Origin: Chitinophagales bacterium
GTDB taxonomy: Bacteria; Bacteroidota; Bacteroidia; Chitinophagales; Saprospiraceae
Assembly (NCBI GenBank): GCA_013298845.1
Contig: JAAFJN010000001.1
Span: 496,001 to 560,000, forward strand
Direction: 5' to 3'
DNA length: 64,000 nucleotides
Part shown: positions 1 to 64,000 of the stretch, in pieces
Layout: each line of letters begins with the position of its first letter
Numbering within the stretch: the stretch's first letter is position 1
The notes under the pieces: generated by a model
Seen by the model: only the letters and a program-made list of their open reading frames with translations
Databases searched by the model: none
Told to the model about the DNA's origin: nothing
Position numbers and translations under genes: made by a program

Positions 1-74
1 AAGGCCGCAAAATGCCGCACCATTGCCGCGCCCACAAAACCCGTTGCGCCGGTGATAAAAATACTTTTGCTCAT
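1..74 (-). CDS. NAD-dependent epimerase/dehydratase, N-terminal fragment (OleD-like by context)
   Basis: Only the first 24 codons are inside the window; the rest lies beyond the left edge. The visible N-terminus is a beta strand followed by GATGFVG, the glycine-rich NAD(P)-binding turn of extended short-chain dehydrogenases and epimerases. Its ATG is 3 bases after the stop of the acyl-adenylate ligase, so it is co-transcribed with it. In the known OleABCD pathway OleD is an NADPH-dependent reductase of this fold encoded beside OleC, and that role is inferred here from context only. The fold is well supported; the substrate is not. Confidence 0.7.
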   Translation of the reverse strand, partial: MSKSIFITGATGFVGAAMVRHFAA

Positions 75-77
75 GGG

Positions 78-1604
78 CTAACGGTTTAAATGTTCCTGTA
101 AACGTTGGCGCAGCGCATTTTTATCCACTTTTTGCTGGCGACCGCCCCGGGGCAGGGTTTCAAAAAAGATCAGATCGGGCAAGGCTTCCCCGTCAATGGA
201 AAAATCGCCGTTTTCTAATTGTTTCCGAAATGCCGCCGGGGCAAGTTGGGTGTGGGTTTCGACAAAAAGTGCCACCACTTCGTCGTGTTGTTGTTCGTCA
301 AATACGCCCACAAACGCCGATTCTACCACGCCGGGAATGCGATTAATGGTCGGTTCGTACAAACCCGGGTACAGGTTAAAGTTTCGGCGGATAATCATGT
401 CTTTTTTGCGGCCCGTGAGCACAATACGTCCTTTTGCGTCCAAAAAGCCCAAATCACCGCTGGCGTGCCAGGCATCGCGGGCGCTCAGGTGCAGGTATCG
501 TGCGTAGGTCTGCGGGGAGCGTAGGAGAATTTCGCCGTCGGGGGCAATTTGTAGTTCGACGCCGGGAACGGGTTGGCCCAAAATATCCCCCGCGTCGGTG
601 GGCAAAGTGGCTTTTTCCCGGCCATCTATGGTGGCAACAACTAAGTTTTCGGTCATGCCGTACAAACACGTTAATTGAACATGATGGGGCAAAACGCGGA
701 TAAAACGTTCCAAAAAAGAGCGGTAAACCGGCGCTGATCCCATAAAACAGTGTTGCAAACAAGCGGGCAATACTTCGTTCCGTTGCTCCGCCCGGATGAT
801 CAGGGGCAAATAATCGGACGGCGGACCAAACAAGGTCGTGATTTGGTGTTGTTCGATAAACTGAATTTTCGCTTCGGGCGAAAGGTGCGGGCTCCACAGG
901 TGGACGGTCACCCCGGCGTTGAGGCCAATGAGCGCGAATTGCGGTAAATGTGTGGCCAAAGCGCGGTTTTTGCCTTGGCCCAACAAATCGGCAATTTGCC
1001 GCACCGAAACGCCCAACGCACCCACCTGGTGCACCACGCCTTTTGGCAAAGCCGTGGACCCGGAGGTGTAGGTAATTAAAAATTCATCGGTATCGGATAA
1101 GCCCTCTTCTTCGTTAAGGCCCGTTTCCGCTTGCAGGATTTTCCGGAAAGGCGTGTGTTTTTGGACAATGGGCAACCAATTTCCCGTGGCGATGGTGCGC
1201 AATTGCGGCGAATAAGGGAAATAAATGCCTTTTTTCGACCACCAAAAATACAAAAAACGGATAATCGGGTGCTCTTGGAGCAGCAAAAGGCGGTAATCCA
1301 CAAAAGCCCATTGCGCGTTGAGTTGCCGGAGTTTTTCGCGGTAATTATCGCGGCCCATTTCGGGATCAACGATGGCCAATTGTAGCCCACAGCGCATGGC
1401 GGCGTAGGTCAGGCACACAAAATTCGCGTCGGGAGCGGCGGCGACCACGGCAATATCGCCCTTCCGAACGCCCAAAGCGCGCAAACCGGCCGCCATCCGG
1501 GCCGAAGTTTCCAGCACATCACCCACTAAAAGCGTGCGTTGGGATTCCACCATCGCCGGGGTATCGGCGGGGCGCTCGTGTAATAATTGCAATAAAGTAT
1601 TCAT
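78..1604 (-). CDS. AMP-dependent acyl synthetase/ligase, OleC-like
   Basis: This 508-residue enzyme of the ANL superfamily activates a carboxylate as acyl-AMP. The phosphate-binding loop TSGSTALPKG is near residues 180-189, the YGMTE motif near 315, and GRKKDMI near 400 marks the hinge to the small C-terminal domain. The core has OleC-type wording (LPQFAL after the P-loop, GSAPV before YGMTE). OleC makes beta-lactones from beta-hydroxy acids in olefin synthesis, whereas ordinary members are acyl-CoA or acyl-ACP ligases; I cannot separate these by eye. The gene starts 16 bases after the ketosynthase stop and is followed after 3 bases by an epimerase. The ligase fold is sure, the substrate is inferred. 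Confidence 0.85.
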   Translation of the reverse strand: MNTLLQLLHERPADTPAMVESQRTLLVGDVLETSARMAAGLRALGVRKGDIAVVAAAPDANFVCLTYAAMRCGLQLAIVDPEMGRDNYREKLRQLNAQWAFVDYRLLLLQEHPIIRFLYFWWSKKGIYFPYSPQLRTIATGNWLPIVQKHTPFRKILQAETGLNEEEGLSDTDEFLITYTSGSTALPKGVVHQVGALGVSVRQIADLLGQGKNRALATHLPQFALIGLNAGVTVHLWSPHLSPEAKIQFIEQHQITTLFGPPSDYLPLIIRAEQRNEVLPACLQHCFMGSAPVYRSFLERFIRVLPHHVQLTCLYGMTENLVVATIDGREKATLPTDAGDILGQPVPGVELQIAPDGEILLRSPQTYARYLHLSARDAWHASGDLGFLDAKGRIVLTGRKKDMIIRRNFNLYPGLYEPTINRIPGVVESAFVGVFDEQQHDEVVALFVETHTQLAPAAFRKQLENGDFSIDGEALPDLIFFETLPRGGRQQKVDKNALRQRLQEHLNR

Positions 1605-1620
1605 AAAAGAAGGCAGAGGG

Positions 1621-2616
1621 TTACCAGATCATGAGTTGGACGGAAGCACTAACCCCGGCGGCCAAACCCAACCAGGCGACTTTATCCCCTTTTTTGACTT
1701 CGCCCCGCGAGAGGCGGCGGTGCATGGCCAACGGAATGGACGCGGCGGCGGTATTGCCGTAGTGTTGAAAGGTTTCTTCCAAAACATTGGGCCGCAGGTG
1801 CGTTAAATCGCTGATGAGCCGGTTGGTGCTGCCCGATACCTGGTGGGTGAAAAAGTGTTGAATATCATCGGGATTCCACCCGGCTTCGGTGGCGCACTGG
1901 TGAAAAAACGCGGTGCCATTTTGGGCCAATACCTGTTTTAATTCCACCGTTTGGCCTTCAAAATAGGTTTTTTCCATATCGCGCGGATACATGGAACCGC
2001 CCCCTTTAATGGTGCACAATTGCCAGTGTTCGCCTTCGGTCATAAACTTTTGGTACACAATCCCACTTTCGTCGTCGGAGGCGGTGACCAACAGGGCCGC
2101 GCCCGCGTCGCCGAGGCTAAAAGCGGCCAGGTGTTTCACCAGATGGTCTTTGTTGGTGAGGTGAAACGGAATGGTATCGCTTGGTTTTTCGCCGTTGGCA
2201 ATCAGAACGGAACGGTACATCCCCGATTGAATCAACGCGGAAGCCATGAGCAGGGCGCTGGTGACGCTGTTGCAAGCATTTTTAACGTCGGCGGCGGGGC
2301 AGCGCAAACCGAGTTTGTGCTGGACCATATTGGCGGTTGCGGGTTCAATGAGATCGGCACTGGCGGCGGCGAAAATGAGAAAATCAATGTTTTCGGCCCC
2401 GATTTTTTCCACAATGGGCCGGGCGGCTGCCACGGCCAAATCGGATACTTGTTCGTCGGTGGCCGCAAAATGTCGGTTTTCACTACCAAATAATTTGTGC
2501 AAACTACCGGGCGGCAGGATACGGGAGGCAGCATTTACAAGGTTTTCCATGTCGGTGTTGCCCACTTTATTCGCGGGCAAATACACCGAGATGTCTTTAA
2601 TTTTTGCTTTTATCAT
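1621..2616 (-). CDS. 3-oxoacyl-ACP synthase III family ketosynthase (FabH/OleA-like)
   Basis: A thiolase-fold condensing enzyme of 331 residues. The catalytic triad is complete: Cys115 in NACNS, His258 in THQ and Asn288 in GNTA, so decarboxylative or head-to-head Claisen condensation is possible. I chose the ATG at 2616, which overlaps the stop of the diiron gene by one base (TAATG) and gives the usual N-terminus MIKAKI; an upstream ATG at 2646 would add ten unrelated residues and overlap the previous gene by 31 bases. Housekeeping FabH is an alternative, but the operon with a diiron oxygenase and an acyl-adenylate ligase argues for a specialised pathway. Confidence 0.88.
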   Translation of the reverse strand: MIKAKIKDISVYLPANKVGNTDMENLVNAASRILPPGSLHKLFGSENRHFAATDEQVSDLAVAAARPIVEKIGAENIDFLIFAAASADLIEPATANMVQHKLGLRCPAADVKNACNSVTSALLMASALIQSGMYRSVLIANGEKPSDTIPFHLTNKDHLVKHLAAFSLGDAGAALLVTASDDESGIVYQKFMTEGEHWQLCTIKGGGSMYPRDMEKTYFEGQTVELKQVLAQNGTAFFHQCATEAGWNPDDIQHFFTHQVSGSTNRLISDLTHLRPNVLEETFQHYGNTAAASIPLAMHRRLSRGEVKKGDKVAWLGLAAGVSASVQLMIW

Positions 2617-3506
2617 TATATAGTAACGTTCATTATCCAGCGCCAAAGTGGGCGGGTGATGGCATTAAATCCGTTAAACTCCTGCACAAATTCGATGGTG
2701 TCTTTCAGGCAGTGTTTACTCAGTTTATCGCGCAGGTTGCGGCTGGCTGCTTTGGTGTATGCTTTGGGGTTTTCGACGCCAATTCTTTCAAAAATGGTAT
2801 CGTTGACGTATAAAGTGCGCAAAAAGTAGAGGTTAAGCAGTACGATGATGCTATACGTCGTACGGCGGAAAAAGCCAGCGTTTTGGGTGTAGCGTTGCAA
2901 CCACAATTTGGCGTAATGGATATGCCGCCCCTCTTCGATATTGTGCAGTTCGGATACTTTGCGCAATACGTTCAAAACGGCTTTGTCGCGGCGAATATAT
3001 TTGCCGTAAATATCGGTCATTAATTCTATCGCCAGTACAGAAATAAAAAGGCCGTCGTCGGGCATATAACGCACAGTGAGTTTGCTCCAGAAGCGGTGCC
3101 AAAAACCTGCCGTGATGGGTTTTCCGCCAATTTTATCAATGGCCGCGCTAAACATTTCCTGGTGGCGGCACTCTTCGATCAGTTCGCGCAACAAAAAACG
3201 GTATTCGACGGAATCGGGCGTGAGGGTGAGTAGCCGACGGTTAAAAAACATGCAGGCCAACCCCTCGGTCCAGGCGTACGAATACATACTTTGTACAACT
3301 TCGTGGCGGCCCAGTTCGCGTTGTTGTTCGGGCGTGAGCCGGTCCCAAAGCGGGTGTCCCTGCAAGGAAATCAGGACATTGGGTAAAAAAGTGTCGTGGT
3401 CTTGCACCGGTTCGTGCCAGGGGACGAATGTTTCGGGCAATAAAGGTTTTTCTTTGCTAATGCGGATAAGCCGCTCGATAGTTTCGTCTGAAAATGCTGC
3501 TGACAT
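2616..3506 (-). CDS. AurF-like diiron oxygenase
   Basis: This 296-residue, all-helical protein has the carboxylate and histidine pattern of the AurF/CmlI family of dinuclear iron oxygenases: Glu81, then E112xxH115 within ELIEECRHQE, and a second cluster EEGRHIH at 191-197. AurF oxidises an aryl amine and CmlI a related amine; other family members hydroxylate carrier-bound acyl chains. It is the first gene of the minus-strand operon and overlaps the ketosynthase by one base. Members are also annotated as metal-dependent hydrolases, which reflects the same fold. The metal site is visible; the substrate is unknown. Confidence 0.75.
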   Translation of the reverse strand: MSAAFSDETIERLIRISKEKPLLPETFVPWHEPVQDHDTFLPNVLISLQGHPLWDRLTPEQQRELGRHEVVQSMYSYAWTEGLACMFFNRRLLTLTPDSVEYRFLLRELIEECRHQEMFSAAIDKIGGKPITAGFWHRFWSKLTVRYMPDDGLFISVLAIELMTDIYGKYIRRDKAVLNVLRKVSELHNIEEGRHIHYAKLWLQRYTQNAGFFRRTTYSIIVLLNLYFLRTLYVNDTIFERIGVENPKAYTKAASRNLRDKLSKHCLKDTIEFVQEFNGFNAITRPLWRWIMNVTI

Positions 3507-3677
3507 AAGTAGTTGATTTTTATGGCTGCAAAGTAGCGGGTAAAAAAAGTCGCTGGTTTATACTTTTTCGGCAAGCGATATAATTTTTTTAATTGAATAC
3601 GAGGAATTTTTGTGTCCAAAGTCCAAAGTCTAAAAAAAATTGTTGCCCTCCCCTTGCGAGTTTGAAACAAAAAGTAT

Positions 3678-3685
3678 TACATTTG
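3678..3685 (+). promoter_or_regulatory. Bacteroidota -7 promoter element TACATTTG
   Basis: TACATTTG matches the primary-sigma consensus TAnnTTTG of this phylum, and a TTG lies 21 bases upstream at 3654-3656 as a possible -33 element. It sits 20 bases before the ATG of the glucosaminidase-domain gene. Confidence 0.55.
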
Positions 3686-3704
3686 CAACAAAAAATGTTT
3701 CAAG

Positions 3705-4427
3705 ATGAGACAAAAGTCATTAAAGCGTTTGATTATCAATCAGTTTATTAAATTTCGCCGTTTCAATAATCGCTATGCTATGGTTCAGTTTGTTAAAAAA
3801 AATTGGTTTGTTGTAGGTTTGGTCATTTTGGGGATGGCCTATTTTCGCAAAGAATTAAAAGCCTACTTTAAGGCGGAGGCGCTGCCGACGCAGGAAAAAT
3901 TTACGCAGGCACCCGCTGCCGACAAGGCGGGGCAATCGCTGTTTGGGGTGGGAAACGAAGCCACTACGGGCGGCAACAACGTTCCCATGCCCGACATCAG
4001 CACCCCGGATGCCAAGTCGTTTTTGCTTCGGTTTGGCAAAGTGGCCAAAGGGGAACACGAAAAATACAAAATACCCGCATCGGCGTTTTTGGCTTTGGCT
4101 TACGTCAATAGCCACGCGGGCCAACGCGCCATTGTGGGCGAGGGCAATAATTATTTTGCGCGGCTGTGCGGCAGTAATTGGGACGGTGAGCGCATCGAAA
4201 TAGGCAGCACTTGTTTCCGGCAATACCCCAAGGCCTGGGATAGTTTCCGCGACGCCAGCAGCCAGTTGTCGGCTACCCGTTGGGCGCAAACCTTAATTGA
4301 GGAAAAAGACCTGAAATGGGAACATTGGGTAAAGGCATTTGCCGACAATGGTTATTCGGACGTAAAAAATGCCGAGGAAGAAATGGCGAAAGTTATCCGG
4401 GCGTACCGTTTATTTGAACTTGATTAG
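3705..4427 (+). CDS. Membrane-anchored glucosaminidase-domain protein
   Basis: The 240-residue protein has a basic N-terminus, one membrane span at about residues 33-47, a low-complexity linker, and a C-terminal domain (about 105-240) that resembles the mannosyl-glycoprotein endo-beta-N-acetylglucosaminidase family (SFLLRFGKVAKGEHEKY, an NYFARLCG stretch, and a final AKVIRAYRLF helix). Such domains cleave glycan strands of peptidoglycan. The span puts the catalytic part in the periplasm. The glutamate normally used as acid is not obvious in the region I expect (the stretch after IPASAFLALAYVNSHAG lacks the usual SQA-E pattern), so activity is uncertain. ATG26 is an alternative start just before the membrane span. 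Confidence 0.7.
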   Translation: MRQKSLKRLIINQFIKFRRFNNRYAMVQFVKKNWFVVGLVILGMAYFRKELKAYFKAEALPTQEKFTQAPAADKAGQSLFGVGNEATTGGNNVPMPDISTPDAKSFLLRFGKVAKGEHEKYKIPASAFLALAYVNSHAGQRAIVGEGNNYFARLCGSNWDGERIEIGSTCFRQYPKAWDSFRDASSQLSATRWAQTLIEEKDLKWEHWVKAFADNGYSDVKNAEEEMAKVIRAYRLFELD

Positions 4428-4563
4428 CCCTTCCGGCGAATATTCAATGTGGCGCGTGCCGCCCCGCCAAGGTTTTTATGGGCGTCTTAGGGTGTCCTTT
4501 GGGCGTTTGGGGTTGGGCAGCACGCTTCCACATCTTCTCGGGGGGGCATAACCGGTTTAGGGT

Positions 4564-5151
4564 ATGAGCAGTTCCCAAGGGTGCATAATTAATTCATTTT
4601 TGTTGGCTTTTCGGGTTTTGAACCGGGGCCGGGCGGCTTTTTTCACCCTCGAAAAAAGCCACGCGGCCCTTTTGGTTGCGGCTTCGCGGCCCGGATCATT
4701 TTCCCAACTATTTACCAACGGTGCGCGTTGGATGCACGGCGCGTACGGGGTACTGCACGGTCCGGTTCCGCCATTCCCGGTGGCCGTGCGGTGGGAGCGT
4801 TATGGTTGGTGGAAATATGGCATCAGTGCGGCGGGTGCGCTGGTTGTGTTTGCAGTGCCCGCGCCTTTTTGGGCGCAAATGGGTTTGTTTGTTGCCGTTT
4901 TTTACGCCATTGAAGTGCAATTGTTGTTTTTGTTTCCGTTGTTGATGTTCGGTGCTCCAGCGCCCGTGCGCACGAGCGTACGAATGGTGTGGCAAGTGGG
5001 CTTTTTCCGGGCTTGGCTAACGACCATCGTACTGGCGGCGTATATGCTGGCGGGGTTATTGCGCTGGCGGTCGCCGTTGCGGCATTGGTGCATCGGGTGT
5101 TTGTGCGTGGTGTTTTGGGCCGACAAGTTGTACACCGTGCGGGATTCCTAA
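4564..5151 (+). CDS. Hypothetical integral membrane protein
   Basis: A 195-residue protein I do not recognise. About four hydrophobic spans are visible in the second two thirds (around residues 85-100, 104-125, 140-160 and 170-182), separated by short basic loops. Base composition and codon use resemble the neighbours, and no other frame competes. It stands alone between the glucosaminidase gene and the Crp/Fnr regulator, with no clear promoter. The start is uncertain: the first 60 residues are not hydrophobic and the ATG at 4564 is simply the first in frame. Confidence 0.5.
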   Translation: MSSSQGCIINSFLLAFRVLNRGRAAFFTLEKSHAALLVAASRPGSFSQLFTNGARWMHGAYGVLHGPVPPFPVAVRWERYGWWKYGISAAGALVVFAVPAPFWAQMGLFVAVFYAIEVQLLFLFPLLMFGAPAPVRTSVRMVWQVGFFRAWLTTIVLAAYMLAGLLRWRSPLRHWCIGCLCVVFWADKLYTVRDS

Positions 5152-5271
5152 AAACTTAACCCGCGTTTTTTGGGTTTGGCGCAGCGCGGTTTTTATACCT
5201 TTACGCGCTGAACTATAATCAAACAACCGATTTTTAACATTTGTGCAGCACGAAAAGGCAGCGATTACATT

Positions 5272-5853
5272 ATGCAGGAACAACACTTTTTGACAACTAT
5301 TTTTAACGAAAAAAATTTTACCCAAGAACAGTTAACCCATGTATTAAGCCAGTATCAGCGGATGGAATTTGCTAAAAACGACTTTTTGGTAAAGGAAAAT
5401 ACAACGGCCGGGTTTTACTATTTTATGCAAACCGGTTACGCCCGGTCGTACGCCATAGATTTGGAGGGCAACGACATTAGTACCAAATTTTTTAGCACCG
5501 GCGATATTGTGATTGACTGGCATTCTTATTTTTTAAAAACAAAATGCCGCGAAAATATCCAGGCGATTACCCCGTGCGTTGCCTGGAAAATTACTTTTGA
5601 AAATTTTATGAAATTGTTCAACATTGAGGCATTCAGGGAGGTGGGCCGAACCCGCCTGGTGAACAATTATTTTGAGTTAAAAAACCATACGGTTTCGGTG
5701 ATTGCCGATCCGGCCAAAGACCGGTATTTGAACCTGCTTGCGTCAAAACCGGATATTATTCAAAATGTCCCGCTGAAACAAATTGCGACTTATTTGGGCA
5801 TCACCGATACCTCTTTGAGTAGAATTAGAAAAGAAATAGCCGATACAAAATGA
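5272..5853 (+). CDS. Crp/Fnr family transcriptional regulator
   Basis: This 193-residue regulator has an N-terminal cyclic-nucleotide-binding-type beta-roll (about 25-115; the pattern of a FYYFMQTGYARSY strand pair followed by a GDIVIDWHSY turn is typical of the Bacteroidota branch) and a C-terminal helix-turn-helix at about 160-190 (VPLKQIATYLGITDTSLSRI). No cysteine cluster for an iron-sulfur centre and no canonical cAMP-binding arginine-serine pair is visible, so the ligand is unknown. Its stop overlaps the next ATG (ATGA), so it is translationally coupled to a membrane protein it may control. Confidence 0.88.
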   Translation: MQEQHFLTTIFNEKNFTQEQLTHVLSQYQRMEFAKNDFLVKENTTAGFYYFMQTGYARSYAIDLEGNDISTKFFSTGDIVIDWHSYFLKTKCRENIQAITPCVAWKITFENFMKLFNIEAFREVGRTRLVNNYFELKNHTVSVIADPAKDRYLNLLASKPDIIQNVPLKQIATYLGITDTSLSRIRKEIADTK

Positions 5854-6557
5854 ACACCCTCGTCCAGTACCCCCTTCCGCAATGGATGTCGATTGCTTTT
5901 TTGATCGCAATTCCCCTGCCTTTTGTGCTGATAACCCTTTTTGTGCGCCGGGAAGCCACTCGATTGCAACAACACCGGGCATTTGGGGTAGTTGCCTTGT
6001 TTTTCGTTTTGTACCTGGCGTATATTGCCCTGGCGAGCCACAATGGATGGTTTAACCGGGTTTCTTTTCCGCCCCGGGTACTTCTGTTGACGACTTTCCC
6101 GTACGCGCTGTTGTTGTTTGGCGGGTTACTAAACACCAATATTTACCAAAATATTTTAAAAAATGCGCCGTTGGAAAGTCTCGTTCGGCTGCATGTTTTC
6201 CGCCTCATTGGGGTGTTTTTTATTTTGCTGGCCGTACACGATGCCCTGCCTAAACCCTTTGCTTTTATCGCGGGTGTTGGCGATATGCTGACGGCCGTGA
6301 GCAGTATTTTTGTGGCGAAAGCCATTCAACAACAAAAACCATACGCCCGGCGGTTAACCTTTTATTGGAACCTGTTTGGGGCTGCCGATATCCTGTTTAC
6401 GGCCATTGCCGCCAATGTGCTGACCAAAATTTCCATCAACACCGGCGCAATGGGCGTTGACGCGCTGGCAGTCTTCCCGTTTTGCATCATTCCGGCCTTT
6501 GCGCCGCCCACCATTCTTTTTTTACATTGGGCTATTTTTAAAAAAATTACCGCCTGA
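5850..6557 (+). CDS. Hypothetical multi-span membrane protein
   Basis: A 235-residue integral membrane protein with about six to seven spans (roughly 12-32, 45-62, 75-95, 115-132, 135-155, 172-192 and 205-228). No signature motif of a transporter or enzyme was recognised. It starts within the stop codon of the Crp/Fnr regulator (ATGA, 4-base overlap), so the two form a two-gene operon, and it is the most likely direct partner or target of that regulator. Both genes resemble a common Bacteroidota pair of sensor-like regulator and unknown membrane protein. Confidence 0.8.
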   Translation: MNTLVQYPLPQWMSIAFLIAIPLPFVLITLFVRREATRLQQHRAFGVVALFFVLYLAYIALASHNGWFNRVSFPPRVLLLTTFPYALLLFGGLLNTNIYQNILKNAPLESLVRLHVFRLIGVFFILLAVHDALPKPFAFIAGVGDMLTAVSSIFVAKAIQQQKPYARRLTFYWNLFGAADILFTAIAANVLTKISINTGAMGVDALAVFPFCIIPAFAPPTILFLHWAIFKKITA

Positions 6558-6601
6558 TTGCTTTCTTGCCATAGGACAAGACGGGCCCCATAACCGCCCT
6601 C

Positions 6602-6609
6602 TACCTTTG
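6602..6609 (+). promoter_or_regulatory. -7 promoter element TACCTTTG
   Basis: TACCTTTG fits TAnnTTTG and lies 32 bases before the ATG of the YCII-domain gene. No clear TTG was found at the expected -33 distance. Confidence 0.45.
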
Positions 6610-6640
6610 CACCGTTGTTAAAAACTAAAACACATTTACA

Positions 6641-6988
6641 ATGGTAAGCAAAAAAGAATTTATGCTTTTGTTCCGCTACGAACCAAGCACCGAGTACCAG
6701 CCCACCGAGGCCGACATGAACGAAATGCACCAGCAATGGGGCGCATTTATTGGCAACATGGCCATTCAGGAAAAACTCGTCAGTACCCACCAATTGGGTT
6801 TTGAGGGCCTGCAAATTTTCGCCGACCGGTCCGTTGGTGAAGGCATCCACATTGCCGAGCGCCAAACACTGGGCGGTAATATGATTATCAGTGCGAATTC
6901 CCTTCTGGAAGCCGCCGAAATGGCCAAAAACTGCCCCATCCTGTCCGTGGGCGGCACTGTAGAGGTACGCGCCATTCAACCCATGTAA
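6641..6988 (+). CDS. YCII-related (DGPF-type) domain protein
   Basis: This 115-residue protein fits the small YCII-related family (ferredoxin-like dimeric fold): an N-terminal beta strand EFMLLFRY, a mid helix with MHQQWGAFI, a strand-turn with GG, then the closing helix SLLEAAEMAKNCP and strand VEVRAI. The biochemical role of the family is largely unknown. Homologues are commonly encoded next to ECF42 sigma factors; here the ECF42-type gene is about 39 kb away at 45710-46987. The next gene, an SRPBCC protein, follows after 53 bases and may be co-transcribed. Confidence 0.8.
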   Translation: MVSKKEFMLLFRYEPSTEYQPTEADMNEMHQQWGAFIGNMAIQEKLVSTHQLGFEGLQIFADRSVGEGIHIAERQTLGGNMIISANSLLEAAEMAKNCPILSVGGTVEVRAIQPM

Positions 6989-7041
6989 CCCTCCCCAATT
7001 TTTCAAAAAACATTCGCATTATTTCTTAAATTTAATTCAAA

Positions 7042-7581
7042 ATGAACAAAAAAATGATTATCTCCATTATAGCCGCCGCCATTATCGCATTTTTAGCCTT
7101 TGGTTTTTACAAAGCATCCGGCCTTACCAATATCCAGATTGTTAGTTCTGTAACCATAAAAGGCACGAAAGAAGAAGTATTTGACATGGTGAAATACCTG
7201 AAAAATTTCCCCAAATGGTCGCCTTTTTTGGCCGAAGATCCCACTCAAAAATACGAAGTGAAAGGCACCGACGGTGCGGTGGGCGCCCAGTACCACTGGG
7301 ATGGCAACGGTGGTAAAGATTTGGGCTACCAGGAAATTGTGAAAGTCGACACGTTCAAATTCATCGGGATGAAATGCGACATTCAAAAACCATTTGTGGC
7401 CAAACCTACCTTTGATTATTATTTTGCCGAAACGCCCAACGGAATCGAGGTAAAACAAGATTTTAAAGTGCAGTCCGGTTTGGTGGATGCGTTTTTTATG
7501 TGGCTTTTTAACGCAAAAGCCGGGATGGAAAAAACCAACGCGCAGGGTTTGAGTTTGCTCAAAAAAGCCGTTGAACAGTAA
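7042..7581 (+). CDS. SRPBCC (START-like) domain protein with N-terminal anchor
   Basis: The 179-residue protein begins with a lysine-rich start and a hydrophobic helix (residues 4-22) that should anchor it to the membrane or act as a signal. The rest is a polyketide-cyclase/SRPBCC ligand-binding fold, shown by VFDMVKYLKNFPKWSPF, a YHWDGNGGKDLGYQEI strand pair and a long C-terminal helix. Members bind hydrophobic ligands; the ligand here is unknown. It follows the YCII gene by 53 bases. Only a few bases after its stop a 7-bp repeat array begins. Confidence 0.78.
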   Translation: MNKKMIISIIAAAIIAFLAFGFYKASGLTNIQIVSSVTIKGTKEEVFDMVKYLKNFPKWSPFLAEDPTQKYEVKGTDGAVGAQYHWDGNGGKDLGYQEIVKVDTFKFIGMKCDIQKPFVAKPTFDYYFAETPNGIEVKQDFKVQSGLVDAFFMWLFNAKAGMEKTNAQGLSLLKKAVEQ

Positions 7582-7586
7582 TAAAA

Positions 7587-7653
7587 CGAACACCGAACAC
7601 CGAACACCGAACACCGAACACCGAACACCGAACACCGAACACCGAACACCGAA
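7587..7653. repeat. Heptad tandem repeat (cgaacac)n, left arm of element A
   Basis: About nine and a half near-perfect tandem copies of the 7-bp unit cgaacac start 6 bases after the stop of the SRPBCC gene. The complementary unit gtgttcg reappears 70 bases downstream, so the two arrays form an inverted pair. Confidence 0.95.
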
Positions 7654-7723
7654 AAAAATAATACATATCTAATTATTTGTTTTTTGGCAAAAAAAAATAT
7701 CACGTCGCGATCCGATAAATACA

Positions 7724-7771
7724 CTTCGGTGTTCGGTGTTCAATTGTTCGATGTTCAACGGTTCGGTGTTT
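7724..7771. repeat. Heptad repeat, right arm of element A (ggtgttc units)
   Basis: Degenerate copies of ggtgttc/gatgttc, the reverse complement of the left arm, run to within 80 bases of the MFS transporter start. The 70-base spacer between the arms is A/T-rich and contains no gene. Confidence 0.85.
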
Positions 7772-7847
7772 ACAAAACTCGGCTTCTTTTTTGTTTCTCG
7801 CAGTTGCACTACCTTTACCCGCTAACGAGATCATCAATTCAACGTAA

Positions 7848-9086
7848 ATGCGCAACTGGCAAATCAAACTATCCTTATTTCTGAACTATTTTGTGTTCGC
7901 CATTCTGTTAAACAGCGTGGGAACGGTTATTTTACAGGTACAACGCAATTTTGGGGTATCGGAGGGTTCGGCCTCGGTGCTGGAGGCTTTTAAAGACCTG
8001 AGCATTGCTTTTGTTTCCTTTTTGTTATCGTCGTACATCACCCGAATCGGGTACAAACGCGCCATGTTGCTGGCCCTGGCTTTTGTAACGGCGGGGTGCT
8101 TTTTGTTGCCCTCGTTGCCCGAGTTTTGGGCCACCAAACTGCTGTTTGCGCTCGTCGGGTCGGGTTTTGCGCTCATCAAAATGTCGGTGTACGGCACCAT
8201 TGGTCTCATTACCGCCGACAAAAAAGAGCATATCAGCATGATGAGTTTTATTGAGTCGTTTTTTATGATCGGGGTATTGGCGGGTTATTTTGTGTTTAGT
8301 TTTTACATGGACGACAACAATCCGCAGTCGCTCGAATGGCTGCGGGTGTATTACCTGCTGGGCGCGATTGCCGCCGCCGCGTTTGTGCTGTTGTTATCGG
8401 CTCCGCTGGACGAATCGTCGTTAAAAGTAGAACAAAATGCGGCCATATCGCTGGCGGATTTTGCCCAAATGTTCCGCCTGATGGCCGTTCCCATTGTGTT
8501 GATTTTTGTGGTTTGCGCGTTTTTTTACGTGTTGGTGGAGCAAAGCATCATGAGTTGGCTGCCCACCTACAACAATAAAGTATTGGCGTTGCCCACCACG
8601 TTGAGCATTCAGATGGCCAGTATTTTGGCCGGAAGTACGGCGTTGGGGCGTTTTGTGGCGGGGCTTTTGCTCAAAAAATTCAGTTGGTACGCCGTGCTCA
8701 CCACCTGCCTTTTATTGGCGGGTGCGTTGGTGTTGGTGGCCGTGCCTTTGGCCAGTAAAGGTACGGGCCAACCCATAACGGGCTGGGGCGATGCACCGTT
8801 GGCGGCGTTTATTTTTCCACTCATTGGTTTGTTCCTCGCGCCGGTGTACCCTGCTATTAATTCGCTGATTCTCACGGCGTTGCCCGTTCAAAAACACGGC
8901 CTGATGTCGGGTCTGATTATTGTTTTTTCGGCTTTGGGAGGCACCACGGGTTCCATCGTTACCGGGAACATTTTTGAACATTTTGGCGGACAAACGGCGT
9001 TTTATTTTTCGTTGGTGCCCATTTCCATTTTGATTGCGGGATTGTATTTTTTCCAAAAACAACAAACAGCCACCGCCCATGAATAA
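7848..9086 (+). CDS. MFS transporter, sugar-porter-like
   Basis: A 412-residue major facilitator superfamily protein with about twelve membrane spans, a GYKRA loop between helices 2 and 3, and a central cytoplasmic loop near residues 190-205. The overall pattern is close to the FucP/TsgA type of proton-driven sugar transporters. It overlaps the trehalase gene by 8 bases, which suggests uptake of trehalose or another substrate handled by that enzyme; this is inference from the operon. The heptad-repeat element A sits in its upstream region and may separate it from the preceding genes. Confidence 0.88.
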   Translation: MRNWQIKLSLFLNYFVFAILLNSVGTVILQVQRNFGVSEGSASVLEAFKDLSIAFVSFLLSSYITRIGYKRAMLLALAFVTAGCFLLPSLPEFWATKLLFALVGSGFALIKMSVYGTIGLITADKKEHISMMSFIESFFMIGVLAGYFVFSFYMDDNNPQSLEWLRVYYLLGAIAAAAFVLLLSAPLDESSLKVEQNAAISLADFAQMFRLMAVPIVLIFVVCAFFYVLVEQSIMSWLPTYNNKVLALPTTLSIQMASILAGSTALGRFVAGLLLKKFSWYAVLTTCLLLAGALVLVAVPLASKGTGQPITGWGDAPLAAFIFPLIGLFLAPVYPAINSLILTALPVQKHGLMSGLIIVFSALGGTTGSIVTGNIFEHFGGQTAFYFSLVPISILIAGLYFFQKQQTATAHE

Positions 9087-10581
9087 GTATTTCCACATCG
9101 AAGACCTTTCGCCGCTGTACGAAGCCGTGCAAGCCAGCGGCATTTTCCCGGATTCCAAATATTTCCCCGATTGTGTGCCGTTGTCGTTGCCCGAAACCAT
9201 TGTGGCGGCGTGGGAACAAGCGCAATCTGCCCCTGATTTTGACCTGAAAATGTTCGTGGAAACGCATTTTGCCGCGCCCGAACAACCGGAAACCGGTTAC
9301 GAATCGGGCCAAAGACCGCTGACGGAACATTTGGAACAACTATGGACGGTGCTGCGCCGCGAACCCGCCACCGACGAGGCGCCAACCGGCACCTTAATTC
9401 CGCTGCCGCAAGCATACATTGTGCCGGGCGGCCGGTTTCGGGAAGTGTATTATTGGGACAGTTATTTTACCATGCTGGGGTTAAAAGTAGCCGGAAAAAC
9501 GGATTTAATCGCGCAAATGGTGGACAATTTCGCGTACCTGATTGACCAAACGGGCCATATTCCCAATGGCAACCGAACCTATTACCTCAGTCGGTCGCAA
9601 CCGCCGTTTTTTGCGCTGATGGTGCATTTATTGGCCGACATCAAAGGCCCCGGCACTTTGTTGCATTACCGGCCGCAATTGGAAAAAGAATACGCGTTCT
9701 GGATGGCGGGCGAAGCGCAATTATCGGAGGACCAGCCCGCGCAGCGCCGTACCGTCCGGATGCCCGATGGATCGGTGCTGAACCGTTACTGGGACGACCG
9801 CGATACGCCCCGGCCCGAAGCCTGGGTGGAAGATGTGCATTTGGCGCAGCAATCGGGGCGGCCGGAACCGGAAGTGTACCGGCACATCCGGGCGGCGGCC
9901 GAGTCCGGGTGGGATTTTAGCAGCCGGTGGTTTGCCGACCCGCAGGACATGGCGACCATCCGCACGACCGATGTGGTACCCGTGGATTTGAATTGTTTGT
10001 TGTATTTTTTGGAAAAAACGCTGCTCGATATTTACCGCCAATTACCCGACCGCACCCCGGCCGATGTGATGAAGGAGCGGTCGCGCCGCCGCCGATTGGC
10101 GATTGAACGCTATTGCTGGGACACCAACGAAGGTTTTTATTTTGATTATTTGTGGCCGGAGCGGCGCACGACTGGCCATTGGAACCTGTCGGCGGTGTTT
10201 CCTTTGTTTTTTCAAATGACCTCGCCAGAGCAGGCCAATTTGGTGGCAACGCACATTGCCGAACAATTTTTGCAACCCGGTGGCGTAGTCACTACCCGGT
10301 GCACCAACGGCCAACAATGGGACGCGCCCAACGGCTGGGCACCCCTCCAATGGATGACGTACCGGGGATTGCTGCAATACGACCACTACGAATTGGCCGA
10401 CCAATTGCGCCAACGTTGGGTGGCTTTGAACGAAAAAACCTACACCGAAACGGGCAAAATGATGGAAAAATACAACGTCGTGGACATCAGCCAAACCGCT
10501 GGCGGGGGCGAATACCCCAACCAGGATGGATTTGGCTGGACGAATGGGGTGTATTTGGGGATGAATGCGACGGAGGCATAA
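9079..10581 (+). CDS. Trehalase, glycoside hydrolase family 37
   Basis: This 500-residue enzyme hydrolyses alpha,alpha-trehalose to two glucose molecules. Both family signatures are visible: PGGRFREVYYWDSY near residue 116 and QWDAPNGWAPLQ near 413, with the SGWDFSSRW stretch that carries the catalytic aspartate and the GGGGEYPNQDGFGWTNG segment that carries the base glutamate. There is no signal peptide, so it should be cytoplasmic (TreF-like). I chose the ATG at 9079, inside the last codons of the MFS gene; the next ATG upstream would add 15 residues translated from the transporter. With the transporter it forms an uptake-and-cleavage operon. Confidence 0.95.
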   Translation: MNKYFHIEDLSPLYEAVQASGIFPDSKYFPDCVPLSLPETIVAAWEQAQSAPDFDLKMFVETHFAAPEQPETGYESGQRPLTEHLEQLWTVLRREPATDEAPTGTLIPLPQAYIVPGGRFREVYYWDSYFTMLGLKVAGKTDLIAQMVDNFAYLIDQTGHIPNGNRTYYLSRSQPPFFALMVHLLADIKGPGTLLHYRPQLEKEYAFWMAGEAQLSEDQPAQRRTVRMPDGSVLNRYWDDRDTPRPEAWVEDVHLAQQSGRPEPEVYRHIRAAAESGWDFSSRWFADPQDMATIRTTDVVPVDLNCLLYFLEKTLLDIYRQLPDRTPADVMKERSRRRRLAIERYCWDTNEGFYFDYLWPERRTTGHWNLSAVFPLFFQMTSPEQANLVATHIAEQFLQPGGVVTTRCTNGQQWDAPNGWAPLQWMTYRGLLQYDHYELADQLRQRWVALNEKTYTETGKMMEKYNVVDISQTAGGGEYPNQDGFGWTNGVYLGMNATEA

Positions 10582-10618
10582 GCATTAATAGAAAGAGGCC
10601 TTCTCGTAACCTGACACT

Positions 10619-10676
10619 TCGACGGTTCGAGATTCGGTGTTCGATGTTTTTAACATCGAACACCGAACATTGAAGT
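10619..10676. repeat. Heptad-phased inverted repeat with perfect 14-bp stem (element B)
   Basis: Units acggttc-gagattc-ggtgttc-gatgttt are followed by aacatcg-aacaccg-aacattg. The centre is a perfect hairpin: 14 bp (10635-10648 with 10652-10665) around a 3-base loop. It lies between the convergent trehalase and thioredoxin-like genes and could end transcription from both sides. The unit is that of element A. Confidence 0.9.
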
Positions 10677-10715
10677 ATCTTATTTACAAGACGACCTCCT
10701 ATACCGTTGCGGGCA

Positions 10716-12224
10716 TTAATGCGCCACCACAAACGGCTTGGCCACCATACTACCGTCTTCCGCTTTTAACTGGAGATAGTACAAACCATTGGCGTATTGT
10801 GCCACCGAAATTTCGGATTGTTGCTCACCCGATGCCGCAAACGCACCTTTGCGCTCGTACACCACCTGACCAATGGCGTTCATCACCGTAAGGTTTACTT
10901 TGGCGGTAACACCCAAATCGTACGAAACAATCATGGTTTCGGCGGCGGGGTTCGGGGCTACGGTCAACGATGAAAAGTGGTTCACGTCGTTGGTACCAAC
11001 GGTTGATTCCGCAAAAGCCTCGCTGAAACGCGCACCGTAATTGCCCGAAATACCCCGAAAATTGGTGCCGTCCATGTTCAACAAACGGATATTACCCGGT
11101 GCCACCAAACCGTTACCGGTGCCGTCCACCAACACAAATGAAAAGCAAGTAGCGGGGATATTTAAGGTATCGCGGCGATTGGCGTTGTTGGGGTAAGCCG
11201 ATGGATCGCTTGGCGCACCGCCGGGGAACTGGCCACCGCCGTTAGGGCCTACGAGCAGGTTGCCACCTTCGGCAATCAATACGTTGTTATCGTCGTAAGC
11301 CGCCCAATAAATATCTTTGGCGTTGTTGTCCGTGCGAATGCGCACTTCCACCTGGTTGGTTTTGTACGTTGTAGGAGGTGCTACAAAATTCACTTCCGAA
11401 ACGGACGCCTGGCTATTTTCAACGCCGTTTACTTTTGTGATTTCGGCGGTAAGTGTACCAACGCTGGTGACGTCAAAAGCGTCGAACACGATGTTTTCCA
11501 AATCGAGTACTTTGATATCTCCTTCAAATTCAAGGGTTTGGATCACCGTGCCATTCCAGCGCAGTTCGGCTTCAAGGGTCGTGATTTCGCTGGTACCGAA
11601 GTTGGTAACATCAAAACTTGGCGTGATGGTTTGGGTGCCGCAAAATTCCAAAGTGCGCGCACCAGCGTCAAATTTGCTGATTTTGCCCCAGTTTTGAGGA
11701 ATATTACCAACGAGTGGGCTGGCGTTAGTCCACAGTGCAGTAGCACCCAACGGCCCGATTTCGCTCACCGTTTTGTTGGGGTTAATCAGATAAACAGTGG
11801 GGAAGTAAGCAATGTTGTATGCATTGGCAATGTCGGCATTGTCCAATATGGGGTACGGTGTGCCTTGTACCCAGTTCCCCTGGGTTCCGCCCACGCAACC
11901 GGCCGAACCGTACAAACAATTGAGGTTGGTACTGCCGTCGCCTTCAACGAACATTACCATCGCCTTGCCGTCGCCTTCCGGGCCGTGAGCCGCGTAAAAC
12001 GTTTCCAGCGCGCCGCCGTTGTGGTAACTCCAGCAGGGTCCACACCAAGTAGCGGATACGTCCATAATCACCGGGCGACCCGACTCCAAAATGTCGTAGA
12101 GGGTCCAGGTGCGGCCATTGAGGTCAACGGCGGTAAAGTTGGGTGCCGTTGCACCATTGGGCAATTGGGCTTGGGTCAGGAAAGTCAAACAGCAAAATAC
12201 AGCGAGTAATAGTAGTTTTTTCAT
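10716..12224 (-). CDS. Secreted thioredoxin-fold protein with T9SS sorting domain
   Basis: The 502-residue protein starts with a clear signal peptide (MKKLLLLAVFCCLTFLTQAQ). A TlpA/redoxin-like domain follows (about 22-185) with the active-site CGPC at 61-64, a cis-proline region AYFPTVYLI, and then beta-sandwich repeats. The last 80 residues are a type A T9SS C-terminal domain (VAPNPAAE to KPFVVAH), so the protein is exported across the outer membrane by the PorW-containing system and probably attached to the surface. I chose the ATG at 12224; an ATG 22 codons earlier gives no signal peptide at the N-terminus. A surface thiol-disulfide role is inferred. Confidence 0.88.
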   Translation of the reverse strand: MKKLLLLAVFCCLTFLTQAQLPNGATAPNFTAVDLNGRTWTLYDILESGRPVIMDVSATWCGPCWSYHNGGALETFYAAHGPEGDGKAMVMFVEGDGSTNLNCLYGSAGCVGGTQGNWVQGTPYPILDNADIANAYNIAYFPTVYLINPNKTVSEIGPLGATALWTNASPLVGNIPQNWGKISKFDAGARTLEFCGTQTITPSFDVTNFGTSEITTLEAELRWNGTVIQTLEFEGDIKVLDLENIVFDAFDVTSVGTLTAEITKVNGVENSQASVSEVNFVAPPTTYKTNQVEVRIRTDNNAKDIYWAAYDDNNVLIAEGGNLLVGPNGGGQFPGGAPSDPSAYPNNANRRDTLNIPATCFSFVLVDGTGNGLVAPGNIRLLNMDGTNFRGISGNYGARFSEAFAESTVGTNDVNHFSSLTVAPNPAAETMIVSYDLGVTAKVNLTVMNAIGQVVYERKGAFAASGEQQSEISVAQYANGLYYLQLKAEDGSMVAKPFVVAH

Positions 12225-12480
12225 AAAAAAATAAGTTGGAAACAAGAATATAAGTGAAAGCACAAGAATATGCCGGGCAAATGTAACCAAAGACTACGGT
12301 CAGATTTTGTCTTAAAAGTACTATTCGCTATTTTTTTGCGCTAAAATCAAACTTAACCAGATTTATAACGCATTCAATCGCCCAAATATCCATTCTGCAC
12401 ATTTGCCCGGTAACGCCACCCGGGTACCCACCTATATTGCAATGTTTTCTTTCTGAAGTCTAAACAATTTTCTAAAGTCT

Positions 12481-15400
12481 ATGCAAAACAAATACCTCGT
12501 TCTTACGGTGGTGCTGTTGTTCGGCACCTTCAGCGCAATGGCGCATTTACCCAAAAAAATCACCAAAAAAACGAAAGCCCAGGTGGAAAGCCGCACTTTT
12601 TGCGCCAATTCCGAATCTGCCATTGACCAGGAAATTAACAATGTCCGCGCCCGTTTGCTGGGCGGCGGCGATTGCTGGTGGGATTTTACCAACGGTCGTT
12701 ACGTGGTGCCCAAAGTAGATGCTACTTCGGGGCAGGAAGAAGTATCGTCCATCTTTGCCGCCGCCGTCTGGATTGGTGGTTTCGACGACAATGGCAATCT
12801 CAAACTGGCTTGTCAGGATTACCGCGAATCGGGCCTGAACGACTTTTGGCCGGGGCCATTGGACGAAGAAACGGGCAAAACCGACGTTGACCAATGCAAA
12901 AACTGGGACACCCATTTCCGGGTCACCAGCGACGATATTCGCCAGCATTTGGCCAATTTAGCCGCCGGAAACCTCAATATCAACGATGTGCCCAAAAGTA
13001 TTCGCGGCTGGCCCGCCCGGGGCAACCCTTATTTCGTTGAGGTGCACGGTTTTTCGTTGCCCGCCCGCACCGAACAGGGCCTGGCCGGTTTTTTTGATGC
13101 CGATTTTAGCATGGATTACGACCCGCTAAAAGGTGATTATCCGTCCATCGAAATCCGAAAATGCGAGCCGTACAACCGCTATCCCGACGAAATGATTTTT
13201 TGGATTTACAACGACGAAGGCGCCGGACAAACCCACGGCCAAACCAGCGGCAAACCCATTCAAATGGAAGTGCAGGTGCAGGCATTCGGGTACCAAACCA
13301 GCGATGCCCTCAACGACATGACCTTCCAACGGTACAAACTCATCAATCGCGCCAGTGACCCCATAGATTCCACGTTTTTTGCCATGTGGGTGGACCCCGA
13401 CCTGGGTTGCCACCTCGATGACTATATCGGTTGCGATACGCTGAACGAACTCATGTACGTCTATAACCAGGACGAAACCGACGGCCAACCCAATTGTAAC
13501 TGCCCCTCGCCGTCGGGAGAAGTACCTACTTATTGTGAAAATATCCCCATGTTGGGAGTTGACTATTTCCGGGGGCCTACGCACTGGGTGACCAAAGTGG
13601 ATGCCCAGGGCAACGAAGAGCAGGTGTTGGAGGAAATAGGGATGTCGGCTTTTATGTATTATAATAATGGAGGCGTTCCGGGGACCCATCCAGCCACTGG
13701 CGACCCGGAACTGCCCTTCGAATTTTACAATTACCTCAACAGCCGCTGGAAAGACGGCACCCGCCTCACGACGGGTGGCAATGGATACAATCCGGGCAGT
13801 ACCGATTATACCTTGTACGCGTTCCCCAGTTCGCCCAACGACCCGACCGGCTGGTCCATGTGTTCGGAGGATTTGTTCCCCGGCGACCGCCGCACCGTGC
13901 AGGCTTCCGGGCCGTTTCGCCTCATGCCCGGCGCAACCAACGAACTCATCATCGGGGTGCCGTGGATTGCCGACGTGAATATGCGTTGCCCCGACGTGGA
14001 ATTGATCCTGCGCGCCGATAAACTCGCGCAAGGTTTGTTCGATAACTGTTTTGAACGCCTCGAAGGCCCCGACGCGCCCACCGTTGACTGGATTGAACTC
14101 CACCAGCAATTAATCGCCGTTTTGTCGAATGATGCCATTTCTAACAATAAAAACGAAGGTTATGTGCAGGCCGATTTTTTGGCCCCCAACCGCTTTTTAA
14201 CAAGCACCGACCCGGCCGTGCGCGACAGTGCTTTGTTCAAATTTGAAGGGTATAAAGTGTATCAACTCATTAACCCCAATGTTTCCACCAAAGATTTTAC
14301 CGACCCCGACAAATCGCGGTTGGTGGTGCAGGTGGACCGCCGAAACAACGTAAAACGCATTTTTAACTGGGAAGAAACGACCGATCCCGATGAGCCGGAT
14401 AATCCGACTAAAAAAGTGTTTTACCCGGTGGAAAAAGTCAACGGCACGAATGAAGGGTTGAAACACACGTTTTCCATCACCGAAGACCAATTTGGCGTGG
14501 GCAATAACCGCGCACTCATCAACCACAAAAAATACTATTACGCCGTGGTGGCGTATGCGCACAATAATTACCAAAATTTTGAGCAAATAAACGGCCTCGA
14601 AACGGGCCAAAAAACGCCTTACCTCGAAGGTGGGCGGGTCGAAATAAAAACCGTCATTCCGCGCCCCGTAGTGGACCAAATGTTGTACACCTCCTACGGC
14701 GATGTGTTGCCCATTACCCGATTGGAGGGCGAAGGCACGGGCGGAAACTACCTCAGCATTAGTGACGAAACCCGCGATGCCATGCTCGAACCGGATTTTG
14801 ACGGCCAAATTACCTACGACCTCGGCAAAGGCCCGTTGAACGTTACGGTGTTTAACCCCTTCGAAATTCAGGAGGGCGACTACGAAGTGGAATTTTACGA
14901 CAGCAACCCGAACGATGCCATTTTGGACAACGATGCCAAATGGATTTTGCGCAACAAAGACAACAATGGCAACTACCAGGAAATTGCCCGTTCGGAACAC
15001 GGTTTAAACGAATTTAACGAAGCCGTTTTTGCCCAATATGGCTTTAGTATTACCATTGGCCAAACCGCCGAACCCGGCGATTACGTTGCCGCCAAAGAAA
15101 ACCTTAACGTGCTTTCACCCGGCGAATCCAACGGCGCCCTGGGGGCCGAAATCCGGTACCAAAACGCCGAACAACCTTGGCTGACGGGCCTTGTTGACCA
15201 GGAAACGGGGGTGTTTAACTACGTTCAGACCGGCCGCAACGAAAAAGACCATACCCTGGACCCCAAGCAGGCATTAAGCACCATGGGTGATGGTTACTTC
15301 GTACCGTTCGGGTTGGCCACCGGGAAATTGCTCTACGGAACGGCCACCCCGCAAGGGCTGCCGCGCACCGTTACACCCGCCTGGACGGGCCGCTTTGCCG

Positions 15401-16665
15401 GTACAGTACTCCACGACGAAAGCCTCGGGTTGGCGTACGGCAACAACGCTGCCGACCCGACGTGGCTGCATACTTTGCCCAACGTGGATATTGTGCTGAC
15501 GCCCGATAAAAGCAAATGGAGCCGCTGCGTTGTGATCGAAACCGCCAGTGAATACATTACCGCCGAAACCAGTAGCATTCCCAATGTGGTACCGGACCCC
15601 GGCCTAAAAACCGAATCCAACTCGGTGGTGCGGCCCCGGCAGAGTTTTGATACCCGCTACGGCCTTTCGGTGGGCAAAGAGGACGCTAACAACGATGGCC
15701 TGCCCGATCCCGATAATGCCGTGGAACCGGATTCCATTTACGATACCCCAACAAAGAAAAAAGCCAATCCGCTGAAAGGGCAACCCCTGCGGGGAATGGG
15801 CTGGTTTCCTGGTTACGCCGTCAACGTAGAAACGGGCGAACGTTTGAATATTTTCTTTGGCGAAAATTCGGCGTACAGCAAAGCCTTAAAAGAGTCCTAC
15901 ACGGGCCGCGATATGCTTTGGAACCCAACGGACGAATTTGTGCGCACCGATAAAACCAACGGCGAAGTCACCGATTTGCTGTTGGGCGGGCACCATTGGT
16001 TGTACGTCACCAACACGCGGTACGACGAATGCGCGTTCCTGCGCAGCCGGTTTAACCCCGACTACACCAATCTTCAAACGTTGAAACTGATTAACAAAAA
16101 AACGGCTATCCCGCAAGTTTCGTGGGCCGGCATGTTAACCCTCGCCCCGGGTTACCAGTTAACCAGCCTGGCCAACGGACTTATTCCGAATGAAACCCTG
16201 ATCAGTCTGCGGGTGCAAAACGCCTACGGGGTAAAAACCAACGCCGGGAACGGGCACCCCAAATACCGTTTCCGCGTGGAAAGTGGCCGCGAACGCGCCG
16301 AACTGTTCGGTGAACACGTGGCCAACGCCCTGGATTCGGTTAAACTCGTGCCCAATCCTTATTTCGCTTATTCGGAGTACGAAAACTCCAATACCAGCAA
16401 CGTGGTCAAAATTACCAATTTGCCCGCCCGCTGCGTGGTGTCCATTTATTCGCTCGAAGGGCGATTTATCCGTCAGTATAAACGTGATGAGCAATATGTT
16501 CCCTACCGTCAAATTTCCCCGGCGCTGGAGTGGGATTTGAAAAATACGCAAGGTATTCCCGTTGCCAGTGGAGTGTACATCGTTCACGTGAACGCTTACG
16601 ACATGGGTGAACGCACCCTGAAGTGGTTTGGCGTTACGCGAATGTTTGACCCACGGGGTTTATAA
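12481..16665 (+). CDS. Very large secreted protein with C-terminal sorting/FlgD-like Ig domain
   Basis: This 1394-residue protein has a signal peptide (residues 1-21, ending SAMA) and no membrane spans. Its bulk is beta-rich with many Asp/Asn/Gly turns, and I do not recognise an enzymatic motif. The last about 105 residues (LVPNPYFAYSEYE, VVSIYSLEGRFIRQY, WDLKNTQGIPVASGVYIVHV) match the FlgD-like/T9SS type of C-terminal immunoglobulin fold that guides cargo through the type IX system. Large Bacteroidota proteins of this kind are usually annotated as hypothetical T9SS targets. A strong terminator follows 31 bases after the stop. It is flanked by convergent cargo genes but transcribed alone. 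Confidence 0.85.
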   Translation: MQNKYLVLTVVLLFGTFSAMAHLPKKITKKTKAQVESRTFCANSESAIDQEINNVRARLLGGGDCWWDFTNGRYVVPKVDATSGQEEVSSIFAAAVWIGGFDDNGNLKLACQDYRESGLNDFWPGPLDEETGKTDVDQCKNWDTHFRVTSDDIRQHLANLAAGNLNINDVPKSIRGWPARGNPYFVEVHGFSLPARTEQGLAGFFDADFSMDYDPLKGDYPSIEIRKCEPYNRYPDEMIFWIYNDEGAGQTHGQTSGKPIQMEVQVQAFGYQTSDALNDMTFQRYKLINRASDPIDSTFFAMWVDPDLGCHLDDYIGCDTLNELMYVYNQDETDGQPNCNCPSPSGEVPTYCENIPMLGVDYFRGPTHWVTKVDAQGNEEQVLEEIGMSAFMYYNNGGVPGTHPATGDPELPFEFYNYLNSRWKDGTRLTTGGNGYNPGSTDYTLYAFPSSPNDPTGWSMCSEDLFPGDRRTVQASGPFRLMPGATNELIIGVPWIADVNMRCPDVELILRADKLAQGLFDNCFERLEGPDAPTVDWIELHQQLIAVLSNDAISNNKNEGYVQADFLAPNRFLTSTDPAVRDSALFKFEGYKVYQLINPNVSTKDFTDPDKSRLVVQVDRRNNVKRIFNWEETTDPDEPDNPTKKVFYPVEKVNGTNEGLKHTFSITEDQFGVGNNRALINHKKYYYAVVAYAHNNYQNFEQINGLETGQKTPYLEGGRVEIKTVIPRPVVDQMLYTSYGDVLPITRLEGEGTGGNYLSISDETRDAMLEPDFDGQITYDLGKGPLNVTVFNPFEIQEGDYEVEFYDSNPNDAILDNDAKWILRNKDNNGNYQEIARSEHGLNEFNEAVFAQYGFSITIGQTAEPGDYVAAKENLNVLSPGESNGALGAEIRYQNAEQPWLTGLVDQETGVFNYVQTGRNEKDHTLDPKQALSTMGDGYFVPFGLATGKLLYGTATPQGLPRTVTPAWTGRFAGTVLHDESLGLAYGNNAADPTWLHTLPNVDIVLTPDKSKWSRCVVIETASEYITAETSSIPNVVPDPGLKTESNSVVRPRQSFDTRYGLSVGKEDANNDGLPDPDNAVEPDSIYDTPTKKKANPLKGQPLRGMGWFPGYAVNVETGERLNIFFGENSAYSKALKESYTGRDMLWNPTDEFVRTDKTNGEVTDLLLGGHHWLYVTNTRYDECAFLRSRFNPDYTNLQTLKLINKKTAIPQVSWAGMLTLAPGYQLTSLANGLIPNETLISLRVQNAYGVKTNAGNGHPKYRFRVESGRERAELFGEHVANALDSVKLVPNPYFAYSEYENSNTSNVVKITNLPARCVVSIYSLEGRFIRQYKRDEQYVPYRQISPALEWDLKNTQGIPVASGVYIVHVNAYDMGERTLKWFGVTRMFDPRGL

Positions 16666-16696
16666 AATCATTATTCCTATCGTAATTATTTTCGTT

Positions 16697-16743
16697 GCCG
16701 CGAATTGACCATAATGGGAGCTATGGTCATTCGCGGCTTTTTT
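16697..16743 (+). terminator. Intrinsic terminator after the 1394-residue cargo gene
   Basis: A 16-bp stem (GCCGCGAAT-TGACCATA with TATGGTCA-TTCGCGGC, one bulged base) around an 8-base loop is followed by six T. It begins 31 bases after the stop codon. Confidence 0.9.
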
Positions 16744-16747
16744 GTCC

Positions 16748-18394
16748 TTAGTAAACAATAATGGGCGTGGTTTTTAACACTTCGCCAGTGTTTACCGATT
16801 TGATGGAGCAAACGTAGGTGCCCGGAATGAGTTGGGGCAACGACCACACGTGGCGAAAAAAACCATTGCGGCGGGTGGTATTCGCTGATTCACCAATGGA
16901 ACGTCCGTACATATCGCGCAATTCGATGGTCAGTTCTTCGCCCACTTTCAGGTAAAAATCAAACACCAGGTTTTGGCCCGAATGCACCGGATTGGGGTAA
17001 ATTTTGGGGGCAAAATACTGGGCCGGATTGTACGTGCCCACGTAGATATTGGCCATAGCACCGTCCATCCAATGTAACCGCTCGATGGTCCAGTTTTTTA
17101 AATAATCCACTTCGCTTTGGTGCGAAAGCCCCACGAAGAAATTGGGCCATTGGGGCGTGCCGAGAATGGGCCACCGCTGAAAATTGCGGCTCGCCGGAGC
17201 ACCCGATACCAACGCTGCCAACGAGTCAATCATTTGAATCACCTCGTCGTCGGTGATGGAGGAGGCGCGTAAATCGAGCCAACGTTGCTGACTTTCGATC
17301 AAATAATTGCTGTCTTCGCGCAGGCGCGCCCACCAGAAGGGAATCACCCAACCGTCGGTACCGCAAAGGCTGTTGAAATTCCAGGCCCATCCCGACGTGG
17401 ATTCGCCCTGGCAATAATTGGCATTTCCGTAAGCGATGTTAAAATCCCACACGGGACCGGCGTGTAATTTGCTGTACCCGATGGTGTCGCGTTCTTTGTA
17501 AAAATACGAACTGATGCGGTAGCCGTCTACGTTGCGCGATATTTCATTGGCAAACATAAAATCAATAAACGACGCCCGGTCGAGGTACTTTTGGTAACCC
17601 TGTTCGGCATCCTGAAACTGCGAAGACTTGAGGGACGTTTCCATTTTGTACATAAAATCCTCGATATAGTCTTTTTGCGGCGCGGTGATATCGTCCCACT
17701 TGGGATAGTGGTAATACAACCGAATTTCCTGTCCGGCGGTAGTGCTCAGCGGCGGATACGACGATGCCCAGGATTCCCACCAGCCCCCTTTGTCCAATTT
17801 AATGATGTAGCCGCCGGAGACGTCGGTTTCCTCCATTTTGGCAATGTCCACCCGGTCGCCGTCGCGTTTGATGCGTTCGCCCAACACGTACACGCCACGG
17901 TATTCGCCGTTGAGCACCAGTTCTACCATTTTCATCCGGGGTGTATAACTGAGGTTGTTGAGTCGGCGGGCCATTTCAAAAGCCACCACGTCGCGGATCA
18001 GCGATTTATCGGAAAAAGGCGATAACAGCACCCAATCGCTTTCTTTGGGCATTCCGAGCAATTTTTTGCTCACATCATTGCCCAACGAATCGCGCAATTC
18101 GATACCGTAAGGTTTTTTATCACTAAAAAACTGGGAAGTTTGGCCCCGGATTTCCACGCCCATCCAGCCATCGTAGTCGTTGAATGGGCCGTTGACCGAA
18201 TTAATTTGCCCCGGTCCGTTGTCAACAATGCGCAAACGGGCGGTAATTTTGGGTTCATCAAGAATCGTTTCGCCGTCGGTATCCATCACCACAATGGGCA
18301 GCGTACTGGTGGAAAAATTAACTGGTTGTGCGGCAATCGGGTGAATACATAGGGTAATACATGCAATACGTACGAGGTGTAACAGTCTTGTCAT
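16748..18394 (-). CDS. CotH kinase-like secreted protein with T9SS sorting domain
   Basis: The 548-residue product has a signal peptide (MTRLLHLVRIACITLCIHPIAAQ), a CotH domain (about 60-400) with DKKPYGIELRD, ESDWVLLSPFSDKSLIRD, GVYVLGERIKRD and GPVWDFNIAYGN, and a C-terminal T9SS domain (IYPNPVHSG to TPIIVY). CotH proteins of spore coats and bacterial effectors are atypical protein kinases; in Bacteroidota, CotH domains on surface proteins have unknown substrates. The start at 18394 is set by the signal peptide; 63 further upstream codons in frame have no coding character. It is likely surface-exposed through the T9SS. Confidence 0.88.
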   Translation of the reverse strand: MTRLLHLVRIACITLCIHPIAAQPVNFSTSTLPIVVMDTDGETILDEPKITARLRIVDNGPGQINSVNGPFNDYDGWMGVEIRGQTSQFFSDKKPYGIELRDSLGNDVSKKLLGMPKESDWVLLSPFSDKSLIRDVVAFEMARRLNNLSYTPRMKMVELVLNGEYRGVYVLGERIKRDGDRVDIAKMEETDVSGGYIIKLDKGGWWESWASSYPPLSTTAGQEIRLYYHYPKWDDITAPQKDYIEDFMYKMETSLKSSQFQDAEQGYQKYLDRASFIDFMFANEISRNVDGYRISSYFYKERDTIGYSKLHAGPVWDFNIAYGNANYCQGESTSGWAWNFNSLCGTDGWVIPFWWARLREDSNYLIESQQRWLDLRASSITDDEVIQMIDSLAALVSGAPASRNFQRWPILGTPQWPNFFVGLSHQSEVDYLKNWTIERLHWMDGAMANIYVGTYNPAQYFAPKIYPNPVHSGQNLVFDFYLKVGEELTIELRDMYGRSIGESANTTRRNGFFRHVWSLPQLIPGTYVCSIKSVNTGEVLKTTPIIVY

Positions 18395-18522
18395 AAAAGC
18401 CGTGTTTGATTTATTGGCCAAAGGTAGGCTTTTGGTATTCGGCTCGTGTATGAAAAGGCGGGAGTTTTTGCCCAAAATGGATAAAACTGCGCTAAAACCG
18501 CTAATATTCTTGTGCTGCCGGG

Positions 18523-19218
18523 TTACAACGTACGAACGGTGGACATACCACCATCCACGTGCATGACCTGGCCCGTTATCCACGATGCTTTATCGCTGAG
18601 CAAAAATACCACGGCATTGGCAATGTCGTCGGGTTGACCAATGCGCCGGAGTGGGTGGCGTTTGTTACTGGCTTCGAGTTTTTCGGGCGAATTAATCAGT
18701 TTATCGGCCAACGGCGACGCGGTGAGGGAAGGTGCCACGGCATTGACGCGCATGGTTGGGGCCAATTCGGCGGCCAACGCCAGCGCCAGTCCTTCAATGG
18801 CACCTTTGGCCATGGCGATGGAACTGTGAAAAGTCATACCCTGCGCGGCGGCTACGGTGCTCATCAGTACGATGGATGGGTTACCGGCGCTTTTTAAATT
18901 CGACAAGTACTGCTGAATAACGCCCACGGCCCCCAACGCATTGATGCGGTATTCTTCCAAAAATTCGGCTTCGGTGGTGCGGTGCAAGGGTTTGAGGTTG
19001 ATGGTGCCCGGAAAATACACCAAACCGTGAATGGGCGTATCCAATTCGGGCAAACTCGATTTGCTGTAATCGGTGACTTGGTACGTGTGGTCGTACCCCA
19101 ATCCGCTGAGGTCTTTGGTACTAATGCCGCTTACGGTAATGCCCTCGGCGTGGGCCATGCGCAGGGCTGCCTGAGCAATCGCGCTGGATGCTCCGGCAAA
19201 CAAGTAGTGTTTGCTCAT
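18523..19218 (-). CDS. Short-chain dehydrogenase-like protein without catalytic Tyr
   Basis: A 231-residue Rossmann-fold protein of the SDR superfamily. The N-terminal nucleotide loop is GASSAIAQ (6-15 region), the NAG-like motif is replaced by FPGTIN, the active-site serine is kept in LMSTVAA, and the C-terminal VDGG motif is present. At the catalytic YxxxK position the sequence is IAMAK (within FHSSIAMAKGAIEG), so the tyrosine is an isoleucine. Several related proteins carry the same HSSIAMAKG wording, so this appears to be a subfamily rather than a mutation. It overlaps the preceding DUF2805-like gene by 4 bases (ATGA). Confidence 0.85.
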   Translation of the reverse strand: MSKHYLFAGASSAIAQAALRMAHAEGITVSGISTKDLSGLGYDHTYQVTDYSKSSLPELDTPIHGLVYFPGTINLKPLHRTTEAEFLEEYRINALGAVGVIQQYLSNLKSAGNPSIVLMSTVAAAQGMTFHSSIAMAKGAIEGLALALAAELAPTMRVNAVAPSLTASPLADKLINSPEKLEASNKRHPLRRIGQPDDIANAVVFLLSDKASWITGQVMHVDGGMSTVRTL

Positions 19219-19493
19219 CTTTTAGATATTTTATTAAGCGTAATACCGCGTTGGCGGTTGCATTTGAAACGGGTGACCGATGCTTCGCGAAGGGCGCGGT
19301 GTTTGGTATCGCGCCCGTGCATGCGTTTGCGCCACATCTCGAAACTGCTGCGTTTCATTTCGCGGCGCATGAGTTCAATCACCTCTTTTTCCCGAAGTCC
19401 AAACTGGGCTTCGATGGCCTCAAAAGGAGTACGGTCTTCCCAGGCCATTTGAATAATGCGGTCAATATCTTCCGGTGGTAATGCTGTCGTCAT
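19215..19493 (-). CDS. TIGR03643/DUF2805-family small protein
   Basis: A 92-residue basic protein with the conserved N-terminal block IDRIIQMAWEDRTPFEAIE and a following helix-turn-helix-like GLREKEVIELMRREMK. The rest is rich in Arg and Lys, which suggests nucleic acid binding; no function is established. I chose the ATG at 19493 because the family block begins right after it; an ATG eight codons earlier is possible. The stop overlaps the SDR start (ATGA), so the two are co-translated. Confidence 0.75.
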   Translation of the reverse strand: MTTALPPEDIDRIIQMAWEDRTPFEAIEAQFGLREKEVIELMRREMKRSSFEMWRKRMHGRDTKHRALREASVTRFKCNRQRGITLNKISKR

Positions 19494-19555
19494 ACTGAGG
19501 ATACACAACAGCCGCACCCGCTTTTTGTTTGCGTTTCAATGGTTTTAGAATCTGT

Positions 19556-20515
19556 CTAAATCGTGCCCCGGTGGCGTTCCCAGTAATTTTGGTCTTCCAC
19601 TTCTTCCAAAATACCGAGGTAAGAAGAATAACGCATCTCGCTAATGTCGCCGGTTTCCAACGCGGCTTTTACGGCGCAACCCGGTTCGTTGCGGTGCAGG
19701 CAATTGCCCCCAAAACGGCAGTCGGCCGAGTACCGAAACATTTCTTTGTAACTGTGGGCGATATTGTATTTGTCTTTGTCGTTGAACGCCAGCATTTTAA
19801 TCCCCGGCGTGTCAATAATGCGGCCACCGTAGTCGAGTTCGAACATTTCGGCAAAAGTGGTGGTGTGTTGTCCTTTGCCCGAATGATCGCTGATTTCGCC
19901 CGTGCGCAAATCGAATTGGGGTTGAATGGCATTCACCAAACTACTTTTTCCCACGCCCGATTGCCCGCTGAGCAAGGTGGTTTTGTCCTTCAATAATTCA
20001 TAAAAGGCATTCAAACCTGCCTTGGTAACGGTAGAGGTCAGCAATACGCCGTACCCGGCTTTTCGGTACACATCGGCGACGTATTGAAAAAGTTCGTGGT
20101 GTTCGGGGGTGTACAAATCGGCTTTGTTAAAAACGATGGTAACCGGAATGTCAAATTTGGCCGTCATGAGCAAAAAACGGTCAATAAATCCCGGTTTTAT
20201 GTCGGGAAAAGCCACGGTCGCCAACAACACCGCCTGGTCAATATTAGCCGCCAGCAAATGCAAATCGTGTTTGCGGCGCGGCGACTGTCGCACAACGTAA
20301 TTGCGGCGCGGCAGGATTTTTTTAATTACCGCCTGCCCGGTTTTTTCATCCGGCCATATTTCCACGCGATCACCCACGGCAATGGGATTGGTGAGTGGAA
20401 TATCGTCCAGCCGGAATTTGCCCACAATGCGGCATTCCACCACGGGTTGGTTGGGTTCGTCGGTTCGGACCTGGTACCACGCCCCGGTGGATTTAATTAC
20501 TGTTCCTGTATTCAA
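19556..20515 (-). CDS. rsgA: Ribosome small subunit-dependent GTPase A
   Basis: RsgA is a circularly permuted GTPase that checks late maturation of the 30S ribosomal subunit. The 319-residue protein has an N-terminal OB domain (1-70), then G4 NKAD, G1 GQSGVGKSS and G3 DTPG in the permuted order, and a C-terminal zinc knuckle (CRFGGNCLHRNEPGC). The start codon is TTG at 20515: no ATG lies between the nearest upstream stop and the conserved GTVIKSTGAWYQV N-terminus. No operon partner is evident. Confidence 0.96.
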   Translation of the reverse strand: MNTGTVIKSTGAWYQVRTDEPNQPVVECRIVGKFRLDDIPLTNPIAVGDRVEIWPDEKTGQAVIKKILPRRNYVVRQSPRRKHDLHLLAANIDQAVLLATVAFPDIKPGFIDRFLLMTAKFDIPVTIVFNKADLYTPEHHELFQYVADVYRKAGYGVLLTSTVTKAGLNAFYELLKDKTTLLSGQSGVGKSSLVNAIQPQFDLRTGEISDHSGKGQHTTTFAEMFELDYGGRIIDTPGIKMLAFNDKDKYNIAHSYKEMFRYSADCRFGGNCLHRNEPGCAVKAALETGDISEMRYSSYLGILEEVEDQNYWERHRGTI

Positions 20516-20921
20516 AATAGTGTAACTTGGTTGTTATGTCGTTATATACTGAGCAAATATAACTTGGTACATCTCGACAAAGTTCCGATGAATTCTTTGT
20601 TAAATGATAAATGTGCCCGAAAATCTTTGCGCACGGTGCCCAATGGGGCTTGAGGTGAAAAACGTTTTGGCGTGATTTTTGCCAAACGCCCATTTGCATC
20701 GGGAACTAAACCTCCTAAAAAATGCAATTAACAGGCAACTAAAATGCTATTTTTGACGCCATAATCCATCAGTAACGCGTCCGAAGCCTTTGCTAAAGTG
20801 AAAAATGCGCATTTGTACGCATTTTGACCCGTTTCGGTGGCGTTCGTGGCCAATAAAAATACTGCTTATTTTCCTCCGGCGGAATACCCCGGATACGCTC
20901 AGAGTTATGCTATTGTACAAT
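20516..20921. other. Intergenic region before porW
   Basis: About 400 bases between divergent rsgA and porW. It holds a TATTTTTG -7-like element at 20748-20755 and a short imperfect inverted repeat (CGTTTTGGC with GCCAAACG near 20663-20688). An open frame runs upstream of the porW ATG but lacks coding character. I see no other feature. Confidence 0.4.
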
Positions 20922-23828
20922 ATGAAAAAAACTGGTTTCCTTTTTCTGTTTATCGGCATCGTCATCGCCGGCTGTGTTACTACGAAGAAAAAAGACGACG
21001 TTAGTAGGTTTAAAAGGGGCTACAACAGCCTCACCACGCATTATAACTATTGGTTTAATGCCAACGAAATTTTGCGCCTCAAAGAAGCCGAACTGAGTAA
21101 AGGTTACAAAGACAATTATAACCAATTGTTGCCTTTGTACCCCGAAATGGCGGGCGAAACCCCGTCCAAAAAGGAACTCGAAGTTGCCGAAAAAAAGGCC
21201 GCTACCGGTATCGGCCTGCACCAAACGGGCACTTGGGTCGACGATTGTTACCTGCTCATGGGGCAGTCTCAATATTACAAGCGCGATTACGAAACCGCCG
21301 AATCTACGTTCAGTTACATGCGCGAAGAGCATAACCCGAACAAAAAAGTAAAAACCAAACTCAAAAAAACCAGTACCAAAAAGAAACCGGCCAAAAAAGT
21401 AAGCAAACGCAAAAAAGCCAAAGCCAAAAAGAAGGCCGCCGCTAAAAAGAAAAAAGACGCCGAAGCCCGCAAAAAAGAACTGGCTAAACAAAGAGCCGAA
21501 GCCCGCAAAAACGGGACCACCGTTCCCAAAGATACCCCCAAAACGACCGAACCCAAACCCACAACCTCCACCAAAAAGGACACCAAACCCGAAGACGAAT
21601 ACCGCCTCGAGGTAACGGGCAAAAATCCTTACCGCCTCCACCGCCGCGAAGCCGCTTACCCGGAGGCAATGGTGTGGTATGGCCGCACCCTCATCGAGCG
21701 GGAAAAATACGAGGAGGCCGAAATGTTGTTCCGCGAACTGCACGAAGACCCCTGGTTCCCCAAACGCCTCCAGGATGACCTTGCGAAAGCCGAAGCCTAC
21801 CTTTGGATTGAACAAAAAATGTACGATAAAGCCGGTTTGGCCCTTAATAAAGCCATTAAATACGCCAAAAACAAAAAAGACCGGGCGCGTATGGCCTTTA
21901 TTCAGGCCCAATTGCTCGAAATGGCCGACCAGAAAAAAGAAGCCTTCGCCGCCCTCGAAATTGTACTCAAAAGTAAACCCGATTTCGTCCTCGAATTCAA
22001 TACCCGCCTCCACCAGATTATGGATGGCTGGCACGCCAGTATTTACACCAGCGCCGAGGCCAACAGCCGCCTCGAACGCATGTTGAAAGAAGGCAAAAAC
22101 AGCGATTACCGCGACCAGATTTATTTTACCCTCGGTGAAATTGCCTTGGCCGACAACAAGAAAAAAGAGGCCATTGCTTATTTTGCGCAATCGTTGGCTG
22201 CCTCCGCCGGAAACAATACCCAACGCGCCGAATCGTACCTGCGCCTCGCCGATTTGTACTACGAAACCGAAGATTTTGTGGCGGCAAAAGCCTATTACGA
22301 CAGCACCATCACCGTGTTGTCCAACGCCGATGAACGGTTTGAACGCGCCCAACGCTCGGCTAAAGACCTCACCGAAATCGCCCGCCTCATCACCACCATT
22401 GAGGCCAACGACAGCATTGTCCGGGTGTTTAACATGAGCGATGCCGAACGCCGCGCCTTGGCCAAAAAAATCCAAAAAGAACGCGACGATGCCACCGCCA
22501 AAGCCGCCGCCGAGGCCGCTACAGCCAAAGCCGTTGCCACTGATAAAGGTCGCCCGGCCGGTCCCGTTTCGGCCGCCGGTATTAAGCCCTCTACCTTTTA
22601 TTTTTACAGCGACGCGGCCATTAAAAAAGGGAAACGCGACTTTGAAAAAAACTGGGGCGACCGCAAATTGGAAGATAACTGGCGCCGCAGCCAACGCCTC
22701 ATCACCGGTGGTGCGGGCGATGACCAGGCCGGTGCCGATAAATCTGATGACCCGGCCAAAGCCCAAAAATCGGAAGAAGAGTTGATGGCGGAAATTTTTA
22801 AAAATATTCCCCGCAACCAGGCCGAATTGAGCGTTATCCACCTCGCGACCTACGAAGCCATGTTCAAATTGGGCACCTTGTTCCGCGATAAATTGGAAAA
22901 TAACCCGCGCTGCGTGGGCACCCTCGAAGATATGCAGGGCCGTTACCCCGATACCGCCCGTTTCGACAAGGAAACCTGGTATTATTGTTACCTGGCGCAT
23001 ACCGACCTCCGCAACCAGCCGCGTGCGCAGTATTATTTGGATAAATTGGTGGCCAAATACCCCAATAGCCCTTATACCAAATCCATCACCGACCCCAATT
23101 TTGCCAACGCCAGCAAAGAAAAAGAGCGCGAACTCAACGTGTATTACGAACAAACGTACGCGACTTTTAGCAAAGGAGATTACAAAACGGCCTTTAGTCG
23201 GTGCGAAGAAGCGCCCAAAAAATACGGTTCTACCAACGTTTATACGCCCAAGTTTGCCCTGCTCAGTGCCCTGTGCATTGGTAACCTGCAAGGCACCGAA
23301 GCCTATTGCAAAGCCCTCACCGAGGTCATTGCGCGTTTCCCCGAAAGCCCCGAATCTACCCGCGCCAAAGAAATTGCCCGTCTGTTGGCGTGTAAAGGGT
23401 TTGAAGGTGCCGGTACCACCGACGCCAAAAAACCGGAAATTGACGACGCTTTTGTCACCGAACACGACAAACTCCACTATTTTATGGTGGTGTTAACCGG
23501 CAGCGATATCAAGTTGGAAAATGTAAAAAGTGCCATTTCCGACTATAACCGCGAAAACCACAAAAACGACCAATTGCGCCTGTCGAACATTTTCCTCGGC
23601 ACTTCGCAGGATCAGCCGATTATCGTGTTGCGCAAATTTGATAACAAAGAAAAAGGGTTGAAATACCTCAACGAGGTGAAAAACAAAAAGGATTTCCTCG
23701 GAGAAAACAACAAAACAACCTACGAGAAGGAGTTTTTTATCATTACGCAGGAAAATTACCGCCGCGTGTTAAAAAACAAAACCCTCGATGGATACCGCGA
23801 GTTTTTCCAGTCGAATTATTCGAAATAA
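20922..23828 (+). CDS. porW: PorW/SprE-like lipoprotein of the type IX secretion system
   Basis: The 968-residue product has a lipoprotein signal with the acylated Cys18 in IVIAGC, tetratricopeptide-type helical repeats (about 245-700 and 760-840) and a conserved C-terminal domain (HYFMVVLTGSD, SNIFLGTSQDQPIIVLRKF, FFIITQENYRRVLKNKTLDGYREFF). PorW (SprE in gliding species) is an outer membrane-associated T9SS component needed for protein secretion and gliding. An unusual feature is a very lysine- and alanine-rich insert at about residues 141-226. The ATG at 20922 is chosen because the signal peptide starts there. It probably works with the cargo genes at 10716-18394 and 30179. Confidence 0.88.
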   Translation: MKKTGFLFLFIGIVIAGCVTTKKKDDVSRFKRGYNSLTTHYNYWFNANEILRLKEAELSKGYKDNYNQLLPLYPEMAGETPSKKELEVAEKKAATGIGLHQTGTWVDDCYLLMGQSQYYKRDYETAESTFSYMREEHNPNKKVKTKLKKTSTKKKPAKKVSKRKKAKAKKKAAAKKKKDAEARKKELAKQRAEARKNGTTVPKDTPKTTEPKPTTSTKKDTKPEDEYRLEVTGKNPYRLHRREAAYPEAMVWYGRTLIEREKYEEAEMLFRELHEDPWFPKRLQDDLAKAEAYLWIEQKMYDKAGLALNKAIKYAKNKKDRARMAFIQAQLLEMADQKKEAFAALEIVLKSKPDFVLEFNTRLHQIMDGWHASIYTSAEANSRLERMLKEGKNSDYRDQIYFTLGEIALADNKKKEAIAYFAQSLAASAGNNTQRAESYLRLADLYYETEDFVAAKAYYDSTITVLSNADERFERAQRSAKDLTEIARLITTIEANDSIVRVFNMSDAERRALAKKIQKERDDATAKAAAEAATAKAVATDKGRPAGPVSAAGIKPSTFYFYSDAAIKKGKRDFEKNWGDRKLEDNWRRSQRLITGGAGDDQAGADKSDDPAKAQKSEEELMAEIFKNIPRNQAELSVIHLATYEAMFKLGTLFRDKLENNPRCVGTLEDMQGRYPDTARFDKETWYYCYLAHTDLRNQPRAQYYLDKLVAKYPNSPYTKSITDPNFANASKEKERELNVYYEQTYATFSKGDYKTAFSRCEEAPKKYGSTNVYTPKFALLSALCIGNLQGTEAYCKALTEVIARFPESPESTRAKEIARLLACKGFEGAGTTDAKKPEIDDAFVTEHDKLHYFMVVLTGSDIKLENVKSAISDYNRENHKNDQLRLSNIFLGTSQDQPIIVLRKFDNKEKGLKYLNEVKNKKDFLGENNKTTYEKEFFIITQENYRRVLKNKTLDGYREFFQSNYSK

Positions 23829-23894
23829 GTAGAGACGCGATGCCTCGCGTCTATTCAAAATAAGAGAAAAGTAGAGACGCGATGCCTCGCGTCT
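23828..23894. repeat. Tandem pair of REP-like palindromes
   Basis: Two identical 25-bp copies, 42 bases apart, each contain AGACGCG-N6-CGCGTCT, a 7-bp perfect hairpin (23833-23852 and 23875-23894), preceded by agtag. They lie between the convergent porW and rsmE genes, the usual place for REP-type elements, and may act as a two-way terminator. Confidence 0.85.
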
Positions 23895-23899
23895 TTGCA

Positions 23900-24604
23900 C
23901 TACAATTGTGAAACATTAAACACCGAACACGCGAACACCGCAGCGGTTTCGGTGCGCAACCGGGCTGCACCCAAGGTAATGGGCGTGCATTGGTGTTGTT
24001 GGGCCAAAGCAATTTCTTCGGGGGAAAAATCACCTTCCGGGCCGATAAAAATGACGGTATCTTGTTGGGGAGCCAGCACCGTTTTGAGGTGGGGCATCTC
24101 CGATTCGGGCGGACACCAACCGATAAAACGTTGGCTTTCCGCGAGGTTTTCCACTACTTTTTTAAACGGCGTAAGCGGGTGTAGGACGGGCAGGTAGGTC
24201 CGCAGGCATTGTTTCATGGCCGACACCACTACTTTTTCGAGGCGGTCGTGCCGCACGGTGGTGCGTTCGCTGTGGCGGCACAGCAGCGGGGTGATACTAT
24301 CCACCCCAATTTCCACGGCTTTTTCCAAAAACCACTCGAATCGTTCGATATTTTTGGTGGGTGCAACGGCCATGTGCAAGCGCGCGGGTGCAGGAGAAAA
24401 TATTTTTTCCCCTACAATGCGCGCTATAACGTGGCGTTTGCCAATTTCGGTGATTTCCGTTGTCCACAGCGTACCTTTTCCGTTGGTAATTTCGAGCCGA
24501 TCGCCCACTTTATGCCGGAGCACGGTGGCGATGTGTCGGCCTTCTTCTTCGTCCAAATAAGCGAAGCCGGCTTCGATCCGCGTGGTATAAGAAAGGATAT
24601 TCAC
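23900..24604 (-). CDS. rsmE: 16S rRNA (uracil(1498)-N(3))-methyltransferase
   Basis: RsmE methylates N3 of U1498 in helix 44 of 16S rRNA using S-adenosylmethionine. The 234-residue protein has a PUA-like N-terminal domain (1-70) and a SPOUT knot domain with the hallmarks VIFIGPEGDFSPEEI and LGAARLRTETAAVFA. The start codon is GTG at 24604, overlapping the TAG stop of the AMP nucleosidase by one base (TAGTG), which indicates translational coupling. The last residues (about FACSVFNVSQL) are encoded by DNA that looks like the gtgttcg heptad repeats, so the C-terminal end seems to have been rewritten by repeat sequence. Confidence 0.94.
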   Translation of the reverse strand: MNILSYTTRIEAGFAYLDEEEGRHIATVLRHKVGDRLEITNGKGTLWTTEITEIGKRHVIARIVGEKIFSPAPARLHMAVAPTKNIERFEWFLEKAVEIGVDSITPLLCRHSERTTVRHDRLEKVVVSAMKQCLRTYLPVLHPLTPFKKVVENLAESQRFIGWCPPESEMPHLKTVLAPQQDTVIFIGPEGDFSPEEIALAQQHQCTPITLGAARLRTETAAVFACSVFNVSQL

Positions 24605-25461
24605 TAAAATTTAAGGTGTTTTACGGTCAGGCCGCTGTTCATCAACTGTTTCAGCGAGTTGACCCCGATCAGCAGGTGTTGATCCACGTAATCGGACGTT
24701 ACTTTTTTGTCGCTTTCTTCGGTTTTAATACCATCGGGGGTCATGGGCATATCGCTCACGAGCAACAGCGCCCCGGCGGGCATTTGATTTTTGAAAGCGG
24801 CAACAAAAATGGTGGCGGTTTCCATATCAATGGCGATACAGCGGAAATCGCGCAGGCGTTGTTTGAAGTCTTCGCGGTGTTCCCAAACCCGTTTGTTGGT
24901 GGTGTACACCACGCCCGTCCAGTAATCGCGGTTATGGTCGCGAATGGTGGTAGAAACGGCTTTTTGCAGGGCAAATGAAGGTAACGCGGGCACTTCTTCG
25001 GGCAAATAGTCATTACTGGTACCTTCACCACGAATGGCAGCGATGGGCAAAATCAAATCACCCACGCGGTTTTTGCCGGTTTTAAGACCGCCGCATTTGC
25101 CCAGAAACAATACGGCTTTGGGTTTAATGGCCTCCAGCAAGTCAATAATCAGACCCGCGTTGGGGCTTCCGATCCCAAAATTGATGATGGTAATGTTTTC
25201 GGCGGTAGCGGCCTGCATCGGGCGTTCGAGACCGGAGATGGCTACTCCGTGTTGGTCCGCAAACATTTTAACGTAACCCGCAAAATTGCAAAGGAGAATG
25301 TACTGTCCAAAATCCTTCAAGGCCATGCCGGTGTAACGCGGCAGCCAATCTTCCACCATTTTGGCCTTAACGGCCTTTTCGCGTTCAAAATTCGTCTCTT
25401 TTACGCCATCCAAATCCTCCTGCGTCACTCTGACGAATTGTTCTTTGTGTTTTTCTTCCAT
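24604..25461 (-). CDS. amn: AMP nucleosidase-like protein
   Basis: A 285-residue nucleoside phosphorylase-fold enzyme of the Bacteroidota AMP nucleosidase type, predicted to split AMP into adenine and ribose 5-phosphate. Visible marks are NFGIGSPNAGLIIDLLEAIKPKAVLFLGKCGG (phosphate and ribose region), the IDMETATIFVAAF motif that holds the ribose, and VSDMPMTPDG. It is much shorter than the enterobacterial Amn because the N-terminal regulatory domain is absent. Its stop overlaps the GTG of rsmE. Heptad-repeat DNA begins 15 bases upstream of the start. Confidence 0.85.
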   Translation of the reverse strand: MEEKHKEQFVRVTQEDLDGVKETNFEREKAVKAKMVEDWLPRYTGMALKDFGQYILLCNFAGYVKMFADQHGVAISGLERPMQAATAENITIINFGIGSPNAGLIIDLLEAIKPKAVLFLGKCGGLKTGKNRVGDLILPIAAIRGEGTSNDYLPEEVPALPSFALQKAVSTTIRDHNRDYWTGVVYTTNKRVWEHREDFKQRLRDFRCIAIDMETATIFVAAFKNQMPAGALLLVSDMPMTPDGIKTEESDKKVTSDYVDQHLLIGVNSLKQLMNSGLTVKHLKF

Positions 25462-25475
25462 ATTTATATTTTTTT

Positions 25476-25520
25476 AGTGAAAAGTGAAGAGTGAAAAGTG
25501 AAGAGTGAAAAGTGAAGAGT
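25476..25520. repeat. Heptad repeat, left arm of element C (agtgaaa/agtgaag)
   Basis: Six and a half tandem 7-bp units, alternating agtgaaa and agtgaag, lie upstream of the AMP nucleosidase. The opposite-strand version begins at about 25605, giving an inverted pair around a core of about 85 bases. Confidence 0.95.
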
Positions 25521-25604
25521 TTTCTTCCCGTTGTAGAGCGTTCTATTTTACTGAAAAACTAAAAATGAGGTATATTTATAGTTTTGATTTTCTGCACCAT
25601 AGAT
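25521..25604. repeat. Conserved core of heptad element C
   Basis: This spacer between the arms is not repetitive but is clearly related, in reverse orientation, to the spacer at 58297-58374. Shared blocks are CCCGTTGTAGAGCGTT (25527-25542; other copy CCCGTCGTAGAGTGTT), TTTACTG, GAAAAAC and ATTTTCTGCACCATAG (25587-25602; other copy ATTTTCAACACCATAG). Confidence 0.8.
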
Positions 25605-25742
25605 TCTTCTTCACTCATCACTTTTCACTCTTCACTTTTCACTCATCACTATTTACTTTTCACTCTTCACTTTTCACTCATCACTCTTCACTCTTCACTC
25701 TTCACTCTTCACTCTTCACTCTTCACTCATCACTTTTCACTC
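25605..25742. repeat. Heptad repeat, right arm of element C (cactctt/cactttt)
   Basis: About twenty 7-bp units of cactctt, cactttt and cactcat type run without losing phase up to and into the end of sucD. They are the complement of the left arm. Confidence 0.95.
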
Positions 25743-26608
25743 AAAACCCGTTTCACGGTAGCGCCAATTTGTGCGGGGCTATCTACTACGTGAATACCAT
25801 TTTCGGCCATGATGGCCATTTTAGCGGCGGCAGTATCTTCGGCACCGCCCACGATAGCACCGGCGTGGCCCATTTTACGGCCTTTGGGGGCAGTTTGACC
25901 AGCGATAAAACCGATGACCGGTTTTTTGTTGCCGGTAGCGCGAATCCAGCGGGCGGCTTCGGCTTCGAGGCCACCACCAATTTCACCAATCATAATGATG
26001 GCTTCGGTTTCGGGGTCGTTCATAAAGAGTTCTACGGCTTCGCGGGTGGTTGTACCAATGATCGGGTCACCGCCAATACCGATGGCCGTTGAAATACCCA
26101 AACCGGCTTTAGCCACTTGGTCGGCGGCTTCGTACGTAAGCGTACCGGATTTGGACACCAACCCGATGGTGCCGCGTTTGAACACAAAACCGGGCATAAT
26201 ACCCACTTTTGCTTCGCCCGGCGTGATAACACCCGGACAGTTGGGGCCAATAAGGCGGCAGCCTTTGTCGGCGATATAGGCTTTGGCGCGTACCATGTCC
26301 TGCACCGGAATACCTTCGGTGATGGCCACAATAACTTTAATACCAGCCTGTGCCGCTTCGATGATGGCATCGGCAGCGAATGCGGGCGGAACAAAAATGA
26401 TAGATGTGTCTGCTCCAGCCTTGATGACCGCATCTTCTACGGTATTAAATACTGGGCGGTCGAGGTGCGTTTGGCCACCTTTTCCGGGTGTGACACCACC
26501 AACCACATTGGTGCCATATTCGAGCATTTGTTGGGCGTGGAATGTTCCCTCTTTTCCGGTGAAGCCCTGTACGATGATACGTGAATCTTTGTTTACTAAA
26601 ACAGACAT
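25730..26608 (-). CDS. sucD: Succinyl-CoA ligase alpha subunit
   Basis: SucD carries the CoA-binding and phosphohistidine part of succinyl-CoA synthetase in the TCA cycle. The 292-residue protein shows the CoA fold with [11 protein letters not shown], the [11 protein letters not shown] loop, GGDPIIGT, and the active-site histidine in GHAGAI. The sucB/sucC partner is not in the window, which is common in this phylum. The final codons (Leu-Ser-Glu-Lys and TGA) are formed by the 7-bp repeat array of element C. The upstream gene is a separate FtsB/DivIC-like gene, 82 bases away. Confidence 0.97.
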
Positions 26609-26689
26609 ATGGTATTGTTTTAATCAAAAAATCCGGTAGCCGGACTTTTGAAAATTATTATTGTGATGTATTATTTTTTTGTTTTTAAT

Positions 26690-26998
26690 TTACTTCTGGA
26701 TAACAAAAACGTCTTCGTTATTTTGTTTCATGTAGTAGTGTTCGCGGGCGTAATTTTCTTTGGTCAATTCAAAATCTTCGGCTTCTTCGCGGGCTTCTTT
26801 AATTTTTTGTTGATAAAAAACGCGATCATCCTCCAAACGGTTCAATGCGCGGCGCAACTTTATCTGGGTGATAAGGTCGTTTTTATCAATAAAAATCAGG
26901 AAAAACAAAAAGATTACCGTTGCCAGGTAGTACCTGTTCTGAAGGGTGCGGGGCAACTTGCTGCGAAGTGCCTGCCAGGGATTTTGTGGTACGGCCAT
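26690..26998 (-). CDS. FtsB/DivIC-like septum formation initiator
   Basis: A 102-residue single-span protein: cytoplasmic basic N-terminus, membrane span at about 23-38 (YYLATVIFLFFLIFI), then a periplasmic coiled coil (about 42-85). This is the layout of FtsB/DivIC, which form a complex with FtsL and FtsQ at the division septum. Length and layout fit the family; sequence is too variable to tell FtsB from DivIC. Confidence 0.82.
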   Translation of the reverse strand: MAVPQNPWQALRSKLPRTLQNRYYLATVIFLFFLIFIDKNDLITQIKLRRALNRLEDDRVFYQQKIKEAREEAEDFELTKENYAREHYYMKQNNEDVFVIQK

Positions 26999-27145
26999 AA
27001 ACGAACTTTAGTTATGCTGAGCGTCGCCAGGTTTTGTGCATTACTTTTTGGTATAGTCCTGCATCTTTAAGCACAAAACCTGCCGTGTCGAAGTATAGGT
27101 CAAAATTTGAACGGCCAAAAGTACAACTTTCCGCTGATTTGTGTA

Positions 27146-28114
27146 TTATCTAAACAAAAACTTACCCCACTTCCACAGGGGCGACCACTCTTTGCGCACC
27201 CGAAAATAGGCTTTTTGTACACCGCCGAGGTAGCGCCGACTCTGTTCCACGCTTTTAATCATGCTGCCTTCAAAGTCGAAAACGGCCAGTTGGAGCGTAT
27301 TTTGGGCGTATTCGATGGCGTGCCATTGTAATAATATACCCGAACCCGATTGGCGAAAAGCGGGGTCGTCGCCGCCCCACAGCAGGTAAGCCGATTGCTG
27401 GTCCCACACCAAAAAAATGGCCGAGTGCACGGCGCCGTCGTTTTTGCCCACCGCGTAAAAGGCCCGACCGGCGTTCCGCTGCGCGAATGCCTCATAAATT
27501 TTGGAAAAATAAGTGGGGTCCAGGGGGAATGAAAGCCCCTGCCGGGTAAAACTTTGGGCGCACAAATTGTACAGCGTTGTGGCCGGTAAATGGGTGGTCA
27601 CGTCCACCAATTCCCGCGCTTTTTTGATTTTTCGTTTGTAGTTGGCGGTTATATTCTCCCAAAGTTCGGGGGTGGTGGCAGGGCGTAAAGCAATCTGGTA
27701 GGAGTAACGGGTAGTTTGCGAAAAGCCCCGCCAATACAAGGGCAGCCAATTGCTAATGGTGTAATTAAAGTCCTGTTCAAAGGCCGCTAAACCCGGCGGA
27801 AGCAGGTTGGCCATTTCTTCCAGAATACGCATTTCGGCGGAAATTTCCCGTTGTTCAGGAACGATGTACGGCCCCATGAGTTTGCCCATGAGCGGCATGG
27901 CGATATAAGTCCAAATAGCCTTTTTTTTGAGGAAAAACGGCCAAACCCCGACAATTTTACCTTGATTCAGGTGCACAACGGCGTCCCAAATGCCTCCGGT
28001 ACACACGGCATCGAGGTACCAGTCTTGCATAAATACCGGGAAATCGGGCGGAGCCTGCGCACAAAATTGGCGGTATAATTCTTTTGGGTTGGACATTGGG
28101 ACAAAGGTAGCCAT
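27146..28114 (-). CDS. FemAB/GNAT-like acyltransferase
   Basis: The protein (322 residues from the ATG at 28114; 316 from the ATG at 28096) has the two-lobed GNAT layout of FemAB/Acetyltransf_6 proteins: LYRQFCAQAP near the start, YKRKIKKARE in the middle, and a C-terminal SGSGILLQWHAIEYAQ acyl-donor binding helix followed by FDFEGSM. Related proteins transfer amino acids or acyl groups to cell wall or polysaccharide precursors; the substrate here is unknown. A TACCTTTG promoter element lies between the two possible starts, and would favour 28096. Confidence 0.72.
   Translation of the reverse strand: MATFVPMSNPKELYRQFCAQAPPDFPVFMQDWYLDAVCTGGIWDAVVHLNQGKIVGVWPFFLKKKAIWTYIAMPLMGKLMGPYIVPEQREISAEMRILEEMANLLPPGLAAFEQDFNYTISNWLPLYWRGFSQTTRYSYQIALRPATTPELWENITANYKRKIKKARELVDVTTHLPATTLYNLCAQSFTRQGLSFPLDPTYFSKIYEAFAQRNAGRAFYAVGKNDGAVHSAIFLVWDQQSAYLLWGGDDPAFRQSGSGILLQWHAIEYAQNTLQLAVFDFEGSMIKSVEQSRRYLGGVQKAYFRVRKEWSPLWKWGKFLFR
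28102..28109 (-). promoter_or_regulatory. -7 promoter element TACCTTTG before the FemAB/GNAT-like gene
   Basis: On the minus strand TACCTTTG lies 5 bases before the ATG at 28096, with a TTTG 22 bases further upstream (28132-28135). It implies a very short or absent leader. Confidence 0.5.
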
Positions 28115-28269
28115 TGAAAAATAATTTGTGGCAAATTCCTTGCGCATCTCAAAAAATCCCGTAATTTTGTAATCGTTTTGTGATTTAGCACAACCGATTG
28201 AATTTTTTTAAACTCCTTTCAATGACGTTAATATTACCTTATAATTCATAACTATCAATTTTTTCTATC

Positions 28270-28734
28270 ATGATTAACAAAGTAACCTTAATTGGTCGTT
28301 TAGGTAACGACCCCGAAGTACGCCGCCTCGAAGGTGGTGCCGTTGTATCTCGATTCTCCCTGGCTACCAGTGAATCTTACAAAGACAAAGACGGAAATTT
28401 TCAGGAAACCACCGAGTGGCACAATGTTGTGGCTTGGCGCGACCTGGCCGAACGGGCTGAAAAAATGCTGAAAAAAGGTTCTCTCGTTTACGTTGAGGGT
28501 AAAATCTCTTACCGTAAGTACACCGACAAGGACAATGTAGAGCGTTTTATCACCGACATTTTGGCCAACAATTTCCGTATCTTAGAAAAACGCGAAGGCA
28601 GCGGAAACACGGGCGACCGTAACTTCCCCTCTGCCGAACCGGCCCGTTACCAAGGCTCAGGTGGTACCTCAAATACCGCCCCTGAACCGGCCGAGGTGGA
28701 AACGGTGGCAGACGGCAACGATTTGCCCTTCTAA
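28270..28734 (+). CDS. ssb: Single-stranded DNA-binding protein
   Basis: SSB coats single-stranded DNA in replication, repair and recombination. The 154-residue protein has the OB fold (1-110) with the usual NKVTLIGRLGNDPEVR and EWHNVVAWRDLAE blocks, a flexible Gly/Pro/Ser-rich linker, and the acidic tip DLPF that recruits partner proteins. It is followed after 21 bases by gldE, the standard order in gliding Bacteroidota. Confidence 0.98.
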   Translation: MINKVTLIGRLGNDPEVRRLEGGAVVSRFSLATSESYKDKDGNFQETTEWHNVVAWRDLAERAEKMLKKGSLVYVEGKISYRKYTDKDNVERFITDILANNFRILEKREGSGNTGDRNFPSAEPARYQGSGGTSNTAPEPAEVETVADGNDLPF

Positions 28735-28755
28735 TTTTCACTAAACGATCGCATT

Positions 28756-30003
28756 ATGGGCTGGCTTATTGCCGGATTAATTGTATATTTTTTGATGGTA
28801 GTGGCCGAGAAAGCCCTGATTGCCGTCACACCGCATGAATTAGAAATGCTTCGGGCCGAGGGGACACCTTCGGCCCGTCGTGTCGTTAATATGGCCGAAG
28901 AAAACAGCCGTTCTTTTTTGGCTGCGGTCGCCATTGGTCGCCTCTTTATGCTGGTTGCCATCGCGGTAGGTTTTTCCAATTGGTTGCTTTTTCAACCCTT
29001 TTTTCAAAGCATTGCGGAGCAGTCAAAAAGCCCCGAATTGTTTCGGTTTGGGTTGGCACTCGCGGTTATATTACCCTTGTCGCTGCTACTCTGGAAAATG
29101 ACCGGCATCAACCTGCGTCGCCCGCAAAATCCCGTCGCGGGTTTTTGGCTGCAACGGCTGAGTGTGCTCATTACCATTTGTAGTGTTGTTTTTAGACCTT
29201 TTTTGCCCAAAAAACCGAAAGTGCCGTCGGTAGTAATGACCGATCCGCCGGATATAGCGCAACAGCAGCAAATAGATACGAGTAAAGGCGAAATTGAAAT
29301 GCTCAAGAGTATTGCCCGGTTTGGTGACGTTACGGTGCGCCAGGTGATGCAACCTCAGCCTAAAATTGTGGCCCTCGATCTCCAAACGCCGTTTCATGAG
29401 GTGCTTGCCCTGATTCGAACTTCTGATTTTTCGCGACTACCGGTTTTTGAAGGTGATTTGGACAATGTGAAAGGAACCCTATACGTAAAAGATATTGTGA
29501 ACGCGATTGGGGCACCCGCCGATTTTGACTGGACCCAGCGCATACGACCGGATGTTTTTATTGTTCCCGAGTCGAAACCAGTGAGTGAATTGTTGCGCGA
29601 ATTTAAAGAGCGGCACTTGCACCTGGCATTGGTGGTGGACGAATACGGTGGAACCGCAGGTTTGGTAACTCTCGAAGATATTTTGGAAGAAGTTACCGGA
29701 GAAATCCGGGATGAATTTGACGAAGAAAACGAAATACCGCCCTACCAGCAATTAACCACTACCGAATTCCTGTTCTCCGGCGCTACCATGATTAATGATG
29801 TGTGTCAAATTGCCGGCATTGACTCCGATACTTTTGATGAATTCCGGGAAGATGCCGATACCATTGCGGGGTTGGTCCTGGCCATTTTTGGCGATATTCC
29901 GGCCGTTGGTGATGAAGTGCGCTGGAATCAATACTTGTTTACCATCATAAAAGCCGACAATCGTCGAATTGAAGAAGTGCGGTTGACGATTTTGGAAGAT
30001 TAA
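28756..30003 (+). CDS. gldE: Gliding motility-associated protein GldE, CNNM/CorC-like
   Basis: The 415-residue protein has an N-terminal membrane region of about four spans (3-20, 56-78, 94-111, 125-140), a pair of CBS domains (about 190-320, with SRLPVFEGDLDNVKGTLYVKDI and LALVVDEYGGTAGLVTLEDILEEV) and a C-terminal CorC_HlyC domain (about 335-415). Position directly after ssb and this layout identify GldE, which supports gliding in Flavobacterium, partly by stabilising GldD. The gldD gene usually follows; here a secreted protease gene follows instead. A divalent-metal transport role is possible because the fold matches CNNM transporters. Confidence 0.85.
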   Translation: MGWLIAGLIVYFLMVVAEKALIAVTPHELEMLRAEGTPSARRVVNMAEENSRSFLAAVAIGRLFMLVAIAVGFSNWLLFQPFFQSIAEQSKSPELFRFGLALAVILPLSLLLWKMTGINLRRPQNPVAGFWLQRLSVLITICSVVFRPFLPKKPKVPSVVMTDPPDIAQQQQIDTSKGEIEMLKSIARFGDVTVRQVMQPQPKIVALDLQTPFHEVLALIRTSDFSRLPVFEGDLDNVKGTLYVKDIVNAIGAPADFDWTQRIRPDVFIVPESKPVSELLREFKERHLHLALVVDEYGGTAGLVTLEDILEEVTGEIRDEFDEENEIPPYQQLTTTEFLFSGATMINDVCQIAGIDSDTFDEFREDADTIAGLVLAIFGDIPAVGDEVRWNQYLFTIIKADNRRIEEVRLTILED

Positions 30004-30090
30004 TGCTTGAATTAGCAATAACAGTATATTTTCCAACTATTACCCTCAACTGACCCCCCTGCTGTTAGTCAGGCTCCCCGTTAATATTTC

Positions 30091-30098
30091 TACTTTTG
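30091..30098 (+). promoter_or_regulatory. -7 promoter element TACTTTTG
   Basis: TACTTTTG fits TAnnTTTG and lies 81 bases before the metalloprotease ATG. No clear -33 TTG was seen at the normal spacing. Confidence 0.45.
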
Positions 30099-30178
30099 CG
30101 GGCTTTTTGTGTGTTGGACTCCGGCACTTATCCAGTCTAAACTTCTTTTGCCTAATATTTCTTAACTTATAATACAAT

Positions 30179-33154
30179 ATGAGAATTTACGCTTTTTTAA
30201 TCGCTTTGACGTTTGCAACATGGGCAAATGGTCAAGGTCTCCCCATTGACATTAACGGGACACTTTGGTCGCCCACTACTACCAAAGCCGTGGAATCGGC
30301 CGGTAGTAAAAAATGGATTACTCCAGAAAAATACCAAGCGGTAACACTTGACTATTCCGCCATGTTTAGCCGCTTGTTAATGGCACCCCACGAAAACGAA
30401 GTCCTGAACAACGGCGCAAAACCATTGGTGATGGAATTGCCCAATCCCGAAGGTGGTTTTTCCTTGTTTGAAGTGTTTTATTTTCCCATTATGCACCCCA
30501 GCCTTCAGGACCAATACCCCGAAATTCGCTCGTACGCGGGCCAGGGTATTGACGACCCCAATGCTCGGATCTTTTTTGACATGACCCCCAAGGGTTTTCA
30601 CGCAATGGTCATTAAAGGAAAAAAAGGAGCCTGGTTTATTGATCCGGCCTTTGACCAACGCACCGATGTGTATTCGGTTTATTTTAAAAAAGACTACGTA
30701 AAAAACAAAGAAGACCGCATGGTTTGCCACTTTGATGAAGAGGAAGTAGAAATTAAAGTGCCCACTGCCAACGCCGCCGAATTTACCAATAACTGCGGGA
30801 TAAGACGCCAGTATCGCCTTGCTTTGGCTTGTACCGGCGAATATGCCGCCTTCCACGGCGGTACAGTGCCATTGGCCCTGGCCGCCATGAATACCACCAT
30901 GACCCGGGTAAACGGTATCTATTTAACCGAGGCCAGCATTCAGATGAATATTATTGCCAACAACAGCAATATTATATACCTCAACGCCGCAACGGACCCT
31001 TATACCAATAATGACGGTGGTGCCATGTTGGCCCAAAACCAAACCACCTGCGACAATGTTATCGGATCGGCCAACTACGACATTGGTCACGTATTTAGCA
31101 CCGGCGGTGGCGGGGTGGCGTACTTGGCCAGCCCTTGTAACAGCAGTATTAAAGCAGGTGGCGTAACGGGCAGCGGTGCCCCGACGGGTGACCCGTTTGA
31201 CGTAGATTATGTTGCGCACGAAATGGGACACCAATACAACTGCCCGCATACTTTTAGTAGTTCATTGGGTAGTTGTTCGGGGAATGGTAGTGCAGCCAAT
31301 GCTTATGAACCTGGTAGCGGAACCACTATTATGGCCTACGCGGGTATTTGTTCGTCTGATAACGTACAACCCAACAGCGATCCTTATTTCCATGCGGGGA
31401 GTTTGGCCCGTATTGCCTCTTTTGTGACGGGGGCTGGTCATACCTGTGATCAGGAAACCAGCAATGGCAACACCAAACCAGCGGTGGCGGCCTTGACCAA
31501 CGTTAACTTTCCGCGTTCAACGCCGTTTGTACTTAACGGCAGTGCCACCGACCCCAACGGGCACCCTCTAACCTATTGCTGGGAACAAATGAACGCGGCT
31601 TTGGTATCTCCTCCAGCCCCGACCAATACTACCGGGCCTTTGTTTCGGACGTTGGAGCCGGTATCCGAAACGTACCGTTATTTCCCCAGTTACGACGATG
31701 TGTTGGGCGGTGTAACGGATCCATGGGAAGTATTGCCTTCCGTCGGCCGTACCCTGAGTTTCCGCCTTACCGCGCGTGATAACCAGGTGACGGGTGGCTG
31801 TACCGACGAAAAAAACATGGATGTCGTGATTTCTGGCACCGCCGGACCATTCGTAGTGACCGCCCCCAACGGTGGCGAATCTTTTACGCAGGGCGCGGCC
31901 ACTACCGTTACCTGGAACGTAGCCGGTACTACCGCCAGCCCGATTAGTTGCGCCAACGTAGATATTTTGTATTCTACCAACGCCACCGATCCCACCACAT
32001 ACGTTGTTTTGGTGGCCAATACCCCCAACGACGGCACTCAGTCCGTTACCATCCCCAACGTCAACTCGCCGCTGTGCCGCATTATGGTGCGTTGCAGCAG
32101 CACCAACGGCACTTATTTTTACGATATTTCGGATAATGATTTTACCATTGGTACCAGTTCTGCGTTTTGTTATTCTTTTACCAGTACCAACGTGCCGGTA
32201 ACGATCCCAGCCACGGGCACCCCAACGGTTACTTCTACCCTTACGGTACCGGGAACTTCGGTTGGTTTTATTACCGATGTGAACGTAAAAACCCTGACGG
32301 GAACGCATACTTATATTAGTGATCTTACCGTGTCGCTTAAGTCGCCGGCCAATACAACCCGTACCTTGTTCGGTCCGGTGTGCACCAGTCAGGATAATTT
32401 TAACCTGAAATTTAACGACGACGCAACCAATACTTACGCCAGCATTCCCTGTCCGCCCACTTCCGGCTTGTTTTATAAACCTAAAACAACATTGAGTAAT
32501 TTTAACGGTCAAGCGGCTCCTGGTACCTGGACATTAACCATTTCGGACTCGGCCAATGACGACGGCGGTTCATTAACGGCGTGGGAAATTGAAGTTTGTC
32601 TCTCCGACGAGTTGGTGCTGCCCGTAGAATTATTGCATTTTTCGGCGGCAAAAAAAGCGCAATCCGTTGAATTGGAATGGATAACCGCGCAGGAAAAAAA
32701 CAACGTTGGGTTCACCATCGAACGCAGTACGGGCGAATACCTTGCTTTTGAATCCATTGGTTTTGTTCCCGCACGGGCAATTCCGGGCACCGAAACTACG
32801 TATCAGTTTACCGATAAAAACGTAAAACCGGGCGAGGTGTACTATTACCGCCTCCGCCAAACGGACATCGATGGCAAAATCACGTATTCCGACGTTGAAA
32901 AAGTGAGTTTTGGCTCAAAAATCGAGATGAGCATTGTACCCAATCCGGCGAATCATTTCGTGCGCATCAACATGGCCGATCAGGAAGCCGAAATTCGGGC
33001 TGAAGTGTATCAACTTGACGGTCGCCTCATGTACAGTGGCACGCTTACCGCCGGGCAGGAAATTAATACCCAACTCTGGCCGGAAGGCACCTATATTATT
33101 ACGGCAGCAACCAACAAGGCGGCAATCACCAAAAAATTTGTGATTTTGCGTTAA
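30179..33154 (+). CDS. Secreted reprolysin-like zinc metalloprotease with P domain and T9SS sorting domain
   Basis: The 991-residue precursor has a signal peptide (1-19), a propeptide-like N-terminal part, and a metzincin catalytic domain (about 210-430) with AHEMGHQYNCPHTF at about 345-358 and a Met-turn TTIMAYAG near 380. A Fn3/Ig-like segment follows, then a proprotein-convertase P domain (about 660-805, ending GTWTLTISDSANDDGGSLTAWEIEVC) and a T9SS C-terminal domain (IVPNPANHF to KKFVIL). The zinc motif is HExxHxxNxxH, with Asn where the usual metzincin Gly stands. It should be secreted to the cell surface for protein degradation. A terminator follows 26 bases after the stop. Confidence 0.92.
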   Translation: MRIYAFLIALTFATWANGQGLPIDINGTLWSPTTTKAVESAGSKKWITPEKYQAVTLDYSAMFSRLLMAPHENEVLNNGAKPLVMELPNPEGGFSLFEVFYFPIMHPSLQDQYPEIRSYAGQGIDDPNARIFFDMTPKGFHAMVIKGKKGAWFIDPAFDQRTDVYSVYFKKDYVKNKEDRMVCHFDEEEVEIKVPTANAAEFTNNCGIRRQYRLALACTGEYAAFHGGTVPLALAAMNTTMTRVNGIYLTEASIQMNIIANNSNIIYLNAATDPYTNNDGGAMLAQNQTTCDNVIGSANYDIGHVFSTGGGGVAYLASPCNSSIKAGGVTGSGAPTGDPFDVDYVAHEMGHQYNCPHTFSSSLGSCSGNGSAANAYEPGSGTTIMAYAGICSSDNVQPNSDPYFHAGSLARIASFVTGAGHTCDQETSNGNTKPAVAALTNVNFPRSTPFVLNGSATDPNGHPLTYCWEQMNAALVSPPAPTNTTGPLFRTLEPVSETYRYFPSYDDVLGGVTDPWEVLPSVGRTLSFRLTARDNQVTGGCTDEKNMDVVISGTAGPFVVTAPNGGESFTQGAATTVTWNVAGTTASPISCANVDILYSTNATDPTTYVVLVANTPNDGTQSVTIPNVNSPLCRIMVRCSSTNGTYFYDISDNDFTIGTSSAFCYSFTSTNVPVTIPATGTPTVTSTLTVPGTSVGFITDVNVKTLTGTHTYISDLTVSLKSPANTTRTLFGPVCTSQDNFNLKFNDDATNTYASIPCPPTSGLFYKPKTTLSNFNGQAAPGTWTLTISDSANDDGGSLTAWEIEVCLSDELVLPVELLHFSAAKKAQSVELEWITAQEKNNVGFTIERSTGEYLAFESIGFVPARAIPGTETTYQFTDKNVKPGEVYYYRLRQTDIDGKITYSDVEKVSFGSKIEMSIVPNPANHFVRINMADQEAEIRAEVYQLDGRLMYSGTLTAGQEINTQLWPEGTYIITAATNKAAITKKFVILR

Positions 33155-33180
33155 ACAGCCTTTTTACGGATAAAAACCAC

Positions 33181-33217
33181 GCCCTTTCATCGTAAACCCA
33201 CGGTGAGAGGGCTTTTT
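33181..33217 (+). terminator. Intrinsic terminator after the metalloprotease gene
   Basis: A 12-bp stem with two G-U pairs (GCCCTTTCATCG with CGGTGAGAGGGC), an 8-base loop and five T. The downstream gene is on the other strand and ends right next to it. Confidence 0.85.
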
Positions 33218-33219
33218 GT

Positions 33220-34665
33220 TTATGAACCAAATTCCCGTACAAACGCCTCCAGATCATCTTCTTCTTTTAGTTGAAGCCGTTTGCGCAGGCGTTGCCGCAT
33301 TTTTTTGATGGCATCGGTGGTGACACCGCACAAAAATGCCAGTTCGGTGCGTGACATATTGAGTTTTAACAACAAAAACAACCGCTCTTCGGAGTCTGAT
33401 ATTTGTGGGTAATAGTCTCGGAGTTTTTTTATCAGGCCCGGGTGTACCTTGTCAAAATAGGCCACAAAAGTCAGCCAGTCCTGCGTAGTTAAAATGGGTG
33501 TTTCGTAGGGCGAATATGGGTTTTCGGTGGGTTCGGGGGGGAGATCCGAACGCACCACCAACCGGGCGGTTAAATCGCGGATTTGTTCATTTTTTTCGAT
33601 CAAAATTTGGGTGAGTTCGTTCAAATGCTGCTGATTTTGCCGCAAAATGCGCCGCCGGTTTTTGCTCCAAAAATAAAAAAAGAACGTCCCAATGACGGCC
33701 AAACTTACCGTAAGTCCGGTAATAATCCATGATTGGTTACGGGTTTTGATGGCTTTTTGCTCCGATTCCTTTAAAAATTCAATTTCTCGCTCTTTTTCTT
33801 TGGCCTTGTACTTTATATCCAACTCCTCGATGGTGCGCATTTTTTCGCCGTTAAAAAGCGAATCTCGCATTTTTTTGGCAGTTTTAAATAGCAGTAACGC
33901 CCGCGCCGGGTTACCCGTAGCTTCTTCAATTTGCGACATCCGCTCGATGGCGCGCGCGTGTACATGCAACTGTTCCATGTTATCGGCCTGTTCAATGGCC
34001 AGTTGGATGTACCGCCGGGCCGGTTCCCATTGTTGTAGTTCGCGGTAACAATTTCCGAGGTTTAGGTACATGCCGGGCAGGTTATCCAGTGCTCCCGATG
34101 CTTTGAGCAGGACTAGCGCGCTGTCCAGAAACGGCAAAGCCCCGGCCCAGTCCCGGCGGTCGCTGTACGTAAATGCCAACTGGTTCATGGCGGCGCACTG
34201 TTCAATGATCGACCCGTGGGTTTCGAGTAGCGGAAGGGCGCGGGCTAACGCCATTTCGGCGGCTTGGGGTTGGCCCGCGCTGCCGTAAAAAATGGCAATG
34301 GTGGCATAACCCCGACCCAGCCGGGCCGAATCCTGGAGCCGGGCGTACGCCGCCAGTACAGGCTCGGCCGTTTGAATAGCCTGTTTGTGTTCGCCCATTT
34401 TTTCGTACACGGCGGCTACATCCAGTTGGGTGCTGTAATATTGCGTCGAATCGCCGTTCGAGCGGGCTAGTTCCAGCGATTTTTGGTAATGCTCTAAAGC
34501 GGCCGCGTAATTCCCCTTATGCGTTTGTTCATCGCCTAATTCGTTATAATAGGTGGTCAGCGTATCCCCCTGGGTTACTTCCGGGACGGGCACTTCTTTA
34601 GGCGAAGGCGCGGAGGTGCAACCTACCCACAATAACACACCCGTGAATAAAATACCAAAATGCAT
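33220..34665 (-). CDS. TPR lipoprotein with membrane span and cytoplasmic helix-turn-helix
   Basis: This 481-residue regulator-like protein starts with a lipoprotein signal (Cys16 in LLWVGCTS), followed by about six TPR units (40-270), a coiled segment, a membrane span at 312-333 and a C-terminal LuxR/sigma-4-like helix-turn-helix (about 430-465, MSRTELAFLCGVTTDAIKKMRQRL). The layout places TPRs in the periplasm and a DNA-binding domain in the cytoplasm. Related TPR-TM-HTH proteins are frequent in Bacteroidota and thought to sense periplasmic or envelope conditions. Its start lies 5 bases after the waaA stop, so it is co-transcribed behind waaA. Confidence 0.82.
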   Translation of the reverse strand: MHFGILFTGVLLWVGCTSAPSPKEVPVPEVTQGDTLTTYYNELGDEQTHKGNYAAALEHYQKSLELARSNGDSTQYYSTQLDVAAVYEKMGEHKQAIQTAEPVLAAYARLQDSARLGRGYATIAIFYGSAGQPQAAEMALARALPLLETHGSIIEQCAAMNQLAFTYSDRRDWAGALPFLDSALVLLKASGALDNLPGMYLNLGNCYRELQQWEPARRYIQLAIEQADNMEQLHVHARAIERMSQIEEATGNPARALLLFKTAKKMRDSLFNGEKMRTIEELDIKYKAKEKEREIEFLKESEQKAIKTRNQSWIITGLTVSLAVIGTFFFYFWSKNRRRILRQNQQHLNELTQILIEKNEQIRDLTARLVVRSDLPPEPTENPYSPYETPILTTQDWLTFVAYFDKVHPGLIKKLRDYYPQISDSEERLFLLLKLNMSRTELAFLCGVTTDAIKKMRQRLRKRLQLKEEDDLEAFVREFGS

Positions 34666-34670
34666 CGCGT

Positions 34671-35912
34671 TTATAAGTAGCGTTGAATAAACTGTAAAAT
34701 AAGGCTCGTTCCGCCGCAGTTTTCCCGCAAATATTGCTGAATCGCCGCCCTTGCCGACTGTCTTGCGGGTTCTTGTTGAAGCATTAATAATGTTTCTTGC
34801 AACGAATTGCTGTCGTGAACGCTAAAAAATCCTTGGCGGCGAATTAATTGTTTGGCCTCTTCAAATTTATGGTATTTGGGGCCAAAAATAACCGGCAACC
34901 CAAACGCCGCCGGTTCCAGCGTGTTGTGAATACCGGTGCCAAAGCCTCCCCCGATGTACGCCCAATGGCCGTATCGGTATAAGGTATTTAACATCCCTAC
35001 GTTGTCGATAATTAACCAGCGGTAAGCCGTTACCTGTTCTGGATTGGTCGCCGAATACGCCACTGCTCCCGCGCCCAGGCGCTCAAGCAGGCGGGTTACG
35101 TGCGCCTGTGAGGGTTCGTGTGGGGCGCAAATCACTTTTAAATTGGCCAAATCGGGGTGTTGTAAAGCCGTCAACAGCAAATCTTCGTCTTTTTCCCACG
35201 AACTCCCCACCACCAATATCCGATGGTGCCGGGCAAATGCCGCCACAATATCGTTGTCGGGTGCCTGCGCCGCAATGTCCAAAACCCGATCAATGCGGGT
35301 ATCTCCGGCAAGGGTAGTTTTTGTACACCCGATGCCGTGTAGCAGATTGATCGAATCTTGGGTTTGTACAAAAAAATGCGTAAAACAAGCCAGCATCCGG
35401 CGGCTCCACGCGCCGTACCATTGGAAAAAATACTGTTCGGGGCGAAATAAAGCGGCAATTAGCCAAACGGGAATCCGGCGGTGTTGCGCTTCGAGTAAAT
35501 AATTAGCCCAAAATTCGTATTTGACAAAAATGATTAAATCCGGCTGTACTTCGTCCAAAAAAGCGCGGGCGTTGGCGGGGGTATCCAACGGCAAATACAA
35601 AATGGTATCGGCGTGGGGATAGTTTTTGCGCAGTTCGTACCCCGACGGTGAAAAAAAGGTAAGTACGATGTGCCAATCGGGGTGTTGTTTTTTTATTTGT
35701 TCCATGACGGGTCGCCCTTGTTCAAATTCTCCCAACGATGCCACGTGTATCCACAGCGTCTTTTTGCGGTTTTGGGGCAGCGCTGCGGCCAGCCGATTCC
35801 GCCAATTGGCCCGCCCTTCGACCCCTTTTTTTATTTTAGTATCCCAAAAAGCCCCTAATTGCATGGCCAATGACAGGACGTAGATGGCAATATTGTACAA
35901 GGTATGTGTCAT
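34671..35912 (-). CDS. waaA: 3-deoxy-D-manno-octulosonic acid (Kdo) transferase
   Basis: WaaA adds Kdo from CMP-Kdo to lipid A precursor at the inner membrane. The 413-residue GT-B enzyme has the N-terminal membrane-contact helix MTHTLYNIAIYVLSLAMQ, WIHVASLGEFEQGRPV, the acceptor-side KYEFWANYLLEA, and the nucleotide-binding GGGFGTGIHNTLEPAAFGLPVIFGP motif. I chose the ATG at 35912; it is preceded by TAACTTTG, a -7 element, so the 24 extra upstream codons are unlikely to be translated. It starts an operon with the TPR-HTH gene. Confidence 0.95.
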   Translation of the reverse strand: MTHTLYNIAIYVLSLAMQLGAFWDTKIKKGVEGRANWRNRLAAALPQNRKKTLWIHVASLGEFEQGRPVMEQIKKQHPDWHIVLTFFSPSGYELRKNYPHADTILYLPLDTPANARAFLDEVQPDLIIFVKYEFWANYLLEAQHRRIPVWLIAALFRPEQYFFQWYGAWSRRMLACFTHFFVQTQDSINLLHGIGCTKTTLAGDTRIDRVLDIAAQAPDNDIVAAFARHHRILVVGSSWEKDEDLLLTALQHPDLANLKVICAPHEPSQAHVTRLLERLGAGAVAYSATNPEQVTAYRWLIIDNVGMLNTLYRYGHWAYIGGGFGTGIHNTLEPAAFGLPVIFGPKYHKFEEAKQLIRRQGFFSVHDSNSLQETLLMLQQEPARQSARAAIQQYLRENCGGTSLILQFIQRYL

Positions 35913-35921
35913 TTCTGGGGG

Positions 35922-35929
35922 CAAAGTTA
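35922..35929 (-). promoter_or_regulatory. -7 promoter element TAACTTTG before waaA
   Basis: On the minus strand TAACTTTG lies 9 bases before the waaA ATG, implying a very short leader. A TTG at 35953-35955 is a possible -33 element at a longer than normal spacing. Confidence 0.5.
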
Positions 35930-36082
35930 GGTTGGCTTCCGGTAAAATACGGCAATTTGATGCCGGATAGATGTTTTGGGCCATTTCCTGTTTCAGGGGT
36001 ATGGCAACTTTGGAGGGAAAAGTAAACGTTTGTTACCTTGAAATTTTACATTTTTTTTTGGGCTACTCCCTCTTTTAAAATT

Positions 36083-36273
36083 CTTTTTTCTTAACAAAAT
36101 GCTAAATACGCGCTTTTTTTAAAAAAAATGTACCCTATTTTTGGTACGTTTTTTCAACAAATGCTACCTTTTTTGAGGTATTTTTAAATGAAAAAACCAC
36201 TCAAAAACCGTTTCTTTTAATTTTGACGCCGTTTTCTTGCGAATATAGCATTGTTTATTTTTTCAACAAAATC
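36083..36273. repeat. Three imperfect copies of TTTTTTCAACAAAATGCT
   Basis: Copies at 36083-36103, 36148-36165 and 36257-36273 share CTTTTTTCaACAAAatgct. The region between waaA and ricT (35930-36547) holds no protein gene and is A/T-rich. The motif may bind a regulator or be simple-sequence drift. Confidence 0.4.
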
Positions 36274-36285
36274 AAAAAAATGCCC

Positions 36286-36316
36286 TTGCAGGTTTTGAGA
36301 AACTTCCGCACTTTTG
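36286..36316 (+). promoter_or_regulatory. Promoter for a candidate small RNA
   Basis: TTG at 36286-36288 and CACTTTTG at 36309-36316 are 20 bases apart, the normal spacing for TTG/TAnnTTTG promoters, with one mismatch in the -7 element. The predicted start is near 36323. Confidence 0.4.
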
Positions 36317-36322
36317 TAACGT

Positions 36323-36444
36323 CAAATAGATAGAACAACAGCAACGACAACGAGATGTAAGATTTGACACACAGATTTGCCACTTTTCATGAGATTATAT
36401 ACGGGAAACCGGCGCGCCGCAAAAGAGCGGCGCGCTTTTTTTTT
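36323..36444 (+). ncRNA. Candidate small RNA or leader with strong terminator
   Basis: A predicted transcript of about 120 bases begins after the promoter at 36286-36316 and ends in a strong intrinsic terminator, with no open frame and no plus-strand gene upstream that the terminator could serve. The 5' half is rich in AACAAC/GACAAC and looks unstructured; the 3' part contains GGGAAACCGG before the hairpin. It might be a stand-alone small RNA or an attenuator leader for ricT. I do not recognise an RNA family. Confidence 0.4.
36412..36444 (+). terminator. Strong intrinsic terminator with no gene upstream
   Basis: A 9-bp all-GC stem (GCGCGCCGC with GCGGCGCGC), a 6-base loop and nine T. The nearest plus-strand protein gene upstream ends at 33154 and has its own terminator. 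Confidence 0.9.
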
Positions 36445-36547
36445 GCGTATATGAAAAGTACGATGTAATATTGCACCGCTTTTAATTAAAGAACTGTCTT
36501 TAAAAAAGCATTTTGTTCACGACAATCAAAACTGAATATATCATTGA

Positions 36548-38434
36548 ATGGCTTGTTTAGGATGTTCCTGTTCCACGGGAAAGGATAGCGTAGGCGGGTG
36601 CGGGTCGAATGGCGGATGCTCTACTGGTGGATGCAACAGGCATAATACATACGATTGGATTACAGCACTCGGCATAGCGGACACCCAACCTTTTGATATT
36701 GTTGAAGTATCATTTAAAAACGGTTCCCGCAAAGACTTTTTCAAAAATCCACCCTTTACCCGTACGACCACCGGCGATTTTGTGCTGGTAGAGTCCCCGG
36801 CCGGAGGTTACGACCTCGGTAAAATTTCACTTTCCGGCGAATTGGTGCGCCTTCAGATGAAGCGCAAACGCGTAAAAAACGACGCCAAACTGGGCGCGGT
36901 GATCCGCAAAGCCAATGAGCGCGACCTTGAGCGCCTCGATGAGTTGCGCAAAGAGGAGAAAAACGTGATGATTAAAGCGCGTACTATTGCCCGTACCCTC
37001 GATCTGCAAATGAAAGTTTGTGACATTGAGTTCCAGGGAGATGGCCGCAAATGCACGTTTTTTTACACCGCCGAAGGCCGGGTTGATTTCCGCGAATTGA
37101 TTCGCCACTACGCCAAAGAATTTAAAGTAAAAATTGAAATGCGCCAAATCGGTGCGCGTCAGGAGTCGTCCCGAATCGGGGGGCTTGGGAACTGCGGCCG
37201 TGAATTGTGCTGCTCTACCTGGCTGACCGAGTTCAAATCGGTGAATACCGCCGCTGCGCGTTATCAAAACCTGGCCATTAACCAAACCAAACTATCCGGT
37301 ATGTGCGGGCGACTCAAATGTTGCCTCAACTACGAACTGGATACTTACGTTGATGCCCTCGAAGATTTCCCGGATAAAGCGGATAAATTAAAAACTAAGG
37401 CCGGACTTGCCGTTCTGATGAAGACCGACGTGTTCAAACGCCTTATGTTTTTTGCGTACGCCGACAACAAAATCAAGTTTTATCCGCTTCACGTTGACCA
37501 GGTCTGGGACGCTATGGATATGATCAAAAACGGTCAAATCCCCGAAAGCCTCGACGATATTCTGGCAATGGCACCACCTTCTACCGACGAAGTAGAAGAA
37601 GATGAACCGGATTTCGAAAACGTAGATAACGTAATTCAACTTCCGCTCGAAAAACGGAAGAAAAAGAAGAAAAAGAAGAAAAAAGCGCGTGGAGAAACTG
37701 CCGCTGCCGCCGTTGAACGCGCCGAACAGGCCGATCTGGCGCGGGTGTCGGGTCGCTCCGGGCAACAGCGTGGCCCACGCCCCGATGGTCGAGGCGGCAA
37801 CAATAATCCCAATAACCGGCAAGGTGGCGGCGACAATCGCCCACCCCGTCCCGAAGGTGGGAATAATAATCGGCAAGGTGGCGGTGATAACCGTCCTCCA
37901 AGACCGGAAGGTGGCGGCCAGTCGCAAAAAGGGGGCAATAATAACCCGAACAACAAACAAGGTGGCGGCGACAACCGTCCTCCGAGACCAGAAGGCGGCG
38001 GTCAGCAACCCAAAGGCGGTAATAACAACCCGAACAACAAACAAGGTGGCGGCAGTGACCGTCCTCCGAGACCGGAAGGTGGCGGCCAACAACCCAAAGG
38101 CGGTAATAACAACCCGAACAACAAACAAGGTGGCGGCAGTGACCGTCCTCCGAGACCGGAAGGTGGCGGCCAACAACCCAAAAGCGGTAATAATAACCCG
38201 AACAACAAACAAGGTGGCGGCGATAACCGTCCGCCGAGACCAGAGGGCGGCGGTCAGCAGCCCAAAGGTGGCAACAACAACCCGAACAACAAGCAGAGCG
38301 GCGGCGACAATCGTCCTCCGAGACCGGAGGGTGGTGGCCAACAAAAGGGAGGGAATAACCCGAACAATAACAAACAAGGTGGCAAACCCAAAGGTGGCGA
38401 ACGTCCGCCGGGCGGGGATACACCAGCCGAATAA
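36548..38434 (+). CDS. ricT: RicT/PSP1-domain protein with Cys-rich start and repetitive tail
   Basis: The 628-residue protein has a cysteine-rich N-terminus (six Cys in the first 29 residues), a PSP1 domain (about 45-290) with the conserved IGGLGNCGRELCCSTWL and MCGRLKCCLNYE blocks, a lysine run near 375, then about 230 residues of low complexity. In Bacillus, RicT (YaaT) works with RicA and RicF around [4Fe-4S] clusters and RNase Y; whether this holds here is unknown. The tail consists of 28-residue repeats (KQGGGDNRPPRPEGGGQQPK and a GGNNNPNN part), coded by 84-bp repeats at about 37790-38400. A terminator follows. Confidence 0.88.
   Translation: MACLGCSCSTGKDSVGGCGSNGGCSTGGCNRHNTYDWITALGIADTQPFDIVEVSFKNGSRKDFFKNPPFTRTTTGDFVLVESPAGGYDLGKISLSGELVRLQMKRKRVKNDAKLGAVIRKANERDLERLDELRKEEKNVMIKARTIARTLDLQMKVCDIEFQGDGRKCTFFYTAEGRVDFRELIRHYAKEFKVKIEMRQIGARQESSRIGGLGNCGRELCCSTWLTEFKSVNTAAARYQNLAINQTKLSGMCGRLKCCLNYELDTYVDALEDFPDKADKLKTKAGLAVLMKTDVFKRLMFFAYADNKIKFYPLHVDQVWDAMDMIKNGQIPESLDDILAMAPPSTDEVEEDEPDFENVDNVIQLPLEKRKKKKKKKKKARGETAAAAVERAEQADLARVSGRSGQQRGPRPDGRGGNNNPNNRQGGGDNRPPRPEGGNNNRQGGGDNRPPRPEGGGQSQKGGNNNPNNKQGGGDNRPPRPEGGGQQPKGGNNNPNNKQGGGSDRPPRPEGGGQQPKGGNNNPNNKQGGGSDRPPRPEGGGQQPKSGNNNPNNKQGGGDNRPPRPEGGGQQPKGGNNNPNNKQSGGDNRPPRPEGGGQQKGGNNPNNNKQGGKPKGGERPPGGDTPAE
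37790..38400 (+). repeat. 84-bp in-frame tandem repeats in ricT
   Basis: About six imperfect 84-bp units encode the Gly/Asn/Pro/Arg-rich tail. The opposite strand shows long open frames here that are by-products of the repeat. Confidence 0.9.
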
Positions 38435-38460
38435 GGGGCCGGAACTGCCCATTTACAGTG

Positions 38461-38500
38461 CCCTGCGCGAAACTTTGGTTTTGCGCAGGGTATTTTTTTT
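38461..38500 (+). terminator. Intrinsic terminator after ricT
   Basis: A stem of up to 13 bp (CCCTGCGC-GAAAC with GTTTT-GCGCAGGG) around a 4-base loop, then TA and eight T. It begins 26 bases after the ricT stop. Confidence 0.9.
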
Positions 38501-38521
38501 GGGGTAAATTGAAGGCGTTTT

Positions 38522-39532
38522 TTACAGAGACCCGCGAATAATCAACTGACAGGGATTGTGAATGTTATCTACTACCTTATCCAGCAACATGCGCGCACCG
38601 GTGATACCCATTTGGCGAAAATCGGTGCTGATTACGGTAATTCCCTTGTCAATAATTTCTTTATAGGGCGTATCGTCGTACGAAACCAATCCGATGTCTT
38701 TGCCCAATTGCCAGTCTTTTTCCCGGCAATATTTGATAAATTTTACCAATTCCCGTTCGTCAAACAAAATATACGCTTCGTCGCGGAACACCACGGCCGA
38801 ATCAAACCCGGTGAGGATTCGGTAGGGCATTTTGTGGTTTTCGCAAAAACGAATAAAGCCATTGTTGCGGCCATCAGGCATGTATGTCAAAGGTGCCTGC
38901 GGGCACAACATATTGAGACGGCGGTACTTTTTTAACAAATCAAGACCCTGGCGCAGTCCTTCTTGAATATCGTTTTCAAAATCCTGGTGCACGCACGCGA
39001 CCGGGTATTTGAGGGTAGGTACATCTTTATCCAAGAGGGTGAGTTGGTGCGGGGGGATTTTTTCCAGCGACGCCGAGATATCGGTGGAGACGTGGGCTAC
39101 CACCACGTAATGGGTAAACCGGCCGAGGTTGGCCGTTAGTAAATTATCGAAGGTATTGCGATCGTAGTGGTGGAAAAAGATACTTACCCGCGCGTTGGGC
39201 GGTAGTGTTTCTTTAAATCCGTTGTACATGATTTCTTTGTAAGAACTCAATTCATCAAAAAGTAAAAGAATATTATACCCTGTTTTTACATCTGTAGCAG
39301 CAATATAATATCCTTTACCTTGATGCGCTTCGATAATTCCGCGTCGCCGCAGTTCATCGTAGGCTTTTACGACCGTCATTCTGGCAATGCCATAGTGTTC
39401 GGAAGTTTCATTGACGGAGGGAATTTGATCACCGTGGTTCCATTGGTTAGAGCTAATACCAGTTAATATGGCATCAACGATTTGTTGATACTTAGGTGTT
39501 CGGGAACCATGATCGATTGATTTATTTTGCAT
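38522..39532 (-). CDS. GntR-family regulator with sugar-binding-type sensor domain
   Basis: The 336-residue regulator has a GntR winged helix (about 12-80: KYQQIVDAILTGISSNQW, IPSVNETSEHYGIARMTVVKAYDELRRRGII) and a C-terminal periplasmic-binding-protein-like effector domain (about 90-335) as in LacI/AraR types. Such regulators in Bacteroidota control sugar or sugar-acid operons and respond to their ligand by leaving DNA. I chose the ATG at 39532, just before the DNA-binding domain. Two inverted copies of TTCTATACTATTCTAA upstream are probable operators, so it may control itself. Confidence 0.88.
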   Translation of the reverse strand: MQNKSIDHGSRTPKYQQIVDAILTGISSNQWNHGDQIPSVNETSEHYGIARMTVVKAYDELRRRGIIEAHQGKGYYIAATDVKTGYNILLLFDELSSYKEIMYNGFKETLPPNARVSIFFHHYDRNTFDNLLTANLGRFTHYVVVAHVSTDISASLEKIPPHQLTLLDKDVPTLKYPVACVHQDFENDIQEGLRQGLDLLKKYRRLNMLCPQAPLTYMPDGRNNGFIRFCENHKMPYRILTGFDSAVVFRDEAYILFDERELVKFIKYCREKDWQLGKDIGLVSYDDTPYKEIIDKGITVISTDFRQMGITGARMLLDKVVDNIHNPCQLIIRGSL

Positions 39533-39596
39533 AGTAAAAGTGACAGGTATATAACCTTGCGCCAAATACCTGTCCAACTCAATCGTAATTTTACTA

Positions 39597-39612
39597 TTCT
39601 ATACTATTCTAA
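39597..39612. promoter_or_regulatory. Putative GntR operator, left half
   Basis: TTCTATACTATTCTAA, 65 bases upstream of the GntR start. Its perfect inverted copy lies 181 bases further away. Within it ACTATTCTA occurs twice if the preceding bases are included. Confidence 0.5.
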
Positions 39613-39793
39613 CACTTAACTTGAGGCAAAGTTAAGAATTAATTACGCTGATGGAGGTAATGTGAAGGCACTTTTTTTTCAAAATTTTTATAAAACCCAT
39701 TTTTAATGGCTAAAAATGGCGCAATGCGCTCACATATGCGTTTTTGGCATTCATTAGAGTGCATTAGCAGTGGCAAGTTACGTCTATTATAGA

Positions 39794-39809
39794 TTAGAAT
39801 AGTATAGAA
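39794..39809. promoter_or_regulatory. Putative GntR operator, right half
   Basis: TTAGAATAGTATAGAA, the exact reverse complement of the site at 39597-39612, with a further ATTATAGATTAGAAT overlap on its left. The pair could be bridged into a repression loop. The rest of 39533-39882 shows nothing else clear. Confidence 0.5.
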
Positions 39810-39882
39810 CAGTTGTTTTTTTCAAAAAAAATCTAAAAGCGGGAAAATGGCGCAAAAATGTTGGCTAAATACCTGAATTGTG

Positions 39883-39914
39883 TTTGAAAAAGCCAAAGTG
39901 CGGTTTTACTTTTG
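39883..39914 (+). promoter_or_regulatory. Full Bacteroidota promoter TTTG-N20-TACTTTTG
   Basis: TTTG at 39883-39886, 20 bases, then TACTTTTG at 39907-39914. The expected start of transcription falls at or next to the ATG at 39921, so the mRNA would be leaderless or nearly so. Confidence 0.65.
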
Positions 39915-39920
39915 TGCGTT

Positions 39921-40358
39921 ATGGCTACTTTTTCGGCGCACGAGGTTATTTCATTGTTGAATCCCCAAACGGGAATATTGGAGGTATTGAGGGCGGCTAT
40001 TTTGTTGCAGGCCAAAATAGAATCTTCGGAAACGAAGGATTTTTATTTTCAAAAAGGGTTACCCGCGCACCGGGCGAAGTTGGAGGAATTAAAAAAGCGA
40101 TACGCCGAATCCGCAGCGCTCGTCAATGATAACAACGTGGATTTTTTTGTGGAAAAAATAGGGGAGTGCCGCGAAAAGATCAACCAAATAAAAACGACTT
40201 ACCGTTTGAATACCATTTTTCAAATGGCGCTGGGAAAATTAGAGCAACAAATAGCGTATTACACCGATTTGTTGGCAGTGAAAGGCCAGTTGGGGTATTT
40301 AAAACCTTACGACGAGTTGATGCAGGATGAAGCTGCTTTGTTGGTTGTGTTTCGATAG
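39921..40358 (+). CDS. Hypothetical helical protein
   Basis: A 145-residue protein I do not recognise. It is almost all helical, with a charged middle and a coiled-coil-like stretch around residues 85-115 (EKIGECREKINQIKTTYRL). No membrane span and no signal peptide. A consensus promoter directly in front gives it support; an ATG three codons earlier would lie inside the promoter. The tRNA-Gly gene lies 11 bases downstream on the other strand. Confidence 0.65.
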   Translation: MATFSAHEVISLLNPQTGILEVLRAAILLQAKIESSETKDFYFQKGLPAHRAKLEELKKRYAESAALVNDNNVDFFVEKIGECREKINQIKTTYRLNTIFQMALGKLEQQIAYYTDLLAVKGQLGYLKPYDELMQDEAALLVVFR

Positions 40359-40369
40359 TAAATTAATAG

Positions 40370-40442
<73 letters not shown>

Positions 40443-40587
40443 GTAATGCTGCAAAGATAGGGGCATTAGATACACCCGCGCAACCTTACCCCCTTTTTTT
40501 GTTGAACCTTCGGATAAATATTAATTTCAAAACTTCAAAAAAACGCAAAAACTGATTCCGGTGCGCAAAAGTTCGGGACAAATAACT

Positions 40588-40595
40588 TACATTTG
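40588..40595 (+). promoter_or_regulatory. -7 promoter element TACATTTG before the BLUF gene
   Basis: TACATTTG fits TAnnTTTG and lies 75 bases before the BLUF ATG. No clear -33 element was seen. Confidence 0.45.
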
Positions 40596-40670
40596 CTCGA
40601 CACATACCATCTGTTTAAGCGTGTTTGAGGCATTTTAAAGCCAACAAACCTTCTCAATTACAATTTACCA

Positions 40671-41114
40671 ATGGCGCTCTATCACCTGGTTTATCAGAGC
40701 AAAGTTATTCATCCCTTTTCCGATGCAGAATTGGCGGTTTTGTTGGAAAAAGCGCGGGAGTTTAATGCGCAATATAATGTTACCGGCTTGCTAATGTACG
40801 GTTATGGCAGTTTTTTGCAACTGCTGGAAGGTGACGACGATGTGATCAAATCCTTGTATTACCTGCGGATATCCACCGACCCCCGGCACCACGCTGCCCG
40901 GGTACTGCGCGAGGGACAGGTCGAACAACGCCTCTTTGATCGCTGGGCTATGGCGTTCCGGCCCATTGATGCCACTTTGTTCAAAGATGTCACCGGATTC
41001 GTTCACCCGGACGCTGAATCGGAGTACGGGCGCAACCTGCTGGCTCCGCTCGCTACCATGCAAGCGCTTGAAATGTTGTCCATTGACCTCAAACGCAAAG
41101 AAAATAATACCTGA
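40671..41114 (+). CDS. BLUF-domain blue-light sensor
   Basis: This 147-residue protein is a single BLUF domain, which binds FAD and senses blue light. The key residues are visible: Tyr8 in LVYQS, Asn31/Asn35-type residues in AREFNAQYNVTGLLMYG, Gln49-type residue in FLQLLEG, and the C-terminal RWAMAFRP strand with the Trp/Met that reports the light state. No output domain is fused, so it must signal by protein contact. The next gene, a polyprenyl synthase, begins 72 bases later and may share the transcript, which would be an unusual partner. Confidence 0.88.
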   Translation: MALYHLVYQSKVIHPFSDAELAVLLEKAREFNAQYNVTGLLMYGYGSFLQLLEGDDDVIKSLYYLRISTDPRHHAARVLREGQVEQRLFDRWAMAFRPIDATLFKDVTGFVHPDAESEYGRNLLAPLATMQALEMLSIDLKRKENNT

Positions 41115-41186
41115 CCAATCGCCACAACTTTACTACCTTCACCGCTGTTTAGATTCAGAACTTTCAATTATTTTTGAAAATAGAGT

Positions 41187-42158
41187 ATGTCCTTGGATAC
41201 CATTAAGCAGCCTATTGCGACGGAGTTAGATATTTTCGAGCAACGTTTCCGGGATTTGATGCGCAGTAAAGTGCCCTTGCTGGATAAAATTACCTGGTAC
41301 ATTGTGCAGCGCAAAGGCAAACAAATCCGCCCCATGCTGGTTTTGCTGAGCGCCAGGTTGTTTGGCCCCATCAACGATGCTTCCCATACCGCCGCTTCCA
41401 TGGTGGAATTGCTACACACGGCAACGCTGGTGCACGACGATGTGGTGGATGACTCCAACGAGCGCCGGGGCTTTTTCTCCATCAATGCCCTTTGGAAAAA
41501 TAAAATTGCCGTACTCGTGGGCGATTATCTGCTTTCCCAAGGATTGCTCATTAGTGTGCGGACCCAACAGTTTAATATGCTTGGTATCGTTAGCCGGGCC
41601 GTTACCGAAATGGCCGAAGGCGAATTGTTACAAATGGAAAAAGCCCGCCGACTCGACATTAAGGAATCCATTTATTTTGATATTATTCGCCAAAAAACGG
41701 CTTCGCTCATCGCCGCCGCTTGCAGTGCCGGTGCCGCCAGTACTACTTCTGACCCCGAACAAATTGAAAAAATTCGGTTGTTTGGCGAAAAAACCGGCAT
41801 CGCCTTCCAAATCCGCGACGACCTTTTTGATTTTGGTACCGACGACGTGGGCAAACCACTCGGCATTGACATCAAAGAAAAAAAGATGACCCTGCCCCTG
41901 ATTTATACCCTTCAGCATTGCGATAGCAGCACCCGCCGCCGAATCCTGAACATTGTCAAAAATGAAAGTGATAAAAAGGAAAAAGTCAACGAGGTGATCG
42001 AAATTGTGCGCAAAAGCGGCGGTATCGAATACGCCCACGCCGCCATGATGCAATACCGCCAGGAGGCTTTTGAAATATTGGAATCCGTGGCCGTGGAATC
42101 GCCCGCCCGGGAGGCGTTGCGCGCGCTGGTGGTGTACGTGACTGAGCGCTCCAAATAA
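41187..42158 (+). CDS. trans-Polyprenyl diphosphate synthase (IspB-type)
   Basis: The 323-residue enzyme extends allylic diphosphates with isopentenyl diphosphate, most likely to make the side chain of menaquinone. Both aspartate-rich motifs are visible: first HDDVVDDS near residue 82 and second RDDLFDFG near 210, with KGKQIRPMLVL near the start. Chain length cannot be read by eye. It follows the BLUF gene and precedes the MutS-like gene by 15 bases. Confidence 0.92.
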   Translation: MSLDTIKQPIATELDIFEQRFRDLMRSKVPLLDKITWYIVQRKGKQIRPMLVLLSARLFGPINDASHTAASMVELLHTATLVHDDVVDDSNERRGFFSINALWKNKIAVLVGDYLLSQGLLISVRTQQFNMLGIVSRAVTEMAEGELLQMEKARRLDIKESIYFDIIRQKTASLIAAACSAGAASTTSDPEQIEKIRLFGEKTGIAFQIRDDLFDFGTDDVGKPLGIDIKEKKMTLPLIYTLQHCDSSTRRRILNIVKNESDKKEKVNEVIEIVRKSGGIEYAHAAMMQYRQEAFEILESVAVESPAREALRALVVYVTERSK

Positions 42159-42173
42159 CCCGCAAATCAACCT

Positions 42174-43952
42174 ATGATATACCAAGATTTACGCCTGAAA
42201 TACCAGGACATCTTTCTCCGTCTGGAGCGTAAAGCCTCCCGCATTGCCAGTTTACGCCTTTTGGTGGCGCTGCTGGTCCTGTTTTCTTTTTATCAATTGA
42301 CCCAAACCGGCTATTTCCTGTGGCTGATCATTGCGCTGGTGGGCACGGCCGTATTTGCGTACCTCGTTCGGGTGTACCAAAGCCTGAGCCGCGAACAACG
42401 CATTGTGGAAGGTTTAGTGGCCGTTAATCACAACGAAATTCAGTTCCTCGAACAAAACGAAGGCCCGTTTGATCCGGGCACCGAACTCCAGCCCGAAACG
42501 CATTTTTACGCCTACGACCTCGATATTTTGGGCAAAAACTCGTTGTTTCAATACCTGAACCGAACGGCTACCTGGCCCGGCAAAACGGCGTTGGCCAATA
42601 TGCTGCTTCATTCCCTGACCAACCCCGACGCCATTTTGGCCCGACAACAGGCGGTGCGCGAACTCGCGCCCAAACTCGATTGGCGGCAACGGCTTTTGGC
42701 AGTAGCCGCCCTAAAAAAAGACGATGCCCGTGCCACCACCAATTTGTTGCGGTGGGCCGACCAACCCGCCATACCAGTACCTCTCTTTTTTAAAATACTC
42801 GCCTGGGTTTTGCCCGCCGCACTGTTCGGCTCCTTAATCGTTGGGATGGCAACCGGCAACAGCACCTGGGCGCAAATCGCCTCCGGAATATTTGCGGTAA
42901 ATTTGTCCGTATTGGGCTTGTTTTTTAAAAAAATTCAGGGGGAAATTGCGGCATTCGACGAAGTTCACGTCCAATTGCGCCAATACGGTTTACTCGTGGA
43001 AAACATGGAAAACGAGCCGTTTGAAAGCCCGCTGCTGCGCGATATTGTGGCCCAACTGCACACCGATACCTCCAAAGCCAGTACCGAAATCCTGTACCTG
43101 TCCAATTTGTTCAACCGCCTCGACTCCATCGCTAACCTGATGGTCGTCCTGCTGTTCGACGGTTTGTTTTTATTCCACGTTCACCAGTTAGACACCTTAC
43201 AGCGTTGGAAAAAAAGGTTTGCCCACCATATTCCGCAGTGGCTGAATGCCATTGGACAAATGGAAGCACTGAGCAGTTTGGCCAATTTTGCGCACAATAA
43301 CCCCGATTTTGCCTACCCGACGCTTAATGCACAGCACCGGATTTATTTTGAGGAGTTGGGCCACCCGTTGTTGCGGCGTGAAAAACGGGTGTGCAATACC
43401 GTAGAATTTGACCAGCCCCGTTTTGTGGTATTAACCGGTTCCAACATGTCGGGCAAAAGCACCTTTTTGCGCAGCCTCGGGGTGAACCTGGTGTTGGCGG
43501 GTACGGGTGCGCCCGTGTGTGCCCGCGTGGCGCAGGTGCATCCGTTGCCGCTGCTGGTATCCATGCGCCTGAATGATTCTTTATCCGACAGCGAATCGTA
43601 CTTTTTTGCGGAAGTAAAACGCCTCAGCGAAATTGTGGACTTTGCCACGCGCCAACGCACGTTTGTGTTGTTGGACGAAATTTTGCGCGGCACTAACTCC
43701 GACGATAAACGGATGGGAACCGTGGGCGTATTAAAAAAGATGGTGGAATTGCAGGCCATTGGGGCCATTGCCACCCACGATATTGAGGTGTGCAACACCA
43801 CTCTCGAACACCCCGACAGCCTCATGAACAAGTGTTTTGAGGTGAATATTGTCAACAACGAAGCGTTATCGTTCGATTACGTATTGCGCGATGGGGTCTG
43901 CCAAAACAAAAGCGCCAGTTTCCTGATGCGCAAAATGAAAATTATTGCCTGA
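42174..43952 (+). CDS. Membrane-anchored MutS-like ATPase
   Basis: The 592-residue protein carries the MutS lever/core-type helical region (about 90-395) and the MutS ATPase domain (about 395-592) with Walker A TGSNMSGKST at 421-430, Walker B FVLLDE ending at 502, and the ATHD element near 533-536. Unlike MutS it lacks the mismatch-binding N-terminal domain and has hydrophobic spans at about 28-42, 46-65, 204-226 and 231-251. Such membrane MutS domain V proteins occur in Bacteroidota; their function is unknown. It begins 15 bases after the polyprenyl synthase gene. Confidence 0.88.
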   Translation: MIYQDLRLKYQDIFLRLERKASRIASLRLLVALLVLFSFYQLTQTGYFLWLIIALVGTAVFAYLVRVYQSLSREQRIVEGLVAVNHNEIQFLEQNEGPFDPGTELQPETHFYAYDLDILGKNSLFQYLNRTATWPGKTALANMLLHSLTNPDAILARQQAVRELAPKLDWRQRLLAVAALKKDDARATTNLLRWADQPAIPVPLFFKILAWVLPAALFGSLIVGMATGNSTWAQIASGIFAVNLSVLGLFFKKIQGEIAAFDEVHVQLRQYGLLVENMENEPFESPLLRDIVAQLHTDTSKASTEILYLSNLFNRLDSIANLMVVLLFDGLFLFHVHQLDTLQRWKKRFAHHIPQWLNAIGQMEALSSLANFAHNNPDFAYPTLNAQHRIYFEELGHPLLRREKRVCNTVEFDQPRFVVLTGSNMSGKSTFLRSLGVNLVLAGTGAPVCARVAQVHPLPLLVSMRLNDSLSDSESYFFAEVKRLSEIVDFATRQRTFVLLDEILRGTNSDDKRMGTVGVLKKMVELQAIGAIATHDIEVCNTTLEHPDSLMNKCFEVNIVNNEALSFDYVLRDGVCQNKSASFLMRKMKIIA

Positions 43953-44031
43953 TACCGGACTGTTGTCCCTGGCCGCGTTGATATGCTCCAATTGCTGACC
44001 GGAACGCAGATGCTCGTCCAAGTGCAACGTA

Positions 44032-44154
44032 TTATTGCTCGTGCCACGTTTGGTACTGCGAGTACCGTTTATCGCGCAGCATTGAGCGGTAGTAATCGGT
44101 GCGCACGGTTTCCGTTGAGTCGAATAGGTTCTGTGCATGGCGCACGTTCCACTG
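44032..44154 (-). pseudogene. Possible truncated gene end, 40 codons
   Basis: Directly after the TAG of the next gene, and in the same frame, 40 codons read QWNVRHAQNLFDSTETVRTD and so on, ending in TAA at 44032. The base composition is that of the host genes, unlike the A/T-rich gene before it. It may be the surviving C-terminus of a gene interrupted by the island at 44155-45700. No family was recognised. Confidence 0.35.
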
Positions 44155-44925
44155 CTATCTTTTCTTTGTCCATCTGGAGTTAATGACCTTGCTTACAATT
44201 ATGGGATATGATTTTGCTTTAGGCAGTTCAATATCGTATAATTCCAATGTATCATTATGTGTTTCGACTAACACCTGATTCGTTTTACCTGACAATAAAT
44301 TGATGCCTCCAAGGTCTCTTCTACACCCAAATGAATCAAAATTCTCCGATAAGAACTTATACATTGAGGGGCTTATGTTATAGTGGTCTAAACTGGTGAT
44401 AAAGTGATTGTATGTCAAAGTACCCAGCCTTGAAGACTTTCTAACTTGGTCTTCAAAAAGCGATTTTACAAAGAGAAATGACTCCTTATTATGGATAACC
44501 TCCAAAGTATCGTTACCTTTTAACCTGAATCTGTAATAATTATTTGCTTCAATTCGAGGAGGTGCAATGGAACGTTCACGTCCATACGCCAGGGTATCAT
44601 CTTTTAAGGTTGCAATAAAGTCGTCGTTATCATTATTCATGGACAAAACCTTAACACTGAATGTATCGTGACCAATAGTTGTAATAATATAGCAAACGTC
44701 GCTCTGCTTACATGCGCAAGGGAGTGTCCCTCGCTCAATGCTATTCTTATATTCAGCATCAAGCCACACCCCAACCAACTTAGTGTTCGTTGAATGGTCA
44801 GTGCTTCTATCGTTTAAATTCTGTCGGTTACTTGCCGGAACAGACATGGATTCTGATTGGTTATTGAAGCAATGAAACTGCAATATACTCCCCAGAAGAA
44901 AACAAGTGATCCCTTTGTAGGCCAT
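44155..44925 (-). CDS. Hypothetical exported protein of an A/T-rich island
   Basis: A 256-residue protein with a hydrophobic N-terminus (residues 4-18) and a Cys at 19 that does not sit in a good lipobox. The rest is hydrophilic with scattered beta-strand patterns (DTFSVKVLSM, NYYRFRLKGNDTLEVI, VLVETHNDTLELYDIELP). No family was recognised. Codon use is visibly richer in A/T than that of the surrounding genes, which suggests acquisition from elsewhere. Confidence 0.6.
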   Translation of the reverse strand: MAYKGITCFLLGSILQFHCFNNQSESMSVPASNRQNLNDRSTDHSTNTKLVGVWLDAEYKNSIERGTLPCACKQSDVCYIITTIGHDTFSVKVLSMNNDNDDFIATLKDDTLAYGRERSIAPPRIEANNYYRFRLKGNDTLEVIHNKESFLFVKSLFEDQVRKSSRLGTLTYNHFITSLDHYNISPSMYKFLSENFDSFGCRRDLGGINLLSGKTNQVLVETHNDTLELYDIELPKAKSYPIIVSKVINSRWTKKR

Positions 44926-44937
44926 TTTAAAATTTAT

Positions 44938-45150
44938 TTATTGTTTTTTTAATTCTGATGCCTCATTTGGTTCTAACCCTCTAACACATGGATTATCACC
45001 ATCAACTAATCTTCCGTTTGATATGTTGAGGTTTAGCCTGTTGCCTTTCACGCGGTATACTTCGGCTCTGGGAATTTCCCGACGCTCAGTATGACATAGT
45101 GCCGGTTCCAGCAGTAGCTCTGTCTCGATTGAACAGGTATTCGCCCACAC
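44938..45150 (-). pseudogene. Small open frame, possibly remnant
   Basis: A 70-codon frame with no recognised family. It lies between two A/T-rich genes but is itself more G/C-rich, so it may be a leftover of older sequence. It is listed only to account for the 259-base space; coding is doubtful. Confidence 0.2.
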
Positions 45151-45184
45151 GGGTCGAGCCTTAAAGATACATTAGCACGTTGCT

Positions 45185-45652
45185 TTATCGAGCCTCTGCC
45201 CAATAAAAATCCTCAACTAAATTATCTTTGAATGAAATTACAAAAAAACAATCTCCAGATCCATTGTAACCAGCAGTATAAGCCAAGGTTTTTGTACCTG
45301 CATAAATACCTCCAATTACATTTTTGGAGGAACGTACGTTACAGTTCTTAAAACAATCCCCGCCGCACCCATAGCCCAATAATTCAATGACTACAGATAT
45401 TGAATCATTCTCCTGGATTCTATTTGTAACAATATCACATAGCATGGCTTCTCTAAGCGTAAGGCATGAATAATAACGGGTGAGGGACGTATCATCCTGC
45501 GCGATCATTCTATTATCTACACTTGCACACCGTTCCCATTTGGATTTATCAAAGTGAGCACTATCCCCATTACAAAATGGGGCATTGTGTGGGAACTGGT
45601 TGCATGCCACAAAGGGCAAAGAAACGATGATACCGTAAAAAAATATACGCAT
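45185..45652 (-). CDS. Hypothetical cysteine-rich lipoprotein
   Basis: The 155-residue product has a lipoprotein signal with Cys17 in LPFVAC and nine or so further cysteines, among them a GYGCGGDCFKNC cluster, suggesting disulfides in the periplasm or at the surface. No family was recognised. The ATG at 45652 is set by the signal peptide. It belongs to the A/T-richer island together with the gene at 44155. Confidence 0.6.
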   Translation of the reverse strand: MRIFFYGIIVSLPFVACNQFPHNAPFCNGDSAHFDKSKWERCASVDNRMIAQDDTSLTRYYSCLTLREAMLCDIVTNRIQENDSISVVIELLGYGCGGDCFKNCNVRSSKNVIGGIYAGTKTLAYTAGYNGSGDCFFVISFKDNLVEDFYWAEAR

Positions 45653-45709
45653 TGTAGTGAGTTTAATGCTTCGCTGTCGGTTTCTCTTCGGTTGGGTTAT
45701 TCTCATTGA

Positions 45710-46987
45710 TCAAACCAGTTTCTTAGGAGCCTCAACTGCACGGATAGCGGCTATCTTATCCCCAATAACTTTTTTTTCAGTTTCTAAAACAACGTGTTGG
45801 AGCGCCCGTTCGTAGGCCGCTCGTGCCGCATCCGGTTGTTGGCTTTTTTGGTAAAAATCGCCCAACGCGGCGTGGTAAAAATGGTTGTTGCCCAACGTTG
45901 TTAATGCGGTTAAACTTTCAATACCTGCCAACGGCCCTTCGGCGTAGCCCCGGGCAATGGCGCGGTTAAAGGCCACAATGGCCGTCGGGTTCAGGTGGTA
46001 CAATAAGTGATAACAATGGTAAATGGCCGTCCAATCGGTGCGTTCAAATGAAGTCGCCCGGGCGTGGTGCGAGGCAATGGCCGCTTCAATGTGGTACGCA
46101 CTCACCTCGTCGCCACTCGCCGATGCTTTTAAAAAGGAATAAGCGCGAGAAATTAAAAACTGGTCCCATTTTTCGCGATTTTGGTCTTCTAACAGCACAA
46201 TTTGCCCCAAATCATCGAGGCGACTGCCAAAACGAGCGGCGTGGAAACACATTAACGCCATAAGCGCATTGGCTTTGCGCAGGTTGAATGTCGTGATATT
46301 TGACCGCTCGGCGCAGAGTAATAACCCCAGACGCAGGGCTTCTTCGCTCAAATCGTGCCGAATAACGGCATCGGAGGAGGAGGACTTATAACCTTCGTTG
46401 AACAAGAGGTAAACGGCCTTGAGTACGGCCTCGAACCGGTCGTCGAGGGTAGTGCCGACCGGTACTTCCAAATGAATACGTTCACTTTTAATTTTTTCTT
46501 TGGCCCGGTAAAGGCGTTTGGCCACGGTATCTTCGGGGGTAAGCAGGGCGGCGGCAATTTCGCGGGTGTGCAGGCCACACAATGTTTTTAGGATGAGTAT
46601 CAATTGCACATCGCTGCCGAGTGCGGGGTGGCAGCAGGCGAACATAAGGCGCAATTGGGCATCCTCTATTTCGTGGTGAAGGAAAATGGTGTCGAAACCG
46701 GCACCATTTTCCTCGTTTTCGGCATCTAAAGCCGCCGCAATATGGGGTGCGATGTGGGTCTGAAAATGTCGTTCCCGGCGCAAATAATTAATGGCGTTGT
46801 TTTTGGCCACCCGGTAAAGCCAGGCCGACGGGTTATCGGGAACGCCCTTGGTTTTCCAGGTGTGCAGGGCCGTCAGGAGGGTTTCCTGAACAATATCTTC
46901 GGCGATATCCACCCGGGAAAAACCAAAAAATTTGGTCAGCGCGGCTACCATTTTACCTGATTCGTGCCGAAACAGATGCTCCTCCAT
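45710..46987 (-). CDS. ECF42-type RNA polymerase sigma factor with TPR-like C-terminus
   Basis: A 425-residue sigma factor: region 2 near 15-75 (DIAEDIVQETLLTALHTW, AWLYRVAKNNAINYLRRE), region 4 near 125-175 (LILKTLCGLHTREIAAALLTPEDTVAKRLYRAKEKIK), then a long helical C-terminal domain (about 185-420) with a DUF6596-like part and TPR-like repeats (FYHAALGDFYQKSQQPDAARAAYERAL). ECF42 members have no anti-sigma factor and are thought to be controlled by this C-terminal extension; they are typically next to DGPF/YCII genes. Here it begins 5 bases after the M1 peptidase stop and is read with it. Confidence 0.9.
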   Translation of the reverse strand: MEEHLFRHESGKMVAALTKFFGFSRVDIAEDIVQETLLTALHTWKTKGVPDNPSAWLYRVAKNNAINYLRRERHFQTHIAPHIAAALDAENEENGAGFDTIFLHHEIEDAQLRLMFACCHPALGSDVQLILILKTLCGLHTREIAAALLTPEDTVAKRLYRAKEKIKSERIHLEVPVGTTLDDRFEAVLKAVYLLFNEGYKSSSSDAVIRHDLSEEALRLGLLLCAERSNITTFNLRKANALMALMCFHAARFGSRLDDLGQIVLLEDQNREKWDQFLISRAYSFLKASASGDEVSAYHIEAAIASHHARATSFERTDWTAIYHCYHLLYHLNPTAIVAFNRAIARGYAEGPLAGIESLTALTTLGNNHFYHAALGDFYQKSQQPDAARAAYERALQHVVLETEKKVIGDKIAAIRAVEAPKKLV

Positions 46988-46992
46988 CTCAA

Positions 46993-49662
46993 TTAAAACA
47001 GTCCATAATACATTTTCAAAGTAGGATCGCTCTCTTTTTCCTTAATTTCTTCAATGTACGCCTGAATAGCATTGGCTTTGGTCTCGTCCCCTTTTTCGCG
47101 GAAAAAGTTACGGGTATCGGCCAAGGCTTTCGTAGAAGCAAAACGCCGCCATTCGCTGTTGGTATCCGGGGTAGTGGCGTTGGTTTTCCACGACTGAATT
47201 CCGGTTTCCAACGCCGCGTCGTTGTTCAAACCCACGAGGTAACGCTGGTAAAGTTCGAAGAAAGAAAACGCCGCCATTTGGTCGGCTTTAGCGGCGCGTT
47301 TTTGGAACCAGGGCAACTGCTCAACGGAAGGCGTTTCGGCGTACATTTCGGCTAATGCATTGGCAATTTCCTCGTTATCGTCGTTTTCGAGGGTTTTGGA
47401 GGCTGCTACCGCGGCGGCTTTATCCAATTTGGACAATACACTCAACGCGGCACCGGCAACGCTATACGGCGCATCGGGTTGAAGCCCTTTTTGGATAACG
47501 GGGATGTACTGTTTATCTTCCAACGACCCCAAGGCCATAATAGCCGTGGCGCGGGTACCGGGATTTTTGTCATTTTCGGCAATATTGGCGATCAATGGCG
47601 CAACGCCGGGCAAAGAAGGGTCAATTGCGTTGAGCGCGTAACGGCGAATATCGGGGCTTTTGTCGCTGAGGGCTGTTTTGAAAATATCGTATTCCGGCAC
47701 CGAATCGGTGGCCGACAACGCGGCCAATGCTTCCACGCGGTCGCGGTAATTGGGGCCGTATTGGAACAAAGCGCGCCATTCCTCGTTGGTGTGGTGGTCG
47801 GTTTTTACGCACAACAAGGTTTTTTCGGCGTCCACGTTGATCACGAGTGGTTTGCGGTCGCTTTTGAATTTAAAACTTTGGCGGCGTTTGGTGACGTGAA
47901 TTTGTTCGCGGCGGGCTTTGCCGGAGGCATCGTAAATATCCACCGACAAGGGCAAATTAAACACGTACGCTACGTTGTTTTCGGCGGTTTGCTGCTGCTC
48001 AATGGTCACTTCGGTGGTTTGGGTGGCTTCGTCCCAGGCGTAAGCAATGTCCAGGGACGGGTGCCCGGCCCCAAAAAACCACTGGTTAAAGAACCAGCTC
48101 AGGTCTTGTCCGGTCACGTCCTCGAACGCCAGGCGGAGTTCGTGGGCTTCCACATCGGTGAACTGGTGGCGGTTGAGGTAGGTATTCAGCGCCGTAAAAA
48201 AGGCTTCATCGCCCACGTAGTTGCGCAACATGTGCAATACGGCCCCGCCTTTGTTATAAGAGTGGGCATCGAACATGTCTTCGCGGCTGGCGTAACCGTA
48301 GTGGATCAGCGGGTGGCCGCCGTCGGAAGCCGAATAAATATAGCCTTGCTGCTCATTTTGGAGGTGCGCATCGGCAATGTCTTTACCGTGTTTGTGCTCG
48401 AGCCAAAGGTATTCGGAGTAGTTGGCAAAACCTTCGTTCAGGGTAAGGTTTGCCCAACTTTCAGTGGTGACCAAATCACCAAACCAGTGGTGGAACATTT
48501 CGTGGGCCACTACTTTTTCGTTGGTGTAATCGTTGTCGAGTAACTCGCGTTTGGTTTTTTGCACGTATTCCCCAAAAATCACCGCGCCGGTATTTTCCAT
48601 GGCACCGCTCACGTAATCGCGCACCACCACCTGATCGTATTTGGGCCAGGGATAGGCGTAATTGAGTTTGGTGGAGAAAAACTCCAGCATTTCGGTGGTG
48701 TACGGGAAAATATCGCGGGCGTATTGTTCGTAAGCCGGTTCAACGTAATAGGATACGTCTTTGCCGCGCCATTTGTCTTTTACCACCGCAAATTCGCCAA
48801 TGGCCATCATAAAGAGGTAAGGCGCGTGGGGGAGTTCGTTTTTCCAATAGTCGGTGCGGGTACCGTCGGGGTTGTTTTTGGAAGAAACCAAGAGGCCGTT
48901 GGACAAGGTTTTGTATTTGTTTTCAACGGTGATGTACATTTCCTGAGTGCAGCGCTCGTTGGGTTTATCAATGGTTGGGAACCAGAATGAATTGCTTTCG
49001 GTTTCACCCTGGGTCCAAATTTGGCGGGGTTTACCGGCTTCTTTTCCGTCGGGATTGATAAAATACAAACCTTTATCCTGCGAAATGGCGGCGCTTCCGC
49101 CGTACGATTCGCGTTCGTCGGGTTTAGCGGTATAGGTAATGGCCACTTCAAATTCTTCAGTCCGTTTATAGGTTTTATCGAGTGAAATGGCGATTTTTTC
49201 GTTGTCGTACGTGTATTTCAACGGGGCATTGGTACGGGCCAGCACCACCGATTTTACGTCGAAATTTTTGGCGTCGAGGGTGAGTTTATCGGTGGCATAA
49301 AACCACGGTTTGAGGCGCAGAGTTGCTTTGCCATTGGCGCGTTTTTTCTCCCAATCAAAACTAATTTCAATTTTGGTGTGGAGCAAATCGTGCTCAAATG
49401 TATTGGACGCATTGTAAACGGGCAATGAATCCGGGTTGGCTGCGGCCGGCAGGGTGATATCAATCGGGTCCATCATGGTGTACTCCAGCGTTTCCTCGTC
49501 TTCGGTGGGTTCACCGGTGAGGGGTTTGGAGTCCACAAACTTTTCCGGCTCGTCCGGCTTTGCGGGTGTTTTGGCGGCTTTAGAGCCAGATTTAGGGTTG
49601 CACGCAGCCATAACAGCAACGCAGATGCACAGTATGACCGGAATTCGGAAAAAACTTACCAT
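46993..49662 (-). CDS. M1-family aminopeptidase lipoprotein
   Basis: The 889-residue precursor has a lipoprotein signal (Cys21 in AVMAACNP), a saddle-like N-terminal domain, the GAMEN motif in SGAMENTG, and the gluzincin site HEMFHHW followed 18 residues on by the third ligand Glu in NEGFANYSEY. The C-terminal third is helical with HEAT-like repeats. Such enzymes remove N-terminal amino acids in the periplasm or at the surface. The ATG at 49662 is set by the signal peptide. The ECF42-type gene follows within 5 bases. Confidence 0.93.
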   Translation of the reverse strand: MVSFFRIPVILCICVAVMAACNPKSGSKAAKTPAKPDEPEKFVDSKPLTGEPTEDEETLEYTMMDPIDITLPAAANPDSLPVYNASNTFEHDLLHTKIEISFDWEKKRANGKATLRLKPWFYATDKLTLDAKNFDVKSVVLARTNAPLKYTYDNEKIAISLDKTYKRTEEFEVAITYTAKPDERESYGGSAAISQDKGLYFINPDGKEAGKPRQIWTQGETESNSFWFPTIDKPNERCTQEMYITVENKYKTLSNGLLVSSKNNPDGTRTDYWKNELPHAPYLFMMAIGEFAVVKDKWRGKDVSYYVEPAYEQYARDIFPYTTEMLEFFSTKLNYAYPWPKYDQVVVRDYVSGAMENTGAVIFGEYVQKTKRELLDNDYTNEKVVAHEMFHHWFGDLVTTESWANLTLNEGFANYSEYLWLEHKHGKDIADAHLQNEQQGYIYSASDGGHPLIHYGYASREDMFDAHSYNKGGAVLHMLRNYVGDEAFFTALNTYLNRHQFTDVEAHELRLAFEDVTGQDLSWFFNQWFFGAGHPSLDIAYAWDEATQTTEVTIEQQQTAENNVAYVFNLPLSVDIYDASGKARREQIHVTKRRQSFKFKSDRKPLVINVDAEKTLLCVKTDHHTNEEWRALFQYGPNYRDRVEALAALSATDSVPEYDIFKTALSDKSPDIRRYALNAIDPSLPGVAPLIANIAENDKNPGTRATAIMALGSLEDKQYIPVIQKGLQPDAPYSVAGAALSVLSKLDKAAAVAASKTLENDDNEEIANALAEMYAETPSVEQLPWFQKRAAKADQMAAFSFFELYQRYLVGLNNDAALETGIQSWKTNATTPDTNSEWRRFASTKALADTRNFFREKGDETKANAIQAYIEEIKEKESDPTLKMYYGLF

Positions 49663-49839
49663 TGTGTATTGTGAAATATATAAGGAGTATTTGAAGATTG
49701 AAGCGTACGAGGGGGGTACGTTCAAAGCACAAAGGAACAACGTCTTTTGCAGGAAAGTATTATTTTTTCGCTAAAATATCCCTTGAATTGTACAGAAATG
49801 AACTTTGTTCTGATATTTGCGGCGAAGTTTTTTGTTTTG

Positions 49840-50007
49840 TGGGCTGGGCACATGTGTTTTTTGATTTAAGAATTCCGATTTAAGATTTAAGATTTTTGAA
49901 GTTTTTTTTGGGGTTGTGGGCTGGGCACATGTGTTTTTTTGATTTAAGAATTCCGATGTAAGATTTAAGATTTTTGAAGTTTTTTTTGGGGTTGTGGGCT
50001 GGGCACA
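49840..50007. repeat. Left flank of element D: 77-bp direct repeats made of heptads
   Basis: Two full and one partial copy of a unit of 77-78 bp (gggctgggcacat at 49841, 49918 and 49996). Each unit contains gatttaa-gaattcc-gatttaa-gatttaa-gattttt in strict 7-bp phase, followed by gaag and a T run. It lies just upstream of the four-helix-bundle gene. Confidence 0.92.
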
Positions 50008-50049
50008 TAAACAATATTTCATCATACTATCCGTAAATTACTAAAAAAT

Positions 50050-50412
50050 ATGAGTAACGAAACTAAAAAAGGGGTAGAAATAGAAAATCGGTTGATTGAA
50101 TTCGCATCGCGTATTTTAGATTTGACTGATTCTTTACCCCAAAAGCCAACTGCTAAACACATGGGCGGGCAAATTATGCGTTCGGGGACATCTCCAGCAT
50201 TGAATTATGGGGAAGCGAGAGCCGCAGAGTCCAGGGCAGATTTTGTGCATAAATTAAAAATACGCTTAAAAGAACTTCGAGAAACGCACATTGCTTTGCG
50301 CATTATCAAAAAACAAAAATGGACTTCAGATGCACAATTGGAGCCTATTTTGGATGAATGTAATCAACTGAATGCCATTTTTGTGGCCAGCCTCAAAAAA
50401 ATGTCAAGTTAG
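50050..50412 (+). CDS. Four-helix-bundle protein of the 23S rRNA intervening-sequence/Avd family
   Basis: A 120-residue helical protein of PF05635/TIGR02436 type: the pattern IEFASRILDLTDSLP, GGQIMRSGTSPALNYGEARAAESRADFVHKL, and a closing KIRLKELRETHIALRII helix is typical. Members form pentameric four-helix barrels that are basic and bind nucleic acid. Known contexts are insertions in 23S rRNA and the Avd partner of diversity-generating reverse transcriptases; neither is present here. The gene is flanked by inverted heptad repeat arms and ends directly at the right arm. Confidence 0.9.
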   Translation: MSNETKKGVEIENRLIEFASRILDLTDSLPQKPTAKHMGGQIMRSGTSPALNYGEARAAESRADFVHKLKIRLKELRETHIALRIIKKQKWTSDAQLEPILDECNQLNAIFVASLKKMSS

Positions 50413-50496
50413 CCTGCTCCACAAACCCCAAAAAACTTCAAAAATCAAAAATCGTATATCTTAATTCTTAAATCAAAAAAGCGCTCTACAATGGGC
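50413..50496. repeat. Right flank of element D with conserved core
   Basis: Starting at the stop codon, CCACAAACCCCAAAAAACTTC and then ATCTTAATTCTTAAATC are the reverse complement of the left flank. The core GCGCTCTACAATGGGC follows at 50481-50496 and is shared with elements C and F. The mscS start lies 17 bases later. Confidence 0.85.
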
Positions 50497-50513
50497 AAAA
50501 ACATAATATTCTC

Positions 50514-51305
50514 ATGGACGAACCACAATACATCACGTACCTCCGCGATTTGGCCTGGAACTACGGCCCCAATATTATTATCGCCATCCTTTTATTCGTT
50601 GGCGGTTTGTGGTTAATCAACCGCATTTCACGCGTATTTGCCCGTTTTTTGACCATGCGAAAAATTGATCCCAGTCTTCAATCTTTTTTTATTTCCGCCG
50701 CCGATGTCGTGATGAAAGTAGTCCTTATGCTCGTTGTCGCGGGGCGCTTGGGGATCGAAACCACGTCGTTTATTGCCGTATTTTCGGCGGTTGCTTTCGC
50801 CGTGGGTTTGGCCTTGCAGGGCAGTTTGGGCAATTTTGCCTCCGGCGTACTTATTTTGTTGTTTCGTCCGTACAAATCCGGCGATATCGTTACCGTTGGG
50901 GATAAAATGGGCGTAGTGGCCGAAATCCAGATCTTTAACACCGTATTAATTACGCCCCAGGGCAAAAGGCTCATTATTCCCAACTCCAAAGTGACCGAAG
51001 GTGCCATTGAAAATATGCAAATGGACGCCGAAATCCGCGCCGACATTAAAGCCAAGGTAAAAGATTCCACTTCGCTCGATGCCCTGCGCATTGCCGGTAA
51101 AAACGCCATTGTACAATGCCCCCACCGCGTTAAAGAGAAGGAGTTATTCGTGGAAATCAGTCATTTTATTGACGATAGCATGGAAGTGACCGTTGGTTGC
51201 TGGACCACCGGAGCGCATTTTTGGGCGACTTATTACGCCTTACACGAGTATTTTAAACACGAAATGGACAAAGCGGGCATCGAACTGGCACCCTCGGCCA
51301 ATTAA
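50514..51305 (+). CDS. MscS-family mechanosensitive channel
   Basis: The 263-residue protein has three membrane spans (about 20-38, 60-80, 87-110), a pore helix rich in Gly and Ala (FAVGLALQGSLGNFASGVLILLFRPYKSGD), and the beta and alpha/beta cytoplasmic domain (about 115-255). MscS channels release solutes on hypo-osmotic shock. It starts beside the repeat element D and converges with the DUF1361 gene with a 4-base overlap of the stop codons. Confidence 0.93.
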   Translation: MDEPQYITYLRDLAWNYGPNIIIAILLFVGGLWLINRISRVFARFLTMRKIDPSLQSFFISAADVVMKVVLMLVVAGRLGIETTSFIAVFSAVAFAVGLALQGSLGNFASGVLILLFRPYKSGDIVTVGDKMGVVAEIQIFNTVLITPQGKRLIIPNSKVTEGAIENMQMDAEIRADIKAKVKDSTSLDALRIAGKNAIVQCPHRVKEKELFVEISHFIDDSMEVTVGCWTTGAHFWATYYALHEYFKHEMDKAGIELAPSAN

Positions 51306-51952
51306 CGGGAAATGGATTTTTCCCAAAGGCGCACCACCCAATAACCCACCAGTAAAAAAACGCCGTAAAATACCGTTACCCCGACCATGCGCGTGTGCAC
51401 CAGCGGGTTGGTAATCGTATTGGTAATATGGTTAAATAGTCCATCGGGGTTGGATACAATGTCCCAACTGTTGAACCGCAGGTAACGCCCCAAATAAATG
51501 CCATAGCCCGATAAAAAAGAGATTACCCACACCGATGCTTCGGCCCAACGGCGGCTCCAGAGGGTGGTAATGGCTTTGTGCATCTGTAACAACGCCGCGA
51601 AATAAAACAACAAACCGCTCAGGGCAATGGAGAACAACGCGAGGGTATCGTACCAAAGCGGCATTTCGGCGCGGGTGCGCAAATGGAATAAATCGGTGAT
51701 GATATAGGGCGAATTGGGTAAAAAAAGCACCGACAACAAAAGGCAGGCCACCGTTGCCGCCTTGCGTTTGCGCTCCGCCAGCCAGACCGCCAAATCGGCA
51801 CCCAAAAACGGCAAAATGGCCAAAAATAAGTTCCAGATAAAAAAGAAAAACCAACGGGTATCGCTGACTTCCATTCGGAACAATAGGACAAAAGTATTCC
51901 AAAAAACCAGCAGCATGGCCGCCTGGTAGCGGGTAGAGATGTTCAAAAGCAT
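51302..51952 (-). CDS. DUF1361 membrane protein
   Basis: A 216-residue integral membrane protein with about six spans and the family landmarks LPNSPYIITDLFHL, WYDTLALFSIALSGLL and GIYLGRYLRFNSWDI. The function of the family is not known. It ends inside the mscS stop region (4-base convergent overlap) and is separated from era by 45 bases. Confidence 0.88.
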   Translation of the reverse strand: MLLNISTRYQAAMLLVFWNTFVLLFRMEVSDTRWFFFFIWNLFLAILPFLGADLAVWLAERKRKAATVACLLLSVLFLPNSPYIITDLFHLRTRAEMPLWYDTLALFSIALSGLLFYFAALLQMHKAITTLWSRRWAEASVWVISFLSGYGIYLGRYLRFNSWDIVSNPDGLFNHITNTITNPLVHTRMVGVTVFYGVFLLVGYWVVRLWEKSISR

Positions 51953-51997
51953 TTAAAAAAATCTTTTGGATGGAGTGAATAGTACCCGCGAACGGAC

Positions 51998-52894
51998 TTA
52001 TTTATAACCAAAACGTTGCAGCGACATATCGCTGTCGCGCCAATTGTCGCGCACTTTTACGGTGGTTTCCAAAAAAACTTTGGTTTGCAAAAACGCCTCC
52101 AGATCGGCGCGGGCTTTTTCCCCCAATTTTTTAATGGCCGAGCCACCCTTTCCAATGATGATGGGTTTTTGGCTTTCGCGCATGACGTAAATCACCGCCG
52201 AAATCCGGGCTAATGGCACCCCCGCGTTGGTTTTGGTTTCCTGAAACGACTCGATGCCCACTTCGCAGGAATAGGGAATTTCGTCGCCGTAGAGGTGGAA
52301 TATTTTTTCGCGGATAATTTCACTGGCAAAAAAACGCTCCGGCCGGTCGGTTAACTGATCTTCGGGGTAAAAAGCCGGGGATTCGGGCAGGTAAGTTTTT
52401 ATTTTTTCGAGCAAATCGGTGGTACCTTCCGTTTTTAAGGCCGAAATCGCGATGGAATCGGTGAATTTGATGCGGTTGCGCCACCAGTTGCCCGCGTCAT
52501 CAATGCGTTGTACATTCACTAAGTCGGTTTTATTCAGTACCAAAATTAGCGGTGCTTCTACCTTTTTAAGTACGTCCAAAACGGGATTATCTGAGTCCAG
52601 GTCATCCTTCAGGTCGGCTACGTACAGCATAACATCGGCATCGTCCACGGTGCCTTCCACGAACCGGTTCATGGCTTCGTGCATTTTATACGACGGTTTT
52701 TTGACGTATCCCGGCGTGTCGGAAAACACAATTTGGAAATCTTCACCGGTCAAAATACCAATCAAACGGTGTCGCGTTGTTTGGGGTTTATGGCTGATAA
52801 TACTCATGCGCTCGCCCACCAGCGCGTTCATCAGCGTGGATTTACCCACGTTGGGCTTGCCTATAATGTTTACAAAACCGGATTTAAATGTCAT
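51998..52894 (-). CDS. era: GTPase Era
   Basis: Era is an essential GTPase of 30S ribosome assembly that binds the 3' end of 16S rRNA. The 298-residue protein has G1 GKPNVGKST, G3 DTPGY, G4 NKTD, and a C-terminal KH domain with the IIGKGGSAIKKLG loop. A TACCTTTG element lies 10 bases before the start, so the leader is short, and element E begins right behind that promoter. Confidence 0.97.
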   Translation of the reverse strand: MTFKSGFVNIIGKPNVGKSTLMNALVGERMSIISHKPQTTRHRLIGILTGEDFQIVFSDTPGYVKKPSYKMHEAMNRFVEGTVDDADVMLYVADLKDDLDSDNPVLDVLKKVEAPLILVLNKTDLVNVQRIDDAGNWWRNRIKFTDSIAISALKTEGTTDLLEKIKTYLPESPAFYPEDQLTDRPERFFASEIIREKIFHLYGDEIPYSCEVGIESFQETKTNAGVPLARISAVIYVMRESQKPIIIGKGGSAIKKLGEKARADLEAFLQTKVFLETTVKVRDNWRDSDMSLQRFGYK

Positions 52895-52904
52895 AATTTA
52901 AGCC

Positions 52905-52912
52905 CAAAGGTA
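52905..52912 (-). promoter_or_regulatory. -7 promoter element TACCTTTG before era
   Basis: On the minus strand TACCTTTG lies 10 bases before the era ATG; the region expected to hold the -33 element is already heptad repeat. Confidence 0.5.
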
Positions 52913-52913
52913 C

Positions 52914-52953
52914 AGAGAGAAGAGTGATGAGAGATAAGAGATAAGAGATAAGT
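52914..52953. repeat. Heptad repeat, left arm of element E
   Basis: Units agagaga, agagtga, tgagaga and taagaga in 7-bp phase stand just upstream of era. The complementary arm begins at 53008. Confidence 0.9.
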
Positions 52954-53007
52954 TTTCACAAACAATAACTCGTCGCTCTATGCCAACGCTTTTCGGGCAT
53001 GTCCACA

Positions 53008-53103
53008 CACTCTTCACTCCATACTCTTCACTTTTCACTCTTCACTTTTCACTCTTCACTTTTCACTCTTCACTTTTCACTCTTCTCTATACACTCTCCT
53101 CTC
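53008..53103. repeat. Heptad repeat, right arm of element E
   Basis: About thirteen units of cactctt/cactttt in unbroken phase run into the end of the RND pump gene and supply its last codons. The 54-base spacer holds a GTTGgcaTAGAGCG-like block on the minus strand that may be a decayed form of the element C core. Confidence 0.92.
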
Positions 53104-56100
53104 GTTTGAGTTTACGCTTGGCGATCATGAGGTACATCACCGGGATCACCAACAGCGTCAGGAACAACGAAAATGCCATGCCACCCGTGATCACCATACC
53201 CAGCGGCACACGGCTTCTACCGGCGCTACCCAAGGCCAACGCGATGGGCAATGCCCCCAAAATGGTGGCCAATGAAGTCATCAAAATGGGGCGGAAACGT
53301 TGTGTAGAGGCTTCCAGTACCGCCTGAAATTTTGATAAACCCTGTTCGCGTTTTTGGTTGGCAAATTCTACAATCAAAATCCCGTTTTTGGTGACCAGAC
53401 CAATCAACATAATCATCCCGATTTGAGAAAAAATATTGATGGTTTGTCCGCTCAAGGTGAGCGCCAAAAACGCCCCTGCAATGGCCAATGGAACCGTAAA
53501 AAGAATAATCAAAGGGTCAATAAAACTTTCAAACTGCGCCGCCAAAATCAGATATACCAGCAATAATGCCAAAATAAAGGCAAACATGGTGTTGCCCGAA
53601 CTCTCTTTAAAGTCACGCGAAGCACCGCTCAGATCGGTTTGGAAAGTTTCATCCAACAAGTTTTTTCCAATCTCTTCCATCGCTTCAATGCCTTCGCCAA
53701 GGGTACGCCCCTGCGCCAGCGATGCCTGAAACGTGGCCGCTTTAAAACGGTTATAATGGTACAACGTGGGCGGGTTACTGCTTTCTTCCAGGTGTACCAC
53801 GTTGTCTAATTGAATCATTTCGCCCCGGCTGTTGCGCACGTACAACGCACTGAGGTCGAGTGGCTCATCGCGGTCGTTGCGGTCCAATTGCCCAATCACC
53901 TGGTACTGTTTGCCATCCATGTTAAAATAACCAAACCGGCGACCGCTGAGGGCCAATTGTAAGGTTTGTGAAATATCGGCGGCGGTGAGGCCCAGTGCAT
54001 TGGCTTTGTCGCGGTCAATGCGAATATTGACCTCCGGTTTGTTAAATTTGAGGTTAACGTCCACGTTGGCAAAAACGCCCGTTTTGCGCGCTTCATCCAA
54101 AAATTTAGGCACCACTTCGGCAATTTTGGCAAAAGAAAAATTTTGAATGACAAACTGCACGGGCAATTGGTTACCACTGGCCAAACTGGTCGTAATCGTC
54201 TGTTCTTGGTTGGGGAATGCGCGTACTTCGGGGAATTTCTTTACCAATTTTGATATTTGGTCGTAAATCTCCATTTGGCTGCGTTTGCGTAGATCCGGGT
54301 CGGGCAACAACGTACTGATAAAACCATTGTTCGACGCGCTGGGACCGGCAAAACCGGGGGCCGTGATCCCGAAAATCATACTGGCATCGGGGATAGAGTC
54401 GAGGAAAGTTTGGGTCATGTTGTAAATGATACTTTCCATTTTGTCAAAATCCGTGCCTTCGGGAGCGCTCAGGTTAGTCCGTACAATACTGCGGTCTTCG
54501 AGCGGTGCCAATTCCGTTTTGAGGTCTTGGGGCAGGTACCAAATCATGCCGCCGCAAGCCGCCACAATGAGTACCGAAATCCATTTGTGGCGCAGGAACC
54601 AGTTGAGTACATTTCCGTATCCTTTTTCCATGCCCACAAAAAACGGTTCCGTTTTGCGGTAAAACCAACCCTCGCGGTGGTCTTTTCCGGAGAGATAAAT
54701 ATTGAGTACGGGTGTCAACGTCAGCGATACAAACGCCGATATTAACACCGCCGAAGCCACTACGATACCAAATTCGCGGAACAAACGCCCGGTAAAACCT
54801 TCGAGGAAAATAACCGGCAAAAACACCACCGCCAACGTAATAGACGTGGAAAGTACCGCAAAAAAGATCTCTTCAATGCCTTCCCGAACGGCCTGGTACT
54901 TGTTGCGCCCCTCTTCTATTTTTCGGAAAATATTTTCGGTGACCACAATGCCATCATCCACCACCAAACCCGTTGCCAATACAATACCGAGCAACGTAAG
55001 TACATTGATGGAAAAATCAAACAGGTACATGACAAAAAAGGTACCGATAAGCGACACCGGAATATCCACCAGCGGGCGTAGGGCGACTACCCAGTTGCGG
55101 AAAAACAAATAAATAATCAGTACCACGAGGCCAACGGAAATCAGGAGGGTTTCTTCTACCTCCGCCACGGCGCGTTTCACAAATTTGGAGCGGTCAAGAC
55201 CCACGTCAATGATAATATCTTCGGGGAGATCTTTCCTGATTTCATCCAACCGGCGGTAAAACTCGTCGGCAATTTCGATTTGGTTGGCACCCGGCTGCGG
55301 CAAAACCGTCAGGGAAAGGCCATATACATTGTTCCGGCGCGCCGAGGTTTCTTCAATTTCGGGGCCTAATACGGCTTGTCCTACGTCTTTAAACCGAATA
55401 GCACCGCCATTGGGCAATGGTTTGATAATGAGGTTGTTAAACTCCTCTTCGGTGGTGAGTTTAGCGGTTGTTTTGATGGTTAGTTCGGTAACGTCGCCGC
55501 GCACTTTACCGCTGGGGAGTTCAATATTTTCCCGTTGGAGGGCATTGAACACATCCTGCACGGTCAGGTTGCGGGCCGTCAGCAATTTGGGGTCCATCCA
55601 AAGGCGCATGGCCGGGCGTTTGAGACCAAAAATAGAGACCTGGCTCACGCCCGGAATGGTTTGGAGGCGTTCTTGCAGCACATCTTCGGCGTAGCGGCTC
55701 AGTTCCATGATATTCCGCTTGCTACTGTTGATGGGCATAAAAATAATCGGGCTGCCGTCGGCGTCCGATTTATTCACCACCGGCGGTCCGTCAATGTCCT
55801 GCGGGAGGTTGCGTACGGTTTGGCTCACCTTGTCGCGCACGTCGTTGGTGGCCTTTTCGAGGTCTTCTCCCAGTTCAAATTCGATGGTGATATTGGAACT
55901 TCCGGTGGAGGAAGACGAAGATATATTGCGAATACCCTGGATGCCGTTGATGGCTTTTTCCAGCGGTTCCGTCACCTGAGATTCGATAATTTCCGGGCTG
56001 GCGCCGGTGTACGAACAGCGTACATTTACCGTTGGTGGATCAATCGCAGGGTATTCGCGGGTACCCAGAAAACTATAGCCCAAGGCCCCGAAAAGCATAA

Positions 56101-56161
56101 TCAAAATGCTCATAACGATGGCCAGAACGGGGCGCTTGATGGCTAATTCTGAAAAATTCAT
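53087..56161 (-). CDS. RND-family efflux transporter, AcrB/HAE1-like
   Basis: A 1024-residue inner membrane proton/drug antiporter with twelve spans and two large periplasmic loops. Landmarks: N-terminal ELAIKRPVLAIVMSILIMLFG, the proton-relay Asp region in GLVVDDGIVVTENIFR, and the second-half GLVTKNGILIVEFAN. It is a MdtB/MexF-like multidrug or metabolite pump that needs an adaptor and an outer membrane channel; neither is adjacent. A coiled-coil secreted protein gene lies 9 bases upstream, in the same operon. The C-terminal end (KREESV and stop) is encoded by heptad repeat DNA. Confidence 0.94.
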   Translation of the reverse strand: MNFSELAIKRPVLAIVMSILIMLFGALGYSFLGTREYPAIDPPTVNVRCSYTGASPEIIESQVTEPLEKAINGIQGIRNISSSSSTGSSNITIEFELGEDLEKATNDVRDKVSQTVRNLPQDIDGPPVVNKSDADGSPIIFMPINSSKRNIMELSRYAEDVLQERLQTIPGVSQVSIFGLKRPAMRLWMDPKLLTARNLTVQDVFNALQRENIELPSGKVRGDVTELTIKTTAKLTTEEEFNNLIIKPLPNGGAIRFKDVGQAVLGPEIEETSARRNNVYGLSLTVLPQPGANQIEIADEFYRRLDEIRKDLPEDIIIDVGLDRSKFVKRAVAEVEETLLISVGLVVLIIYLFFRNWVVALRPLVDIPVSLIGTFFVMYLFDFSINVLTLLGIVLATGLVVDDGIVVTENIFRKIEEGRNKYQAVREGIEEIFFAVLSTSITLAVVFLPVIFLEGFTGRLFREFGIVVASAVLISAFVSLTLTPVLNIYLSGKDHREGWFYRKTEPFFVGMEKGYGNVLNWFLRHKWISVLIVAACGGMIWYLPQDLKTELAPLEDRSIVRTNLSAPEGTDFDKMESIIYNMTQTFLDSIPDASMIFGITAPGFAGPSASNNGFISTLLPDPDLRKRSQMEIYDQISKLVKKFPEVRAFPNQEQTITTSLASGNQLPVQFVIQNFSFAKIAEVVPKFLDEARKTGVFANVDVNLKFNKPEVNIRIDRDKANALGLTAADISQTLQLALSGRRFGYFNMDGKQYQVIGQLDRNDRDEPLDLSALYVRNSRGEMIQLDNVVHLEESSNPPTLYHYNRFKAATFQASLAQGRTLGEGIEAMEEIGKNLLDETFQTDLSGASRDFKESSGNTMFAFILALLLVYLILAAQFESFIDPLIILFTVPLAIAGAFLALTLSGQTINIFSQIGMIMLIGLVTKNGILIVEFANQKREQGLSKFQAVLEASTQRFRPILMTSLATILGALPIALALGSAGRSRVPLGMVITGGMAFSLFLTLLVIPVMYLMIAKRKLKREESV

Positions 56162-56170
56162 GTGTTTGTA

Positions 56171-56860
56171 TTAGTTCTTCTCGTTGCCTACGTTTTGCAA
56201 CCGAATGCGTATTTCTTCAATCATGCGGCGTTGCGCTTCCTGGTCGGCCACGTTGCTGTTTTGGTCTTGCTCGTTCTTTTTAATGTCCTCTTCCGCTTTT
56301 TTAATTTTGGCGTTGTATTCCTCAATGTCTTTGTGGAAATTATCGTTTTCTTTTTCCAATTTGCGTTTGGCGTTTTCGAGATCTTTCATTTTTTTCTCGG
56401 CATCCTTTAATTCGCGGGCAACCACTTCGCGGCGAACTTCGATGTAAAAATCGGTGAGTGCGCTCACTACTTCATCGGCCGATTGCCCGTGTTCGCGGCG
56501 ATTGAGAAACGAAGAGCCTAAATCAAACCAAACGTTGAGTGCGGCATCATTTTTGTTTATTTCTTCTACGGTCGAACGAAGCGTGTATTCGTTAGGGCTT
56601 ACACTGCCACTTAATTTGGCGGCAAACCATTCGCCCGACTTTTTATCTTTTTTCAGTTTAGCGCTGAAACGGTCTTTGGCAAATTTTTTCCACATGTCGG
56701 CAACAAGATTGTCGTCGGCACCGCGAAATTCCACGCGAAAACATGGCCGCGTGCCAAAAGACATGGTTTTATCCATTTCCCGAACGGGACTTGTTTGAGC
56801 AATTGCCTGAAAACAAAGCATTAGGGCAGCAAAGAAAATAGTAAGTTTTTGATGGATCAT
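56171..56860 (-). CDS. Secreted coiled-coil protein of unknown function
   Basis: The 229-residue product has a signal peptide (MIHQKLTIFFAALMLCFQAIAQ), a small beta-rich domain (about 30-140) and a long charged coiled coil (about 150-228, with alternating Lys/Glu). No family was recognised. It is the first gene of the operon with the RND pump (9-base gap), in the place where a periplasmic adaptor might be expected, but it lacks the lipoyl-hairpin-barrel layout of adaptors. The ATG at 56860 is set by the signal peptide. Confidence 0.72.
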   Translation of the reverse strand: MIHQKLTIFFAALMLCFQAIAQTSPVREMDKTMSFGTRPCFRVEFRGADDNLVADMWKKFAKDRFSAKLKKDKKSGEWFAAKLSGSVSPNEYTLRSTVEEINKNDAALNVWFDLGSSFLNRREHGQSADEVVSALTDFYIEVRREVVARELKDAEKKMKDLENAKRKLEKENDNFHKDIEEYNAKIKKAEEDIKKNEQDQNSNVADQEAQRRMIEEIRIRLQNVGNEKN

Positions 56861-57010
56861 GGTATTGAATTGTGTTTTTGATGTTATAAAAGGAGTATGC
56901 GCTAAAATTGTTTTTGCAAATGCGAACAAAGTTGGTGTAACTCTTTCGTTATTTGCACTTCCAAAAATACGTTTTTTTAATTTTTCTTCATTCTTTTAAT
57001 AAATACTTAC

Positions 57011-58186
57011 ATGGCCAAAATCCTGATTGTGGATGACGAACTGCCCATCCGCCGCACATTAAGAGACATTCTTGAGTTTGAACAGTACGACGTAGACGAA
57101 GCATCCGATGGACTGGAATGCATCGCGAAGGTACAAAAAGAAAAGTACGACGTCGTTATTATGGATATTAAAATGCCAAAAATGGATGGCATCGAGGCTT
57201 TAGAGCGTCTGCAAATCCTTGCCCCCGAATTACCGGTGGTGATGGTAAGCGGCCACGGTAATATCGAAACCGCCGTGGATGCCGTTAAAAAAGGAGCCTT
57301 CGACTATATCTCCAAACCGCCGGATCTCAACCGGATGCTGATTACCATTCGCAACGCAATGGACAAATCGGAATTGGTAACCACCACGCAAAAACTGCAA
57401 AAACAGGTGCGCGGAGGGAACAAAGGCGTGAATATTATTGGCGAAAGTGCGCCCATCGTGGAAATTAAACGGATGCTCGATAAAGTGGCACCCACCGATA
57501 GCCGCGTCCTGATTACCGGCCCCAACGGGAGTGGTAAAGAATTGGTAGCCCGCTGGATTCACGAAAAAAGCAACCGCATCAACGGCCCCATCGTGGAAGT
57601 GAACTGCGCCGCTATTCCGTCAGAATTGATTGAAAGTGAACTTTTTGGCCATAAAAAAGGCTCGTTCACCGGGGCAGTTGCCGATAAACCCGGCAAATTT
57701 GAACAGGCCGAAGGAGGTACACTTTTCCTCGACGAAATTGGGGATATGAGCCTCGACGCACAAGCCAAAGTGCTCCGCGCCTTGCAAGAGAAAAAAATCA
57801 CCCGCGTGGGCGATTCCAAAGAAATTAAAGTGGATGTGCGGGTTTTGGCTGCTACCAACAAAGATTTGCGGGAAGAAATTGCCAACGGCCGTTTCCGCGA
57901 AGACCTTTATCACCGCCTCGCCGTTATTGTGGTGCGGGTTCCTTCGCTCAACGAACGCCGCGAAGATATTCCGCTGTTGCTGGAACATTTTAACCGCCGT
58001 ACCGCCGAAGAATACGGCCACGCCCCCAAAACATTTGCCCCCGAGGCCATTAAAGCCTTGCAGGATTACAACTGGACCGGTAATATCCGCGAATTGGCCA
58101 ACGTTGTCGAACGCCTTTTTATCCTCTGTGACCAAAAAGTCACCCACGACGACGTCATGTTATACGTTTACCCCAACCGAGGATAG
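57011..58186 (+). CDS. Sigma-54-dependent response regulator without DNA-binding helix-turn-helix
   Basis: The 391-residue protein has a receiver domain (1-120; phosphorylated Asp in VVIMDIKMPKMDG) and an AAA+ sigma-54 activation domain (about 140-385) with Walker A GPNGSGKE, the loop ELFGHKKGSFTGA, and Walker B GGTLFLDEIGDM. The usual Fis-type DNA-binding end is absent; the protein stops just after the AAA+ lid (VERLFILCDQKVTHDDVMLY). Bacteroidota have a conserved group of this form, so this is not a repeat-caused truncation, although repeats begin immediately after the stop. It must act from solution or through partners. Confidence 0.92.
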   Translation: MAKILIVDDELPIRRTLRDILEFEQYDVDEASDGLECIAKVQKEKYDVVIMDIKMPKMDGIEALERLQILAPELPVVMVSGHGNIETAVDAVKKGAFDYISKPPDLNRMLITIRNAMDKSELVTTTQKLQKQVRGGNKGVNIIGESAPIVEIKRMLDKVAPTDSRVLITGPNGSGKELVARWIHEKSNRINGPIVEVNCAAIPSELIESELFGHKKGSFTGAVADKPGKFEQAEGGTLFLDEIGDMSLDAQAKVLRALQEKKITRVGDSKEIKVDVRVLAATNKDLREEIANGRFREDLYHRLAVIVVRVPSLNERREDIPLLLEHFNRRTAEEYGHAPKTFAPEAIKALQDYNWTGNIRELANVVERLFILCDQKVTHDDVMLYVYPNRG

Positions 58187-58296
58187 AAGAGTGAATAGTG
58201 AAGAGTGAAAAACGAATAGTGAAGAGTGAAGAGTGAAAAACGAATAGTGAAGAGTGAATAGTGAAAAACGAATAGTGAAGAGTGAATAGATAAAAG
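58187..58296. repeat. Heptad repeat, left arm of element F
   Basis: Sixteen units in unbroken 7-bp phase. The units gaatagt, gaagagt and gaaaaac recur in a higher-order order of four to five units. The array begins one base after the stop of the sigma-54 regulator. Confidence 0.95.
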
Positions 58297-58374
58297 AGCC
58301 TATGGTGTTGAAAATGAACACTATACACGCAAAGGTTTTTCAATTCACCAGTAAAAAACACTCTACGACGGGCA
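58297..58374. repeat. Conserved core of heptad element F
   Basis: A non-repetitive spacer that matches the core of element C in reverse orientation: CCTATGGTGttgAAAAT (58299-58315), TTTTTCA, GTAAAA and AACACTCTACGACGGG (58357-58372). Confidence 0.8.
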
Positions 58375-58416
58375 ACTCTTCACTCTTCACTCTTCACTAT
58401 TCACTATTCACTTACT
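58375..58416. repeat. Heptad repeat, right arm of element F
   Basis: Three actcttc units, two actattc and one acttact, running into the end of the haloperoxidase-like gene, whose TAA is at 58412-58414. Confidence 0.92.
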
Positions 58417-59944
58417 CGCTTCCGTCGTTTTTGCCGCGTTCTACGGCGAAATTACCCACCTTTTTGCCCGAATCCAGGCCCGCTTCGCAGTCAATACGGA
58501 AGTGAATACAACCGTAAATGCGCGACTCAGAGGCTTCTTTTGCCATGGCTGTTAGTTCAGAGGCATTAGAGGGGAACAAATAAGCCAGTACTTCCGCTGC
58601 TGCTGCCGAAAATGTGGAGTGCCCCGAAGTATATCCCGGGAAATTAGGAATCCCCGTTGATGTTTTAATATCGCGATCTACCGTCGTTGGGCGCTGGGTA
58701 AGGTAATAATACTTGGTATGCCAGCACAAAATACCGGCGTCCTGAACGGCAGTACTCATGAGTGCCATGGCGCGTGCTGCGCGAATTTCGTTCCATTTAT
58801 TGTCCAAAATCAATTCAGCGGCTTTGCGGTTCCAGTGGCCGGGAGGTGTATAAGAACCCGCTCCGTCGGCCCAATAAGTCGCAATGCGGAATTGCTCGTT
58901 GGTGCGATTTTTGGCAATATCCTGCATCTCCTGGTAGTCTTTTTCAAACTCAGGGGTGCCGGGCAAATAAGGAGCCGCCGGGCGCAAGGCTATTTTTTGG
59001 TCATCGGTGAAATTCCAGGGCTTCACATTGCCAAAAAATGGCAGCATCGGTGGGCGGGCCGGAATATCAACACTTTCCCATTGGGCCGTAAAGCCACGGG
59101 CCGTTGCGTCGGCTTTCAGCAATGGGTAATCGGCTTGTTTGTTGGCCGCGCCCATGCGGTCGGTTTTCGCGTAAGCAATAATACGTTTAGCCACGGCTGC
59201 GCCCAAAGAATCACCGGCATCAATATCACTTTGTACATTCATACCGCCCCAAAGACGGCTGTTTTTGTGCTCGGTAGAACGCTCGTCGAGCAATGCAACC
59301 TCACCGGGAAATAAGAACTTGAGTACCTCGCGCGACGCAGCGGCCACTACCGCATCTTCCGATGGGTACGAAGGCAGGTCGTTGGTGGGCAAAAGCGGCG
59401 TAATGCCCGAATCGTTTTTGTACGGCGCGAGGCGGTTGTATTCAAACTTGGCTTTCCAGGCCGTTACCAAAGCGTCGTATTGGGCCACGGCCAACAACGC
59501 AAAAGCGCGGGAGGCATACGGCGGGTTAGCAAATGGAAAACGCGGGTAAGCGGTTGGGTTGTTCGCGTCTGGTAACGGATACGTACCATCAGCGTTGTAG
59601 TTGGGTGGAACGTTGTAATTGGCGGCCAGTTCGCGCGCAATTTCGTGCCAGCGCAAAGTGCCATTGCTGCCCCAAAACTGCACCGCTTCTTTGTCGCTTT
59701 CCGTCGCGTTGCTCATAACGGTTTTTAACTGTTCCAATTCCGTTTTGTACGCATCTGATGCAACGGCATTGGGAGCAGGTACCGGGATTTCGGAACCATC
59801 CGCGAGGATATAGGTTTTCCAGGTGCCGCCGTTTTCGTCCAGTTTGGTCTCGGCGTAAGGCGCGATCGTGGGGTTTTCGGGTGTTTTGTTGCAGGCTGTG
59901 GCAACAAATAAGGTAATGAGTATGTATAAAGGTATTTGTTTCAT
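58412..59944 (-). CDS. Vanadium haloperoxidase/PAP2-type phosphatase lipoprotein
   Basis: The 510-residue precursor has a lipoprotein signal (Cys18 in VATAC) and a PAP2/vanadium-haloperoxidase domain in the C-terminal half, with the three motifs K...RP (KYYYLTQRP), the SGH motif in GYTSGHSTFS, and SRIYGCIHFRIDCEAG carrying the second histidine. It is therefore a phosphatase or haloperoxidase of this fold facing the periplasm or surface; vanadate use cannot be read from sequence. A beta-barrel gene is upstream by 6 bases. The C-terminal end and stop lie in repeat DNA. Confidence 0.88.
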   Translation of the reverse strand: MKQIPLYILITLFVATACNKTPENPTIAPYAETKLDENGGTWKTYILADGSEIPVPAPNAVASDAYKTELEQLKTVMSNATESDKEAVQFWGSNGTLRWHEIARELAANYNVPPNYNADGTYPLPDANNPTAYPRFPFANPPYASRAFALLAVAQYDALVTAWKAKFEYNRLAPYKNDSGITPLLPTNDLPSYPSEDAVVAAASREVLKFLFPGEVALLDERSTEHKNSRLWGGMNVQSDIDAGDSLGAAVAKRIIAYAKTDRMGAANKQADYPLLKADATARGFTAQWESVDIPARPPMLPFFGNVKPWNFTDDQKIALRPAAPYLPGTPEFEKDYQEMQDIAKNRTNEQFRIATYWADGAGSYTPPGHWNRKAAELILDNKWNEIRAARAMALMSTAVQDAGILCWHTKYYYLTQRPTTVDRDIKTSTGIPNFPGYTSGHSTFSAAAAEVLAYLFPSNASELTAMAKEASESRIYGCIHFRIDCEAGLDSGKKVGNFAVERGKNDGSE

Positions 59945-59950
59945 AAAAAA

Positions 59951-60847
59951 TTACAGCGTAAACATGTAAAAAATGCCGCCGTTGATGGCGGTGGATTGTC
60001 CTACGTTGCGGCCTTGCAATACGTACGCGCCGCCCGCCGAAACGGCAAACTGACGGGTAATCCAGTACTTGGCCCAGGCACCGGTGCTGGTGGCCTGCAT
60101 TTTGTTGGTGAGCATAGGGCCTTCGTTGTAGCGAATGTCATCGCCGCTGAGGCAGGCACCGCGTTCGGCCCACAGTTCCGCCTGAAACTTGGGGCGCAAA
60201 ATACCGAGGCGCAAAGTCGCATCAAAGAAATTGGGCGTTGGAACCCGGTTGCCGTAAATCAACTGGTTGTTGTAAATGTACGCGTCACGGTTAATTTTAA
60301 CGTCGGAGCGCCAACTGTGGCCCGCCTGCGCCGTTGCGTACCAGCCTTTGGCGGTGGTAAAGTGAACAATACCGCGCAACGATGCCATTTTGCATTTTAA
60401 ACCAATGCTAAAGGGCAAAAAATCGGTTTGGTACTGCGAAGCGGGAATGGAAAGGCCGCCCGTTGTTTGAAATTTGAGCGCACTGGAACCCATTTTGATT
60501 TCGTACGCCTGCCATTTGAGCCACAAAGCAAAATCCTGAATGCCGCTTTGTCCCTGCAAATAACTCGCCGAAGAACCGGTGCGAATCCAAGGTAAAGCCG
60601 CCATCACGTTGAGTTTGTTGGTGATACCGTAAGCGCTCATGAGCAGTACGCTTTGGTTGGTCACCGTGCCCAGGTTGAGGTTACTGCGTTTGTTAGTGCC
60701 TTCCCAATATTCCGACCACGAACTATTAGTGTATTGGAGCACGTTACACCATTGGCGCTTTTGCATTAAAAGGCCATCGGTGGGGGATTGCGCCAGTGTC
60801 TTTACAGACCAAAGCGCGAGGAGTAAAACCGTAAGTTTTAATTTCAT
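59951..60847 (-). CDS. Outer membrane beta-barrel protein
   Basis: The 298-residue product has a signal peptide (MKLKLTVLLLALWSVKTLAQ) and alternating short amphipathic strands, ending in an aromatic strand (GGIFYMFTL), as in transporters of the phenol-degradation MetA-like/porin fold. Its channel substrate is unknown. It begins the operon with the haloperoxidase-like lipoprotein (6-base gap), so the two may act together at the outer membrane. The upstream side (60848-61143) is A/T-rich. Confidence 0.78.
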   Translation of the reverse strand: MKLKLTVLLLALWSVKTLAQSPTDGLLMQKRQWCNVLQYTNSSWSEYWEGTNKRSNLNLGTVTNQSVLLMSAYGITNKLNVMAALPWIRTGSSASYLQGQSGIQDFALWLKWQAYEIKMGSSALKFQTTGGLSIPASQYQTDFLPFSIGLKCKMASLRGIVHFTTAKGWYATAQAGHSWRSDVKINRDAYIYNNQLIYGNRVPTPNFFDATLRLGILRPKFQAELWAERGACLSGDDIRYNEGPMLTNKMQATSTGAWAKYWITRQFAVSAGGAYVLQGRNVGQSTAINGGIFYMFTL

Positions 60848-61065
60848 ACCAAATAAGATAAATAGAATGGATAAGGTTAGTAAGTTAACAAGTGTTTGAA
60901 CCCCACAAAGATAGATTCATTTTGTTCAAAAAAAATTCTCTTATTCTGTTAATAAAGCAAAATTAAGAAAAAACAGCCAATTTCTTATTTTTACCTTTTT
61001 GTTTTAAAATTTGAAAAGTGTGTTTCTTTGAAACAAATTTTTTATTTTTATTCCTGAAAAATACC

Positions 61066-61073
61066 TACCTTTG
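61066..61073 (+). promoter_or_regulatory. -7 promoter element TACCTTTG before parE
   Basis: TACCTTTG lies 78 bases before the chosen parE ATG and 21 bases before an alternative in-frame start at 61087. Apart from this, 60848-61143 shows nothing clear. Confidence 0.5.
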
Positions 61074-61143
61074 GCCGCCGGAATGAATGGTAAATAAAGT
61101 TGCTGTTCTTCAATTCGGTCTCAAAAAACGTAAAAACAACAGT

Positions 61144-63045
61144 ATGCAAGAAGTAAGATATACCGAAGACGAAATTAAATCCCTCGATTGGCGCGAACAC
61201 ATCCGCTTGCGCCCGGGGATGTACATTGGTAAATTGGGCGATGGTGCCAGTGCCGACGATGGCATTTACGTGTTGCTCAAAGAGGTCATTGATAACTCCA
61301 TTGACGAATACGCCATGGGGTACGGCAAACAAATTGACGTACAAGTGAAAGACGGCGAAGTGTTTGTGCGCGACTACGGGCGGGGTATTCCGTTGGGAAA
61401 AGTGGTGGATGTTGTGTCAAAAATCAACACGGGTGCCAAATATGACTCCAAAGCGTTTAAAAAATCGGTGGGTTTGAACGGGGTAGGTACCAAAGCCGTA
61501 AACGCGCTCTCCGAATATTTTAAAGTAGTGGCCATCCGCGAAGGACAGGCCAAAACCGCCGAATTTCAGTTTGGCAACCTCAAAAAAGAAAGTAAAGTTG
61601 AACCCACCAAAGAGGAAAACGGTACCATTATTTCCTTTAAACCCGACAACGGCCTGTTCCGCAACTACCGCTACCTCCCCGAATACGTGGAGCAGCAATT
61701 GTGGAATTACGCTTACCTCAACGCGGGTCTGAAAATTAATTACAACGGTAAAACATTTTTTTCCAAAAATGGCCTGCTCGATTTGTTGAGCAAAAAAACC
61801 AACAGCGAAAACGTTCGTTACCCCATTATTCACCTCAAGGGCGAAGACGTGGAAATTGCCATGACCCACGGCGATCACTACGGCGAACAATATTATTCGT
61901 TTGTCAACGGCCAAAATACCACCCAGGGCGGTACCCACCTCAATGCATTCCGTGAGGCGTTGATTAAAGTCATCCGCGACCACTTCAAAAAACAGTTCGA
62001 CGCTAAAGACATCCGCGAAAGTATCATCGCGGCCGTGGCGGTGCGGGTAGAAGAACCGGTGTTCGAAAGCCAAACCAAAACCCGCCTCGGTTCCGAACGT
62101 ATCGCCCCCGATGGTCCCGCCATGCGGACGTTTATGGCCGATTTTCTGGCGCGCGAACTCGATAACTTTTTGCACAAAAATCCCGAAGTCGCCAAAGAAC
62201 TCCTCAAACGGATTCAACAAAGCGAACGCGAACGCAAAGAGATTGCCGACGTTAAAAAAATTGCCAACGAACGCGCCAAAAAAGCCAATATCCACAATAA
62301 AAAACTGCGCGATTGTCGCTACCACCTCAACGAAAAATGTTCGGAGGAGCAAAAATTAGCCAGTACCATTTTTATCACCGAGGGTGACTCCGCGAGTGGT
62401 TCGCTCACCAAATCGCGCAATGTGGACGCGCAAGCCGTGTTTAGTTTGCGTGGTAAACCGCTGAACTGCTACGGACTGACCAAAAAAATTGTGTACCAAA
62501 ACGAGGAGTTTAACCTCCTCCAACACGCCCTTAACATCGAAGATTCGCTCGATGACCTGCGTTATAACCGTGTCGTTATCGCCACCGATGCCGACGTGGA
62601 CGGGATGCACATTCGCCTGCTGCTGTTGACGTTTTTCTTGCAGTTTTTCCCCGATTTGGTGCGCAACGGTCACTTGTTTATCCTCGATACGCCGCTGTTC
62701 CGTGTTCGCGACAAACAACAGACGTTTTATTGTTACTCCGAAACGGAAAAACAACAGGCCATTAAAAAATTGCGTGGTAAACCGGAAATCACCCGATTTA
62801 AAGGGTTAGGGGAGATTAGCCCCAATGAGTTTAGCGCGTTTATCAACGAAAATATTCGCCTCGACCCGGTTATCCTCACCGAGGACATGAATATTGACCA
62901 CGTTTTGGACTATTACATGGGCAAAAACACCCCCGAACGCCAGGAATTTATCATCGAAAACCTGCGTTTTGAGTTGGATGTCATTGATACCCCCGAAGAA
63001 GAAGCCCAAATTCAGCCCGAGTTAGTGGCCGAAGAAATGGATTAA
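61144..63045 (+). CDS. parE: DNA topoisomerase IV subunit B
   Basis: This 633-residue type IIA topoisomerase ATPase subunit decatenates chromosomes with ParC. It shows the GHKL site ([43 protein letters not shown]), the transducer lysine region KTRLGSE, and the TOPRIM motifs [14 protein letters not shown] and DADVDGMHI. The length and C-terminal end are those of Bacteroidota ParE rather than GyrB. The ATG at 61144 precedes the family N-terminus ([15 protein letters not shown]); an upstream ATG at 61087 would add 19 residues. parC is not adjacent. Confidence 0.9.
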
Positions 63046-63046
63046 T

Positions 63047-63895
63047 TTAGACGCTTTTAACGGCAATAAAGTCTTCTATTCGCTCGTACACTTCGGGTGC
63101 GGTAAGGCCGTGCCCGAAGTTTTTGGTGATCCACAACTCCGAATCGGGCCATGCTTCGTGCAATTTGACACTTTCGGTGTATTCGGTGACGTTATCGTCG
63201 CGGTCGTGGATAATCAAAGTGTCCATGTCGGCCAAGCGATTGACCCGGCGGGTAATGTCAATATCGTCGAAGGGCAGTTTAGCAAAATCTTCAATTTCCC
63301 TAAACGCCGCCTGCATCACCGTGTCACTAATGTCCAGATGCCGCGATGAACGCTCCATCGTGTACCGGAGACTGGTAAAAGGAGCCAACAAAACGGCTTT
63401 TTGCGGGCGAAACGCCACGCCCGTGTTGCTCAAGGCCCATACCACCGACGTAGCACCCACCGAGTGCCCGATAATGAGGTCCACGGGTGCGTGTTTTTGC
63501 AACAAGTACCGGATAATTTCGGCGTATTCTACCATCGTGAACCGGTTTCCGCTCGACCGACCGTGGGCGGGTGCGTCCACGGCAACGACCTGATAACCGG
63601 CGTTGAGCAAAATCGGTACCATTTTACGCCAGCGCCCGGAGTGGCTTTCCCAGCCGTGCACCAAGAGAGCGGTTGGCCCTTTAAATCCCCAGTGCCAAAT
63701 ACCGTAGCGACGGTTATTTACCGTTTCGTACGTAAGATCGGCGGTAGCCAGGAAATGGTGTTCTACCGTTTTGGGTTGTTTCTTTTTGGGTTTGCAAAAC
63801 AACGAAAAAGCAATTTTTCCGGCCAGTTTTGGCGAAAAAGCCGCTAAAGCATTGATACTTTGGATAATAGCGTGGGTCAGGGTGAATTTTTTCAT
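63047..63895 (-). CDS. Alpha/beta hydrolase
   Basis: The 282-residue protein has the alpha/beta-hydrolase fold: oxyanion region LLVHGWESHSGRW, VDAPAHGRSSG, nucleophile elbow GHSVGA (Ser near 145), Asp in LIIHDRDDNVTEY, and His in FGHGL. It is probably an esterase or lipase-like enzyme with an unknown substrate. Its start overlaps the stop of a further upstream gene (ATGA), so it is part of an operon that runs beyond the right edge. It converges with parE with one base between the stops. Confidence 0.88.
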   Translation of the reverse strand: MKKFTLTHAIIQSINALAAFSPKLAGKIAFSLFCKPKKKQPKTVEHHFLATADLTYETVNNRRYGIWHWGFKGPTALLVHGWESHSGRWRKMVPILLNAGYQVVAVDAPAHGRSSGNRFTMVEYAEIIRYLLQKHAPVDLIIGHSVGATSVVWALSNTGVAFRPQKAVLLAPFTSLRYTMERSSRHLDISDTVMQAAFREIEDFAKLPFDDIDITRRVNRLADMDTLIIHDRDDNVTEYTESVKLHEAWPDSELWITKNFGHGLTAPEVYERIEDFIAVKSV

Positions 63896-63999
63896 ATACC
63901 TAACGATGTGTTTGCTGTAGTGAGGGAAGTGGCCGGAAATGCGTGTACGGAGCGTTGTACAAAATCTTCGAGGTATTGCTCATGGCCCGTAAGTTTGTA
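63892..63999 (-). CDS. C-terminal end of an unidentified protein
   Basis: The last 35 codons of a minus-strand gene that continues beyond the right edge. The end reads as a helix (YLEDFVQRSVHAF) followed by a flexible tail. The length of the visible part is too short for a family call; a TetR-type regulator is one possibility. Its stop overlaps the ATG of the hydrolase by four bases. Confidence 0.5.
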   Translation of the reverse strand, partial: YKLTGHEQYLEDFVQRSVHAFPATSLTTANTSLGI

Positions 64000-64000
64000 A

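Follow-up and report, generated by a model that had tools for sequence, protein, structure and literature searches.

The window, the whole stretch of 64,000 nucleotides that was analysed, holds a small gene framed by inverted repeats. The element is intergenic, and its neighbours are divergent genes for an M1 peptidase and MscS. Its parts are as follows.

49829..50498, + strand: the inserted element as a whole (approximate ends, placed by eye)
49837..50008, + strand: left arm, made of 2.2 copies of a unit of 77/78 bp with GATTTAA heptads
50050..50412, + strand: four-helix-bundle gene (PF05635/TIGR02436), 120 aa, pI 9.5
50413..50480, - strand: right arm, matching the left one in reverse complement
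50481..50496, + strand: GCGCTCTACAATGGGC motif, outside the right arm

The assignment of the gene to the IVS/Avd-like family in a first-pass annotation was confirmed by matches to PF05635 (E = 3.9e-15, over the curated cut-off) and TIGR02436 (E = 7.3e-23). The closest solved structure was 2rld, which has five chains (E = 7.5e-16). In a Pfam scan that took in three window proteins, PF05635 was the sole match of this protein at E 0.001, and no enzyme domain was found. A single tRNA was the only match to Rfam at gathering scores in the 64-kb window. Lying between the M1 peptidase and MscS genes, the gene is not inside a 23S rRNA gene.

The left flank had been described as 77-bp repeats made of 7-bp units. 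The repeat of 77/78 bp stood, and the heptad composition was only partly right because the heptad-like part covers no more than about 33 bp of each unit (49863-49895, 76% GATTTAA matches; 49941-49973, 69%). The right arm is the reverse complement of the left, as annotated: 50430-50480 was 88% complementary to 49857-49907 over 51 nt, and the gapped arm match, which starts at the stop codon, scored 44 and ranked first of 93 candidate right flanks. By BLAST, copies of the left unit are dispersed in the genome of origin. It had 47 matches, three at the window site (two tandem copies and one right arm) and 44 elsewhere. In the predicted fold of the window RNA, the arms close a loop that holds the open reading frame (z = -6.28 vs 20 shuffles), and the RNA of a relative's locus, L192, folded likewise (z = -5.49).

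Inverted arms and repeat period across relatives

The gene family was present in 54 of the 61 genomes of the source's bacterial family, its own included. Two gene pairs were constrained (dN/dS 0.089 and 0.033) and a third gave 0.386; three further near-identical pairs held too few changes for dN/dS.

For the arms test, the 250-bp left and right flanks of genes from the genome of origin and the same bacterial family were compared. L001 and loci with short flanks were dropped, so that 93 of 97 genes were used. A reverse-complement score of at least 20 was reached by 52 of 93 own flank pairs vs 1.85% of mismatched pairs. In direct orientation the same score was reached by 16 of 93 own pairs vs 0.6% of mismatched pairs; part of the flank similarity thus reflects shared repeats as such. 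Control open reading frames of the same loci had inverted arms in 1 of 166 cases, a soft control because their flanks may be coding; the direct-orientation and mismatched-pair controls are free of that fault. Scores below 15 were obtained for 26 of the 93 members, including L003 and L005 of the genome of origin, and at L003 both arms lie on the same side of the gene. The first-pass annotation had treated gene and arms as one unit and had named relatives without arms, or window arms absent elsewhere, as findings against it. Arms of their own in more than half of the relatives make the observation general, and the window unit itself recurs at the 44 further places.

Periodic flanks (z > 4) were found in 165 of the 214 genes used (of 220) vs 38 of 258 control open reading frames. 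The period was 7 in 106 genes, 8 in 36, 9 in 14, and another value in 9. The repeat unit differs at nearly every locus, and no exact string occurred more than twice among 85 left units. G exceeded C in 58 of these 85 units and fell below it in 10; on the right, C exceeded G in 63 of 88 units and fell below it in 7. Arm periods vary inside one genome. Placed on the protein tree, the period required 32 changes vs 36.0 in shuffled data, and 12 of 200 shuffles were as low. Since the period tracks the tree weakly, it is probably not set by the protein. The idea that the heptads serve as stop cassettes in all frames was rejected: a stop occurred in 47 of 85 left units vs 49.7 in shuffles.

The anatomy of the element recurs across phyla. 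In a named set of eighty loci, mostly from Bacteroidota, inverted arms (score at least 20) were found in 30 of 89 genes (of 93) vs 1.5% of mismatched pairs. Outside Bacteroidota, 28 of 32 rows from nine genomes, chosen by record title and including one archaeal MAG, were used. The counts were 23 of 28 at score 15 vs 5.4%, 15 of 28 at 18 vs 2.1%, and 9 of 28 at 20 vs 0.8%; nine of the 28 rows overlap the 89 named-genome rows, and single MAG assignments may be wrong. For cyanobacterial plasmids, 16 of 24 matching records were fetched and 15 of the 16 used; 8 of 15 had inverted arms at a score of at least 20 vs 5.7%.

Insertion sites and repeated copies

Arms and gene are present or absent as a unit at otherwise conserved sites. 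Using the MscS protein, 29 other congener loci were fetched, and the M1 peptidase gene was also present in 23. No match to the window element or protein was found in the M1 peptidase-MscS intergenic region of the 23 congeners with both genes. The gap measures 860 bp in the window and 122-346 bp in 22 congeners; at L154 it is 654 bp and holds a different insert with its own arrays.

Plasmids of Nostoc gave three further sites with bare counterparts. After traM, L497 and L499 have a bare site, L498 and L500 carry non-coding hairpins (by eye), and arms with the gene are present in L484 and L501. At the junction of genes A and B in a second operon, L503, L506 and L507 carry an element, which L488, L502, L504 and L505 lack. 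TTCTA flanks both sides of the filled junction in L506 and L507, and TTCTG stands on the right in L503; the flanking sequence may be a target-site duplication of 3-5 bp from which the right side of L503 deviates. L488 carries another element one gene beyond the A-B junction, at a place that is bare in L502, L504 and L505. L481 carries an element at the third site, nrdB-nrdA, which is bare in L508. As a separate observation, a non-coding hairpin with CAGGAGT arms breaks a four-helix-bundle gene in plasmid pNPM1 of Nostoc sp. N6 (L507:1021-1600, by eye), and the broken gene itself sits in arms of the same CAGGAGT unit.

Near-identical copies were also found at unrelated places. In the genome of origin, L001 and L002 encode the same protein within GTGAAGA arms at two places (98.9% DNA identity; L001 is close to a contig end). 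In a relative, G091, L192 and L197 are 90% identical over arms and gene, and their flanks are unrelated. The same gene with same-unit arms at two unrelated sites of one genome, seen twice, suggests mobility.

Between close species, L175 and L177 share both flanks and differ in the four-helix-bundle gene and the arm unit. L181/L182 and L185/L186 share one flank and likewise differ in gene and arm units.

Gene-free hairpins at the same sites

Hairpins that lack the gene occupy these sites in some relatives. The best base-resolved case is the L192 site: its counterpart in G083, a close relative with 96-97% identity in the flanks, is a perfect gene-free heptad palindrome, and G091 carries the gene at the axis of that palindrome, with longer arms. 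At the L197 site in G083, the far right flank alone was matched.

For pcm, the region 3' of the gene was printed for 16 of 30 loci (L331-L360) and inspected by eye over 520-1000 bp. Solo hairpins with differing units were seen in 5 of 16, G083 among them, and one-sided arrays in 2; 8 were without an array, and the gene was present in 1 (G091). A regulator gene on the far side of the site was found in 7 of the 16, so the position of the others depends on pcm alone. L002 lies at the 3' end of prmA. Of the 28 congener loci with readable sequence there, a script detected arrays in 6, two-sided in 4 of these, and a seventh hairpin was called by eye; one of the 29 congener loci (L436) had no readable downstream sequence. 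The units again differ. Most of these arrays begin at the stop codon, and one begins about 100 bp past it. The gene downstream of L002 was not found at the prmA site in congeners, so this site is fixed by one side. Hairpins called by eye rather than by script were L433, the right side of L446, the left side of L447, L498, L500 and all those at pcm.

The strongest competing explanation is that heptad hairpins are host features, such as terminators or STRR, that grow by slippage, and that the gene is a passenger carried by homologous recombination through the arms, with no part played by its protein. Solo hairpins are indeed common in the genome of origin (400 kb held 16 arrays, of which 12 had an inverted partner), and STRR hairpins were described with no mention of the gene in the available part of one report (PMC2670836). 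Recombination between same-unit hairpins would also explain the G083/G091 case well, since one gene occurs twice in G091, both times in a hairpin built of the same unit, and one of the two sites corresponds to the G083 solo hairpin of that unit. It does not explain insertion into bare sites, and the three Nostoc sites have bare counterparts, which offer no hairpin to recombine with. Different species, moreover, carry different units at one site, and genome G055 had no array in 80 kb, yet has genes with strong arms (e.g., L037 and L078). We consider the passenger explanation unlikely. In these small samples, genomes that have the gene and genomes that lack it could not be told apart by array density: sampled stretches gave 0, 0, 0, 3 and 3 arrays in genomes without it (30-80 kb each) vs 0, 0, 1, 4 and 11 in genomes with it (80 kb each).

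Comparison with known systems

The first-pass annotation held that the known roles of the family do not explain the gene. This does not hold for the 23S rRNA intervening sequence (IVS), the family's namesake home, which has the same anatomy. The Coxiella 23S IVS is described as having 28-bp inverted ends that form a terminal stem, tandem GACAGAT heptamers in variable number and an S23p open reading frame (PMC4990558). According to the available part of that source, the PF05635/S23p frame lies in the loop of an inverted-repeat stem, heptamers of variable copy number adjoin it, the insert replaces a hairpin loop, and the family has no known function. Window-type elements differ from the IVS in that they lie outside rRNA, in several copies per genome, often have stems of tandem repeats on both sides and have solo hairpins at the same sites. 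Having the anatomy of an IVS but lying outside rRNA, the window element is, on this comparison, best regarded as an IVS-like hairpin element, like an IVS in its working yet not classed as one.

The STRR of cyanobacteria share with the window type 7-bp tandem repeats that form hairpins, between genes or in an intron stem (PMC2670836; PMC4476775). Their unit class can be swapped at the same stem, as in the P6b stem of trnL, where one heptad class was reported to be replaced by another (PMC4476775). Window-type repeats, in contrast, are tied to a loop gene and are seen as insertions. STRR hairpins look like the solo form of the element, a link drawn in the present analysis. Families of tandem heptanucleotides in Geobacter metallireducens were taken as regulatory, as far as the available text goes (PMC2700814), and the terms S23, four helix and intervening are absent from the available part of the report on the TAACTGA heptamer (PMC4679880).

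The REPIN/RAYT system is said to combine a coding element with dispersed non-coding hairpins in one genome, and RAYT encodes a HUH tyrosine transposase. The likeness lies in this combination and in the inverted pairs of a short repeat found here. The window protein, in contrast, had no transposase domain match (Pfam, E 0.001), and the window-type stem consists of tandem repeats with a locus-specific unit.

Proposed mechanism

The reading that we favour, with a probability of roughly 0.7, is that gene and arms form one inserted hairpin element with the gene in its loop and tandem repeats in its stem, and that the protein aids its spread. The stem consists of short tandem repeats, here partly GATTTAA and elsewhere other units, mostly of 7-9 bp. 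The transcript would fold into a closed stem with the open reading frame in the loop. From the RNA folds and the dN/dS constraint we infer that the basic, probably pentameric protein binds its own hairpin, which would help copies to insert themselves into other hairpins or into gene 3' ends. Such entry may be likened to the way an IVS in rRNA stands in for a helix loop. Non-coding hairpins would be related to the element as REPINs are to RAYTs, as its non-autonomous counterparts, and the inserting enzyme may be the host's.

A broader proposal, which we put forward tentatively and hold at somewhat below even odds, is that PF05635 proteins are mobility factors of hairpin-borne elements across phyla. 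Free-standing genes, solo heptad hairpins (STRR-like) and the 23S IVS would then be three states of one thing that spreads into hairpin loops and gene 3' ends, with the pentamer binding the tandem-repeat stem. Both the heptad repeats of bacteria and the way in which the rRNA IVS arose are long-standing open questions, and the unit may link these unexplained seven-letter repeats to the inserts in rRNA genes. Among the matches listed in a search of open-access literature, none joined the PF05635 family, heptad repeats and IVS origin. Because gene, heptads and IVS anatomy meet here with base-resolved empty sites, the question of binding and moving becomes testable.

An accessory role of the protein in a reverse-transcriptase (Avd) or CRISPR system, with the arms as regulatory stem-loops, appears improbable. 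Avd of diversity-generating retroelements is a homologous four-helix bundle, and PF05635 is reported as the commonest family in a DGR-linked set (PMC10053308); 18 PF05635 genes are reported in cas loci (PMC3936711), and L482 and L495 show the order cas6-gene-cas4. The window neighbours are, however, M1 peptidase and MscS, gene copies with arms lie at unrelated sites, and inverted arms are present at L482 (score 40) and L495 (29.5) as well.

Loss instead of gain, with an ancestral element precisely removed in single lineages, is possible at the L192 site, where G083 keeps a perfect heptad palindrome in place of the gene of G091; as a general account it is very improbable, given that half of the printed pcm loci have no array in the inspected span and the gene was seen there in G091 alone, that the window gene had no match in any of the 23 congeners, and that near-identical copies lie at unrelated places (L001/L002 and L192/L197).

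The motif and the non-coding hairpins

The motif next to the right arm had been matched to the core of two non-coding elements of the window, C and F, which were taken as derivatives of the gene element. The match was borne out: with one mismatch allowed, the window held three matches to CTCTACRAYGGG, each of them exact (25527-, 50484+ and 58361+), vs a mean of 0.48 in shuffles. The 6.37-Mb genome held 29 matches, and the reversed pattern none. Period-7 arrays adjoin 21 of these places, and 14 have one on each side, vs 12 and 1 of 1000 random positions in a 400-kb sample. Many motif places have a loop core in common. The motif places are mostly a separate non-coding hairpin family. The motif was also considered as part of the gene elements, which the genome of origin did not bear out: of the five PF05635 genes in the genome of origin, four lie away from motif places and one, the window's, at such a place.

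The proposed descent fared worse. The window gene, C and F do have the motif and inverted heptad arms in common, but the arms of C and F are of the GTGAAGA type, matching the gene copy L001/L002 and not GATTTAA, and the motif stands between two arrays in C and F vs outside the right arm at the window gene. Together with the four PF05635 genes off the motif places, these differences leave little likelihood that C and F derive from the window gene. C and F are of the same general kind as the window element, with descent from its gene unsupported.

Non-coding inverted heptad arrays with short cores lie between genes at 7587-7770, 25476-25742, 52914-53085 and 58186-58412 of the window, with arm units of CGAACAC and GTGAAGA types. 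Among congeners, a GTAGAGT loop core recurs in the solo hairpins L348, L354, L434, L440, L443 and L447 and resembles the window motif CTCTAC on the opposite strand.

A second gene family with inverted flanks

Genes of the GxxExxY family (TIGR04256) were present in 36 of the 61 genomes of the source's bacterial family. When 27 of 30 such genes were used in the arms test, 15 of 27 reached score 18 with inverted flanks, vs 2.3% of mismatched pairs; in direct orientation the count was 5 of 27. None of the 27 had arrays of period 7 to 9 on both sides. Inverted flanks are thus not special to the PF05635 protein, and the genes carried by hairpin elements may be of several kinds. The inverted arms at the GxxExxY genes L205-L234 have other unit types, e.g., CGCAAAGG and CCACTGAGA.

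Two minor observations were made at single loci. In L489, a four-helix-bundle gene lies in a CRISPR operon in the order cas10-gene-cmr3, with an inverted-flank score of 17. In L003:1880-2050, a separate REP-like inverted repeat (30 nt, 80%, 111 nt apart) stands directly 3' of the L003 gene.
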